51,499 bases of DNA from Deltaproteobacteria bacterium. GTDB lineage: Bacteria; Desulfobacterota; Desulfobaccia; Desulfobaccales; 0-14-0-80-60-11. The number at the start of each line of letters is the position of its first letter. Position 1 is the stretch's first letter. The notes below the pieces were generated by a model, which was given only the letters and a program-made list of their open reading frames with translations, did no database searches and was not told where the DNA came from. The stretch is taken from contig JAKAKP010000077.1 of assembly GCA_021813445.1 (NCBI GenBank), forward strand, positions 1 to 51,499, read 5' to 3'. The translations under genes and the position numbers were made by a program. This document shows positions 1 to 51,499 of this stretch, in pieces.

Positions 1-230
1 GCCGGGATTTTTAAATCCCGGCCGCACTTGGTGCAGCTGTCCAGGAACTCCTCCAGGCAATAGTCGCACTGCCGTTGCTCGCGGAGCCCGTAGTCCCCCG
101 GCTCCCGGGCCGCCGCCAAATTGTGCCCCTGTCCCAGATGAATCAGCACCGCCTCCCGGCAGGCCTGGTGATCCTCCTGCCAGGGAGGCATATAACCACA
201 ATGGCGGCAAAGCGCCTGATAACGCCGCAT
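1..230 (-). CDS. Zinc-ribbon-like hypothetical protein, C-terminus beyond window
   Basis: The reading frame runs leftward from ATG at 230 off the window edge, giving at least 76 residues. A TGA lies directly before the ATG in frame, so this is the most upstream possible ATG. The visible protein has two cysteine pairs, LCRHCGY near residue 7 and CDYC near residue 59, then a third pair CTKC near residue 69. This looks like a small zinc-binding protein (inference). The family is not recognised. A perfect 10-bp inverted repeat with a 2-nt spacer covers 1-22 inside the coding frame. The next gene downstream of transcription lies outside the window, so the operon context is unknown. Confidence 0.5.
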   Translation of the reverse strand, partial: MRRYQALCRHCGYMPPWQEDHQACREAVLIHLGQGHNLAAAREPGDYGLREQRQCDYCLEEFLDSCTKCGRDLKIP

Positions 231-250
231 TCAGAAGATTCCCCGAGAAA

Positions 251-314
251 CAGTAATTCAGTAATCAGTAATCAGTAATCAGTAAAAACCCTGGCCCCTG
301 GCCCCTGGCCCCTG
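251..314. repeat. Two adjacent heptanucleotide tandem arrays
   Basis: Positions 251-285 carry about five copies of the 7-mer CAGTAAT with one extra base after the first copy. Positions 289-314 then carry three to four copies of CCCTGGC. Both arrays have a 7-bp unit and they abut. They lie between the start of the zinc-ribbon gene and the stop of ribF. No coding role is visible. Confidence 0.75.
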
Positions 315-336
315 CAAAGGCCCCTCCCCTACCCTG

Positions 337-1266
337 CTAGCCCGCGGTCAAGACCTGGCGCGCCCTCTTGATATCCGCATGAATCTGGGCCGCCAGGGCT
401 TCGATGGAGGGGAAGCGCCGCTCTTCCCGGAGGCGGGCCACAAATTCCACCCCCAGGTCCTCATCATAGAGGTCGCCGTTGAAGTCCAGGAGGTGGACTT
501 CCAGGGAAAACTCCCCGTTCTCAAAGGTGGGGCAGGTGCCGATATTGGCCGCCCCCCCCAACGTCTCTTCCCCCCGCCGCACCCGCACCGCATAAATGCC
601 GGTGGCGGGCAGGAGTTCATTGGCCGGCCGGATATTGGCGGTGGGCACGCCCAGAAGTTTGCCGCCCCGGCCTTTGCCGTGCACCACCCGGCCTGCCACC
701 CCATAGGGCCGGCCCAGGAGCAGCGCGGCTTCCTCCACTTTGCCCAGGCGCAGCAGGGCCCGGATCAAAGAGCTGCTGACCACCGCGTTATCGGCCTCCA
801 CCGCCCAGACCACCTGGACAGTAAAGCCGTGCTTTTGGCCCATCTCCTTCAGCAGATCGATATTGCCTTCCCTGCCCCGGCCGAAGCAATAGTCATGGCC
901 TACCACCACCTCCCGGACCCGGAGGCGCTCCAGAAAGTATTGGCGCACGAAGTCCCGGGCCGGCAGCGCGGCAAATTCCCGGGTAAAGGGCAGGACCACC
1001 ACCGCGTCCAGGCCGGCCGCGCCCAGGAGCCTGGTTTTTTGTTCCGGAGTGGTCAATAAGGGTAAATTCATTTCCGGACGGAGCACCTTCAAAGGATGCG
1101 GTTCAAAGGTAATCGCCACGGCCTGGGCGTCCAATTCCCGGGCCCGCTGAATGACCCGGGACAAAATGGCCCGGTGCCCCAGGTGCACGCCGTCGAAATT
1201 GCCGATGGTGACCACGGTCCGTGAGAAAGAAGACGTGCCGGGAGGAAGATCGTGATAAACCATCAT
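337..1266 (-). CDS. ribF: Bifunctional riboflavin kinase / FAD synthetase RibF
   Basis: Converts riboflavin to FMN and FMN to FAD in the cytoplasm. The N-terminal nucleotidyltransferase half is marked by TIGNFDGVHLGHR near residue 20, and the C-terminal flavokinase half by GRGGKLLGVPTAN, with the usual GIYAV following. The length of 309 residues is normal for the family. The frame is open to an ATG at 1314, but AGGAG sits 9 nt before the ATG at 1266, while the 1314 ATG has no ribosome binding site and overlaps a likely -10 element. I therefore use 1266. The gene stands alone between small hypothetical genes and a tRNA. Confidence 0.93.
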   Translation of the reverse strand: MMVYHDLPPGTSSFSRTVVTIGNFDGVHLGHRAILSRVIQRARELDAQAVAITFEPHPLKVLRPEMNLPLLTTPEQKTRLLGAAGLDAVVVLPFTREFAALPARDFVRQYFLERLRVREVVVGHDYCFGRGREGNIDLLKEMGQKHGFTVQVVWAVEADNAVVSSSLIRALLRLGKVEEAALLLGRPYGVAGRVVHGKGRGGKLLGVPTANIRPANELLPATGIYAVRVRRGEETLGGAANIGTCPTFENGEFSLEVHLLDFNGDLYDEDLGVEFVARLREERRFPSIEALAAQIHADIKRARQVLTAG

Positions 1267-1312
1267 CCCCTGCCGCTCCTGCCAGTTAAGCCTTGACAAT
1301 CCATAAGGCCCC

Positions 1313-1318
1313 ATTATA
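1313..1318 (-). promoter_or_regulatory. Candidate -10 element for ribF
   Basis: A perfect TATAAT on the minus strand lies about 47 bp upstream of the chosen ribF start. It would give a leader of roughly 40 nt. No good -35 hexamer is seen at 17 bp (only a weak TGGCAA-like match). The element overlaps the alternative upstream ATG of ribF, which supports the shorter start. Confidence 0.35.
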
Positions 1319-1366
1319 TATTTTTAAGTTGAAAATTGCCAGGCAGGTTTGCTTGTCCGGTGATTT

Positions 1367-1453
1367 GCCGAAGTGGCGGAATCGGGAGACGCGCTAGGTT
1401 CAGGGTCTAGTGGGGGTATCCCCGTCGGGGTTCAAGTCCCCGCTTCGGCACCA
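1367..1453 (+). tRNA. tRNA-Leu (anticodon CAG)
   Basis: The acceptor arms GCCGAAG (1367-1373) and CTTCGGC (1443-1449) pair perfectly and are followed by A and an encoded CCA. The anticodon arm is CTAGG-TTCAGGG-TCTAG, placing CAG at positions 34-36. A long variable arm built from GGGG/CCCC and a T-arm with GTTCAAGTC make this a class II tRNA, as expected for leucine. It decodes CUG, a major codon in GC-rich genomes. It is transcribed divergently from ribF. Confidence 0.95.
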
Positions 1454-1787
1454 TATCAGTATGCATACGGGTTTCCGGGGTGTCCAGGGGCGGTTGGGTG
1501 CCCATCGGGTGCCCGCCATTTGGTGGAAAGCCAGTAGTCATCGGGCGGGGAACCGGATTCGGGCCGGTTCCCCACCTTAGTTTTGCACCACGGACAAAGC
1601 TCGCGGCGCTTTGGTTCTTACACCCCGCCCCCGGGTCCCCTCCAGTGCTTCCTTTGTCCCCAAGTACCCGATTGAACTTACCCCCATGGCGCCATGTCCG
1701 CATTACCCTTTACTCGTCAGTCAAAGGCTTTTCAGGACTTTTTCAATGGGGCTGCCAGGACTGGATAGCCGCCTGGACTTTTTCCGG
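1454..1787. other. Non-coding gap downstream of tRNA-Leu; possible relic
   Basis: This 334-bp stretch has open frames on both strands but none with a credible start or protein. On the minus strand one frame reads continuously from about 1700 into the antisense of the tRNA and ends in the pattern PKRGLEP that antisense tRNA sequence gives. Upstream of that it contains GHPMGTQ, which faintly recalls the end of a tyrosine integrase. That is not enough to call a gene. A 5-bp stem around 1753-1776 could be a weak terminator for gpmA. Confidence 0.3.
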
Positions 1788-2465
1788 TTAACCCAGGTAG
1801 TAATGGCGGATGGGTTTGAGGTCATCAGTTAATTCGTAGATCAGGGGAATGCCGGTGGGGATATTTAGGCGGACAACCGCCTCATGGGGGACTCGGTCCA
1901 GATGCTTGACCAAAGTCCGGAGGCTGTTGCAGTGGGCGACGATGATCGCCCGCCGACCCGCGGCCACAGCCGGGGCGATGGTTTCCAGCCAGTAGGGCAA
2001 AACCCTGGACTCCACGTCCTGCAGGCATTCGGCCAGGGGCAGCCGTCCGGGGGGGACGCCCGCATAGCGGGGGTCGGTCCCGGGAAAGTGGGGATGATCA
2101 GGAGTGATGGACGGTGGAGGTACGTCATAGCTGCGGCGCCAGAACTGCACCTGCTCCAAACGGTGCCAGGCCACGGTCTGTCCCTGCAAGGCGCCGTAGT
2201 GGCGTTCATTCAGACGCCAACTCTGGTGGACCGGAATCCACATGCGGTCCATTTCTTCCAGAACCACCCATAAGGTTTTAATGGCGCGCCTGAGAACGCT
2301 GCTGAAAGCCACATCAAACTCAAAGCCCTCCTGGGCCAGGACGCGGCCGGCCTCGCGGGCTTCAGCCAGGCCCTGGGGGGAGAGACCCACGTCCATCCAG
2401 CCGGTGAAACGGTTTTCCCGGTTCCAGAGGCTCTCGCCGTGACGCAGCAAAACGAGCTTTTTCAT
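1788..2465 (-). CDS. gpmA: GpmA-like 2,3-bisphosphoglycerate-dependent phosphoglycerate mutase
   Basis: Histidine phosphatase superfamily, expected to interconvert 3- and 2-phosphoglycerate. Visible residues are the phospho-acceptor in RHGES (His9), Glu87 in LNERHYG, the Arg pair in FWRRSYD (110-111) and the second histidine in AHCNS (His178). The length is 225 residues, against about 250 for E. coli GpmA. The flexible C-terminal tail after HYYLG is missing. The usual GLNKAET segment, which carries the substrate lysine, is replaced by GQTVAWH and is about four residues shorter. The first ATG of the frame at 2534 would overlap the upstream gene, so the start at 2465 before KKLVLLRHG is used. 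It lies 13 bp after the stop of the transporter gene, so they are probably cotranscribed. Confidence 0.85.
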
Positions 2466-2478
2466 GGAGGTTGGCGTT

Positions 2479-5142
2479 TTAATAAGCCACGCCTCGCAGT
2501 CGCGCAGCAAAGTAGCGGCAGAAATTGATGGCAATTTGGGGGTAGATCTTCATCATCTCTTGAAAATGTCGATGATGAATGATCAACGCCTCGGTAGGCT
2601 CCGCGGTGACGCAGGTGGCGTTGGCAGGCATCTGGGTAAACAGGCTCAGTTCCCCAATATAGGTGCCATTGCCGATGGTGGCCGCGAGCTCTTCATTACT
2701 GCGGCCATAATTGCGGGAGACCTTAATTTTGCCCTTAACTATTAAGATGATGACCGAGTTATCCTGTCCTTCCCTTAAGAGGACTTCGCCGGTTTTGTAG
2801 GACATTGGCCCGCTGATCGTGGCAATGGCTTGCAATTCCCGGATACTCAAGCCCGCAAATAAATCGAACCCTTGCAGATGATGGATTATTTCCAGCAGAT
2901 TCGGCACAGCCACCTCCTTCCCTGCACAACGAGATAAAGCATATCTGGCCGTTTCCCGGGTCATGGAGTCTGCATCCGTCAACAGCATTTCCGCCAGAGG
3001 GTAAAATATCATTCCCGGGGTATGGGCGCCGATGGCAAAGGCCGCCAGCATCCTGGTGGTTGGGTCCTGGCTGATTACCAGATGGGCGATGACCCCGGCC
3101 AAATCATCGGCTCGCACCAGCAGCATGAGTCGGCGGCCCTGGGAAATCTTTGCAGTTATTGGCATTTCGCCAATTAAGGGGATCAAATAATTAGCCAGAT
3201 TCCGGTTCAGCAATTCTTCCACCATTTCGACGGCTATGGCAGACTGGTGGGAATGTAAGGCGCCATACATCAGGCGCATGTCATCATAAGTGACCCAGAG
3301 GGCATGAAAAATAACGTCAAGGATTTCCTGGTTCTTCTCCATCAGGTGGGTTTTCAGTAAATCCACCGCCTGGGATTTGGGAAACCTGGAAAGGGCCTCA
3401 ATAAAAATCAGGTTATTATAGGTATCCCGCACGTGGTGGTGCATGTATGGGGAGATATCAAAATCTTTTAATTTTGCCAGCCGCAGGACTTCGAGGATGC
3501 CCTTCTGGCGTCTCCAGGTACTGTTAAGCAACCCTACTTCCAGAAAACTGGTGATCTGTTCTCCAAAGCCGGCCAGGGCCTCAATGGCAGCCTTACGCAC
3601 CGTTTCCTGATCATCCAGGAGCCTGAGCAGTTCTCCCACCGCCCTTAAGTCGGGATGATTGATGAAGAAAATGGCGGCTTCCGCCCTGGTGGCGGGGCTG
3701 TCGTCATGGAGCAGTTTCAAAGCGATATCCGGCGTCAGGCCCGGAGTAGGGTTAATCTCGGCCTCCCCCGGCTGACTCTTGACCAGATCCAGGTCCTGCA
3801 TCCGGGGGTGGGTCAGGTAATTTTCCCCGGTGGAAGAAGCCTCCAGCAAGTTAAGGCCATCACTATCTTCAACGATTACCTGTTTTAATCCATGATAATA
3901 TTGGCGCACAAAAATTACGGTTTCCACAGTCAGATAAAGGGCCAGGACCGCAGCCAGGGGCGCCAGGTATTCCGGGGGAAACAGCGGCTTTAAAGTCCAG
4001 AGGAGCAAGGCCCCCGCCATCATCCCAGCCTTGACCACCGCCCCCCGGAGAAACACCCGGCTCCATTGGGAAATCTTCTGGGGCAGGAGGTTAAACAGAA
4101 TCTTGTTGACCGGACCGTTGAGTACTCTTTGAATAATAACAGTAGTGAATTGCCCATACGCGGCGACAAAGATATTATAATAAAAAGTCAACGCTCCAAA
4201 GATTAAGGTAAAGTTGATGGGAGCTATCAAAGAAGTTCTGGATATTCCCATTCTGGCATAAAATTTTCCCACCAGCCACAAGGCCAGAAATACCGCCAAA
4301 GTCATAGAGCCGCGGAAATATCCCAAAAAGGAAATGAGTGTTTGTTCAGTACCGAAGGTACTGTTGGCCAAGAGGCTGAATTGATAGGTCAGGATCGGCA
4401 GCAAAATATTGGGAATCAAGGCGCAAATGAACAGGTAGCGGAAGATAGGATATTGTTTGATAATGGCCGGCACTTCCCGCAGCTTCCGGTCGGGAACCGC
4501 AATCACGGCCGGATTGGCGGAAGTTTGGTCTAAATAGCGGCGGGATGAAATAACCAGAAAGATGGCAATGAGCAGAAACGAGGCGGCAAAGATGATTAAG
4601 GAAAAATCGTCGCCGAATTCCCGGATCAGGGGTTTGGTGGTAAAGTTGCCCAAGGTGCTGCCCAATACCTGGGCCCCCATAATCAGGTGAAAAATCCGTT
4701 TCCCCTGACTGGCGCTGAAGAGATCCCCGGCAATATTCCAGAGATACACCAGGAAAATGGAGTCTTGCAGGTAGAGGAGCTGAAAGAGAAGGGGGTAGGA
4801 AATGGAGAAGTCGGCTTTGACCAGGAAGTAAATTCCCAGCAAAGAGACGAAATAAAAGGTTAAGAAGCCGGCCAAGAGATTCTCGTTGCGAAATTTGCTC
4901 CAAAAACGGTGCATCACCCCAAAGATGAAAAAGCTGATAACGCCGTTGATCACAAACATCAGCGGCATTTGCACCACCCCGTAACGTTTGAAAAAAGTAG
5001 TGTCAACGTAGTTGCGAAAGACGGCGCTGACAAAATAAAGGGAGAAAAAAATCAGGGAGATCCAGATGAAGCGGGCGGACTCATATTCGTAAACATGCAG
5101 CTTCGCCAGCAGATAATTTTTAAGGGCCTGCACTTGACTCAT
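2479..5142 (-). CDS. Multi-pass transporter fused to HEAT repeats and a cyclic-nucleotide-binding fold
   Basis: The 887-residue protein has three parts. Residues 1 to about 430 form roughly ten to twelve hydrophobic segments resembling MFS or ATP/ADP-translocase-like carriers. Residues about 470-745 are alpha-helical HEAT-type repeats (for example [19 protein letters not shown]). From about 755 to the end is a cNMP-binding fold ([21 protein letters not shown]). In the phosphate-binding cassette the usual PRAAT reads PANAT, so the ligand-contacting arginine is missing. The substrate is unknown. The fusion suggests a transporter gated by, or anchored through, a cytoplasmic sensor (inference). 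No strong ribosome binding site precedes the ATG at 5142. gpmA follows 13 bp downstream. Confidence 0.8.
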
Positions 5143-5579
5143 AATAGGTAATATTCGCAGTAAAGGAGATTATACATAAGACGCAAGGTGATTTTAAAAC
5201 AGGGCTTGCTCAAGTTGTAACGGTAGATCAACTTCTCCCGCCATCCCTGCCAAGCCCGGGGTGAGCCGCCGGGCCGTCTGGTTTCCCCTTCCCCCCGTCC
5301 CTCAAGCCTTTATCGGTAATTCTTTCAGTTTGCAGTAAGCTCCTGGAAAAAGGAGGCCCACCTGCTTTTGCCCTGCAGAAAGAGCTGAAAGCCTGACCTT
5401 TGGAATATTTTTGCCCCAGGTTGAAGGGGATCCCGAATTAGATTTAGCATCTACCCCCTGATCGTGCTACCATGAGCCCCAAGCCGCGAGTTATAACCCG
5501 CGATTTTCCCAAGAGTTCCACAGTATTCCACGCAAATTCCAAAAACCTGGGGCCATTGTACCAAAGGCAGGAGGTCAAT
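5143..5579. other. Divergent intergenic region
   Basis: This region separates the transporter gene (minus) from the glycosyltransferase gene (plus). It should hold promoters for both, but I see no convincing -35/-10 pair. A GC-rich block lies at about 5240-5300. The reading frame of the glycosyltransferase is open back to an ATG at 5472, but that part has no ribosome binding site and no recognisable protein signal. No RNA gene is recognised. Confidence 0.4.
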
Positions 5580-6806
5580 TTGTCCGGGAAGATCAAACGT
5601 CTCTTATTTTATACCCACAACTCCATTGGCCATGGGCACGCCTTTCGCACCCTGGCAATAATCAGCGGCATGCGGCGGTGGCGTCCGGACCTGGATTTTC
5701 TCGTAGTGTCGGGGTCTTCGGTGCCCCAGATATTTTTTGACGAAGGCATCGAAGTGGTCAAACTGCCGGGAATAAAAATAGACTTTGACAACCAGGTCAA
5801 TCCCTTGCAGCCCCGGTATCTGAAAAGCCTGGAGGTGGATAAGATATTTGCCTTCAGAATGCAAGTCATCCAGGATACCTTTGCTTTTTTTGAACCCCAG
5901 GCGTTGTTCATCGAACATTATATGGCCGGATTGATGAATGAAGCCCTGCCTTTGATACTTAAAAAGAGACTGCGACGGGAACAACCCACGGATTTTGCCC
6001 TGGTCCACCTTTCCCGGGACATTATGCGGGGCGCGCCCAACCTCTTCATCCCCTACCAAACGCCCAGTGATCAACCCGAAGGCGTAAATATAGCCCTAAA
6101 TTTCGATTTTATCTATGTTTTGGACGATGCTCGCAATATTGATTTTAACCGGGAAGTCTTGGGAAATAACCCGGAATTGGCAAACAGGATTCATTACCTT
6201 GGAGGAGTCACCATTAAGACCCGGGAAGAGTTGCCTGATCGCCAGGAAGTATTAAGGCATTTTAATCTCGGAACAGAGCCGCTCATTCTCGTCTCCCTGG
6301 GGCGCCATGGTAAAATAGTGGAAATGTTACGTCAACTTCTATCTGGTTTTGATCGCTTGAGCTTCACCAAAGATTATCAGATCGTCCTCATTGTTGATCC
6401 CTATCTGGAAGACTCCACCATTAGCTCCCTCAAATCTGACACCCTGGCAGACCGGATCCATTTTCTGCCGTTTAAATCGAACCTGATAGATTTAATAAAT
6501 ATTGCCGAACTGGTGGTCTGCCGGGCCGGCTACAACACCATCAACGAAATTCTGCTGACCGGCGCCCGGGCCCTGGTCATCCCCGAGCGCCACCCCAGTC
6601 AGGAGCAGGAACGCCGGGCCAGTTCCATCCCTTTAGATAATGTGGCCGTAGTAACTGAGGAAGAGGTGCTGGACAGCCAAATAGAGAAGATCATCTCGGA
6701 ACTGTTGCAAAGACCCGCTACTCCTCTAAATTACCGCTTTGATAAATACGCCATCGGCCGCCGCATCATCACTGACCTGGAGGGGTGGAAAGCAGCACAT
6801 CTGTGA
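5580..6806 (+). CDS. MurG-like (GT28/GT-B fold) glycosyltransferase
   Basis: A predicted GT-B glycosyltransferase. The N-terminal half begins RLLFYTHNSIGHGHAFR, where GHGHAFR matches the glycine/histidine acceptor loop of the MurG/GT28 group. The C-terminal half has VSLGRHGK and then CRAGYNTINEILLTGARAL followed by HPSQEQERR, the nucleotide-sugar binding pattern of the GT28 C-terminal domain. The start is set at TTG 5580 because AGGAGG lies five bases before it and the protein core begins at once. An ATG at 5472 would add 36 residues without a binding site. Product length is 408 residues. It opens a cluster of glycan-related genes. Donor and acceptor are unknown. Confidence 0.72.
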   Translation: MSGKIKRLLFYTHNSIGHGHAFRTLAIISGMRRWRPDLDFLVVSGSSVPQIFFDEGIEVVKLPGIKIDFDNQVNPLQPRYLKSLEVDKIFAFRMQVIQDTFAFFEPQALFIEHYMAGLMNEALPLILKKRLRREQPTDFALVHLSRDIMRGAPNLFIPYQTPSDQPEGVNIALNFDFIYVLDDARNIDFNREVLGNNPELANRIHYLGGVTIKTREELPDRQEVLRHFNLGTEPLILVSLGRHGKIVEMLRQLLSGFDRLSFTKDYQIVLIVDPYLEDSTISSLKSDTLADRIHFLPFKSNLIDLINIAELVVCRAGYNTINEILLTGARALVIPERHPSQEQERRASSIPLDNVAVVTEEEVLDSQIEKIISELLQRPATPLNYRFDKYAIGRRIITDLEGWKAAHL

Positions 6807-6816
6807 AAATTAACCG

Positions 6817-6845
6817 TGTAGGGGCGAACCCAGGCGTCCGCCCCA
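6817..6845. repeat. GTAGGGGCG dispersed hairpin repeat, copy 1
   Basis: GTAGGGGCG followed by a short loop and CGCCCC forms a 6-bp stem. Related copies lie at 45184-45210 (same strand) and 35074-35099 (opposite strand). It sits in the 101-bp gap between two convergent genes and may double as a terminator. Confidence 0.6.
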
Positions 6846-6907
6846 GACGCGGGGGCATACCGTCTGCTTTCGGTAACAGATAATTTTAGCCTTGTAACGG
6901 TATAGTA

Positions 6908-8347
6908 TTAAAAGTCAGAAGTCAGTGGCGGGAAGGTTTTCCGTCTTAAGCGGCCCAGCCTATTTTTCTCTTTAACCACCGCCTCGATCTGCTCGGAGAT
7001 TTCCCGGAATCTTGGGGCCGTTATCTCCGGGCAGAAATGGTTGGCCGGACTTTGGTGGTAATATAGAGAAGGGTCGTAATTATCATCAATGAGGTGCTGG
7101 GCCCGGCAATACTCAAAGGCCTCAGTGCCGGGGTAGGGAGTAAAGATGCTATAGATTACTTTGTCGCAATCAAGGCTGCGGATGACCTCCAGGGTATCTT
7201 TTAGGGTCCTCTCATTTTCCTGGGGGAACCCGGCCATGAAAAATGTCTCCAGACTGATGCCCTGCTGGCTAACTAGCTGGCAGGCGGCTTTTGCTTCTTC
7301 GATGGTAAAACCTTTTCTTATCTGTCTCAATATCTCATTATTGCCGGATTCTATTCCCAATTGAATCCTAGAGCACCCCGCCTCTCGCATCAGCTTGATA
7401 TTGGCCGCGGTTACCAGGTTGACGTGGATTTCGCAACTCCAGGGCAGGCCCGGACCACGTTCTTTGATTTCTGTGACCAAGGCCCGGAGATATCCGGGAT
7501 TTACTCCAAAGGTGTCATCATCGAAATGGATGGCTTGACCCCCGCTTTCCTGGAGCAGCCGCATTTCTCTGATCACATTTTCGGGGGACCTGAACCTGAC
7601 TCTTTTCCCCCAGACCCCCTTAGAATTACAAAAAAAGCAATTGTAAGGACAGCCCCGGGTGGCGAAGATGCGGCTAAACGCGGACCGGGGATAACGCTGA
7701 TAATCATGAAGGACTTCCGGGGCAAATTGGGCGGGAAAGGCGAGAGCATCTAAGTCATCGAGGAATTCCCGGGGAGCAGTGATAGCTGCTGCCTCCCTCT
7801 GGCGATAGACCAGCCCCCGGACCCGGCCAAGGTTGCCCCCGTCTTCCAGGGAGGCGAGCAGTTCCACCAGGGTTTTCTCCCCTTCCCCCATAACGCCAAC
7901 GTCGATGTCATTATGGGCCAGAATCTCTTGCCCCATTTGCGTGGGGTGGGGGCCGCCCAAGACCACCAGGATGTCAGCGCTCACTTCCTTAGCGATTTTA
8001 GCCACCTGCCGGGCCGCGGCAAAGTTGGCTGATTTCGCGGAAATGCCAATGACGGTGGGCAGATAGGCGGCAATAACGGCCTTAATCTCTTGCCAGATAT
8101 CAGCCGATGAATCATGCAACCTTTCCTGATAATGGGTAAAACCATATTTGGTGAAATAAGCTGCTTCGAAGGGGTCGCTTGCCGGCAAAAAGTCGCTATT
8201 GAAAACCACCACTTCCCAATCACTTTGCGTCTTGACCGCCGCAGCCAGGTAACCTAAAGATAAGGGATAGTGGACCAGGGCATAGGTGTCTTTGAAGAGG
8301 CGATAAAAAGGCGGTTCTATTAATAAAAGCCGTTGACCTGGGCCCAT
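6908..8347 (-). CDS. B12-binding-domain radical SAM protein
   Basis: The 479-residue protein has an N-terminal cobalamin-binding Rossmann region (IEPPFYR near residue 10, LVVLGGPHPTQ near residue 128). A radical SAM core follows with the cluster motif CPYNCFFC, Cys233, Cys237 and Cys240. GIESGNNEILRQIRKG and FMAGFPQENERTL are further radical SAM signatures. Members of this BchE-like class often methylate unactivated carbon or do other radical chemistry; the substrate cannot be read from sequence. AGGTGA precedes the ATG at 8347. It is divergent from the heparinase-like gene with only 37 AT-rich bases between them, so the two may share a control region. A role in modifying a glycan or lipid made by this cluster is inference. 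Confidence 0.85.
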   Translation of the reverse strand: MGPGQRLLLIEPPFYRLFKDTYALVHYPLSLGYLAAAVKTQSDWEVVVFNSDFLPASDPFEAAYFTKYGFTHYQERLHDSSADIWQEIKAVIAAYLPTVIGISAKSANFAAARQVAKIAKEVSADILVVLGGPHPTQMGQEILAHNDIDVGVMGEGEKTLVELLASLEDGGNLGRVRGLVYRQREAAAITAPREFLDDLDALAFPAQFAPEVLHDYQRYPRSAFSRIFATRGCPYNCFFCNSKGVWGKRVRFRSPENVIREMRLLQESGGQAIHFDDDTFGVNPGYLRALVTEIKERGPGLPWSCEIHVNLVTAANIKLMREAGCSRIQLGIESGNNEILRQIRKGFTIEEAKAACQLVSQQGISLETFFMAGFPQENERTLKDTLEVIRSLDCDKVIYSIFTPYPGTEAFEYCRAQHLIDDNYDPSLYYHQSPANHFCPEITAPRFREISEQIEAVVKEKNRLGRLRRKTFPPLTSDF

Positions 8348-8384
8348 TGATCACCTGTATGTTATTAAAATAATTAATTATAGC

Positions 8385-10640
8385 ATGCGAGACCCACAAC
8401 TGCCATCAGATGATTTCTTACGAGATGCGGTATTATACCGGGAGGATCTTTTCGGACCCGCGGAATTTGCCCCGTTGGCCGGGGCTTGCCGGGCCGGTGC
8501 AGCCGTGGTTTTTACCGGGCTTAAACAGATCACCCTGCACTTGCCCTGCCCTCACTCCGACCTGTCCCGCTTCAATCAATTAACCATCAGGGTCTGCAAT
8601 CACGCCTATACACCTTTATTGGCCGGAGTTAGGCTCATTCATGGAAACCGGGCTGCCACCTCTTTTTCCGGGGGGCGGGAAGAATTTCCTCCCGGCCAAT
8701 GGTGCGAAATGCATTTTCCCCGGGAATGCTTCGGCATCACCGGCCACCCGGACGGCTGGCAAGACGTCAGGGCCCTGGAGATCTTTTTTGCCCAGGAAAA
8801 GACGGCTGCCCGGGATCAGGAAATTAGCGTTGCCCTTAAGGGTATTGCCGGTGAGCTCCGTCGTCTGCCCCCGGGCCCCAGGTTGACGGAGTCCGGCCTG
8901 CGAGAGCAGCTTGTTGGAGAGGCTGGGGATACTGAGCCGTTGTTGAAGAGATTACTCTCCCCGGCCAAATCCTGGGGGCCTTATGGGCCGGAGAATATTG
9001 CCAGCCGCATTCCCCCGCCCCATTTTTATCCGCAAGGGACGGCCGCGGACATCCTGGCCGGCCGTATCATGGGGCAGCAATTGCCGGCGCCCCTCTCCTG
9101 GGACGCCAACCCTCTGGGCGAGCTGGAATGGTGCCATTTTCTGCATCGCCACCATTTCCTGCGCCTTCTGGTACGGGCTTATCTGGCCACCGGCCAGGAA
9201 GACTATGTCGCCGCTTTGGATGAGCTGCTGCAAAGCTGGATTTTGGCTAATCCCGTGCCCTTGGCCTCCAACGGCGGGGCGGGGCCGGCCTGGGAAACCC
9301 TGTCCATTGCCTGGCGGCTGCGGGAATGGCTGTGGATCATGGGGCTGGCCTGGTCCAGTCCTGCCTTCTCCCGGGCCACCAAGGTCCTGATGCTCCGCTC
9401 CCTTTGGGAACAGGCCGCCAGCCTGATGGACCACCAGGGCCACCCCAATAATTGGCGCATCGTCGAGTCCGCGGCGCTGGCGCTTTTGGGTCTGTGTCTG
9501 CCCGAATTTCGCCTGGCCCTGGAGTGGCGGGACGCCGGCCTCAGGCGGTTGGAACGGGAATATCACCAGCAATTCGGGGCAGACGGAGTGCATCGGGAAA
9601 TGTCGCCCCTCTACCACGCCATTTGTCTTCACGCCTTGCTGGAAGTCAAAGAAGCGGCCGGGGTTCAGGGCCTGGAGCTGCCGGATTTATTTGGCAAACC
9701 CCTGGAGCGGGGTTTCGATTATCTCCTGGCCTTATGCCGCCCGGACTTTACCTGGCCCTCCCTGAACGACTCCGGCGGCCTGGACTCCGATTTCACCGCC
9801 TTAATGTCCAAAGCCGGGGAGAGCTTGCAGCGTCCGGACCTTCTCTGGTGCGGCAGCCGGGGCAGGCGCGGGCGGCCTCCCGAATTTTCCTCCCGGGTCT
9901 TCCCGGACGCGGGGCTCGCCATCATGCGCTCCAGTTATGCGGCCCGGGCCAATTATCTCCTCTTGCGGGCCGGACCGCCGGGCCTGGCCCACAGCCACCA
10001 GGACGCGCTCTCCCTGGAGATAGCCGCCGGGGGCGCGGCCTGCCTGGTGGACCCGGGCATCAGCCGTTATGCCCCCGGCCTTTTAACGGATTATTACCGC
10101 TCCGCCGCGGCCCACAATATGCCCCTGCCGGATGGGGCGGCGCCGGATTATGCCTCCCTGAATTTTTCGCAAAGGGTCAAACCTCCGGGGGAGAAACTCT
10201 CCTGGAGTTTGGCCGGGCCCCTGGAGATGGCCGCCGGGGTCTTTGACGGCCCCTGGGAGCCGGGCCTAAGCGGAGTTGCACTGTCCCGCACCGTTATCTG
10301 CGCGCGCCAGGAGTACTGGATTGTCAGGGATATGATCAGCGGCCAGGGGCGGCATCAGGTCAGGGTAGGCTGGCAATTTGCGCCGGGAAAATTGGTGATG
10401 CCTGAACATCAACGTTTTCTTGACTACTTGGACCGCCATAACCTTCTCCGGCTGCGGCTCATCCCCATCACCGTCTCGGCCAAACCGGCAATAGAGATTC
10501 TTGAAGGCTCCCTTGAACCTCCCGGAGGTTGGGTCTCCCGGGGCGGCCAGGACTACCCGGCGCCCCAGGCCCGATACACCTGGGACGCGGAACTGCCCTG
10601 CTCCCTGGTCTGGGTCCTGTTGCCGATTTCTCCAGATTAG
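8385..10640 (+). CDS. Heparinase II/III-like protein
   Basis: A 751-residue protein with the layout of heparinase II/III and alginate-lyase family enzymes: an alpha/alpha-toroid region around residues 240-470 (NPLGELEWCHFLHRHHFL, NNWRIVESAALALLGL) and a beta-rich region with SHQDALSLEIAAGG at about residue 536. No signal peptide or membrane segment is seen at the N-terminus, unlike many secreted lyases. In glycan-assembly clusters such proteins often act on newly made polymer (family knowledge); the polymer here is unknown. Its TAG overlaps the TAA of the convergent radical SAM gene by sharing TTAG (10637-10640). No Shine-Dalgarno is obvious before the ATG. Confidence 0.78.
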   Translation: MRDPQLPSDDFLRDAVLYREDLFGPAEFAPLAGACRAGAAVVFTGLKQITLHLPCPHSDLSRFNQLTIRVCNHAYTPLLAGVRLIHGNRAATSFSGGREEFPPGQWCEMHFPRECFGITGHPDGWQDVRALEIFFAQEKTAARDQEISVALKGIAGELRRLPPGPRLTESGLREQLVGEAGDTEPLLKRLLSPAKSWGPYGPENIASRIPPPHFYPQGTAADILAGRIMGQQLPAPLSWDANPLGELEWCHFLHRHHFLRLLVRAYLATGQEDYVAALDELLQSWILANPVPLASNGGAGPAWETLSIAWRLREWLWIMGLAWSSPAFSRATKVLMLRSLWEQAASLMDHQGHPNNWRIVESAALALLGLCLPEFRLALEWRDAGLRRLEREYHQQFGADGVHREMSPLYHAICLHALLEVKEAAGVQGLELPDLFGKPLERGFDYLLALCRPDFTWPSLNDSGGLDSDFTALMSKAGESLQRPDLLWCGSRGRRGRPPEFSSRVFPDAGLAIMRSSYAARANYLLLRAGPPGLAHSHQDALSLEIAAGGAACLVDPGISRYAPGLLTDYYRSAAAHNMPLPDGAAPDYASLNFSQRVKPPGEKLSWSLAGPLEMAAGVFDGPWEPGLSGVALSRTVICARQEYWIVRDMISGQGRHQVRVGWQFAPGKLVMPEHQRFLDYLDRHNLLRLRLIPITVSAKPAIEILEGSLEPPGGWVSRGGQDYPAPQARYTWDAELPCSLVWVLLPISPD

Positions 10641-12142
10641 AGGTACTCCCCCCAGGGGGGCCGGTGCGCGTCGATCTCTGCCAAAACCGCCGCCAAAATC
10701 TCCCCGTGCTTCCGGTTGCGCCGGGCAATGGCCGGGGCCTCCAAGCCATTCACTTCCGAGAAAATATACGCCTCCCGGTCCAGAGCACTGCCCGGAGCCC
10801 GGGTCAGGTCTTGGAGGCCAAAGGCCCCGGGGTCCTCGAAGAGGCGGGATTGGGGCTCCAGCAAGAAGCGCATGGGCATAAAGTAAACATCGTCGCAGCC
10901 GCGATAGTGTTGCACCAATCGGATCAAGGCCTGCAAATCCGCCTCGGTCTCATGGGGGGTGTTGTACATAAAATGGATATAGTTCTTGATGCCTGCGGCC
11001 CGGGAAGCGTCAATAATTTCGCGGACTTGCGCCACCTGGAAGCCCTTGCCTAAAAAGTCTACGGTGGGTTGATGGGCGGACTCCAGGCCCCAGAACAGGC
11101 TCATACACCCCGCCCGGGCGGCCATTTGCAGCAACTCCGGGGTAAAACCCCGGATGCGGGCATAGGCGTACCAGCGAATCTCCGGCAGTTCTTGGGGGAG
11201 CCGCCGGCAGACCGCCGCGAGTTGCCGGGGACTGCCGTTAATGGCCGCGTCGGCAAACATGAACGCGGACGAGCCGTAACAGGCAGAGAGGCCCTGAAGC
11301 TCCACCATAATTTTGTCCACCGGCTTTAAACTGTAGCGATCCACCAGGCAGCCGGTGCAAAAACTGCATTGGGAGGGACAGCCCCTGGAGAAGCGGTAAG
11401 GCAGAAAAAGGGTTTGGGGGCCGGTTACCGGATGGTCATAGCGGTAGGCGTCCAGGGACAGGCCCGCGAAATCGGGGGGCCTTTCCCGGGACGCGGCCAG
11501 CCGGGAGGTGGGATTGACCTTAAGTTCCACACCGGCGAAGTAAACCAGGCCAGGGATATCCGCCAGGCGGGTGCTCCCTAAGTGGGCATGCCGCCGGTAG
11601 AGGGCCAGCAGCGGCGCTTCGCCGCTGCCCTTGATCCAGTAATCCGCCAAACCGTATCTGGTAATCCCGGCCGGAGGCCTGATGGTGATGAAGGGGCCGC
11701 CGAAGACGATGGTGGCCGCGGGCTGGAGAGCCCGCAAGCGTTTAGCCAGAATCAGGGCCCCCCAGAACTGGTGATAGGAGATAATGGAAAAGGCATAAAT
11801 CCCGGAGTCAAGATCGAGACGCCGGATATATCTATCAGCAAAGGCTGCCAGGCGGGAGCTGCCGCTGCTCCCCTCCAGATAAGAGAAGAGTTCCGTCTCT
11901 GGGAAGGTGTTTTCCGGGTGGTGGAAATCCGGAGCCTCGGGAAAATCATAAAGATAATCCGGGAGAAAGTCGTGTTGGATCACCGGCACCTGGTGTTCTT
12001 TGAGGTAGCTAGAGAGAACCGCCATGCCGTAGGGCAGAAAGCGGGTGGGAAGAAAGCGCTTGCTGACGGCAGGGGGGTGGATCAGGATCAACGGCGGACC
12101 TGCGGCGGCAGCAAGCTTGGGGACGGGGTGATTGGCCTGCAT
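10637..12142 (-). CDS. B12-binding-domain radical SAM protein, second copy
   Basis: The protein has 501 residues. The N-terminal cobalamin-binding region includes ILIHPPAVSKRFLPTRFLPYG and ATIVFGGPFIT (about residue 143). The cluster motif is CPSQCSFC, with Cys255, Cys259 and Cys262, preceded by RFSRG. FWGLESAHQPTVDFLGKGF is a later radical SAM core signature. It is only distantly similar to the copy at 6908-8347, so this does not look like a recent duplication. It lies downstream of the GSCFA-methyltransferase-glycosyltransferase run on the same strand, separated by a 214-bp gap with a large inverted repeat. Substrate unknown. Confidence 0.85.
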   Translation of the reverse strand: MQANHPVPKLAAAAGPPLILIHPPAVSKRFLPTRFLPYGMAVLSSYLKEHQVPVIQHDFLPDYLYDFPEAPDFHHPENTFPETELFSYLEGSSGSSRLAAFADRYIRRLDLDSGIYAFSIISYHQFWGALILAKRLRALQPAATIVFGGPFITIRPPAGITRYGLADYWIKGSGEAPLLALYRRHAHLGSTRLADIPGLVYFAGVELKVNPTSRLAASRERPPDFAGLSLDAYRYDHPVTGPQTLFLPYRFSRGCPSQCSFCTGCLVDRYSLKPVDKIMVELQGLSACYGSSAFMFADAAINGSPRQLAAVCRRLPQELPEIRWYAYARIRGFTPELLQMAARAGCMSLFWGLESAHQPTVDFLGKGFQVAQVREIIDASRAAGIKNYIHFMYNTPHETEADLQALIRLVQHYRGCDDVYFMPMRFLLEPQSRLFEDPGAFGLQDLTRAPGSALDREAYIFSEVNGLEAPAIARRNRKHGEILAAVLAEIDAHRPPWGEYL

Positions 12143-12218
12143 CGGTAATCCAGTGTCGCTCTTCGTAGACAGTATGGCCTTTAATAAGGCGAAAACCCAA
12201 GTTCACAGGGTCTTAAAG

Positions 12219-12296
12219 TCCCCCTTTGAAAAAGGGGGATTTAGGGGGAGTTTGGGGACTTACTTAAATCCCCCCAGCCCCCTTTTTCAAAGGGGA
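12219..12296. repeat. Inverted-repeat element rich in CCCCC/GGGGG
   Basis: The left arm (12219-12250) and right arm (12265-12296) share CCCCTTTGAAAAAGGGGG in opposite orientations, with the flanking GGATTTA block in a different order in each arm. Each arm is itself a small palindrome (CCCCTTT...AAAGGGGG). Sequences of this type are common dispersed repeats in many bacteria. It divides the GSCFA gene from the downstream radical SAM gene and could terminate transcription or be a mobile palindrome. Confidence 0.75.
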
Positions 12297-12356
12297 GAAT
12301 AAAACCAAAGATTTTCAATCTCTTGGCAATTATGAATTGCCTTACCCTCAAAAGAA

Positions 12357-13307
12357 TCAATCCACATAAAAGCTGAAAAATTGTTGCATGATGAACTCGA
12401 TGGTCTCCTGATTGACGTGGAAATTTTCCCGGCCCCCGGCCCAGATCGATTGGCCCCGCAGGGTCCGGTAGATGGTGGCCATTTCGAACGCAGGGAAATA
12501 AAAGACATTATCATGGCGCGCGCTGAATTCATCCACCACTGCCCGCAAGGTGGCTTTGGAGCTGCAACTGGCGCTGATCACGTCGACATCCGGGCGGAAG
12601 GTGGCCCATAAATGCACGGGGGAGACGGTGAGCAGCAGGCGGCAGCCGGGATTATGGGCCGCCAGCAACTGCTGGAGGCGTTCCAGGTTATGGAGATTCT
12701 CCTCATAACGGCTGACCCGGAAGCGATACCGGCCCAGGTCGCCCCCTTCATTCACATACGGGCCGGAAGGCAGACAGATAACCGCGCCGTCCACCTGATC
12801 TTCCCAAATCTCGGTGAGCCCCAGGGTCAGGATCAGGACTTGGGCTTCCTCCAGGACCTGGCGGGAGTAGCGGCGATGCCTGGCGAAATCCGCCTCGGCC
12901 TCGCTCAGAGAATCATAAAGGATGATGCGGCGGTAGGGGTCTTGAATCTTCCGGGAAACCGGGGAGGTCCACCAGCGCAGGTCAGGCTGCCAATCTCCAA
13001 AGGTATATTCGAAAATCTGGCGCAGGCAGAAGGTATTGTAAACCCGCTCCCAGGCGGCGCTGCCATGCTTGGCCGCAGGGTGCTCCAGTTCTCTGGCGAT
13101 ATATGAAAAGCCCTCCCGGAGCAGGATATTTTTTATCTCCCGGGCGAAACAGGAACCCAGGGAGGCGATGGGAGTTTGCCGGGTCAGGCGGAGACCCGTC
13201 TGCGGGGGCCGGGGATAAGCATCAGCCGCCGGAGGATTATCATAAGAACCGGGCCAGACCTGCCAGGGTTCGAAAAGATGGACGGGATGCACATCCGAAC
13301 GGGCCAT
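12357..13307 (-). CDS. GSCFA-domain protein
   Basis: The 316-residue protein carries the family-naming motif GSCFA at residues 51-55, followed by REIKNILLREGF. Further conserved parts are YNTFCLRQIFEYTFG and ILTLGLTEIWED, and later VSPVHLWATF. GSCFA proteins are related to SGNH-type esterases, and the serine of GSCFA is the likely nucleophile (family knowledge). A de-acetylase or acyl-transfer role on a glycan is inference from context. AAGGA precedes the ATG at 13307. The stop of the methyltransferase gene lies 12 bp upstream, so the two are one operon. Confidence 0.85.
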   Translation of the reverse strand: MARSDVHPVHLFEPWQVWPGSYDNPPAADAYPRPPQTGLRLTRQTPIASLGSCFAREIKNILLREGFSYIARELEHPAAKHGSAAWERVYNTFCLRQIFEYTFGDWQPDLRWWTSPVSRKIQDPYRRIILYDSLSEAEADFARHRRYSRQVLEEAQVLILTLGLTEIWEDQVDGAVICLPSGPYVNEGGDLGRYRFRVSRYEENLHNLERLQQLLAAHNPGCRLLLTVSPVHLWATFRPDVDVISASCSSKATLRAVVDEFSARHDNVFYFPAFEMATIYRTLRGQSIWAGGRENFHVNQETIEFIMQQFFSFYVD

Positions 13308-13319
13308 GTTCCTTCCTTT

Positions 13320-14108
13320 TCAGTAAGTCGCGGCTTTAATGATAATATTCCACCCCAGCCGGTTAAAAGGCCATATCCGCCCCAGCACCCGGTCCAGCCA
13401 ACTCAGAGAGTCAAACCGGATAAACTGTTTGGGGGAAGAAGCCGGCGCGGGGAATTTATAGGGCACGAGATAGGCCGCACGCCAGGCCACCGGCCGCAAA
13501 CCGGCCCGCTCTAATTTGCGCCCCAGGCTGGCCGGGTTGTAAAATCGCAGGTGGGTGGGATCCCAACCCCACCAATCCTGGTTCTGACACCATACCCGGT
13601 GATAGTTCCCCTGGAACAGGTAATTGAGGGAGCAGGAATTTTGGGTGGACAAGATCAGATAGCCGCGCTCTGCCAGGGATTGTGCGGCGTTAGCCAGCAG
13701 TTCCTGATCATCTTCTACATGCTCGATCACATCTTTCAATAAAACCAGATCGAATCTGGTCTGCAAAGAGGCAGCCGGGAATTTCTCGCTTTCCAGGAGC
13801 TGGCACCGGTCTTCCAGGCCTTCCTGCTGCAAAAAATAGCGGGCGGTGGCCAGGACCATCGGCTCCGCATCAACGCCCACCACCAGGCTCGCGGCCTGCC
13901 GGGCCGCGTGCACCAGGAACCTGCCCCCGCCGCAGCCATAATCCAGGAAGCTCCGGCCCCGTAAATCTCCCAGCAGCTCCTCAATGTGGGCATTCTTCAC
14001 CCGGCTGTAGGCCTTGCCTTGCTGCTCCAGGTAGACCGCCAACGCCCTGGCCGGTTCAGATGACCGCAGCCAGTGGTTTACCGGGTAGATTTTGCGGTTG
14101 GTTGCCAT
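13320..14108 (-). CDS. Class I SAM-dependent methyltransferase
   Basis: The 262-residue protein has SAM motif I as FLDYGCGGGRFL (residues 54-65), an acidic motif II VGVDAEP, and the DVIEHVEDDQELL block typical of the Methyltransf_23/UbiG-like group. The C-terminal half contains THLRFYNPASLGRKLERAGL, also usual in polysaccharide-cluster methyltransferases. The start at 14108 lies directly after the upstream stop (TAAGATG). The frame stays open further upstream, but that would overlap the whole end of the glycosyltransferase gene. It probably methylates a sugar or lipid-linked intermediate (inference). Confidence 0.85.
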   Translation of the reverse strand: MATNRKIYPVNHWLRSSEPARALAVYLEQQGKAYSRVKNAHIEELLGDLRGRSFLDYGCGGGRFLVHAARQAASLVVGVDAEPMVLATARYFLQQEGLEDRCQLLESEKFPAASLQTRFDLVLLKDVIEHVEDDQELLANAAQSLAERGYLILSTQNSCSLNYLFQGNYHRVWCQNQDWWGWDPTHLRFYNPASLGRKLERAGLRPVAWRAAYLVPYKFPAPASSPKQFIRFDSLSWLDRVLGRIWPFNRLGWNIIIKAATY

Positions 14109-14109
14109 C

Positions 14110-15297
14110 TTAAAAATATAGGAACCGCCGATATACGGCGGCCCAGGCGGCCTGCTCCCGCGGGGGCGAAAAATCTCCCATGCGCCTTCTGGCCGCGGCC
14201 CCCAAGGACGCGGCCCAACCTGGATTTCCCAGAAGTTCGCCAATGGCCTGGGCCAGGGACCGGGAATCCCCCCAGGGCACCAACAGCCCGGACACGCGAT
14301 CCTCCAGCAGCACTGCATTGGCGCCGGTCCGGGTAGCCACGCAAGGCACCCCATTGGCCATGGCCTCCATGAGGATATTGGGGCAACCTTCGGAAACGGA
14401 GGGCAACACAAAGACGTCCAGTGACCTGAGCCACTCCTGGATTTGCAGATGTGGCAGGGGCCCCCGGAACTTAACCCTGGGGCCGCTTCCGGTGCGCTGG
14501 AGCATGGCCGCGAACACCGGCTTTTCTTCCTCCCGGAGGCCGCCCACGAGTTCCAATTCCCCCTCCTGCTCCCGGAGCACAGCGGCAAAGGCCTTCAACA
14601 GATAGGGCAAGCCTTTGGCATACTTAAAGATGCCGGCGCATCCAAGGCGGAACTGCTCCCGCCGTTCCCGGGGCTGCCAGGCGGCAACCGGAATCGCCAC
14701 GGAATTATAAATGATCTGGGCCTTGTGACTGATGGGGGCCAGGGCCTGGGCCTGATCCAGCAGGTCCTGGCTCAGGGCCACCACGTAATCGGCGTTTTCC
14801 AGGCCGCTGCGGCAGACCGCCACCTTTTCGGGACTGAAGAAGTATTTCTTGACGTCATTGCCCAGAAGGGTGGCGATGCAGGGGATGTTCATTCTCCTGG
14901 CCAACAGGCCGGTAAGATAACCCAAGGGGTAAAGGAAAAAAGAATGCAAGAGGCTGAATTGCTCTTGCTGGTGGAGCATTTCCAGGGAGTGGTAGATCAT
15001 CTGCAGGGTCAAGGTATGGGGGCAATCCCAGAGCTGCCGGGGCGTATCCCCCATCTTTTCCCGCCCCACGGTAATCTGATGCACCTTCACCTGGCCATGC
15101 TCCCGGACCCGGCGGTTCTCGTCCAACAGCACCAGGGCCTCAGCCGTTACCTGGAAGTGGGCCACATGCACCTGCAAGCCCAAAGCCGCCATCTGCGCCG
15201 CCACCTGAGCCACGGTCCGGGCCAGCCCCCCCCATTGCTCCGGGGGAAATTCTGGAGTTATGAGGCAAATTTTTATATCTTTTCCGGAAGGACCCAT
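14110..15297 (-). CDS. GT4-family glycosyltransferase
   Basis: The 395-residue retaining GT-B enzyme opens with ICLITPEFPPEQWGGLARTV, the usual N-terminal acceptor-side strand and glycine loop. The C-terminal domain has LGCAGIFKYAKGLPYLLKAF and then VLPSVSEGCPNILMEAMANG, the E-x7-E type nucleotide-sugar site of family GT4. It heads a minus-strand operon with the methyltransferase and GSCFA genes. A 39-bp gap separates it from the divergent glycosyltransferase gene on the plus strand. Confidence 0.9.
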   Translation of the reverse strand: MGPSGKDIKICLITPEFPPEQWGGLARTVAQVAAQMAALGLQVHVAHFQVTAEALVLLDENRRVREHGQVKVHQITVGREKMGDTPRQLWDCPHTLTLQMIYHSLEMLHQQEQFSLLHSFFLYPLGYLTGLLARRMNIPCIATLLGNDVKKYFFSPEKVAVCRSGLENADYVVALSQDLLDQAQALAPISHKAQIIYNSVAIPVAAWQPRERREQFRLGCAGIFKYAKGLPYLLKAFAAVLREQEGELELVGGLREEEKPVFAAMLQRTGSGPRVKFRGPLPHLQIQEWLRSLDVFVLPSVSEGCPNILMEAMANGVPCVATRTGANAVLLEDRVSGLLVPWGDSRSLAQAIGELLGNPGWAASLGAAARRRMGDFSPPREQAAWAAVYRRFLYF

Positions 15298-15336
15298 ATT
15301 CTAGGTTCCTGAATTACTATTAAGGGTATGCGTACC

Positions 15337-16371
15337 ATGCGCGTCGGCCTGGTTTTTCACAAGAATCCCCTGGCTCCGCCCACCAGCATTGATCTGATCA
15401 GACTGCGGGCCATCTCCCAGGGATTAATCCATTTGGGCCTGGAGGTGGAAATCATTGCCCCCATTGCCACAGATAGTCTGCTGGCAGAGACGATCCCGGT
15501 CCGGCCTCTAAAGGTCTTGAATAATAAAGGGTATTTTCATATGCTCAAGACCTGTTACCACCCTTCCATCAGGCTCATTGACGCCTACCAGGGACCGGTG
15601 GTCAGCCGCCTGGTCCGGGTGGTGGATGAGCAATGGCCCGAACGGGACCAGGCTTCCCGCGGGGAATTATTGGCCTGCCAGGAGTTGATCCGCTCGAGGG
15701 CCGCGGCCCTGGTGTTTAATAATCAGGAAAACCTGCAACGCTGGCGGCAAATCTATGGGGCCCGGATACCGGCCATTATCGTGCCCAGCGGCTGTCCGGC
15801 CCACATCCCGCCTCCCCGGAAAAATCCCTTCTCCCCTTCCCTGCCGGTTCTCCTGTTCCTGGGCTCCCTGGCTGCGCCCCGCATGCTGCAAATGTTAAAT
15901 GAGCTGGCGGTCAGGTTGCAAGGCCGGGTTGAGCTCCATTTTATTGGCAGAAATAAAGCGGCCATGTATGGCGGTTCCCCTGACCAGAAGCTGCATCCCC
16001 TGATTGTGGACCATGGGGAAATTCAGGAAAATGAGATCTGGGATTACCTTAGAAACGCTGCCATTGGCCTGGCGCTGGCCACCGGACCCCACCCCTTTGA
16101 TAACGATGTTTCCAAGATTCTCTATTACTTACGGGGAGGCCTGCCTGTCATATCGGAAGAACCCATACTCAACAATAATCTTATCCGGGAAACCGGCTGG
16201 GGACAAATCTTTCGCCATGGCGATCTGGATGACCTGGAAGATAAGACGAACCTCATCTTGGCAGGCCGGTTAGCCACTAAGAAGGAAATCGTGATGGAAT
16301 TCATGGCAACGCATCATTCCTGGGATCAAAGGGCAGAGACCTTTCGGCAGTTCTTCCAGCGTTGGAACTAA
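15337..16371 (+). CDS. Glycosyltransferase, GT4-like
   Basis: The 344-residue protein begins MRVGLVFHKNPLAPPTSIDL, a GT-B N-terminal strand with an extended substrate loop. The C-terminal half has PVLLFLGSLAAPRMLQML, LHFIGRNK and then DNDVSKILYYLRGGLPVIS in place of the usual E-x7-E region. It is therefore a divergent member. AAGGG lies 10 bp before the ATG at 15337 and only 1 bp before an earlier in-frame ATG at 15328, so 15337 is preferred. It is divergent from the GT4 operon. Sugar specificity is unknown. Confidence 0.75.
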   Translation: MRVGLVFHKNPLAPPTSIDLIRLRAISQGLIHLGLEVEIIAPIATDSLLAETIPVRPLKVLNNKGYFHMLKTCYHPSIRLIDAYQGPVVSRLVRVVDEQWPERDQASRGELLACQELIRSRAAALVFNNQENLQRWRQIYGARIPAIIVPSGCPAHIPPPRKNPFSPSLPVLLFLGSLAAPRMLQMLNELAVRLQGRVELHFIGRNKAAMYGGSPDQKLHPLIVDHGEIQENEIWDYLRNAAIGLALATGPHPFDNDVSKILYYLRGGLPVISEEPILNNNLIRETGWGQIFRHGDLDDLEDKTNLILAGRLATKKEIVMEFMATHHSWDQRAETFRQFFQRWN

Positions 16372-16436
16372 CTATTTCTCAAAAACCCGCACACAAGTCA
16401 GGGCAAATTGAGACCTCTGTGAAAATCCTCTAACTT

Positions 16437-16507
16437 GTCATTCTGAATCTCAGAGGTGCCAATAAAAAACGAGAGTCTTCACTGCGCGGCGCTCCGTTCA
16501 GAATGAC
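16437..16507. repeat. GTCATTCTGA inverted-repeat element, copy 1
   Basis: GTCATTCTGAA (16437-16447) and TTCAGAATGAC (16497-16507) are perfect 11-bp inverted arms around a 49-bp centre. A related copy is at 45556-45625. It lies in the 160-bp gap between the plus-strand glycosyltransferase and the minus-strand RND permease, where it may help terminate both. Confidence 0.75.
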
Positions 16508-16531
16508 GTAACTTGTGTTTTCGTATAGATT

Positions 16532-19500
16532 TCACCTTCTTAAACGTAATCGCTTAAACCAGAGCCGCAAGCGGTCCAGGTAAAGATAGATCACCGGGGT
16601 GGTATAAAGCGTCAGCATTTGACTGAAGATCAAGCCCCCGACAATGGAGATGCCCAGGGGCCGGCGCACCTCGGAGCCCACCCCGGTGCCGATGGCCATG
16701 GGCAGGGCCCCCAAGAGTGCGGCCATGGTGGTCATCAAGATGGGGCGGAAGCGCAACAGACACGCTTCCAGGATCGCTTCATCAGGCCTTTTCCCTTCAT
16801 GGCGTTCCAACTGCAAGGCAAAATCGACCATCAAGATCCCGTTTTTCTTCACGATGCCGATCAGCAGGATCATGCCGATAATGGCCAGGAGGCTGAAATC
16901 CAGGCCGCAGAGAAGCAAAGCCACCAGCGCCCCCACCCCTGCGGAAGGCAAGGTGGAAAGGATGGTAATGGGGTGGATGTAGCTTTCATACAAGATCCCC
17001 AGCACGATATAGACCGCCAAAATCGCCAATATGATCAGCAGCGGCTCATTGGCCAGGGAAGACTTGAAGGCCTTGGCCGCGCCCTGAAAGGTCCCCCTGA
17101 TGCCGGCTGGCAGCCGCAGTTGGTTGACGGCGGCCTCTACAGCCTCCACCGCCTCTCCCAAGGCTGCGCCCGCGGCCAGGTTAAAGGAAATGGTGACCGC
17201 GGGAACCGCTCCCAGATGTTTCACCGAAAGGGGGGTGTTGGCGGGCTGGAAACGGGTGAACGCGCTCAAAGGCACCTCGGCGCCGTTGGCTGATTTAACA
17301 TAGAGCTCTCTTAGTATTTCCGGGTATTGCCAATATTTCGGGGCCACCTCCATCACTACATGGTGCTGGATGAGTGGATAGTAAATAACCGAGACCTGAC
17401 GCTGCCCGAACGCGTCATATAAGGTATCATCGATGAGCTGGGCGGAAATGCCCAGCCTCGACGCGGTGTCCCGGTCGATTACCACCGAGGTCTGCAAGCC
17501 CTTATCCTGCAGATCGCTGTTCACGTCGGCCAATTGCGGCAAGGCCCGCATTGCTTGCAGAACTCTGGGCCCCCAGAGATTCAAATCATCGACGTTTTCT
17601 CCTTTAAGGGAAAACTGATAAAGCGCGGCGCTGGCCATGCCGCCGATGCGCAAATCCTGGACGGATTGCAGGATAGTTTGGGCGCCTGGCACGGTTGCCA
17701 ACTTTTGTCGCAACCTGCCAATTACCTCCCGAGCGCTGGCCGACCGTTCCTCAAAGGACTTCAAGGATAAAAACAGCTGGCCCGTATTGGTGGGAGACCC
17801 AGCGCCGCCGCCGCTGACTCCGCCGGTGAAGCCCACCACATCCTCCACATCCGGATCATCCCGGATCATCCCTAAAATCCGGATCAACTTGCCCCGCATC
17901 GCCTGAAAGGAGATGTCCTGGGACGCCCGGATGACCCCGGTAATCCGGCCCGAGTCCTGTTCCGGGAAGAAACCCTTGGGAATATAGTAGAATAAGGCGA
18001 CGTTCAGCACCAAAGTGAGGAGCATGACCGCCAGCATAATCCTGGGGTGCCCCAAGGCCCAGCCCAGACTGGTCTGATACTGGCGGCGCAGCCAGTCGAA
18101 CCCCCTTTCGCTGGCCCGGTAAAGCCAGCCGTGGGACAGATCTTTTTCCGGTGTGAGCAACAGGGCCGACATCATGGGGGTGGTGGTGAGGGACAGTACC
18201 AGGGAAACCAGGACGGCCGCGGAAAGCGTCATTGAGAATTCGCGAAACAAACGGCCTACCATGCCTCCCATAAATAATAGGGGAAGAAAGACCGCCACCA
18301 GGGAAACGCTCATGGACAGGACCGTGAAAGCGATTTCCCGGGAGCCCAGGATCGCCGCCTGTGTTGGGGATTCTCCCTTTTCAATATGACGACTGATGTT
18401 TTCCAACACGACCACGGCGTCATCGATGACAAAGCCGGTGGCGATGGTAAGGGCCATGAGGGAGAGATTGTCTAGACTGTAGCCGCAAAGATACATCACT
18501 CCAAAGGTGCTGATAATGGAGACCGGCACCGCCACCCCGGGGATGGCGGTGGCCCGCAATTTCCTCAAGAAAGCAAACACCACCAGAATTACCAGGAGGG
18601 CGGCGATCACCAGGGTCAGCTCCACCTCTCGGAGCGCAAGGCGGATGGGTTGGCTGCGGTCAATTACCACCGAGACCTTAATATCCTGGGGGATCGCGGC
18701 CTGCAGGAGGGGCAACGCGGTGCGGATGCTGTCCACGGTGTCGATAATGTTGGCCCCCGGGGATCTGAAGACCACGATCATCACCGCGGTCTGGCCATTC
18801 ATCAGCCCCTCCACCCGCACATCCTCCAGGGAATCCTGGACTTCGCCCACGTCCGCCAGATGCACCGGCCCTCCGTTGCGGACGGCCAGCACCAGGTCCT
18901 GGTACTGCTTGGCCTGGTAAAGTTGATCGTTGGCAGTTATTTCCCGAGCGTGAATCGCGTCAGCCAGTTGCCCCTTGGGCCGGTTTTGATTGGTGCTGCT
19001 CAAGAAGGAACGGACTTCTTCCAGGCCGATCCCATATTTGTTCAGAGCCTGCGGGTTTAACTCCACCCGCACCGCGGGCAGGGAACCGCCGCCAACCAAG
19101 GTGGTGCCCACCCCTTCCACTTGCGACAGCTTTTGCTGAAGAATGGTGGCCGCAGCGTCATACATTTCGGCCCGGCTCACCCTCTCAGAAGTGAGGGCCA
19201 AAACGAGAATCGGCGAATCAGCAGGGTTGACCTTGCGGTAAATGGGGTTGTGGGGCAGCGTGGCGGGTAAATACCGGCGGGCCGCATTAATGGCGGCCTG
19301 GACATCCCGGGCCGCGCCATCAATATTGCGGTCCAAATCAAACTGTAAAACAATGTTCGCGGTCCCCCGAAAGCTGGAGGAAGTTATCTCGGCCACTCCG
19401 GCAATGCGGCTGAATTGCCGCTCCAAGGGGGTGGTTACCGACGAAGCCATGGTTTCGGGTTCGGCTCCGGGTAAAGTCGCGGATACCTGGATGGTGGGAA

Positions 19501-19624
19501 AGTCTATCTGGGGAAAGGGAGAAACGGGCAAAAAATAGAAGGCCAGTATCCCCAGAAGCGTTATGGCCACGGTTAGCAAGGTCGTGGCTACTGGCCTTTT
19601 AATGAAGAGCGTCGATATGTTCAT
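16532..19624 (-). CDS. RND multidrug efflux permease, MdtB/MdtC type
   Basis: An inner-membrane proton-drug antiporter of 1030 residues, full length for the HAE1 family. It starts MNISTLFIKRPVATTLL; the PDSPFPQ-like segment reads VSPFPQIDFPTIQV. The periplasmic porter signature LPHNPIYRKVNPADSPIL is typical of MdtB/MdtC. The proton-relay aspartates lie in ATGFVIDDAVVVLENI. The frame extends upstream to 19810, but those residues are antisense to a decayed adaptor gene, so the start is 19624. No intact adaptor or outer-membrane channel gene is adjacent, so a partner must come from elsewhere. Confidence 0.92.
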   Translation of the reverse strand: MNISTLFIKRPVATTLLTVAITLLGILAFYFLPVSPFPQIDFPTIQVSATLPGAEPETMASSVTTPLERQFSRIAGVAEITSSSFRGTANIVLQFDLDRNIDGAARDVQAAINAARRYLPATLPHNPIYRKVNPADSPILVLALTSERVSRAEMYDAAATILQQKLSQVEGVGTTLVGGGSLPAVRVELNPQALNKYGIGLEEVRSFLSSTNQNRPKGQLADAIHAREITANDQLYQAKQYQDLVLAVRNGGPVHLADVGEVQDSLEDVRVEGLMNGQTAVMIVVFRSPGANIIDTVDSIRTALPLLQAAIPQDIKVSVVIDRSQPIRLALREVELTLVIAALLVILVVFAFLRKLRATAIPGVAVPVSIISTFGVMYLCGYSLDNLSLMALTIATGFVIDDAVVVLENISRHIEKGESPTQAAILGSREIAFTVLSMSVSLVAVFLPLLFMGGMVGRLFREFSMTLSAAVLVSLVLSLTTTPMMSALLLTPEKDLSHGWLYRASERGFDWLRRQYQTSLGWALGHPRIMLAVMLLTLVLNVALFYYIPKGFFPEQDSGRITGVIRASQDISFQAMRGKLIRILGMIRDDPDVEDVVGFTGGVSGGGAGSPTNTGQLFLSLKSFEERSASAREVIGRLRQKLATVPGAQTILQSVQDLRIGGMASAALYQFSLKGENVDDLNLWGPRVLQAMRALPQLADVNSDLQDKGLQTSVVIDRDTASRLGISAQLIDDTLYDAFGQRQVSVIYYPLIQHHVVMEVAPKYWQYPEILRELYVKSANGAEVPLSAFTRFQPANTPLSVKHLGAVPAVTISFNLAAGAALGEAVEAVEAAVNQLRLPAGIRGTFQGAAKAFKSSLANEPLLIILAILAVYIVLGILYESYIHPITILSTLPSAGVGALVALLLCGLDFSLLAIIGMILLIGIVKKNGILMVDFALQLERHEGKRPDEAILEACLLRFRPILMTTMAALLGALPMAIGTGVGSEVRRPLGISIVGGLIFSQMLTLYTTPVIYLYLDRLRLWFKRLRLRR

Positions 19625-19636
19625 GCCGATTGATGA

Positions 19637-19825
19637 TCCGGGATAAGGCCCTGCTGGCCAACGCCCGGGTGGATTTGAAGCGCTACCGGGTCCTCTCTCG
19701 TCAGGATTCCATCGCCACACCGCAGTTTGCCACCCGGAAGTCCCTGGTGCGCCAACTGGGGGGGGACCGTCAAGTTCGACCAGGGGCAGGTCGATAACGC
19801 CAAACTGCAAATCATCTTAAGTTAG
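19637..19825 (+). pseudogene. Fragment of an RND adaptor (MdtA-like membrane fusion protein)
   Basis: The plus strand encodes about 62 residues of the coiled-coil hairpin of an MdtA-type adaptor: KALLANARVDLKRYRVLSRQ, then RKSLVRQLGG, then TVKFDQGQVDNAKLQI. The two parts are joined only if one base is removed from a run of eight G at about 19758-19765. A TAG at 19823-19825 ends the frame. There is no start and no flanking adaptor domain. It lies in inverted orientation directly upstream of the RND permease, which normally follows its adaptor on the same strand. Confidence 0.8.
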
Positions 19826-19855
19826 AGTTGCGGTCAAGGCTGCCATTTTGCAGCT

Positions 19856-19996
19856 TCAGATTTTGACCATTTTAATAGTGCGGCCTGCTTCAATAGCGGT
19901 CATGATCAAATCTCGGGAAACCGGCGCATCCACAAGATGTCGGATGCTGCGCCTTTCATGAATGGCCTTCAGTATGGGGGAATCAGGCATAGGCAT
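19856..19996 (-). pseudogene. N-terminal fragment of a nitroreductase-family gene
   Basis: From ATG 19996 the frame reads MPMPDSPILKAIHERRSIRH and continues through APVSRDLIMTAIEAGR, the FMN-contact N-terminus of nitroreductases. It then stops after a short unrelated tail of about seven residues. The family is normally about 170-220 residues; 46 are left. AAGGA still stands upstream, so the remnant may be translated. It lies beside the adaptor fragment, so both are probably the product of one rearrangement. Confidence 0.75.
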
Positions 19997-20122
19997 TATT
20001 TTTTCCTTTTTTGGGGTTTGAAGTATCCCACAGAACAGACTCGCTACCCATGCCCGAAGGAGCGTAAGTCGAATCTTCGGGCTCATCCCCGCTGATGAAG
20101 GTCGTTTTGAAGAGCCGGAGAT

Positions 20123-21910
20123 TTAGGTATTAAGGGTGAAATAAAAGGTGGCGCCTTGATTCACCGCCCCCTCGGCCCAGATTCGGCCCCCGTGCCGATC
20201 AATGATGCGCTGGACGGTGGCCAGGCCGATGCCGGTGCCCGGGAATTCACTGGCCCCGTGGAGCCGCTGGAACGCGCCGAATAGCTTATCAGCATACTGC
20301 ATATCGAAGCCGACGCCGTTATCCCTGACAAAAAAAACCTGGCCGCGGCCGGAGTCCTGAACCCCGAATTCGATGCGGGCCTGTGGGGTTTTGCCGGTGA
20401 ACTTCCAGGCATTTGCCAACAGGTTTTCCAACACGATTTTCACCAATTGCAGGTCGCAAGTGGCGACCAGACCGTCGGCAATAACGAAATTCACCTGCCT
20501 TCCCGAATCCGACCTTTGCAGATTTTCAGCGATGGACCGGGCCAGATCGCTCAGGTCCACATTTTGCCGCTGCATCTCGGCCCGGGTCACCCGGGAGAGC
20601 CCCAGCAGGGCCTCGATGAGGAGGCTCATCTGCTTCCCGGCCTTTTGCAGCATCTCCAGATACTGCCGGCCCTTGTCGTCCAGCTTCTCCCCGCAATCTT
20701 CTTGCAGTATCCGGGAATACCCCAGGATAGCGCGCAGAGGGGCGCGCAGGTCATGGGACACCGAATAGCTGAAGGCTTCCAGTTCCTGGTTGGCGGCTTC
20801 CAGTTGCCGGACGTGCAGGGCCAATGCCGCATTCAGTTCTTTGATGCGGGTTTCGGCCCGCTTCCGCAGAAACGATTCGACAATAGCCGGCGCCAGCGCC
20901 TCCGCGGCAGTCTGGTCGCCGAGATCGTATCCTCCGGGTTTATTGCCCAACCCGATCATACCGATGGTCTCGCCCGCCTGTTTCAGGGGCACTCCCAAGA
21001 AAGCCTCAATGGGGGGGTGTCCTGCCGGAGTGCCGACCCGGTCGGGATCGCTGGCCGGATCATTGACGATGATGGATTTTTCTTCCTTGATGGTGCGGCC
21101 GAAGATGCCGCGAATATGGAAGCCTTTGGGAATTGCCGGCTTGTTGGTTCCCGGCAGGCGGCAGGCCTCCCAACCCGGGTCGCTGACCGCAATATCGTCC
21201 AGGAGGCCCTCCTGGTTCTTTTCACTGATAAACCCAAATTTGCTGTCGGTCAATTCTTCGGCCGCGGCCAGGCAGGTGCGGCCCAACTCTTCTTCGGTTT
21301 CGCAGGTGATGGCCTCGTGAAAGATCCGGTTGATCTCCGTCAGGATTTGCGCCTGGGTCCTTAAATCTCTTTGGGTTTGGATAAGTTGCTGGTTCTGTTC
21401 CACCGCCGCTTCATAGGTGGAAACCAGAAGGTTCATAATTTGTAAGCGGTCGGCATTAATTTGGTATTTTTTCCCGTGGAAGTCGACTTCTACGGGTTCC
21501 TGTCGTTCCTGGCGCTGGCGGAGGCTTTGGCTGGCCAGCAGGAGCCGGATCCGTTCAAGTAGCGGCCCTTCCTGGAAGGGTTTGATGATAAAACTATCAG
21601 CGCCGCATTCCAGGGATTTCATGATATCCGCGGGGTCGGACAATACAGTCAGGAAGATGATAGGCAGGTCCCTCAGTCCCAGGTCGGTGCGGATACAGCG
21701 GCAGAGTTCGTAGCCGTCCATTTCGGGCATAATGATGTCGCTGATGAGCAACTGCGGCTGGTGTTTATCTATCATGTCCACGGCTTCCCGCCCGTTTTTG
21801 GCCGCGATTACCTTATACCCATGCCGTTCTAAGAGATATCTCAGGTTTTCAGACTGAGTGGGGCTGTCTTCGGCGATGAGAATCACGGTCAAGTCGCTGG
21901 GAACTTTCAT
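20123..21910 (-). CDS. Receiver-GAF-histidine kinase, output of the che operon
   Basis: The 595-residue cytoplasmic protein has four parts. First is a receiver domain with acidic EDS and phospho-acceptor Asp58 (LLISDIIMP). A short coiled linker follows, then a GAF-type domain at about 180-350 (FGFISEKNQEG, AFLGVPLKQAGETIGMIGLG). Last is a HisKA/HATPase kinase with the H-box SVSHDLRAPLRA (His386), ENLLANAWKF (N-box), DNGVGFD (G1) and GTGIGLATVQRI (G2). No membrane segment is seen. It is the last gene of the che operon, 30 bp after cheB, with GAGG before the ATG. By position it replaces WspR of Pseudomonas Wsp systems. CheA-driven phosphorylation of Asp58 is the natural inference. Confidence 0.88.
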   Translation of the reverse strand: MKVPSDLTVILIAEDSPTQSENLRYLLERHGYKVIAAKNGREAVDMIDKHQPQLLISDIIMPEMDGYELCRCIRTDLGLRDLPIIFLTVLSDPADIMKSLECGADSFIIKPFQEGPLLERIRLLLASQSLRQRQERQEPVEVDFHGKKYQINADRLQIMNLLVSTYEAAVEQNQQLIQTQRDLRTQAQILTEINRIFHEAITCETEEELGRTCLAAAEELTDSKFGFISEKNQEGLLDDIAVSDPGWEACRLPGTNKPAIPKGFHIRGIFGRTIKEEKSIIVNDPASDPDRVGTPAGHPPIEAFLGVPLKQAGETIGMIGLGNKPGGYDLGDQTAAEALAPAIVESFLRKRAETRIKELNAALALHVRQLEAANQELEAFSYSVSHDLRAPLRAILGYSRILQEDCGEKLDDKGRQYLEMLQKAGKQMSLLIEALLGLSRVTRAEMQRQNVDLSDLARSIAENLQRSDSGRQVNFVIADGLVATCDLQLVKIVLENLLANAWKFTGKTPQARIEFGVQDSGRGQVFFVRDNGVGFDMQYADKLFGAFQRLHGASEFPGTGIGLATVQRIIDRHGGRIWAEGAVNQGATFYFTLNT

Positions 21911-21940
21911 AGGACCTCTGCCTCTTCGGGGTATAGATAA

Positions 21941-22999
21941 TTAGTCACCGCCAGCCTTGATGTCCACTAAGCTTTTGAGGAGTTCGGCGATCTGTTCCGG
22001 CTCCAGGACGTACATGGCCGCCCCGAGCTTGATGGCTTCCCCCGGCATGCCGTGGACCACCGAACTCTCCTTGTCCTGGGCGATGGTGACCGCGCCCTTA
22101 TCTTTCATCAGGGCCATTTCCGCCACCCCGTCATCGCCCATGCCGGTGAGCAGGACCCCCACGGCCCTGGGCCCGTAGAACTGGGCCACCGACCGGAAGA
22201 GCGGGGCAATGGCGGGGCGCAGGCCGCCAATCGGCGCGGTGTCGCTGAGCTCGATGCGGCCCCGGCGGTCTACCCCCATGTGCAGGCCATCAGGAGCCAG
22301 ATAGGCCTGCCCCCCGGTAATTTTCTGACGGTGCTGGGCCACCTGCACCGGAAAGCCGGTGGTTTGCCGGAGCCATTCGGCCAGCCCCGGGAGGAAGCCC
22401 GGCGACATGTGCTGCACTATCAGCACCGGCGCCGCAAAACCGGAGTTCAGGTTCCCCAGTATCCTTTTGAGCACCAGGGGGCCCCCCGTCGATGCCCCCA
22501 TGACCACGATCCCGGCCTTCTTGGGAAGCCGCTGCATCCCAATCCGGGGGGCGGGTTGGGCCGGGGGTCGGGGGTTGGGCCAGCGCCGGACCACCTTGAT
22601 TTCGGACATTAATTTGACGATGCGGATCAATTCCGCGGCCCGGCCCTGATATTCCAAATGTCCCATTCCCAGGGGCGGCGGCAGGATGGTGAGGGCGCCC
22701 GCCTCCACCACCCGCAGAGACTTGGCCACATCCTGAGGGTCGTAACTGGCGCTGACAATGATGATGCGGGTGGGGCTGGTCTCCATGATCCGGCGGGTGG
22801 CCTCGTAACCGTTGATCCCCGGCAAGTTGATATCCATGGTGATCACGTCGGGCTGCAAGCAGGCCGCGGCTTCTATCGCCTCCTCGCCGCTGCCGACGGC
22901 GCCGATGATGGAAATCTCCGGATCACTGCCGAGAATATGGGTGATCAAATCCCGGACCACCAGGGAATCTTCCACCACCAGCACGTTAATCCTGTTCAT
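21941..22999 (-). CDS. cheB: CheB/WspF-type chemoreceptor glutamate methylesterase
   Basis: Removes methyl groups from MCP glutamates, under control of an N-terminal receiver. The receiver has Asp56 (VITMDINLPGING). The catalytic domain shows the triad in GASTGGP (Ser), VQHMSPGF (His) and TGMGDDG (Asp). The receiver's conserved lysine region reads EAGALTILPPPLG, so the switch lysine is absent, which is unusual. Length is 352 residues. The ATG at 22999 overlaps the cheA stop as ATGA, pointing to coupled translation. By gene order it corresponds to WspF. Confidence 0.93.
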   Translation of the reverse strand: MNRINVLVVEDSLVVRDLITHILGSDPEISIIGAVGSGEEAIEAAACLQPDVITMDINLPGINGYEATRRIMETSPTRIIIVSASYDPQDVAKSLRVVEAGALTILPPPLGMGHLEYQGRAAELIRIVKLMSEIKVVRRWPNPRPPAQPAPRIGMQRLPKKAGIVVMGASTGGPLVLKRILGNLNSGFAAPVLIVQHMSPGFLPGLAEWLRQTTGFPVQVAQHRQKITGGQAYLAPDGLHMGVDRRGRIELSDTAPIGGLRPAIAPLFRSVAQFYGPRAVGVLLTGMGDDGVAEMALMKDKGAVTIAQDKESSVVHGMPGEAIKLGAAMYVLEPEQIAELLKSLVDIKAGGD

Positions 23000-25263
23000 A
23001 TAATTCTCTTGATGGTCTCCAATAGATTGCTTTGGTCAAAACTGCTTTTGACGATATAGGCGTTGGCCCCCGCTTCGACCCCCCGTTCCCGGTCTTCCCG
23101 GGATTCCAGGGCGGTGACCAGGACTACTGGCAGTTCAGCCAGCTCCCGGTCCCGGCGAATCCTGGCCGTGAGATCAAAGCCGTTCATCCGGGGCATGTCC
23201 ACGTCAGAAACTACCAGGTCGAAGCCGCCATCCTTCAGCTTGCCGAAGGCGTCCAGGCCATCGACGGCGGTTTCTACCCGGTAGCCCGCGCCTTCCAGGA
23301 TATTCTTGAGCAGGGTCCGGGCAGTGATGGAATCCTCCACCACCAGGATGGCGGCCTGCTCCCGCTCCTCCGGGACTGCGGGCGCGAGACGCGGGCCGGC
23401 CAGGCTCGACTTGACCGCGGACTTGAGCAGATCGGCCACGTTCAAAATCGGCGCCAACTCGCCCGTCCCCAGGATGGTGACCCCGGAGAGGTTCCGCACC
23501 CGGGAGAGCTGGCCCCCCCAGGGCTTTTCCAGGACTTCCTGCTCATAAAGCACCTCGTCCACTGCGAAGGCAATGCGTTTGTCTCCGGCGGTGAGGACCA
23601 GAACCGGCAGGAAGCCGCGGGTAGCCCGGGCGTCCTCCGGCAGTTCCAGGACGTCCCCGAGGCGCACCAGAGCTAAGGCCCGGCCGTTTATCTCGATGGT
23701 CTCCCGGTTTTCCACGGTGCGGATCTGGGCCTGACTTACCCGCAGTGCCTGCTCCACGTTTTTGGTAGGCACCACGAAAACGTGGCGGCCCAGACGCACC
23801 AGGGTGCCTCGAAAAGTGGCCATGGTGATGGGCAAAGTCAGGCTGAAAGTGGTACCGGCGCCGGGTTGACTAGCCACTGCGTAGGCGCCCCCCAGTTTTT
23901 CCGCGGTCTCCCGCAGAATAGCCAGTCCCAAACCCCGGCCGGAAATATCGGTGATAATCGGGCTGGTGGTCAAGCCCGCCTCGAAGATGAGGGGCCAGAG
24001 CTCGGATTCCTCAGCTGCCCCGGCCTCCTCCGGCGTCCGCAAGCCCAGCTTCACCGCGGCTTGCCGCACCTTGGCCGGATCGATACCGGCCCCGTCATCC
24101 GCCACCTTGATCTCCACTGTGCCGCCTTCCAAGGAGGTGATGGCCACGGTGATGCGCCCCTGGCGCGGTTTGCCGCGGCGCTGCCGTTCCTCTGGCTTTT
24201 CCAGGCCGTGGTCCAGGCAATTCCGGACCAGATGGATGAGAGGGGTCTTGAGCTCCTCCAGCACTCGCCGGTCGATCTCGATCTCGCCGCCCTGGATCTG
24301 CAGCTCCGCCTCTTTGCCGCTGGCGCGGGCCAGGTCCCGGACCAGCCGGGGCAGGATTTCCAGGGCCGGCTGGAAAGGAAGCATCAAAACTTTTTTCAGG
24401 TCCCCGGTCAAGGCCTCCACCAGGCGGCCCAAGAGCCAGTAGCCTTGCTCTGTTGACTTGGCCAGATGGCCAATCCGGCCTTCCAGAGATTTATGCTGGG
24501 TTTCGCTCCAGTGGAGAAATTCGCAGATCTGCCCCTGCCAGCCATAAGTAGCCGCGGCCCGGCCAGCTACGGGAGCGGCTTCCAGACCCCGCTCCCAGGC
24601 CCGGATCAGGGGCTGGACCTTGGCCCATTTAGCCCTCCAGGTCATCAGCGCCGTGCCCACCTCATTCACTTCCGCCAAGATTTGGCCCACCGCCAGCCTG
24701 GCTGACAGGAATTCTTCAGATTGCTGCAGCAGTTCCTGCAGCTTAGATAGAGCGACCCGCACCGACTCCACCGGGGCCGACTCCACTGCCGTTGGCGGTG
24801 GAGGCCCCGGCGGTTCGGGAACGGGAGAAACCGGTTCTTCTTCCAGCCGCAGCTGCCCTTGGGCCGCGCGTTGGAGGCGCCGGATAACCGCCTGGACCTG
24901 GGACTGGTCAACTGACGCGTCGCTGACGCCGGCCGCGGTCAGCCTGGCCAGCAGGTCCAGAACCTGGTGCAGCATATCGAACTCTGAGGCGGAGACTAAC
25001 ACCCCCGGGTGTTTCCACGTGGAGAAAAGACCTTCTAGAGCCTGGCAGACAGCCTCCACTTCGCCCAGGTTCACGGAGCGGGCCGCGCCCTTGAGGCTGT
25101 GGGCTTCCCGAAAGATGCCTTGGACGACGGCCCCCCGCTTCTCCACCGAGGCTTCCTTCTCCAATTGCAGCAGCCCCGCGGAGATGGCTTGCAGGTGCTC
25201 TTCGGCCTCCACTTTGAAGGTGGCCAACAGCCTTTTGAGGAATTCTTCGTCCCTGGTGCCCAT
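22996..25263 (-). CDS. cheA: CheA-receiver hybrid histidine kinase (WspE type)
   Basis: The core kinase of the chemosensory array, 755 residues. Domains in order: Hpt with His55 (EAHSLKGAARS), a proline-rich linker near 145-170, HATPase (HLVRNCLDHGLEKPEERQ, DDGAGIDPAKV, DISGRGLGLAIL), a CheW-like domain (GTLVRLGRHVFVVPTKN), and a C-terminal receiver (ILVVEDSITARTLLKNIL, LVVSDVDMPRMNG). The classical P2 domain is not evident, and the fused receiver is a hallmark of WspE-like kinases. It lies 32 bp downstream of the MCP gene and overlaps cheB by 4 bp. Confidence 0.93.
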   Translation of the reverse strand: MGTRDEEFLKRLLATFKVEAEEHLQAISAGLLQLEKEASVEKRGAVVQGIFREAHSLKGAARSVNLGEVEAVCQALEGLFSTWKHPGVLVSASEFDMLHQVLDLLARLTAAGVSDASVDQSQVQAVIRRLQRAAQGQLRLEEEPVSPVPEPPGPPPPTAVESAPVESVRVALSKLQELLQQSEEFLSARLAVGQILAEVNEVGTALMTWRAKWAKVQPLIRAWERGLEAAPVAGRAAATYGWQGQICEFLHWSETQHKSLEGRIGHLAKSTEQGYWLLGRLVEALTGDLKKVLMLPFQPALEILPRLVRDLARASGKEAELQIQGGEIEIDRRVLEELKTPLIHLVRNCLDHGLEKPEERQRRGKPRQGRITVAITSLEGGTVEIKVADDGAGIDPAKVRQAAVKLGLRTPEEAGAAEESELWPLIFEAGLTTSPIITDISGRGLGLAILRETAEKLGGAYAVASQPGAGTTFSLTLPITMATFRGTLVRLGRHVFVVPTKNVEQALRVSQAQIRTVENRETIEINGRALALVRLGDVLELPEDARATRGFLPVLVLTAGDKRIAFAVDEVLYEQEVLEKPWGGQLSRVRNLSGVTILGTGELAPILNVADLLKSAVKSSLAGPRLAPAVPEEREQAAILVVEDSITARTLLKNILEGAGYRVETAVDGLDAFGKLKDGGFDLVVSDVDMPRMNGFDLTARIRRDRELAELPVVLVTALESREDRERGVEAGANAYIVKSSFDQSNLLETIKRII

Positions 25264-25295
25264 GCCAGCTTAACCTGGAAAAATGAAATCTGCCT

Positions 25296-27047
25296 CTAAA
25301 TCCTGTAACTTTCCGCCAGTTGCCTGAGCCTGCCGCCGATGCCATGCAGATCCTGGGCTGCGGTCTCGCTCTGCTGGGCCGCGGAGAGATTCTGAGTGCT
25401 CGCCTGCCTGATATTCTCCATGGCCGAGACGATCTGATCCATCCCCACCAGTTGCTGCTGGGTGGAGGCCAGGATTTGGATGGCGGCCTGGGCCGATTCC
25501 GCGATACTGTCGGCCAGGGTGCGGAGGGAGTCCCCGGCCACGGCGGATTGCTTGACCCCCGCCTCCACCGACTTGGTCCCCTGCTCGGTGGCCAGCACCG
25601 CGGCGTTCATCGCCCTCTGGATGTCGCTCAGGATGCCTTTAATGCGCGCCGTGGCCTGTTTGGACTGCTCTGCCAGGTTGCGAATTTCCTGGGCCACCAC
25701 CACAAAGCCCTTGCCCGCCTCTCCGGCCCGGGCCGCTTCGATGGCGGCGTTGACTGCCAGCAGATTCGATTGCTCAGCCAAATCGTTCACCGCCTCGTTG
25801 ATCTCGCCGATGGCCTGGCTTTGTTCACTCAGGCGGAGAACGCTGTCGGCGATGGACTCTATCTGGCTGCGGATCTGGTGCATGCCGTCGATGAGTTCGG
25901 CCATGGACTTCTTGCCGCTTTGGGCAATTTGGTCGGTCTTTTGCGCGGTTTCTGAGACATAACCGGCCTTTTGGGCCGAAAGCTGGGCCGCCTGGTTGGC
26001 TTCGGCCACCGTGGCCGTGGTTTCGTTGACCGCGGCCGAGGCCTCAGCCGCGCTGGTGGAGATCTGGCTGGTGGCCGCTACGATCTCGCTGGCCGCCGCG
26101 GCCAGGACCTCCACTCCCCCTCTGACCTCCTTGGCCAGTTCCCGGATGTTGGCCACCATCATGGCAAACGCTTTGCCTAGCATGTCTTCATCGGCCCGAG
26201 GCCGGACCGAGACGGAAAAGTCCCGGGCCGCCAGACTATCGGCCACCCCAGCCATTTCCTTGAGATATTGAATCATGCCGGTGACTGCCTGCCCCAGCAA
26301 GCCGACTTCATCCTTCCGGTCCTCCATGGCCACGGCCACTGCCAGGTTTCCCGAAGAAATCTTGGCCGCCACCTGGGCGATGTCCCGCAACGGCCGGGCG
26401 ATGAGGCTGCTCAGGAACATGACCAGGAGGCCGCTGATCACCACCGCCGCCACTGCCACAATCAGGAAGATGGTGATCGCCTTAGAAGCGATGTTATCCG
26501 TTTCCTGTATATGCTGGGCCTCCCGTTGTTTGGCTTGGGCCGCAATGTCCAGGGCCATCTGCCGCATCTTCTCGAACCGCTCATCCTGCACGGTCAGGGC
26601 CAGTTTCTTGGCATCGTCGGTCTTTCCCTGAAAAATCAGAGATATTTGCTCATCCCGGGTACGCCAATAGGCATCGCTGAGACTTTTAAACTCACTCATG
26701 CTCTTTATAAAAACCGGATTCTTGATGCCGAAGCGGCCCAGGTCTTCCAGGATCTTGTCATTTGCCTTGGAACTGTCCTTGACCTCTTGTTCGATTTTTT
26801 GCTGTTCTTTCTTGTCGTTGGTCGAGACCATCCGCAGCATGTCCAGCCGCTGCCGGTTCATATTGGCCCGGAATTCGATGAGGTTGGCCACTACCTGTAT
26901 TTCTTCTTTTAAGAGATTCTTATATTCCCCCTGGACGGAGGTGATGCCCCGATAGGCCACGCCAACCACTAGAGCCAGGAGAAGTACGATCAAACCAAAG
27001 CCGCACAGGAGTTTGTTCCGGGTGGAGAGATTCACAAACCATTTCAT
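25296..27047 (-). CDS. Methyl-accepting chemotaxis protein with 4HB sensor and HAMP
   Basis: A membrane receptor of 583 residues. One membrane segment spans about 11-31, followed by an all-helical periplasmic 4HB-type sensor and a second membrane segment near 190-212. A HAMP domain follows ([20 protein letters not shown]). The signalling hairpin is [20 protein letters not shown] at about 420-440. There is no CheR-tethering pentapeptide at the C-terminus. AGGAG stands 6 bp before the ATG. It lies between a cheW gene and cheA, so it is the cognate receptor of this array. Confidence 0.92.
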
Positions 27048-27065
27048 CGTCTTCTCCTCTTTTCT

Positions 27066-27638
27066 CTATTTGCTTGGCAGTTCCACCTCTTCGTGAACGA
27101 TCATTCTAGGGTCGGTCAGAATCTTCTCAGCGTCAAGAATTATCAAGGCTTCTCGTGAGATACCCTTGAGATAGTCCGGGCTGAGACCTTCCAGGGTAGG
27201 CAACGGCTCCTGGACTTCGGGCACGGACACGGCCCGAACCCCGGAGACGCGGTCCGCCAGGATACCAACCTCCAGGCCACCCCGGCGCAGGATGATGACT
27301 TTATTGAGGTCGCTAAGTCCCTTATCCGGCAGATGGAAGAACCTCTTCAGGTCGGTGACCGCCAGAATCTGCCCCCGGATGTTAATGATACCCAGGATAA
27401 AGGACGGAGTGCAGGGCAATGGGGTCAATTCCTTCAAGGCGCAGACTTCCCGCACGAACGCAGTTTCCAAGGCATATCTCTCATTGGCCAGGACGAATTC
27501 CAGGACCTCGAGACGGCCTTCGGGCTCGGCCGCGATTTTCGGTTCCCGGGCCAGAGCCTGAGCCCTGGCTTTGAGAATTTCCCGCCTTGCTTCGAGGTTC
27601 TGAGCAGGGTGCTTAGCTGACGCGGGCATATCGTTCAC
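27066..27638 (-). CDS. cheW: CheW-like adaptor with N-terminal extension (WspD type)
   Basis: A scaffold protein that couples receptors to CheA. The CheW fold covers about residues 42-185 (LEVLEFVLANERYALET, SFILGIINIRGQILAVTDL). The first 40 residues are a charged helical extension, as in WspD. The GTG start at 27638 has AGGA six bases upstream, and an in-frame ATG follows three codons later. The gene overlaps the end of cheR by 26 bp. Confidence 0.9.
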   Translation of the reverse strand: MNDMPASAKHPAQNLEARREILKARAQALAREPKIAAEPEGRLEVLEFVLANERYALETAFVREVCALKELTPLPCTPSFILGIINIRGQILAVTDLKRFFHLPDKGLSDLNKVIILRRGGLEVGILADRVSGVRAVSVPEVQEPLPTLEGLSPDYLKGISREALIILDAEKILTDPRMIVHEEVELPSK

Positions 27639-29082
27639 CCAGTTTCCTCATGGTCATGGTGGAGTTGACGATTTCCTCGAGCCGGCCCGCGGTGATGCCT
27701 TCCGATTCCGGCAAGGCCTCCTCAGGTTGATGGTTCTCCAGGAGCGCCAGCACGTTGTGGAAATGTTTCCTGGCAGCCCGCTTATCGGCCTGGCGCAGGG
27801 CCAGGTTGCCCAAGGCAAAGTGGGCCATAACGAAGCCTTGATCGAGATAAATGGCCTTACGCAGAGAAAGGATGGCTTCGGCAAAGGCTTCCTGTTCCTG
27901 CAGAATAGCGGCCCTGAGGTAATGCCAGGCCGGGTTGAGGCGGTCCGCGGCTACCGCCTGCTCGCACCAGGACAAGGCCGCGGCGAGGTCGCCTTGGTCG
28001 GCGGAATTACGGGCAAATCGGACCATTTCTTCGATCCGTTCCGCCGGGGAATTTTGTCCGGCTTCGGACTCTGGCGCAGGGGCTGGCGCCTCTGCCACCG
28101 CCACAGGCGTCCAGCCTGATCCGGCCGGCAATTGATCTTGCACCGGCAAGTCGAGTCTTGCCGGTATCTGTTCCGGAAGGCGGGCCGCAGGTTTAATCGT
28201 TGGGTGGAAAGTCCCGGTCTCAGGCTGGCAAGCACTCCCGGGATCCTTGCGGTAAACCGTAACGTCGCGGAAGTTTACTACGGTCAGGGGTGAGAAGCGC
28301 AGAATAGAGGCCTCAGTGGTGCTGACGATGAGCCAACCGCCATCCACCAGGGCTCGGGCCAAATTTTCCAGAACTCTCCGGGCCTGTGCGGGGGAAAAAT
28401 ACATCAGCACATTGCGGCAGAGGATCAGGTCCATGGCGTTGGTTTGATTTACCAGGGAGGGATAAGGGTCCTCGGCGAGGTTAAGATAAGCGAAGTTTAC
28501 CAGGCGTTTCAAGCGGGGTAAGATTTCCCAGCGGCGCTCCCGGGGGGCAAAAAATTTTTCTATCAGTTCCGGCGGTGTATCCCTGAAGGACCATTTGCCA
28601 TAGAGGCCCTTAATGGCCTTTTGGAGAAATCGGGGATTGATGTCCGTGGCCAGCAGATGAAGATGCCAGTTATCCAAATCGGGGATCAACCGCTGGAGCA
28701 GGATGGCGAGGGAATAGGCCTCTTCCCCCGAGGCGCAGCCTGCGCTCCAGATCCGCAATTGGTGCCCTTTCCGCCGGCGGTCGCAGATAAGCTCCGGTAG
28801 GATGTGGTCTTCCAAGGCAGCCAGGCTCTTTTTCTCCCGGAAGAAATAGGTCTCCCCCACGGTGAGATGGCTGGCCAGAATCTCGATCTGCTCCCGGGTC
28901 AAGGGGGAAGCCAGGAGCCGCTGCGCACACTGGACGGCGTTGTCACAGCCCAGGTCCCGGGCGGCGGCGGCGATGCCCCGGGCCAACTCCGGCCAACGCT
29001 TGGGCGCAAAAGATAGGCCGGTTTTGGCGGTCAAAAGTTCGCTGAATTGCGCCAAAAGCTCGTCCGGAATCTTTTGGGTCAT
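27613..29082 (-). CDS. cheR: CheR methyltransferase with C-terminal TPR repeats (WspC type)
   Basis: Methylates MCP glutamates with SAM. The catalytic part (about 1-275) has the helical N-terminal cap, LTVGETYFFRE, WSAGCASGEEAYSLA (SAM motif I), LLATDIN and LILCRNVLMYF. A proline-rich linker at about 290-345 leads to TPR repeats (AWHYLRAAILQEQEAFAEAI, AHFALGNLALRQADKRAARK). A TPR tail fits a receptor that lacks a tethering pentapeptide, as the MCP here does. The ATG overlaps the upstream cheW stop as ATGA. Confidence 0.93.
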   Translation of the reverse strand: MTQKIPDELLAQFSELLTAKTGLSFAPKRWPELARGIAAAARDLGCDNAVQCAQRLLASPLTREQIEILASHLTVGETYFFREKKSLAALEDHILPELICDRRRKGHQLRIWSAGCASGEEAYSLAILLQRLIPDLDNWHLHLLATDINPRFLQKAIKGLYGKWSFRDTPPELIEKFFAPRERRWEILPRLKRLVNFAYLNLAEDPYPSLVNQTNAMDLILCRNVLMYFSPAQARRVLENLARALVDGGWLIVSTTEASILRFSPLTVVNFRDVTVYRKDPGSACQPETGTFHPTIKPAARLPEQIPARLDLPVQDQLPAGSGWTPVAVAEAPAPAPESEAGQNSPAERIEEMVRFARNSADQGDLAAALSWCEQAVAADRLNPAWHYLRAAILQEQEAFAEAILSLRKAIYLDQGFVMAHFALGNLALRQADKRAARKHFHNVLALLENHQPEEALPESEGITAGRLEEIVNSTMTMRKLGERYARVS

Positions 29083-29546
29083 TGACTTCCCATTTCTTTC
29101 ATGGCCTTTTCCAGGGACCTTTCCTCATCAAGGGAAAGGAATTGATCCAGGTCGTGGATAAAGATCAGGCCATCCTTGAGCCGCATGACTCCTTGCACGT
29201 ATTCAAGTCCCGGAACAATCTTCTCTGCGGTGATGAACTCTTCCTCGGGACAGTCGAGCACCCCGGCCATCGCCTCCGCGGTGAAGGCGATTTCCCTCCG
29301 GGAGGTGCGGGCAATGATCAGAAAGTCGTATATTTCCGTCTCCTTGGCTGGCAGGCGGAACCGCTGGCGGATATCGACCACCGGGATGATCCGGCCGGAG
29401 AAATTGATAACCCCCAGGATGATATCCGGAGCCTTGGGCAAGGGAGCCATTTCCACCGCATGGACCACCCGTTCCACCTGGGACAAGGGCACGGCATAGC
29501 CATGACCTTCCAGGGAAAAGCCAACAAACTGATGCAGATGACTCAA
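29079..29546 (-). CDS. cheW: CheW-like adaptor (WspB type)
   Basis: A single CheW domain of 155 residues (HQFVGFSLEGHGYAVPL, IILGVINFSGRIIPVVDI). The start is a TTG at 29546: AAGGA lies six bases before it and the domain begins within five residues. An earlier in-frame TTG at 29579 has no binding site. There is no ATG near the N-terminus. This is the first gene of the che operon, and the 3' end overlaps cheR by 4 bp. Together with the second CheW gene downstream it repeats the two-adaptor layout of Wsp operons. Confidence 0.9.
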   Translation of the reverse strand: MSHLHQFVGFSLEGHGYAVPLSQVERVVHAVEMAPLPKAPDIILGVINFSGRIIPVVDIRQRFRLPAKETEIYDFLIIARTSRREIAFTAEAMAGVLDCPEEEFITAEKIVPGLEYVQGVMRLKDGLIFIHDLDQFLSLDEERSLEKAMKEMGSQ

Positions 29547-30084
29547 ATTCAGTCCTTGTAAATCTCGGCAGTTGATCAAGCGTGAGGAACTAAAGTTTTT
29601 TTAATCCTTTTTGGATTAAAAGACAAATTAAAAGACAATTTCTTACTGGATACCTGGTCCGAAGACCACGTCCCTCTTGGATGAAAACTCAATAGATGGT
29701 CTGTGAGGATTATAAATTAGACCGGGGCCAAGTCGCTAAAACCCAGCAAGTCGGACACTCTATTATCATCTGCAACGATTAATGCCGTAGACTCATAATT
29801 AGTTCACTATTGGAGAGAGCAAAAAGAATTGTTCGTTGCTTGAATCAAAAATAATTGGCGTTCGATATGGGTGCCAACTTCATAGCCCGGGTTTGTCCCG
29901 CCAGGAAATATCTGCTGCGCATATCTCAATAATTCCCTCTATTACCCCAAGATAAAGCGTTTCACCAAAAAATAACCCCCAATTAACTCTCCCATAACAA
30001 TCCTCTGCTAACAAAGAGGCAACTTCGCCCATGGGGCAAAAATATCATTTTCTTCGGATTCTTCAGGCTAAAGGGAGGTCTGCC
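29547..30084. other. Divergent intergenic region between the che operon and the second MCP
   Basis: This AT-richer stretch has no credible protein. Next to the che side it contains a hairpin and a tandem 12-mer (29599-29638). A plausible promoter pair for either gene was not found. Downstream, near 30000-30084, the leader of the MCP gene has GGGAGG before its ATG. A partial sigma-54-like match at 29861-29877 on the minus strand was judged too weak to list as a site. Confidence 0.4.
29599..29638. repeat. Hairpin and tandem 12-mer upstream of the che operon
   Basis: TTTTAATCC (29599-29607) and GGATTAAAA (29613-29621) form a perfect 9-bp stem with a T5 loop. Overlapping it, the 12-mer ATTAAAAGACAA occurs twice in tandem (29615-29626 and 29627-29638). 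The site is about 50-90 bp upstream of the first che gene, a suitable place for an operator. It lacks a T-tract after the stem on either strand, so it is not a terminator. Confidence 0.6.
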
Positions 30085-31713
30085 ATGCTGCACCGCCTGA
30101 AATTGGGTTGGAAACTGATCCTGAGTTTTTCGCTGTTGGCCTGCATCACGCTGGTGGTGGGCCTCTACGGGTGGCGGGGGACGGTGACCCTGAACCAATA
30201 CCTGAACGAAATGAAGGATGTGCATGCCTCCTCCATTGAGCAACTGCTGGTGATGAAAGAGGCTTTCCAGCACGTAATCGTGGCCCAACGGACCCTCATC
30301 ACCCCCTGGCTGAAACTGGAATTGCGGCAAAAGCTGGGAGACCAGGTCAAACAGGCCAGAAGTATTTATGAAAACGCGGCCAAGGAGTATGCAGCGCTTC
30401 TGGTTAAAAAAAGCCCGGAAGAGCAAGACCTGTGGCAAAAATTTAACCTGGCTCTGAAAACCTGGCGGGAGGAAAACGACAAAATTTTCCGTCTGAGTGA
30501 GGAGATCGCCAGATCGGAGGCTGCCGGGAAGTTGGGAACCGAGCTGCAAGATCTGACCAACGTCATGACCCAGCGCGCGGTGGGCATCTCCCAGGAAAAG
30601 CAGGAGGAGACCCTGAAATGGCTGGAAGCCATCATCAATGCCAATAAAAATGCCCAGCACCTCTTACAGGAGAAGGCCTCAGCTCTGGCCCACCGGGTGA
30701 CGTTCTTCAATCTCCTGGGCATGGCCCTGGGGTGCGGCCTGGCCCTGGGCATCGGTCTCTATCTGAGCCGCACCCTGTCTGCGCCGATAAACCGTATCAT
30801 CGCCGCGCTTACCGGCAGTGCCGCCCAGGTGTCCGCAGCTTCCGCCTATGTCTCCCAAGCCAGCCAGAAACTGGCGGCCGGGACTCAGCAACAAGCCTCT
30901 TCCCTGGAGGAAACCGCTTCCGCCCTGGAGGAGATGACGGCCATGACCCGGCAAAACTCCGACCATTCCCGGGAAGCTGACATCCTGATGCAAGAGGCAG
31001 GCAGTCTGATGACCAAGGCCAACACTTCCATGCACCAATTGACCTTGGCCATGGCAGATATCTCCAAGGGCAGCGATCAAACTGCGGAAATCATCAAGAC
31101 CATCGACGGCATCGCCTTTCAGACCAATCTTTTGGCTTTGAATGCCGCGGTGGAAGCAGCCCGGGCCGGGGACGCGGGCGCCGGTTTCGCGGTGGTGGCC
31201 GAAGAGGTGCGGAATCTGGCCCAAAGAACCGCAACCTCCGCCCAGGCCACTGCTGATCTGGTGGCCGGCATCGTCGCCCAGGTCGCGGCCGGGGCCAGCC
31301 TGGTACAGCAGACCGCGGCAGATTTTCAGCACGTGGCCGCAGGCACCGCTCGAGCCCAACAACTGGTGGCGGAAATCGCGGCCGGCTCCCGGGAACAGGC
31401 CCAGGGCATAGAGCAGATCACCCGGGCCATGTCCGGCTTGGATGAAGTCGTCCAGAGTAATGCCGGCAACGCTGAAGAAAGCGCCGAAGCCTCGGCCGGC
31501 CTTAACCTCCAGGCCGAAAGGATGCATCGCGTGGTTCAGGAACTGGTGACCCTGGTGAATGGCCGCGACAATGGCAATGGTCATGGCCTTGACCCGGAAA
31601 CCCGGGACCTGGCCCCGGTCTGGACCCCGGTCCTGGCGGTACAACCTGAAGAATATATGCCCAGCCCCGCCCCGGGTGACAAGATCAACGGGTTCAGTCA
31701 CGTCCTGCATTGA
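30085..31713 (+). CDS. Methyl-accepting chemotaxis protein, second receptor
   Basis: A 542-residue receptor starting [19 protein letters not shown], with GGGAGG seven bases before the ATG. Membrane segments lie at about 11-31 and 207-228, enclosing a helical periplasmic sensor. Only a short HAMP-like helix follows ([19 protein letters not shown]). The cytoplasmic rod contains the hairpin [20 protein letters not shown] at about 351-371. The C-terminal 40 residues are proline-rich and unstructured, with no recognisable CheR pentapeptide. It is divergent from the che operon and probably feeds the same array (inference). Confidence 0.9.
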
Positions 31714-31779
31714 GTTATTGTCCGGGAGGGTTGATGCCAGCCACTGGCCCGGGCCAAGTTAATACGGTTTCATCAAAAA

Positions 31780-31822
31780 TTAACCTGAAATTAATGGTCT
31801 CTTAACAATTATCTGCTACATG
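31780..31822 (+). promoter_or_regulatory. Pho-box-like array and -10 before the degenerate receiver gene
   Basis: Three hexamers at exact 11-bp period: TTAACC (31780), TTAATG (31791) and TTAACA (31802), each separated by 5 bp. A -10-like TACATG (31817-31822) preceded by TG-N starts 9 bp after the last hexamer. The same geometry occurs before pstS. PhoP of Bacillus binds TTAACA-type hexamers with 5-bp spacing, and the E. coli Pho box also has an 11-bp period (established knowledge). Binding of the PhoB encoded at 32542 is inference. Confidence 0.65.
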
Positions 31823-31888
31823 GAGAGCAATCCTGGTTTCAGGGAATATGGGAGTCGCCCCCTGGGGGCTCCTTTAGGAGGAAAGATC

Positions 31889-32257
31889 ATGCCCCAAGGC
31901 AATATTTTACTAATCAGTGACGAGTCCCCGATTTTCCCGGCTTTGAGCCGGGCCTTGACCGAAGCCGGCTACCAGGTCACCACCGCCCATTATGCCCCGG
32001 AAGCCTTCCAGGCCTTGCGCACCGGTGACTTTCCCCTGGTCATCACCTGCCTGACCAATGAATGGACCGACACGCGGCCCTTCCTCAAGGCAGTAAGGGA
32101 TTTGAATCTGGAGATAACGGTGGTCATCCTGCGGGTGGAGCCGGAGGTTTGTTCTCCCCGGGATGCCTATGTCTTTAAAAAAAATAGCTATTTATCCACG
32201 CCTTGTGGATGGAACCGGCTGCAAGGATTGTTAAACAACTGCCTGAGTGCCGGTTGA
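31889..32257 (+). CDS. Degenerate receiver-domain protein
   Basis: A 122-residue stand-alone receiver-like protein. The fold is recognised from ILLISDESPIFPALSRAL, LTEAGYQVTTAHYAPEAFQAL and the strand FPLVITCL. The phospho-acceptor position, aspartate in normal receivers, is Cys54. The acidic pair near the N-terminus is kept as Asp11-Glu12. It is therefore probably not phosphorylated in the usual way. AGGAGG lies seven bases before the ATG. A Pho-box-like array stands about 70 bp upstream, and phoB follows 284 bp downstream, so it is likely a phosphate-starvation gene. The function is unknown. Confidence 0.7.
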   Translation: MPQGNILLISDESPIFPALSRALTEAGYQVTTAHYAPEAFQALRTGDFPLVITCLTNEWTDTRPFLKAVRDLNLEITVVILRVEPEVCSPRDAYVFKKNSYLSTPCGWNRLQGLLNNCLSAG

Positions 32258-32275
32258 ATCCTCCCGGGACTGGCA

Positions 32276-32294
32276 GCCGGGGGCGATCCCCGGC
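32276..32294 (+). terminator. Hairpin after the degenerate receiver gene
   Basis: GCCGGGG and CCCCGGC form a 7-bp perfect stem with a 5-nt loop, 19 bp after the stop codon. The T-tract after it is poor (CTTGCCTTT). A second stem at 32338-32363 (GGGCC-A-GGGAA against TTCCC-C-GGCCC) follows. Either may end this transcript before phoB. Confidence 0.45.
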
Positions 32295-32541
32295 CTTGCC
32301 TTTAACCCGTCTGGCGCGGACATTTCTCCTTTCCCAGGGGCCAGGGAATTATTTCCCCGGCCCTTAACATATCGGCCCCATGGGACCTGAAAAACGAATC
32401 AATCATATACTCCAGAAAACAAATAGTCGCGATGGTCGTTCTTGGAAGCTGAACTTTGCCCTTTTAATGTGATTAAAAATGGCTAATATAAAAAAGACCA
32501 AACATTTTAACGCGCCACTAAGTGATAGACGGGGTAATTGC

Positions 32542-33228
32542 ATGGCCAAAGAGAGCATCCTGGTAGTGGAGGACGAAGACGATATCCGGGAACTGCTCAG
32601 ATACAACCTGGAAAAGGAAGGGTATCAGGTTTTCCCGGCAGCCACGGGGGAAGAGGCTCTCCAGGCCGTGCGGAGCCGCCTGCCCGACCTCATCTTGCTG
32701 GACCTGATGCTCCCTGGCATAGACGGTTTGGAAGTCTGCCGCAGCATTAAAGGCGCGGCCGCCACCCGGCACCTGCCCCTGGTCATGCTCACCGCCAAGG
32801 GGGAAGAAGCGGATATTGTCACCGGCCTGGAATTGGGTGCGGACGATTATATCACCAAGCCTTTCAGCCCCCGGGTGCTCCTGGCCCGGGTGCGCGCCGC
32901 GCTGCGGCGCCGCAGCCTGCCGCCGCCCGCGGCGGACGCGGCCTTAAGCATCGATGAGCTGGTCATCCATCCCGGCCGCCATGAGGTGTTGCTGGCAGGC
33001 AAGCCCCTGAACCTCACGGCCACCGAGTTCCGCCTGCTGCACCTCCTGGCGCGCAAGCCCGGCTGGGTCTTTACCCGCAGCCAAATCGTCAATGCCATCC
33101 ACGGCCACGATTACCCGGTGTCAGACCGGTCCATTGACGTGCAGATCGTCAGCCTCCGGAAGAAACTGGGGGAGGCCGGCAGCCGTCTGGAGACCATCCG
33201 GGGCATAGGTTACCGCTATAAGGAATAG
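32542..33228 (+). CDS. phoB: Phosphate regulon response regulator PhoB
   Basis: An OmpR/PhoB-class DNA-binding regulator of 228 residues. The receiver has Glu10-Asp11, phospho-acceptor Asp54 ([10 protein letters not shown]), and the lysine in ADDYITKPFSP. The winged-helix domain reads LNLTATEFRLLHLLARKPG, then SDRSIDVQIVSLRKKLG and TIRGIGYRYKE. GGGG stands seven bases before the ATG at 32542. An in-frame start at 32479 would add 21 residues with no domain value. phoR begins 3 bp after its stop. The family fits PhoB best because of the pst genes downstream. Confidence 0.92.
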   Translation: MAKESILVVEDEDDIRELLRYNLEKEGYQVFPAATGEEALQAVRSRLPDLILLDLMLPGIDGLEVCRSIKGAAATRHLPLVMLTAKGEEADIVTGLELGADDYITKPFSPRVLLARVRAALRRRSLPPPAADAALSIDELVIHPGRHEVLLAGKPLNLTATEFRLLHLLARKPGWVFTRSQIVNAIHGHDYPVSDRSIDVQIVSLRKKLGEAGSRLETIRGIGYRYKE

Positions 33229-33231
33229 CTC

Positions 33232-35004
33232 ATGACTCGTATCCGCGTGGTCTGGCGGCTCTTTCCCGCGTTCATCCTCATCGCCGTGGCCTGCCTGCTG
33301 GCCGGCACCTGGTATACGGCTTCTTCCTGGCGCCAGTTTTATTTGCAGGAAACCGCGACGGACCTGGAGCACCGGGCCCAGTTGGTGGAAATCTATCTCC
33401 AGGATATGCGCCCGGCCGCGGACCCGGCGCAAATCAATGCCATCTGCCGGAAATTGGGGAAACTGACCTCTACGCGCCTGACCGCGGTCCTGGCTTCGGG
33501 AAAGGTCCTGGGAGACTCCGAGGAAGAACCGCAGCGCATGGACAACCATGGAGACCGCCCGGAAATTAAGGAGGCCTTGCAGGGAAGAGTGGGGATTTCC
33601 ACCCGCTTCAGCTTCACCCTGGGCCATGACATGATGTATGTGGCCGTGCCCTGGCGCCGGGGGGCTGAGACCCTGGGAGTGATCCGGGCCTCCCTGCCCA
33701 TGGATGCCATTCATGGGGCCATCAGGACCCTCTATCAGCAAATTGCCTGGGGCGGGCTGGCAGTGGCTCTGGTAATTGTCCTCTTGAGCTTCTTCATGGC
33801 CCGGCGCTTTACCGGCCCCCTGGATGATCTGCAACGGGGGGCCCTGCGGTTTGCCCGGGGCGACCTGGACCGCAAGCTGCCGGTGCCCGATACCGCGGAA
33901 TTGGCCAGCCTGGCCGATGCCTTGAATTATATGGCGGAGCAGTTGCAAAACCAGATTGAAACCCTCAGCCGGCAGGGGAAGGAGCAGGAAGCCATCCTCT
34001 CCAGCATGACCGAGGGAGTGCTGGCCCTGGACGCCATGGGCCGGCTGCTGACCATCAACCCCGCGGGCGCGGCCATGCTGCGGCTCGAGGCCGCGGCCAT
34101 CCAGAACCTGGCGGTCCAGGAGGTCATCAAAGACCCCGGCTTAAAATGGTTTATCAACCGCACCCTGGCTAATCCGGCGCCCATTGAAGAGGAATTGGAG
34201 ATCAAAGATGACGGCCGCCGGATTTTTCAAGCCCGGGGCACTTCCCTGCGCTCCGCCCACGGCCTCTCCCTGGGGACGCTCATAGTCCTCCGGGATATCA
34301 CCCAATTGCGGCAATTGGAGAACACCCGGCGGGATTTCGTGGCCAATGTCTCCCATGAGCTGAAGACCCCCATCACTTCCATCAAAGGCTTTGTGGAGAC
34401 CTTACTGGCGGGCGCGCTCAAGGAGCCGGAAAATGCCGAAAACTTTCTGAAAATCATCGCCAAACAGACCGACCGCTTGAATGAAATCATCGATGACCTG
34501 CTCACCCTCTCCCGCATTGAACAGGATGCGGAACGCCGCCAGATTTTTCTGCATGGCCAGAAACTCCAGGGAGTCTTGCAAAGCGCCATCCAGGTCTGCG
34601 AAACCAAAGCCATGGCCAAAAATATTGCCATCGAGCTTAACTGCCCCGATGATCTCAGGGGGCTGATCAATGCGCCCCTCCTGGAACAGGCCCTGGTGAA
34701 TCTGGTGGACAATGCCGTGAAATTCAGCGAGTCCGGCAGCACCATCCAGGTGGAAGCCGGGCGGTCGGGAGCCGAGGTCGTCGTCCGGGTGCGAGACCAT
34801 GGGCCCGGTATCCCCCCGGAACATCTGCCCCGGATCTTTGAACGGTTTTACCGGGTCGATGCCGGCCGCAGCCGCAAAATCGGCGGCTCTGGCCTGGGCT
34901 TGGCCATCGTCAAGCATATTGCCTTGGCCCATGGCGGGCGGGTCACCGTGGCCAGCACTCCCGGTAAGGAGACCGTCTTTTCCCTGGTCTTAAAAGCCGA
35001 TTGA
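33232..35004 (+). CDS. phoR: Phosphate regulon sensor histidine kinase PhoR
   Basis: A membrane kinase of 590 residues. Segment 1 (about 10-30) and segment 2 (about 165-188) enclose a periplasmic domain of about 135 residues. HAMP follows (RRFTGPLDDLQRGALRFARG). A PAS domain lies at about 250-355 (ILSSMTEGVLALDAMGRLLT). The HisKA H-box is NVSHELKTPITS with His375, then NLVDNAVKFS, DHGPGIPPEHL and [13 protein letters not shown]. The HisKA pattern and PAS placement are typical of PhoR. Unlike E. coli PhoR, it has a large extracytoplasmic domain. It is coupled to phoB. Confidence 0.92.
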   Translation: MTRIRVVWRLFPAFILIAVACLLAGTWYTASSWRQFYLQETATDLEHRAQLVEIYLQDMRPAADPAQINAICRKLGKLTSTRLTAVLASGKVLGDSEEEPQRMDNHGDRPEIKEALQGRVGISTRFSFTLGHDMMYVAVPWRRGAETLGVIRASLPMDAIHGAIRTLYQQIAWGGLAVALVIVLLSFFMARRFTGPLDDLQRGALRFARGDLDRKLPVPDTAELASLADALNYMAEQLQNQIETLSRQGKEQEAILSSMTEGVLALDAMGRLLTINPAGAAMLRLEAAAIQNLAVQEVIKDPGLKWFINRTLANPAPIEEELEIKDDGRRIFQARGTSLRSAHGLSLGTLIVLRDITQLRQLENTRRDFVANVSHELKTPITSIKGFVETLLAGALKEPENAENFLKIIAKQTDRLNEIIDDLLTLSRIEQDAERRQIFLHGQKLQGVLQSAIQVCETKAMAKNIAIELNCPDDLRGLINAPLLEQALVNLVDNAVKFSESGSTIQVEAGRSGAEVVVRVRDHGPGIPPEHLPRIFERFYRVDAGRSRKIGGSGLGLAIVKHIALAHGGRVTVASTPGKETVFSLVLKAD

Positions 35005-35042
35005 ACCTCTCTCGTTTCTGCTCCCGAAAAGTTCCTGCGGTA

Positions 35043-35064
35043 GCACAGACTTTCCAGCCTGTGC
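35043..35064. repeat. GCACAG/CTGTGC hairpin repeat
   Basis: GCACAG and CTGTGC arms enclose ACTTTCCAGC. Read in reverse, the sequence resembles the hairpin GCGCAGGCT...GCCTGCGC at 45471-45491, with a shared AGGCTGGAA core. It lies just after phoR and next to the terminator-like hairpin at 35074-35094. Confidence 0.5.
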
Positions 35065-35073
35065 GGATTAACA

Positions 35074-35094
35074 GGGCGGGCGAGACGCCCGCCC
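35074..35094 (+). terminator. Strong hairpin after phoR; also GTAGGGGCG repeat, copy 2
   Basis: GGGCGGGCG and CGCCCGCCC form a perfect 9-bp GC stem with an AGA loop, followed after 9 bases by TCTTTT. It is placed 69 bp after the phoR stop and should terminate the phoBR transcript. Read on the minus strand, it begins CGTAGGGGCGGGCG and belongs to the dispersed family seen at 6817 and 45184. Confidence 0.6.
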
Positions 35095-35167
35095 CTACGA
35101 CTCTTTTCATAATTTGCGGGTGGGCCAATGGCTCATTAGCGACTGCCTGGGAAAATTTAGGGAAAAA

Positions 35168-35210
35168 TTAACTTGCTCCTAACAAGACGCTAACAATCAA
35201 CTTGTATAGT
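35168..35210 (+). promoter_or_regulatory. Pho-box-like array and -10 before pstS
   Basis: Hexamers TTAACT (35168), CTAACA (35179) and CTAACA (35190) stand at an exact 11-bp period, each separated by 5 bp. A fourth, weaker unit CTTGTA starts at 35201. TATAGT (35205-35210) lies 9 bp after the third hexamer and is a good -10. The layout and spacing match the array at 31780. A start near 35217 would give a leader of about 40 nt to the pstS ATG. Confidence 0.75.
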
Positions 35211-35255
35211 TCGTCAATGAAAAGCTTGCTGAATCTCCAAAAAGGGAGCGGAAAG

Positions 35256-36308
35256 ATGAAAAAATTGTTGAGCGTTTTGTTAATGGCATCATCCTTTCTT
35301 GCACTGGCGTCCTTCAGCCAGGCCCAGTCGATTTCCATCAACGCCGCGGGGGCTACCTTCCCCTACCCCGTCTATTCCGAGTGGGTTCACAAATACCATG
35401 AGCTCACCGGGGTGAAGATCAATTATCAGGCCATCGGCTCCGGCGGCGGCATTGCCCAGATCAAGGCGAAGACCGTTGATTACGGCGCCTCGGATGCGCC
35501 CCTGGCTTCGGACCTGCTGCAAAAGGACGGCCTGGTGCAGTGGCCCATGGTCATGGGCGGCGTGGTCATGGCCGTGAATATTGATGGCATCGGCCCCGGC
35601 GGCATCAAGCTTACCGGCCCGGTGATCGCCGATATCTATCTGGGCAAAATCACCAAATGGGACGATCCGGCCATTGCGAAACTCAACCCCGGGGTGAAGC
35701 TGCCTTCCCAGGCCATTACCACGGTGCACCGCACCGACGGCTCGGGCACTACCTTTATCTTTTCCACCTACCTGTCCATGGTTTCGCCGGAATGGAAGCA
35801 GAAGGTGGGGGCCGGCACTTCGGTGTCCTGGCCCGGGCAAAACAGCGTCGGCGGCAAAGGCAATCCGGGCGTGGCCGGCCAGGTGAAAGTGGTGGCCGGT
35901 TCCATCGGTTATGTGGAATATGCCTATGTCAAACAGAATAATATGCCCTACGCCATGCTGCAGAATAAAGACGGCAAATGGCTGAAGCCCAGCCTCGAGA
36001 CCTTCGCGGCCGCCGCGGCTAATGCCGACTGGGCCAAGGCGCCCTATGGCTTTTACCTGATGCTGGATAATCAGCCTGGTGATAATAGCTGGCCCATCGC
36101 CGGCGCCACTTTCATCATGATGCACAAGGACCAGGCAGACCCTGCCAAGGCCAAGGCCCTGCTGAAATACATGGACTGGTGCTACAAACACGGCCAGGAG
36201 ATGGCTAAAAAGCTCGATTACGTGCCCATGCCCGAGAGCGTGGTGAAGCTGGTGGAAGAGTCCTGGACCAAGAATATTAAGGCCAATGGCAAACCGGTGT
36301 GGCCTTAA
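35256..36308 (+). CDS. pstS: Periplasmic phosphate-binding protein PstS
   Basis: Binds phosphate in the periplasm for the PstSCAB importer. The protein has 350 residues. The signal peptide MKKLLSVLLMASSFLALASF ends at SQA before QS. The mature protein starts with INAAGATFPYPVYSEW, then GSGGGIAQIKAKTVDYGASDAPL and VHRTDGSGTTFIF, the phosphate-contacting loops of PstS. GGAG lies seven bases before the ATG at 35256. An upstream in-frame TTG at 35202 lies inside the promoter and is rejected. A hairpin with a T-tract follows the gene, which would let PstS be made in excess over the permease. Confidence 0.95.
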   Translation: MKKLLSVLLMASSFLALASFSQAQSISINAAGATFPYPVYSEWVHKYHELTGVKINYQAIGSGGGIAQIKAKTVDYGASDAPLASDLLQKDGLVQWPMVMGGVVMAVNIDGIGPGGIKLTGPVIADIYLGKITKWDDPAIAKLNPGVKLPSQAITTVHRTDGSGTTFIFSTYLSMVSPEWKQKVGAGTSVSWPGQNSVGGKGNPGVAGQVKVVAGSIGYVEYAYVKQNNMPYAMLQNKDGKWLKPSLETFAAAAANADWAKAPYGFYLMLDNQPGDNSWPIAGATFIMMHKDQADPAKAKALLKYMDWCYKHGQEMAKKLDYVPMPESVVKLVEESWTKNIKANGKPVWP

Positions 36309-36340
36309 CCTGAACCAATTCCGAAGGTAGACAGGCAAGC

Positions 36341-36378
36341 GAGGCGGGTGCCGCGGTGTGTTAGCCCGCCTCTTTTCC
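36341..36378 (+). terminator. Rho-independent terminator or attenuator between pstS and pstC
   Basis: GAGGCGGG (36341-36348) and CCCGCCTC (36365-36372) form a perfect 8-bp stem with a 16-nt loop. TTTTCCTATTTT follows directly. The pstC start is 20 bp beyond. Partial read-through would give the usual high ratio of binding protein to permease. Confidence 0.7.
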
Positions 36379-36398
36379 TATTTTAGAGATACCCGGAC

Positions 36399-37403
36399 AT
36401 GATGCTTAAGCCTGCCCTGAAAAGAGTGCCGGAAAACCCCATGCCCCAAGATTTAGGGGTAACCGAGGCCAGTTCGCAGGCGCGGCCTGCGGCCCGGGGG
36501 GACAAGACTTTCCGGTGGTTGAGTTTTTCCTGTTCCCTGATGGTGCCCCTGGTCATGCTGGCCATCGGTTTGGAATTGCTCCAGGCCTCCTGGCCGGCGC
36601 TGAAGCAATTCGGCTGGCGCTTCTTCTTTTCCACGGATTGGAACCCGGTGCTCCAGCATTTCGGCGCGGCCACCAGCATCTTCGGCACCGTGGTCTCCAC
36701 CCTCATTGCCATGGTCATTGCCGTGCCCCTGAGCCTGGCCATCGCCCTTTTCCTGGTGGAACTGGCCCCCCCCAGGGTCAGCTACATCGCGGGCACCCTC
36801 ATTGAGCTGCTGGCCGCAGTGCCCAGCATTATTTTCGGCATGTGGGGGCTCTTTGTCTTCGCTCCTTTCATGTCCCGCTGCGTGCAGCCCCTTTTGGGGA
36901 AAACCCTGGGTTTCCTGCCCCTCTTTCAAGGCCCGCCCATGGGCATCGGCATGCTCACCGCGGGCATCATCCTGGCCTTCATGGTGCTGCCTTTTATCAG
37001 CGCCATTGCCCGGGATGTCTTTAAATTGGTGCCGCCGGTGGTCAAGGAATCGGCCTTCGGCATGGGCGCCACCACCTGGGAGGTGACCCGCAAGGTCACC
37101 ATTCCTTACGGCCTGGTGGGCATTATCGGTGCGGTCTTCCTGGGCTTGGGCCGGGCCATGGGCGAAACCATGGCGGTCACCTTTGTGATCGGCAATGCCC
37201 ATCGCCTTTCCGCCTCCCTCTTTGCCCCCGGCAATACCATTGCCTCCGCCCTGGCCAATGAGTTCAGCGAAGCCACCGAGCCCCTCTATATCAGCTCCCT
37301 GGTGGCTTTGGGACTGGTGCTGTATCTCATCACCTACCTGGTGCAGGTGATCTCCCAGATGCTGCTGCGCCGCATGTACCGCTCCTGGAGCGTGGGACTG
37401 TGA
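36399..37403 (+). CDS. pstC: Phosphate ABC transporter permease PstC
   Basis: One of two membrane subunits of the phosphate importer, 334 residues. After a polar 38-residue N-terminus there are about six membrane segments. The ABC-contact (EAA) loop is seen as KESAFGMGATTWEVTRKV, and PSIIFGMWGLFVF is a conserved PstC stretch. No good ribosome binding site precedes the ATG at 36399; an in-frame ATG at 36441 is the alternative. The stop overlaps the pstA start as GTGA. Confidence 0.94.
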   Translation: MMLKPALKRVPENPMPQDLGVTEASSQARPAARGDKTFRWLSFSCSLMVPLVMLAIGLELLQASWPALKQFGWRFFFSTDWNPVLQHFGAATSIFGTVVSTLIAMVIAVPLSLAIALFLVELAPPRVSYIAGTLIELLAAVPSIIFGMWGLFVFAPFMSRCVQPLLGKTLGFLPLFQGPPMGIGMLTAGIILAFMVLPFISAIARDVFKLVPPVVKESAFGMGATTWEVTRKVTIPYGLVGIIGAVFLGLGRAMGETMAVTFVIGNAHRLSASLFAPGNTIASALANEFSEATEPLYISSLVALGLVLYLITYLVQVISQMLLRRMYRSWSVGL

Positions 37404-38245
37404 AGCTGAGACCGGCTACGGGACGGCGTCTGACGAATCTGGCGGTGAGCGTCTGGGCCGGAGCCTCGGCCCTATTGGGCATCGTCATCCTCTTTTGGAT
37501 TCTCTATATCGTGGTGCAGCGCGGCCTGGGCGCGCTGCACCTGGCATTTTTCACGCAGTTGCCCACGCCTCCGGGGATGGCCGGCGGCGGCCTGGCCAAT
37601 GCCATCGCCGGCACCCTGGTGCTCACCGCCGCGGCCACCCTGATCGCCGTGCCCGTGGGGCTGCTGGCCGGGGTTTATCTGGCGGAATTCAGCGAGGACT
37701 CCAAGATCGGGGACTACAGCCGCTTCTCCGCCAATGTCCTCATGGGCATGCCCTCCATTATCGTCGGGGTCTTTGCCTATACCCTGGTGGTGGTGCCCCT
37801 GGGACACTTTTCCGGCTATGCCGGGACCGTGGCCCTGGCTATCCTCATGCTGCCCGTGGTCGCCCGCATCACCGAAGACATGCTGCGCCTGGTGCCCAAT
37901 ACCTTGCGGGAATCGGCCCTGGCCCTGGGCGCGCCCCGGTGGAAGGTGACCCTGGCCATCGTCTTCCGGGCCGCCAAGGGCGGGCTCATCACCGGCATCC
38001 TCCTGGCAGTGGCCCGGGTGAGCGGCGAGACCGCGCCCCTGCTCTTCACCGCGCTCAACAGCCCTTACTGGTTTCACACCCTGGGCGAGCCCACCCCCAA
38101 CCTCACGGTCACCATTTTTAATTACGCCATGTCCCCCTATCCGGACTGGCAGCAACAGGCCTGGGGTGCTTCCCTGCTGATTACCCTGGGGGTCCTCCTG
38201 GTTACCGTGTTGGCCCGCTTCCTGGTGCGGGAAAGAAAAGCGTGA
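37400..38245 (+). CDS. pstA: Phosphate ABC transporter permease PstA
   Basis: The second membrane subunit, 281 residues and about six membrane segments. The EAA loop reads [20 protein letters not shown], and [20 protein letters not shown] is typical of PstA. The start is GTG at 37400, with GGAG nine bases upstream, overlapping the pstC stop. Translation is therefore coupled to pstC, in keeping with a heterodimer. Confidence 0.94.
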
Positions 38246-38351
38246 ATTAAGGGAGAATACCCACATGCCATCCCATGATCTGACCCTTCCCCGTATCGGG
38301 CGGTTGACTCCATATAAGCGGAAGTCAAATCCCGCTCCCCAGGAGGCGACA

Positions 38352-39224
38352 ATGCCCCAAACCGAGGAAAGACCTGCGGCCTCCTTGCAAGTGGTGGGAA
38401 AGACTCCCTTCGCCGCGGCTCAAGGAGAAACCCTCATAGAATCCGCGACGCTTCTCACCCGTCTAGGCCTCACCAGCAAGGTGGCCAGCCGCCATCTCAA
38501 TTTTTTCTATGGAGAAAATCAGGCCCTGTTTGACAACAATCTGGATATCGCCGAGCACCGGGTCACGGCCATTATCGGTCCCTCCGGCTGCGGCAAATCC
38601 ACCCACCTGCGGATTTACAACCGGATTTACGAACTCTACCGGGACCAAAGGGCCACTGGCGAAATCTTGCTGGATGGCGCCAATATTCTGGACCCCCGTT
38701 ATGACATCATGGAACTGCGGCGCAAGGTCGGCATGATCTTCCAGAAGCCCACGCCCTTCCCCATGAGCGTCTTCGATAACGTGGCCTACGGCTTAAAGCT
38801 GCATTACACTATGAAAAAAAGCGAGATGGCGGACCGGGTGGAAGAGGCCCTGAGCCGGGCGGCGTTGTGGGACGAAGTGAAGGATTTTCTGAACCGCCCG
38901 GGCACAGCCCTGTCCGGGGGGCAGCAGCAACGGCTCTGCATTGCCCGGGCCCTGGCGGTGGAGCCGGAGGTGCTGTTGATGGATGAGCCCACCTCGGCCA
39001 TCGACCCCATCGCCACCTCCAAGATTGAAGAACTGGTCCACGACCTTAAAGGCAATTACACCATCGTCATCGTCACCCACAACATGCAGCAGGCCGCGCG
39101 CATCTCCGATTTTACCGCGTTCTTCTATCAGGGACACATCATCGAATTCGGCGAGACGGAAGAGATCTTTACCAAACCGGCCCACAAGCAGACCGAGGAT
39201 TACATCACCGGGCGTTTCGGTTGA
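38352..39224 (+). CDS. pstB: Phosphate ABC transporter ATPase PstB
   Basis: The ATPase of the phosphate importer, 290 residues. Walker A is GPSGCGKST (about 76-84), the Q-loop is [18 protein letters not shown], the signature LSGGQQQR, Walker [12 protein letters not shown], and the switch histidine lies in [11 protein letters not shown]. The first 45 or so residues before the ABC domain are an extension not found in E. coli PstB. AGGAGG lies five bases before the ATG at 38352. An earlier ATG at 38265 also has a usable GGGAG nine bases upstream, so a longer form is possible. No phoU follows. Confidence 0.94.
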
Positions 39225-39302
39225 TGGCCTTATACAGACCTTATCCTTAACCCCTATCTCTATTACTTTCTTCTTTTCCAACCCATATGATTAATGCGAG
39301 TT

Positions 39303-39334
39303 GCCGCCGAAGGCACGCCTGGCGTGAAGGCGGC
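39303..39334. terminator. Nested inverted repeat between pstB and the cyclase gene
   Basis: GCCGCC (39303-39308) pairs with GGCGGC (39329-39334), and inside it CACGCC pairs with GGCGTG around a single T. The two genes converge here, 120 bp apart. It may act as a two-way terminator, but no clear T-tract follows on either side. Confidence 0.4.
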
Positions 39335-39344
39335 CCCCCGGGCG

Positions 39345-40673
39345 TCAGGAAATTCTCAGGGGAAAGGAGTTGTCCTGCTCCCAATAGATCACCCGGCCGT
39401 CCTGGCACTTGATGAGGCGGACATAGCCGTCATGGGAGATCACCAGACCCAGGGCCCCGGGGACCTGATGGCACAGGTAATAAACGGCGCGGTGGCGGGT
39501 GCCCACAGTCTCGGTAAACTCCTCCTGCCAACGCTCCCCTTCCGCGTCCAGGGCCCGGGCCACGGTTTGCACCTCGTCGAAATCGCCTTTGATCATGCCG
39601 CCAAAACCCAGGATGCGGCTGCGGTTGGTGAGGACCACCGCGCCGTCCACCGCCGCGAAGTCGGCCAATTGATGCGCCGCCTCAAAAACCGCTTCCTCCA
39701 GCAGTGACAGGGTGCCCAGGCCGCTGTGGATATACTCCTGCCAGCCCAGTCTTTGCCCCTGGTCAATTTCCCGGCTGTAAGCCTTCACCAGGGTTTTGAG
39801 GATCTGGAGCATCAGCCTGGGAAATCGTTGTCCCGTCTCGTCTTCCAGAAATTGATATTTGAGGGTGATAAAGGGGTTGGCCGCGGTGAATTCCGCGGCC
39901 CGCTCCTGGGGCAGGAACAGCAGTATCCCTCCCTGGCGGGATTCGCGCACGGCGTTGATGATGCGCATCATCAAATGCCGGCCGATGGTCCGCAGCAGGT
40001 TCGGGTCAAAAATCTCGCGCCAATTATGGCCGTTGCCCCCGGACGCGGCCAGTTGCGCCAATATTTCTTCCCGGGTGTCCGCGAAATATTCCCCCAGCCA
40101 GCGGGATTCGAAGACATTGAGGTCCGGAGTAATGATGCTGCCTTCATTCAGAGTGGCCACGGCCTCCGTGCCCTGCAGCACCGCCAGGCGTCCGGGGCCC
40201 ATGACCCAAATGACCGGCAGGCGCGGAAACGCGGGCGGCACCAGCCGCCCGCCGCAATATGCCTGCCGCCAACGGGTGCCGGAATGCACCAGCCCCCAGA
40301 TCTCCCATTCATCCTCACCGTTTAACCTCACGCCGATGAGAGAACGGGAAAATTCCGCGGCCCGGGACAGCTTCCGCAGTTCGGTCTCATTGCAAGGCCG
40401 GGGGGAGGCCAACATCTGACGATGCAGGCTCATGGGCGGCAGGTCGGGGGTGGTTAAGCAATCAGACGCAGCCAGCAGCAGGCGGACCCGCACCGGCCGT
40501 TCTTCCTCCCGCAGCAAACTGGCTTGATAGCAGGTGGACAGGAGTTCCTCCAGATAGGGCGGGGGCGGCAGCGAATTCTCCTGATTGCCGTTATCTGTGC
40601 TCTGGCCCAGGCCCGCGCCGGGCCAGCGGTTGCGGATGAACCAGGCCAAGTCCTCATGATATGCATGTATCAT
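39345..40673 (-). CDS. Diadenylate cyclase (DAC domain) with N-terminal sensor-like region
   Basis: Predicted to make cyclic di-AMP from two ATP. The C-terminal third shows the two DAC signatures: VDGAVVL (DGA motif, about residue 340) and GTRHRAV (RHR motif, about residue 390), followed by LGLVISHDGYVRLI. Both catalytic motifs look intact. The first 300 residues carry no membrane helix and resemble the DACNV-type sensor found before DAC domains in deltaproteobacteria (family name from memory). The start is ATG 40673, after a purine run AGAGGGG. The frame stays open to 40853, but that part looks non-coding. The protein has 442 residues. Confidence 0.8.
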   Translation of the reverse strand: MIHAYHEDLAWFIRNRWPGAGLGQSTDNGNQENSLPPPPYLEELLSTCYQASLLREEERPVRVRLLLAASDCLTTPDLPPMSLHRQMLASPRPCNETELRKLSRAAEFSRSLIGVRLNGEDEWEIWGLVHSGTRWRQAYCGGRLVPPAFPRLPVIWVMGPGRLAVLQGTEAVATLNEGSIITPDLNVFESRWLGEYFADTREEILAQLAASGGNGHNWREIFDPNLLRTIGRHLMMRIINAVRESRQGGILLFLPQERAAEFTAANPFITLKYQFLEDETGQRFPRLMLQILKTLVKAYSREIDQGQRLGWQEYIHSGLGTLSLLEEAVFEAAHQLADFAAVDGAVVLTNRSRILGFGGMIKGDFDEVQTVARALDAEGERWQEEFTETVGTRHRAVYYLCHQVPGALGLVISHDGYVRLIKCQDGRVIYWEQDNSFPLRIS

Positions 40674-41124
40674 TTTGCCCCCCCTCTTCCTGATCGCCGT
40701 GGTAGTCAATTTGTTCTTAGGGTTAGAAGAATTTTCCGGGAAAAAGTTAAAATCTGTCTCGCTCCGGGCCTCCAGGACCCAGGCGGTCGGGGCCTGAGCC
40801 ATTGGGACCCATGCCGCTCGACCTCCACCAAAATGATGAGCCCCCAGCAGCAAACCCGCATTTTCCGAATTCGCGGCGGTAGATACTGCCGGGGGGTTAG
40901 GATTAGGGGTTAATTAGGAGAGAATGGGCCCCGAATCGCCCCGGGCGGGGAGCGCCTGTGTCGGTTTCGGGGGCGAACCGACGCCGGGAGGGTTGCCCGG
41001 CTCCTGCCGGCAGGTGATCAGAGTCAGTGTCAGAGGAGAGCCATTTTCCCGCGGGCGCATTTGATGAATCGCAGCCACAAGAGAGAAAATTCCACCCACC
41101 GGCTTTGCCCGCAGAAATCAAAGT
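40674..41124. other. Gap between the cyclase gene and the secreted-protein gene
   Basis: Most of this 451-bp stretch looks non-coding. It contains GCCGGG-N7-CCCGGC (about 40984) and a 12-bp perfect palindrome CCTGCCGGCAGG at 41003-41014, together a possible terminator for the secreted-protein gene. A minus-strand frame from GTG at 41099 to 40914 (61 codons) has no ribosome binding site and no recognisable motif. I do not call it. Confidence 0.4.
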
Positions 41125-41568
41125 TTATTTCCCGGCCTTGGGGTATTCAGATTTAGGGAACTCCGGTTTGGGGAGTTCCGCGGTTTTCTTGAGAGTCAGG
41201 TCGGGGATGCTGTACTGGAACAACATGGGTCCAGCCAGTACATAAAGGAAACCATCGCCGGCCCAAACCCCGTGGGGTCCGCCCATAGGTGGCGGCGGCG
41301 GACAGGGCCTGGCCTCCTTGCCTTTGGGAGGCGCCGGCTTGGGCAGGTCCACAGTCTTCACCAGTTTCAAATCGGCCAGGCTATACTCCATGATCCTGGG
41401 GCCGGCCACGACGTACAGGTGCTGTTTGTCCGCGGTGATGCCTGCTGCCCCCATCATGGGTTGAAAACCGTCATGGGGAAATATCCCCCCGGGGGGATCG
41501 GCCATTGCCGTAGTGGCGGCAAAAATCAGCATTAGAGCCAAGCTAATTAGAATCTTACGGATGTTCAT
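41125..41568 (-). CDS. Small secreted protein with two propeller-like repeats and a proline-rich linker
   Basis: The 147-residue protein has a clear signal peptide (MNIRKILISLALMLIFAATT, cut near AMA). Two similar units follow: ADKQHLYVVAGPRIMEYSLA at about residue 46 and GDGFLYVLAGPMLFQYSIPD at about residue 104. Each ends in a lysine-rich TVDLPKP or TAELPKP. A linker rich in Pro and Lys with PCPPPPPMGG joins them. The units look like single beta-propeller blades; two cannot form a closed propeller, so it may oligomerise (inference). AAGGAG lies eight bases before the ATG. It is divergent from the BaeS-like kinase gene with 257 bp between, so it may be a target or partner of that system. The family is not recognised. 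Confidence 0.75.
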   Translation of the reverse strand: MNIRKILISLALMLIFAATTAMADPPGGIFPHDGFQPMMGAAGITADKQHLYVVAGPRIMEYSLADLKLVKTVDLPKPAPPKGKEARPCPPPPPMGGPHGVWAGDGFLYVLAGPMLFQYSIPDLTLKKTAELPKPEFPKSEYPKAGK

Positions 41569-41825
41569 CTTCGCATCTCCTTGTAGTTCCCGTTAATAGT
41601 CAACTCTCTTTGGGGCCTCCTCATTGATCTGAGGCGGATTTTAACCAGCGATTTTGGAAAAAGTGTGGAGACGGAATGTAATGAAGGTGGAGAAAGGCCG
41701 CAAATTGCGGTGAGAAGTTGACCCGGCCCCGGGAATATGCGACTAAATTAATAACGTTTACTTATTTTGCCGGATGAGTCAGCCAGCGGCATTAAAGGAA
41801 GGCAACGCCTCCGGGGCAGTGACCC

Positions 41826-43529
41826 ATGAGTCTTAAATTCAGACATAAAGTATTTCTGACTCTCCTGTTGTACAGCATAGTAATCGTGATTTGTATGCTG
41901 CTGATCGCCAGGTACTATGCGTTTCGCAATTTCGAAGACTATGTGCACAAGATGGATCTGGAGAGGCTCCGGAGACTCGCGGAGGTCTTGGGGCAGGAGT
42001 ACCAAAAAAGCGGTAGTTGGATGACCATTGTCGAGAACCAGGGCTACTGGCTGGAATGGCGGGGTAGAGGTCCCGCCCCCCCTCCCCCGGGAGAAATCGC
42101 GGGCCACCCTCCTGGTCCCCCTCCCCCTTTGCTGCCGGACCCGTGGCTGCCCGGGGATGGGAGGAAACCGCCGCGGTTTGGTGAGCCCCCTCACCCACCC
42201 GGTCCGCCGCCAGGCCCGCATGCCTTCGCGCCACCCGGCCCGCCCCCTGGTCCGCCGCTGCTGCTGCATGCGCACCCGGCGCACCTGGTCCTCTTCGATG
42301 CCGCCAAGCAGCCGTTGACCGGGAACGAGGCCTATGATGCCAAGGTCTTTAATCTGAAATCCATCTCCGTTAACGGGCAAGTGGTCGGCTGGCTGGGGCT
42401 GCGGAAACACCACCGGCCGCAGCATCCCCTGGATGTGGAATTTTTGCGGAACCAGTCCCAGACTTTCTATTCCCTGGGCACAGTGGCGCTGCTGCTGGCA
42501 GTCTTGGTGACTTTTTTCTTGTCCCGCCATCTTTTGGCACCGGTAAGGGAACTGGCGACCGCCACCCAGGCCTTGACTTCCCGGCGTTTTGACACCCGCC
42601 TGAAAATCCGCACTCAAGACGAGTTCGGCCAACTCGCTGCGGATTTCAATACCATGGCTGCGGCCCTGGAAAGATACGAACAGTTGCGCCGGCAATGGCT
42701 GGCCGACATTTCCCATGAACTGCGGACGCCGCTGGCGGTTCTCCGGGGTGAAATTGAAGCCATGCAGGACGGCATCCGGGAGATCACTCCCAAGGCGCTG
42801 GAATCCCTGCACTTCGAAGTGATGCATGTGGGCCGGATCGTCCAGGACCTGTATGACCTGTCATTGATAGAATCCCGGGCCTTTGACGCAGATCTGACCG
42901 CAGTCAATCCCCTGGAGGTCCTGGAGGAGACTCTGCGGGCCTATCAAACCAGGTTCGAACAATGGGGCATCCGCATCGAGAGCAATGGCGGGGCAGGACC
43001 GTCAGTGGCCATCAAGGCGGACAGTGGCCGTTTGCGCCAGCTTTACTCTAATCTCCTGGAAAATACCCTGCGTTATGCCCAGGCCCCGGGGGTCTTGAAG
43101 ATCTCCCACGCCCTCACCCCCCAGCAGTTTACCCTCCATTTCGAGGATTCCGGCCCCGGAGTCCCGGATGAGGCCCTGGAACGTTTATTTGACCGGCTTT
43201 ACCGGGTGGATAAGGCCAGAAGCCGGGCCCAGGGAGGCAGCGGCCTGGGTCTGGCCATCTGTAAGGGCCTGATGGAGTGTTTCGGCGGCCGGATTGCCGC
43301 GTCCCACGGGGTCTCCGGCGGCCTGAGGATCAGCATGGTCTTTCCGCTCCTGTCCGGCCCCCTGCTCCTCCCTGAAAACAAGCTGCTGCCGGCACTGGCA
43401 GAAACCGCAGCCCCCCCGGTAACCATTAATCAGACAGCCCCGGAGCCGACTCCGGTGAATGGAGAAATGCCATGTACGGACGGGAAATCCTGGTCGCCGA
43501 AGATGAAATTAAAATTGCCGAAATCTTGA
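41826..43529 (+). CDS. BaeS-like sensor histidine kinase with proline-rich periplasmic region
   Basis: The 567-residue membrane kinase has segment 1 at about 8-28, and segment 2 ([17 protein letters not shown]) at about 216-234. HAMP, HisKA and HATPase follow. The H-box is [17 protein letters not shown] (His297), then [22 protein letters not shown] and [13 protein letters not shown]. The H-box region and the domain after it match BaeS closely. The periplasmic domain is unusual: residues about 82-145 are dominated by proline and glycine ([16 protein letters not shown]). The C-terminus carries about 60 extra residues after the kinase domain and overlaps the regulator gene by 58 bp. Confidence 0.88.
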
Positions 43530-43861
43530 AGGACTACCTGGAGCGCGCGGGCTACCGGGTCTCCTGCCTGGAAAACGGCGGCCAGGTGGTCCCTCACGTG
43601 AAAAAGAACCAGCCCTGCCTGATCTTGTTGGACCTCATGCTGCCGGGCCTGGACGGCCTGGCGATCTGCCGGGAAGTCCGGAAGTTTTCCCAGGTGCCCA
43701 TCATCATGATCACGGCCCGGGTAGAGGAAATCGACCGGCTCCTGGGCCTGGAGCTGGGAGCGGATGATTATATCTGCAAACCTTTCAGCCCCAGGGAGGT
43801 GGTGGCCCGGGTCAAGGCCGTGCTGCGCCGGGTCTACGCCCCCCCGCCGACAAGACCCTGA
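43472..43861 (+). CDS. BaeR-like response regulator, receiver half (split by frameshift)
   Basis: The receiver domain, 129 residues, has Glu10-Asp11, phospho-acceptor Asp54 ([13 protein letters not shown]) and the lysine in [14 protein letters not shown]. It ends in the linker at VYAPPPTRP, where the frame meets TGA. The DNA-binding half continues in another frame and starts at the overlapping ATG (TGATG). A run of seven C at 43839-43845 lies just before; one base less there would fuse both halves into a normal OmpR-class regulator. It is either a true mutation, a sequencing error, a slippery site, or a natural split with coupled translation. GGAG precedes the ATG at 43472. Confidence 0.8.
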
Positions 43862-44163
43862 TGGCTGGGGAGATCAGTCTCTTTCCGGAGACCCATCAGG
43901 CCTTGGTGAGCGGCCGGGAACTGAAGCTGACACCTTCCGAGTATAATCTGTTAAAAACCCTGATGAGCCATCCCAACCGCATCTTTTCCCGCAACGAGCT
44001 GATCAACATCGTGCAAGGCTATGATTTCGAAGGTTACGAAAGGACCATCGATTCCCACATCAAAAACCTGCGTAAGAAATTGGCCCGGCATCTTCCCACC
44101 CAAGAGGTGATCAGCACCATATACGGCGTAGGTTACAAATTTATCCCGCAGCCCCCGGAATAG
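43861..44163 (+). CDS. BaeR-like response regulator, DNA-binding half
   Basis: A 100-residue winged-helix domain of the OmpR/PhoB class: LTPSEYNLLKTLMSHPNRIF, then RTIDSHIKNLRKKLA and STIYGVGYKF. Read upstream in its own frame it continues as [12 protein letters not shown], a natural linker, which supports the view that it was once joined to the receiver at 43472. Alone it would be an unphosphorylatable DNA-binding protein. Its ATG overlaps the receiver stop codon, so it can be translated by re-initiation. BaeR-like identity follows from the SHIKNLRKKL and REVVAR matches across both halves. Confidence 0.78.
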   Translation: MAGEISLFPETHQALVSGRELKLTPSEYNLLKTLMSHPNRIFSRNELINIVQGYDFEGYERTIDSHIKNLRKKLARHLPTQEVISTIYGVGYKFIPQPPE

Positions 44164-44252
44164 ACCGCAGGAAACTGGCCCTGTCGGACACGGCTTACCT
44201 CTCTGAGGGAGATGCTTTAATGGCGGGGCACCTCCAGAATGCCTGTTTACCT

Positions 44253-45170
44253 TTATCCTGTTCCCCCTTTTTCCAGCAGATTCTCCAGGGCCGCATCAAT
44301 GGTGGGAAATTTGAAAGTGAATCCCGCAGCCAGCAACTTTCTGGGGAGAACTTTCTGCCCGGTGAGGACCACCTCGGCCAGTTCCCCTAACATCAGACGC
44401 AGCATGAACGCGGGCGTGGTCAGAAAACTGGGGCGATGCAGGACCCGGCCCAGGGCCCGGGCCAGTTCCCGGTTGCGCACCGGCTGGGGCGAGGTGAAAT
44501 TCACCGGGCCGTTGATCTCCGGGTGATCCTTGACGAAAAGAAAGGCCCGGGCGTGGTCCTCCCGGTGAATCCAGGAAACCCACTGTTCCCCTGAGCCTGC
44601 AAGCCCCCCCACGCACAACTTGAACAGAGGCACCATTTGCCCCAATAATCCGCCCCCCGGCCCCAGCACCAGGCCGAAACGGGTGATCACCACCCGCACT
44701 CCCAGGTCCTGGGCCTTCAGGGCCTCGGCCTCCCAATCCCGGGCCAGGCGGGCCAGGAAATCGTCCCCCGGTGGGGATTCTTCGGTCAGTTCTTCCTCTC
44801 CCCTGGGTCCGTAATAGCCGATGGCCGAGGTGCTGCAAAAGAGCTGGCCCCGGTTCCCATGGGCCAGAGCGGCCACCAGGTTGCGGGTGCTCAGAATGCG
44901 GCTGTCGTAGATTTCCTGCTTGTGGCCCGGGCTCCAGCGGGTGAAGATGGAAGCCCCCGCCAGGTTGATGATCCAGTCGTGCTCCGGCACTGCATCCATC
45001 CAGGGGCCTTCCCGGGTAGGGTCGCCGGTGAGGAAGCTGATGCCCGCCTCTGCCGGCTTGACAGGAGTCTCCCGGCGGGTGAGGATGGTCACCGTATGGC
45101 CCTGCCGCACCAGCTCCCGGGTGAGAAACGTCCCTACGAAGCCGCTGCCCCCGGTCATAAAGACTTTCAT
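44253..45170 (-). CDS. TIGR01777-type NAD(P)-dependent epimerase
   Basis: An extended short-chain dehydrogenase of 305 residues, similar to E. coli YfcH. The Rossmann loop is MTGGSGFVGTFL at the N-terminus. SAIGYYG gives the serine and tyrosine of the active site region, and VVITRFGLVLGPGGGLL and WVSWIHREDHARAFLF are family signatures. The C-terminal DUF1731-like part ends LLAAGFTFKFPTIDAALENL. The start is 45170: GGAGG lies eight bases upstream. Another ATG two codons earlier (45176) is too close to the same site. The frame extends to 45272, but that part is a dispersed repeat. The physiological substrate is unknown. Confidence 0.88.
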   Translation of the reverse strand: MKVFMTGGSGFVGTFLTRELVRQGHTVTILTRRETPVKPAEAGISFLTGDPTREGPWMDAVPEHDWIINLAGASIFTRWSPGHKQEIYDSRILSTRNLVAALAHGNRGQLFCSTSAIGYYGPRGEEELTEESPPGDDFLARLARDWEAEALKAQDLGVRVVITRFGLVLGPGGGLLGQMVPLFKLCVGGLAGSGEQWVSWIHREDHARAFLFVKDHPEINGPVNFTSPQPVRNRELARALGRVLHRPSFLTTPAFMLRLMLGELAEVVLTGQKVLPRKLLAAGFTFKFPTIDAALENLLEKGGTG

Positions 45171-45183
45171 CGGCATGCCCTCC

Positions 45184-45210
45184 CGTAGGGGCGGACCCCC
45201 ATGTCCGCCC
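45184..45210. repeat. GTAGGGGCG dispersed hairpin repeat, copy 3
   Basis: CGTAGGG, then GGGCGGAC (45189-45196) pairing with GTCCGCCC (45203-45210) around a 6-nt loop. Same family as 6817-6845 and 35074-35099. It lies 14 bp upstream of the epimerase start, so it would be within its leader. Confidence 0.65.
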
Positions 45211-45470
45211 GGGAACGAGAGCGCCCACGCAGGTGCGCCCCACAATTTCTCATTTCGATTCGCGCTTGGCAAGAAATCCCGGAAACCGGATGAGACCCGC
45301 CCTTCTCCGGGCGGTTATGCCATAAATTTAAGCATCTGCCGGCGGGGATGCAAATGCGCCTGGCGCGTTTGAGCTTTTAGCCCACTTTATTCATGAGGTT
45401 TTGAAAAAATAGAATAACTCATTGAAATACAAGAGAATGTTATAAAGTTCAAAAAAGCAGAGTGTTTTTT

Positions 45471-45491
45471 GCGCAGGCTGGAAGCCTGCGC
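45471..45491. repeat. GCGCAGGC hairpin repeat
   Basis: GCGCAGGC (45471-45478) and GCCTGCGC (45484-45491) form a perfect 8-bp stem with the loop TGGAA. It is related to 35043-35064. It precedes the MITE-like element by 37 bp. Confidence 0.65.
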
Positions 45492-45527
45492 CACCAGGTC
45501 CTTTGCCGCCTGGCGAATTATCCGGGA

Positions 45528-45659
45528 TAGAAGCCATTTCAAAACCTTCTTCTCTGTCATCCTGAACGCAGCGAAGGATCTCAACGTTCCGAAAATACGA
45601 GATTCTTCGCAGCGCTCAGAATGACATTAGGGCATTTTGAGGTTTTGAAATGGCTTCTA
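45528..45659. mobile_element. MITE-like nested inverted repeat, 132 bp
   Basis: Outer arms of 19 bp (45528-45546 and 45641-45659, TAGAAGCCATTTCAAAACC and its complement) are perfect. Inside lies a second inverted repeat, GTCATCCTGAACGCAGCGAA at 45556 against TTCGCAGCGCTCAGAATGAC ending at 45625, with internal GGATCTC/GAGATTC arms as well. The inner repeat is copy 2 of the family at 16437. No transposase is present. The outer ends start TAG...CTA, and the TA could be a target duplication (inference). Confidence 0.6.
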
Positions 45660-45773
45660 ATGATAAGCCCCGGCAGGGAGAGGGAAAATCTTGCAATTTC
45701 CATGAGACTACTTCAAGGCGGACTGCACAAGAATTTATGCCTATTCCGGTAGTGGAATACTGCCAGTAGCGCA

Positions 45774-45872
45774 TCAACTGGGCTTGGCCCAGATCCCGGT
45801 GACGGAGAGCAGCGCGGCTGCCAAAAGCCAGACTAGCAAACAAACGGCTCTGGTTCCTGACAGTCTTTTCAT
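45774..45872 (-). CDS. Orphan 32-residue signal-peptide-like ORF
   Basis: From ATG 45872 the frame reads MKRLSGTRAVCLLVWLLAAA, continuing LLSVTGIWAKPS before TGA. It has a basic N-terminus, a 16-residue hydrophobic core and a small-residue end: a textbook signal peptide or one-helix membrane peptide with no mature domain. GAGG lies eight bases before the ATG. It may be a true small protein or the remains of a secreted-protein gene whose body was lost. No frame after the stop gives a recognisable protein. Confidence 0.4.
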   Translation of the reverse strand: MKRLSGTRAVCLLVWLLAAALLSVTGIWAKPS

Positions 45873-46028
45873 GGCCGGGGCCTCTTTTCCCGGATTAAAC
45901 CGATTAACCTGACGCTATCCAAGCCGGTTCTTCTTTCGGGAACCAAGAAAAAAGCAAAAAATTCCATGGAAGCTGAAATCTATATCGGTATTGGTAAAAA
46001 TCCCCTTTAAGATCAAGTTAAGCCGCAG

Positions 46029-47441
46029 TCACTTCTCCGCCCCCAGGGCCGCGGTCAGCCGGGGCACCAGATTGTCAAAGCCGCCGTTGGACATGATCAG
46101 GGCCACGTCCCCGGGCCGGAGTTTTGCCACCAGGCTTTGCAAAATCAAGTCGGTATCCGGAAAATAAAAAGCTTCCTTGCCCTGGCCCCGGAGGTCCTCC
46201 ACCAGGCGCCGGGAAGAGAATTGTTCTTCCGGCTCCACCTTCCACAGATCCGGCGGCTCCCGGACGATAATCAGGTCCGCATCTTTAAAGGCCTGGGCGT
46301 AAGGCTCTTGAAAGACCCGGCGCCGGGAAGTGTTGGTGCGGGGCTCAAAGACCGCCACCAGCCGCCGGCCGGGATAGCCCTGGCGCACCGCCTCCAGGGT
46401 GACGGCCACCGCGGTGGGATGATGGGCAAAATCCTCCAGCACCAGCACGCCCCGGTATTCCCCCGCGGCCTCCAGGCGGCGCTTCACCCCCAGGAAACCC
46501 GCCAGCGCCCCTTGTATCGGCTCCGGCTCCTCCCCCAGTTCCGCCAGCGCGGCCACCCCGGCCAGGGAGTTCCAGACGTTGTGGAGGCCCAGGAGTGGCG
46601 TGAAAAACCTGCCCCACTTTTGCCTTTGCCGGTAGACGGTGAAATTCATGCCCCCGGCAGCGGGCTCGATCTCTCCGGCCCGCCAGGTATTATTCTCGTG
46701 CACGCCGTAAAAAGCCAGGTTCACTCCGGCCTGGCCGCAGACCTGCCGGACTAAGGCCGCGTCCCCCCAGGCCAGCAGCCGCCCTCCGCCTGCGCCCACC
46801 TGCTCCGCGAACCCTTGAAAGGCCTGGATCACCCGCTCCAGGTCGGGGTAGATATCGGCGTGGTCGTACTCGATGGAGGTCAGCACCGCCAGGCTGGGCC
46901 GGAAATGGACGAATTTGGGGCGCTTGTCAAAGAACGCGGTGTCGTATTCATCCCCTTCCAGGACCACGTAGTCCCCCCGGCCGGTACGGTAATTAGAGTT
47001 GAAATTGCGGGCGATGCCCCCCACCATGAAACCCGGGTCCCGCCCCAACGCCTGGAGCAGCCAGGCAATGAGCGCGGTGGTAGTGCTCTTGCCGTGGGTG
47101 CCGGCCACCACGAGGCTCTGCCGGGCCCCCACCAGGAAGCGGTTCAGGGCCTCGGGGAGCGACAGCCGGGGGAGATTCCGGGCCAGCACCGCCTGGGCCT
47201 CGGGGTTCTCCCGGCGGATGACGTTGCCCACCACCACCAGGTCCGGCAGCGGTTCCAGGTTCCGGGCTTGATAGCCGTTTAACACCTTGATCCCCAGCGC
47301 CTCCAGAAAGGTGCTCATGGGAGGATAGACATTTTCATCGGAGCCGGTGACCTTAAAACCCTGCTCCTTCAAGATGCCCGCCAACGCGGCCATACCCGTG
47401 CCGCAGATGCCTAAAAGGTGAATGTGTTGAGGTGAATTCAT
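46029..47441 (-). CDS. mpl: Murein tripeptide recycling ligase Mpl
   Basis: UDP-N-acetylmuramate:L-alanyl-gamma-D-glutamyl-meso-diaminopimelate ligase. It attaches recycled tripeptide to UDP-MurNAc in the cytoplasm. The 470-residue protein has the Mur-ligase layout: HLLGICGTGMAALAGILKEQ at the N-terminus, GSDENVYPPMSTFLEALGI (the Mpl-type loop), AGTHGKSTTTAL (ATP P-loop), GDEYDTAFFDKRPKF and EDFAHHPTAV. The YPPMST and EYDTAFFDKR segments distinguish Mpl from MurC. The ribosome binding site before the ATG at 47441 is weak, and an A13 tract lies about 30 bp upstream of it. It follows the beta-lactamase-fold gene on the same strand. Confidence 0.93.
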   Translation of the reverse strand: MNSPQHIHLLGICGTGMAALAGILKEQGFKVTGSDENVYPPMSTFLEALGIKVLNGYQARNLEPLPDLVVVGNVIRRENPEAQAVLARNLPRLSLPEALNRFLVGARQSLVVAGTHGKSTTTALIAWLLQALGRDPGFMVGGIARNFNSNYRTGRGDYVVLEGDEYDTAFFDKRPKFVHFRPSLAVLTSIEYDHADIYPDLERVIQAFQGFAEQVGAGGGRLLAWGDAALVRQVCGQAGVNLAFYGVHENNTWRAGEIEPAAGGMNFTVYRQRQKWGRFFTPLLGLHNVWNSLAGVAALAELGEEPEPIQGALAGFLGVKRRLEAAGEYRGVLVLEDFAHHPTAVAVTLEAVRQGYPGRRLVAVFEPRTNTSRRRVFQEPYAQAFKDADLIIVREPPDLWKVEPEEQFSSRRLVEDLRGQGKEAFYFPDTDLILQSLVAKLRPGDVALIMSNGGFDNLVPRLTAALGAEK

Positions 47442-47470
47442 TTTTCGATTAATTCGTCTTCAATTTAGGC

Positions 47471-47536
47471 TTTTTTTTTTTTTGCAGAAGTCTTTTTTCT
47501 GCATATCCTCTCTCTGCGCTCTCTGCGCCTCTGCGG
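47471..47536. repeat. Homopolymer, hairpin and CTCTCTGCG tandem repeat
   Basis: A run of 13 T (47471-47483) borders TGCAGAA-N7-TTCTGCA (47483-47503). The unit CTCTCTGCG follows twice in tandem (47510-47527), then a variant CCTCTGCGG. CTCTGCG-type sequences are common dispersed repeats. They fill the 121-bp gap between mpl and the gene upstream. Confidence 0.6.
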
Positions 47537-47562
47537 TTAATAATTTTCACCGCAAAGACCTG

Positions 47563-48678
47563 CTATTTCCAAAACCCCATCGCCTTCGACGCGGCTTCAT
47601 GAAACCGGGGCCGGAAGCTCTGAATTCGGCTCTTGTCGTCCCTGCCCAAATGCACCCGGTTGGTGAGTAAGACTACCATCTGCCCCGTTTCCGGGTCCAG
47701 CCAGAAAGAGGTGCCGGTGAAGCCCAGGTGGCCCACGCTCTGCGCCGAAAAGAACCGGCCCGCACTGCATTGGGACCGGTCCGCCGCGGGCAGGTCAAAC
47801 CCGGGAGCCCGGCTGCCGCCGGGAACAGGGGTGAAGAAAAGGCGCACCATTTCGGGAGAAAAAAGCCCGGTCATCTCCCCGCCGTAAGCCCGGTACAGGG
47901 CGCTCAGAAGTTGCCAGACCTCCCCCGCGGTGCCGAACAGACCCGCGTGCCCGGCCACCCCGCCTGCGGCCCAGGCGTTTTCGTCGTGGACCTGGCCGCT
48001 GGTACCGCGCCCCGGGATGAGGCCCGCCTCAGTGGCCGCATAGAGCCGCGCCTCGCCCCCGGGTTGACGGCGGGGGCAAAAACCCAGGCCCGGCAGCCCC
48101 AAGGGCCGGTAGATCTCCCCGCGGCAGAAGAAATCCAGGTCGAGGCCTGCCGCCCGCTCCACCACCGCCTGCAAGAGCATGTAGCCCAGGTCGCTGTATA
48201 CCGTCTGCGTACCGGGGGGAGACTCCAGAGCCGCGGCCGCAGCCAGCCGGGGGAGCAAACCGGGACGTTCTGCCGGGGGTGCAGTCAGGATCGTCTCATA
48301 AAAAGGCCGCCACGGAGGCAGACCCGTCCGGTGCGCCAACAGGTCCCGCAGGGTGAGGCCGCGCTTGTCCGGAGGCAGCCAGGCCTCCGGAAGCACCTCC
48401 CCCAGGGTGGCTTCCAGGGCAATCTGCTTCTGTTGCGCCAGGAGCATCAAAGCCAGGGCCGTGGCCAGGGGTTTGGTAAGTGAGGCCAGGTCAAAGACCG
48501 TGTCTAGGGTAGCAGCAGCCGCGTCCGGGTCCCGGGAGACCCGCCCCGCCGTGCCCGCCCAGAGCTTCTCGCCCCGCAGCCCCACTACCGCCGCGGCCGC
48601 GGTGTAGACGCCCCGGGTAAATCCTTCCTCCAGGATTTCTTGCAAGGGAGACCAGGGAACAGACGGGTTATGGTTCAT
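47563..48678 (-). CDS. Beta-lactamase-fold serine hydrolase
   Basis: The 371-residue protein is of the class C beta-lactamase/penicillin-binding protein family (Pfam Beta-lactamase). The catalytic SxxK is SLTK (Ser66, Lys69), preceded by TVFDLA. The second motif is YSDLG, and the third is the HLGFTGTSFWLDP region (His-Thr-Gly in place of Lys-Thr-Gly). HRTGLPPW and ENAWAAGGVAGHAGLF are further family marks. No signal peptide is visible, so it may be cytoplasmic. It lies next to mpl, and a role in murein peptide turnover or as an amidase or esterase is inference. Confidence 0.85.
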   Translation of the reverse strand: MNHNPSVPWSPLQEILEEGFTRGVYTAAAAVVGLRGEKLWAGTAGRVSRDPDAAAATLDTVFDLASLTKPLATALALMLLAQQKQIALEATLGEVLPEAWLPPDKRGLTLRDLLAHRTGLPPWRPFYETILTAPPAERPGLLPRLAAAAALESPPGTQTVYSDLGYMLLQAVVERAAGLDLDFFCRGEIYRPLGLPGLGFCPRRQPGGEARLYAATEAGLIPGRGTSGQVHDENAWAAGGVAGHAGLFGTAGEVWQLLSALYRAYGGEMTGLFSPEMVRLFFTPVPGGSRAPGFDLPAADRSQCSAGRFFSAQSVGHLGFTGTSFWLDPETGQMVVLLTNRVHLGRDDKSRIQSFRPRFHEAASKAMGFWK

Positions 48679-48691
48679 ACCTTAAAAAATT

Positions 48692-48815
48692 CACCACCAA
48701 GACACAAAGACACCAAGGTACTCAAAGAAAAGCTAGATGGGCGTCCTGGAACCAGGACGCCCATAAGTATTTCTTAGCGAACCTTTGAGCCTTGGTGTCT
48801 TAGCGGTTAGGTATT
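48692..48815. repeat. Inverted repeat enclosing a perfect hairpin
   Basis: The outer arms read AAGACACCAAGG...CTCAAAG on the left (from about 48705) and the complement on the right (to about 48815), with a two-base difference. They belong to the widespread CACCAAGACACCAAGG type of dispersed repeat. They enclose the hairpin at 48737-48764. Confidence 0.6.
48737..48764 (-). terminator. Perfect 13-bp hairpin after ddl
   Basis: ATGGGCGTCCTGG (48737-48749) and its exact complement (48752-48764) are separated by only AA. On the minus strand, CTAGCTTTTCTTT follows the stem. It lies 60 bp after the ddl stop and probably ends the ispD-ispF-HD-ddl transcript. Confidence 0.55.
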
Positions 48816-48823
48816 TTCTTTGC

Positions 48824-49756
48824 TCAATGTCTCTCCAGCGCCAATTCGATCAATTTATCCAGCAGGGCCGAAAACTCTATCCCCGCGGCCTTGGCTCCCT
48901 GGGGAAAGAGGCTGGTGGCGGTCATGCCCGGGATGGTATTGGTTTCCAGGACGTAAATCTCCCCGTCCCTGATCTTCATGTCCGTGCGGCTGTAGCCCCG
49001 GCAGCCCAGGGCCCGGTGGGCGGTGAGGGCGCATTTTTGCGCCGCGGCCGTGAGTTCCGGGTCGATCCGGGCCGGGCAGATTTCGGTGGTGGCCCCGGCC
49101 TGGTATTTGGCCTCATAGGTAAAGAAAGGATAGGAGGTGGCGGGGACGATCTCCACCAGGGGCAGGGCCTTGAGCTCGGTATTGCCCAGGACGCCGCCGG
49201 TCACTTCCGGGCCCTCGATGAATTCCTCCACCAGCACCCGGTAGTCGTACTTAAAGGCCGCGGCCAGACCCTGCTCCAGCTCTTGGAGGGTCTTGGCGAT
49301 GGTAATGCCGATGCTGGAGCCTTCGTGAACGGGCTTGATGACCGCGGGCAACCCCAGTTTTTCTTTGATCTGCTCGGGGGTGGGGGCCTCATTCTGCGTG
49401 AAAACCAGGGCATGGGGCACCTTGAGGCCCGCCTGGAGATAGAGAATCTTGCTCAGTTCCTTATTCATGGCCAGGGCCGAAGCCAGGACCCCGGAGCCCT
49501 GGTAGGGGACTTCCAAGAGGTCCAGCATCCCCTGGATGCTGCCGTCTTCGCCCCCCCGGCCATGCATGATAATCAGGGCCACATCCAGTTCCCCGGCCTC
49601 CCGCACCAGGCGCTCCAGGTCATTGAGGGGGTCATAGCGCCGGATGTCATACTTCTCTATATTCAGGGCCTGATAGACCTGTTCGCCGCTTTTCAGGGAC
49701 ACTTCCCGTTCCGAGGATTTGCCCCCGGCGATCAGGGCCACGCGCATCTTTTTCAT
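48824..49756 (-). CDS. ddl: D-alanine--D-alanine ligase
   Basis: Makes D-Ala-D-Ala for peptidoglycan in the cytoplasm. The 310-residue ATP-grasp enzyme has AGGKSSEREVSLKSG at the N-terminus, IIMHGRGGEDGSIQGML, KPVHEGSSIGITIAKTLQEL (ATP-binding loop), and the signature CRGYSRTDMKIRDGEIYVLE followed by NTIPGMT. All match Ddl. Its start overlaps the HD gene stop by 4 bp (49753-49756). Confidence 0.95.
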   Translation of the reverse strand: MKKMRVALIAGGKSSEREVSLKSGEQVYQALNIEKYDIRRYDPLNDLERLVREAGELDVALIIMHGRGGEDGSIQGMLDLLEVPYQGSGVLASALAMNKELSKILYLQAGLKVPHALVFTQNEAPTPEQIKEKLGLPAVIKPVHEGSSIGITIAKTLQELEQGLAAAFKYDYRVLVEEFIEGPEVTGGVLGNTELKALPLVEIVPATSYPFFTYEAKYQAGATTEICPARIDPELTAAAQKCALTAHRALGCRGYSRTDMKIRDGEIYVLETNTIPGMTATSLFPQGAKAAGIEFSALLDKLIELALERH

Positions 49757-50313
49757 CGGTCCCTCCGGTCGTTCAGTTGCAGAAGATCCATGGGGTGCAA
49801 ATCCAGGGGCGCAAAGATCTTTTCTTCCAGGGCGTGGAATTGGATCTCCAGGGCAGCCAGCCGGGCCCGGTTCTCCGGAGTGCGCCCATAGCGCTCCAGG
49901 ATGTCGGCAAACCGCTGGGAGAGCGTCACCACCCGGGTGTGCAGCACCCGCTTGTCCGCGTAATTAACCACTTCCGTTTCCCCGGGAACTTGGAGTTCCG
50001 CCGGGTCCACGGCCAGATACACGTGTTCCTTGACGATCTGGGCCACTTCCGGATAACCCAACTCCAGCAGCACGGCCGCGCCCCAGTCTGCATGTTTCTG
50101 GCCGTTTTTGAAGCAAGGCGTCTTCCCCAGGTCGTGGAGCAGGGCCGCGGCTTCAATCAACGGCAGGCGCAGAGGGAAACCAGCCGCAGCCAGAGCCTCT
50201 CCCAAAAAGAGGGCCACCTGGGTCACCCGGAGACTATGCTCCCGGATATTGGGCAGCATGCCATGGGTGTCCCACAGGGCCAGACAATCATCTTTGGAAG
50301 GCATTTGGATCAT
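49753..50313 (-). CDS. HD-domain phosphohydrolase
   Basis: A 186-residue HD-superfamily protein. Metal ligands are seen in REHSLRVTQ (first His), AALLHDLGK (His-Asp), and KNGQKHADWG plus VKEHVYLAV (later His). The pattern resembles HDIG-type hydrolases that act on nucleotides or tRNA ends; the substrate is unknown. The gene starts 2 bp after the ispF stop and overlaps ddl by 4 bp, so it is embedded in the ispDF-ddl operon. Confidence 0.82.
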   Translation of the reverse strand: MIQMPSKDDCLALWDTHGMLPNIREHSLRVTQVALFLGEALAAAGFPLRLPLIEAAALLHDLGKTPCFKNGQKHADWGAAVLLELGYPEVAQIVKEHVYLAVDPAELQVPGETEVVNYADKRVLHTRVVTLSQRFADILERYGRTPENRARLAALEIQFHALEEKIFAPLDLHPMDLLQLNDRRDR

Positions 50314-50315
50314 GT

Positions 50316-50792
50316 TTAACTTTGCTTCTCTACCAGCACCACCGCGTACGCCGCGATCCCCTCCCCTTTGCCCGCAAACCCCATCTTTTCCGTGGTGGTG
50401 GCCTTGAGATTCACGTCCTCCGGGGAGAGTTCCAGAATGGGCGCCAGCCGGGCGATCATCTTGGGGAAGTAAGGGGCCAGTTTGGGGGCCTCCGCCACCA
50501 CCACCGCATCCAGGTTCACCGGCCGGAAGCCTTTTCTTTGCACCACTTCCATGATTTTTTCCAGCAGGATCAGGCTGGAGATGTTTTTGTAGACCGGGTC
50601 GCTGTCGGGAAAATGGCGGCCCAGGTCGCCTGCGGCCACCGCGCCCAGCAGGGCGTCACCGATGGCATGGCTCAGGACGTCGGCGTCGGAATGGCCCGCC
50701 AGCCCCAGATGATGGGGAATCTCTACGCCTCCCAGGATCAACGGGCGTCCGGCCACCAGGCGGTGGGCGTCATAGCCCAGGCCCACCCTCAT
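50316..50792 (-). CDS. ispF: 2-C-methyl-D-erythritol 2,4-cyclodiphosphate synthase
   Basis: The fifth step of the MEP isoprenoid pathway. The 158-residue protein has the metal-site motif GYDAHRL (Asp8, His10), LAGHSDADVLSHAIGDALLGA, DLGRHFPDSDP, and KATTTEKMGFAGKGEGIAA. All are typical of IspF, a zinc-containing homotrimer. The ATG at 50792 overlaps the ispD stop as ATGA, so the two are coupled. Confidence 0.96.
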   Translation of the reverse strand: MRVGLGYDAHRLVAGRPLILGGVEIPHHLGLAGHSDADVLSHAIGDALLGAVAAGDLGRHFPDSDPVYKNISSLILLEKIMEVVQRKGFRPVNLDAVVVAEAPKLAPYFPKMIARLAPILELSPEDVNLKATTTEKMGFAGKGEGIAAYAVVLVEKQS

Positions 50793-51490
50793 GACCCCTG
50801 GCTCCGCAGCCAGGGCAGAAGGGCCTCGGCCAGTTGCAGATCTTCGGGGGTAGTGATCTTCAGGTTGCGGAAGTCGCTCCTAATAACCGCCACTTGCTGC
50901 CCCATCTCCTCCAACAGGGAGGCCTCATCGGTGCCGTAGAAGTTGCGGCTGTAGGCCTCAATAAAAGCCCGCCACAGCAGCTCGGCCTGAAAACCCTGGG
51001 GGGTCTGAATCTGCCAGATGTCCTTGCGGTCCAGGGTGTGGATCACCTTGCCCTGGGGGTTGACCCTTTTCAAGGTGTCCTGAGCCGGCACCCCGAGAAT
51101 GGCCCCGCCGTGGCTGCGGGCCGCCTTGATGACCTGGCGGATCTGCTCCGGAGTAACAAAAGGGCGCACCCCGTCGTGGACCAGGATGACATCCAGATTA
51201 TCTTCCTGCTTCAAAGCCTTCAAGGCGTGATAGACGCTGTCCTGGCGCTCCTTCCCTCCCGGCACCAGGCGGAGCACTTTTTTAAAGCCGTAGGGCGCGA
51301 TCACTTCCTCCCGGCAATATTCCAGGTCCTCAGGATGGGCCACCACTGTCACCTCCTGGACCTCCCGCACGTTTTCAAAGACCCCCAGGGTGTGGGCCAG
51401 AATGGGTTTGCCGGCCAGCAACAGATAGGGCTTGGCAATCTGGCTCTGCATGCGCAGGCCCACGCCCGCGGCGGCAATGATGGCGGCCAC
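50789..51490 (-). CDS. ispD: 2-C-methyl-D-erythritol 4-phosphate cytidylyltransferase (5' end may lie beyond window)
   Basis: Transfers CMP to methylerythritol phosphate in the MEP pathway. It shows the nucleotide-binding start AAIIAAAGVGLRM, GGKERQDSVYHAL, LVHDGVRPFV, IWQIQTPQGF and TDEASLLEEMG, all typical IspD motifs. A GTG at 51490 is the first start in the window, but its AGG lies directly against it. The frame is open to the window edge (codons Arg-Ser-Arg before Val), so the true start is probably just beyond. Visible length is 233 residues. Confidence 0.92.
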   Translation of the reverse strand: MAAIIAAAGVGLRMQSQIAKPYLLLAGKPILAHTLGVFENVREVQEVTVVAHPEDLEYCREEVIAPYGFKKVLRLVPGGKERQDSVYHALKALKQEDNLDVILVHDGVRPFVTPEQIRQVIKAARSHGGAILGVPAQDTLKRVNPQGKVIHTLDRKDIWQIQTPQGFQAELLWRAFIEAYSRNFYGTDEASLLEEMGQQVAVIRSDFRNLKITTPEDLQLAEALLPWLRSQGS

Positions 51491-51499
51491 CCTAGATCG

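Follow-up and report, generated by a model that had tools for sequence, protein, structure and literature searches.

The region between positions 1788 and 16371 of the window (the whole stretch of DNA that was analysed, 51,499 nucleotides) is a conserved gene module. It is clustered in several Desulfobacterota lineages, and its genes co-occur but are scattered in Desulfomonile-type genomes. We give a probability of roughly 55% to the reading that this module serves the cytoplasmic synthesis of a single tailored glycan or glycolipid. A group of odd neighbours would thereby become a pathway that is defined and transferable and whose gene set can be tested.

Gene content and recurrence of the module

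The initial annotation had treated eight genes between 5580 and 16371 as one unit. All eight genes are real, as are the divergent and convergent contacts (37 bp, a 4-bp overlap and 30 bp), and the genes do form a unit, but this unit was drawn too small, the genes at 2479–5142 and 1788–2465 belonging to it as well. The forward strand carries a MurG/GT28-C-type glycosyltransferase (GT28, 5580–6806), a PL12-type heparinase II/III protein (HEP, 8385–10640) and a putative GT-B-fold glycosyltransferase (GTx, 15328–16371). On the reverse strand lie a histidine phosphatase of the phosphoglycerate-mutase type (PGM, 1788–2465), a protein that joins HEAT repeats and a cNMP-binding domain to a membrane domain of the NTT/MFS fold (NTT, 2479–5142) and that PGM follows after about 13 bp, a B12-binding radical SAM enzyme (rSAM1, 6908–8347), a second, divergent B12-type radical SAM enzyme (rSAM2, 10637–12142), a GSCFA-family SGNH-type protein (12357–13307), a SAM methyltransferase of the Methyltransf_23 family (MT, 13320–14108) and a glycosyltransferase of family 4 (GT4, 14110–15297). 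A perfect inverted repeat with 18-nt arms and a 39-nt spacer is situated between rSAM2 and the GSCFA gene (12221–12295). The open reading frame of GT28 (5472–6806) opens with an ATG at 5472; homologues align from about 5580, and the TTG at 5580, which has a good ribosome-binding site, is the likely start, as the initial annotation had placed it.

The proteins of the window and their left neighbours were compared by tblastn with the loci around distant GSCFA homologues. NTT and PGM were found to recur together with the other module genes. NTT, GT28, rSAM1, a histidine phosphatase, HEP, GSCFA, MT, GT4 and GTx recur in about 12 distant Desulfobacterota clusters from several families (G273, G142, G114, G312, G244, L048, L050, L057, L064, L069, L070 and G408), with all or almost all of the set present as far as the contig reaches. 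Gene order and orientation differ between the clusters, but local pairs are kept: HEP is divergent from rSAM1 or from HisP, a shorter histidine phosphatase, GT4 lies with MT, and GTx stands beside NTT or GT4. In the Desulfomonile-type genomes HEP is isolated within housekeeping genes, HisP, MT, GT4 and GTx are adjacent, and orthologues of GSCFA, GT28 and GTx are present in nearly all of these genomes, on other contigs or far off. Scattering of the genes in relatives, which had been named as an argument against a joint pathway, thus does occur; the genes nevertheless stay in the same genome, and this supports a shared function. In the f95 genomes a related cluster combines NTT, HisP, GT28 and GT4 with a BshB1-like deacetylase, a SPASM radical SAM protein and additional glycosyltransferases; this points to a core whose tailoring enzymes can be exchanged.

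Co-occurrence was assessed for each gene in the same set of 395 genomes of the phylum. Ten of them contain HEP (E below 1e-200), and nine of these ten also contain NTT (E below 1e-250). GT4 was found in the ten HEP genomes and in two f95 genomes, GSCFA in the ten HEP genomes and in G113 and G130. HEP, GT4, GSCFA and NTT therefore mark nearly identical sets of 9–12 genomes from five shared families. Pairwise hypergeometric probabilities are 1e-16 to 1e-18 with genomes as the units and about 1e-6 to 1e-8 with families as the units; the thresholds for strong matches were chosen after the gap between strong and weak matches had been seen, and kinship is only partly removed, but five families are represented among the genomes. 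A chance neighbourhood was rejected on the basis of this co-occurrence. The joint glycan or glycolipid pathway that had been proposed for these genes thus gains support from the recurrence of the gene set and from its co-occurrence even when scattered.

No genes for nucleotide-sugar synthesis, for a lipid carrier or for uronate formation are present in the module, and a search of the literature for this combination of genes turned up no described system that has it. An anti-phage defence island was also considered and rejected, the PADLOC models giving only weak partial matches of common domains.

Properties of the module proteins

Both radical SAM proteins contain a CxxxCxxC motif (at residue 233 in rSAM1) and they are only 24% identical to each other. 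rSAM1 matches the Pfam B12-binding and Radical_SAM domains with 69 and 90 bits, respectively. In rSAM2 the radical SAM core is above its Pfam cut-off, whereas the B12-binding domain stays below it (25.3 versus 32.1 bits). The two unlike B12 radical SAM proteins of the initial annotation are thus present, but they are not equal partners. No cluster that covers the position of rSAM1 lacks this gene; rSAM2 was seen in the window and, with 51% identity, in G244, but nowhere else, which makes it an optional addition to the module. A tblastn search for rSAM2 on plasmids gave only superfamily matches of 21–30%. With a cut-off of 1e-80 rSAM1 had appeared to be absent from the Desulfomonile-type genomes. 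This had to be revised, as a divergent rSAM1-like gene adjoins GTx in L210–L212; it is a distant relative of rSAM1, scoring 255–272 bits compared to 714–841 bits for full-length ones.

A tie of the radical SAM proteins to tetrapyrrole or hopanoid metabolism, which had been named as a finding that would speak against a glycan pathway, was rejected, neither protein reaching the NCBIfam equivalog cut-offs of HpnJ, BchE or HpnR (578, 481 and 650 bits). rSAM1 scores 166, 173 and 94 bits in these models, and rSAM2 41, 63 and 22 bits. HpnJ, which is among the nearest named families of rSAM1, acts on a lipid-linked amino sugar (PMC12583986) and thereby shows that such a substrate is accessible to radical SAM enzymes of its type. 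The hopanoid cyclitol-ether pathway of HpnI, HpnK and HpnJ resembles the module in combining a glycosyltransferase with a radical SAM enzyme. It differs in that rSAM1 is far below the HpnJ cut-off and that the module has different glycosyltransferases and no hopanoid genes. A B12 radical SAM family gains a likely sugar substrate from this context.

HEP matches Hepar_II_III_N with 140 bits, and its alignment with heparinase III covers some 520 residues (173 bits); with the NCBIfam model HepC it stays below the cut-off (115 versus 700 bits). Its residues N356, Y410 and H536 correspond to Asn240, Tyr294 and His424 of HepIII, the catalytic residues of that enzyme (PMC12088678), and are invariant in 29 of 29 sequences. 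Although HEP keeps the Asn/Tyr/His set of the PL12 heparinase III of Pedobacter heparinus (PDB 4MMH), it lies within a glycosyltransferase cluster, and no signal peptide was seen, a hydropathy scan showing no N-terminal hydrophobic segment. The active site of a PL12-type lyase would thus stand in the cytoplasm and in what appears to be a biosynthetic context. The human C5-epimerase DS-epi1 has the same lyase fold and is proposed to use His205, Tyr261 and Tyr473 (PMC8006597). Since HEP has an Asn-Tyr-His set instead of His-Tyr-Tyr, its residues somewhat favour lyase chemistry over epimerisation. A catabolic role of HEP is conceivable and would speak against the biosynthetic reading.

The GSCFA protein scores 154 bits against a Pfam cut-off of 25, and its catalytic-type residues, Ser52 and, in an E/D-x-x-His arrangement, Glu294 and His297, are kept in 26 of 26 sequences. 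A review of SGNH proteins from 2022 gives no function for GSCFA proteins (PMC9487903), which gain a metabolic context here; a Pseudomonas natural-product cluster also has a GSCFA gene of unknown role (PMC12828459). GTx matches no Pfam or NCBIfam family. The structure predicted for it (pLDDT 90.6, pTM 0.88) has a GT-B/GT4 fold, and the fold matches include MshA and PimA, both near the top, and the methylmannose polysaccharide mannosyltransferase; judged from this model, GTx is a GT-B glycosyltransferase. The phosphatase position is occupied either by the PGM type or by the shorter HisP type, which belongs to another subfamily, and never by both in one cluster. It looks as if one enzyme had been exchanged for another that does the same task. 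The PGM of the window is above the NCBIfam equivalog cut-off for GpmA (341 versus 305 bits), but its homologues in the clusters L037 and L070 are below it (222 and 210 bits), and therefore the role in the module may be that of a phosphatase rather than a mutase.

Apart from NTT, the module has no integral membrane protein. In a model of moderate quality (pLDDT 75, one good model of five), its membrane half is closest to the ATP/ADP translocators AtNTT1 and Chlamydia NTT1, with a TM-score of 0.73 and 13–14% identity. Compared to these translocators, the closest solved fold, the module protein has additional HEAT and cNMP-binding domains and is conserved within a glycan module. NTT-family transporters carry nucleotides, and we know of no glycan transporter with the NTT fold. 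NTT might serve in export of the product, in import of a precursor or in nucleotide sensing. Among the recurrent module genes of the clusters seen, no Wzx/Wzy flippase or polymerase and no ABC exporter was found. The initial annotation had overlooked the phosphatase and the NTT/MFS transporter, and its statement that a polymer export gene is missing is perhaps too strong.

The proposed pathway and its alternatives

The product of the module would most likely be a uronate-containing oligosaccharide or glycolipid that is assembled and tailored in the cytoplasm; the role of each tailoring step, the radical SAM chemistry, and transport by NTT and its direction are given here as we infer them. GT28, GT4 and GTx would attach sugars to an acceptor, and the histidine phosphatase would take a phosphate off an intermediate. 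MT may O-methylate the sugars, GSCFA may attach or remove an acyl group, and HEP may cut or epimerise at a uronate via abstraction of the C5 proton. rSAM1, joined here by rSAM2, would alter an unactivated sugar carbon by C-methylation, deoxygenation or ring rearrangement. The NTT/MFS protein, under control of its cNMP-binding domain, would be the inner-membrane carrier of the product or of a precursor. A more specific version, a new glycolipid pathway in which a PL12-type enzyme, a GSCFA acyltransferase and B12 radical SAM enzymes tailor a glycan in the cytoplasm and the cyclic-nucleotide-controlled NTT-fold protein then flips it in place of a Wzx or ABC transporter, seems unlikely to us as a whole. 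If NTT were the exit route, this would be a new role for the NTT transporter fold.

The module could alternatively make a soluble, never exported intracellular storage or methylated oligosaccharide, which we regard as possible but doubtful. The mycobacterial methylglucose and methylmannose polysaccharide pathways likewise combine glycosyltransferases and a methyltransferase with a PGM-like phosphatase and an enzyme that degrades the product in the cytosol. All module enzymes are predicted to be soluble and to lack a signal peptide, a PGM or HisP phosphatase is conserved, the methylmannose polysaccharide mannosyltransferase is found among the fold matches of GTx, and HEP might recycle a polymer. 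However, the membrane transporter NTT is as well conserved as the enzymes, no GpgS-like or MmpH-like gene was found, and enzyme orthology with the mycobacterial pathways is not indicated. These pathways have no GSCFA protein and no transporter, and to our knowledge B12 radical SAM enzymes do not take part in them.

The composition of glycosyltransferases, methyltransferase and GSCFA would also suit an ordinary locus for a cell-surface polysaccharide or for LPS decoration, with a Wzx/Wzy or ABC exporter elsewhere in the genome and with HEP as a C5-epimerase or a trimming lyase during assembly. The lyase fold of DS-epi1 (PMC8006597) agrees with such an epimerase, but HEP has the PL12 residue set and not the one proposed for DS-epi1, and no such exporter is among the conserved members in the clusters seen; we consider this explanation improbable. 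The intact PL12 active site of HEP would also agree with a locus for the catabolism or salvage of uronate-containing oligosaccharides, which NTT would import and HEP would degrade as a lyase. Three glycosyltransferases and a methyltransferase are not expected in this case, no hydrolase, sulfatase, sugar kinase or uronate-degradation gene is present in the module, and GT4 and GTx accompany HEP also in genomes where they are not linked to it, making this explanation very improbable.

Probable horizontal gain of the module

HEP is absent from the 21 other family members examined, six of them from the same genus, and elsewhere in the class only weak heparinase homologues were found. GT28 shows the same pattern of absence within the family. 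A conserved locus of the window's own lineage was consequently rejected. The left edge of the module adjoins a tRNA-Leu(CAG) gene (1367–1453, forward strand), and tRNA genes are a common kind of integration site; a direct repeat of the tRNA end that could mark an island boundary was not found elsewhere in the window. Gene trees gave no consistent sister for the window copies, the donor lineage being poorly resolved with weak support. The genome of the window probably gained the module horizontally beside the tRNA-Leu gene, and the distribution of the pathway fits one functional pathway that has spread horizontally.

Features at the edge of and within the module

The left edge of the module is adjoined by a tRNA-Leu(CAG) gene (window 1367-1453); tRNA genes are a frequent type of integration site. 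An inverted repeat, CCCCTTTGAAAAAGGGGG, was found at window 12221-12295, inside the 214-bp intergenic gap between rSAM2 and GSCFA. Its 18-nt arms match perfectly and are separated by a 39-nt spacer; in appearance it resembles the small palindromic elements that occur dispersed in genomes.

GSCFA homologues in other settings

The GSCFA protein of L035 (genome G130) shares 71% identity with that of the window, and its gene surroundings differ. The region at 5664-17508 encodes a TPR protein, a PP2C phosphatase and a Ser/Thr kinase-FGE fusion, followed by GT28-type genes, GT4, a histidine phosphatase, a deacetylase-like protein and an aminotransferase. This gene set is possibly a second GSCFA pathway. 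In L034 (G328, 16246-18690) the neighbours of GSCFA are a radical SAM protein of the B12 type and a protein of 317 aa that weakly matches the RiPP model 'Frankia_peptide'.

Other versions of the cluster

The related cluster in L207 and L208 (G296, G368) comprises a BshB1-like deacetylase, GT4, GT28, a SPASM radical SAM protein, a histidine phosphatase, GT2 and NTT; it contains neither HEP nor GSCFA nor a B12-type radical SAM protein. L057 carries a typical Desulfobacterota version on a contig labelled Thermoleophilia, which is probably mis-binned.
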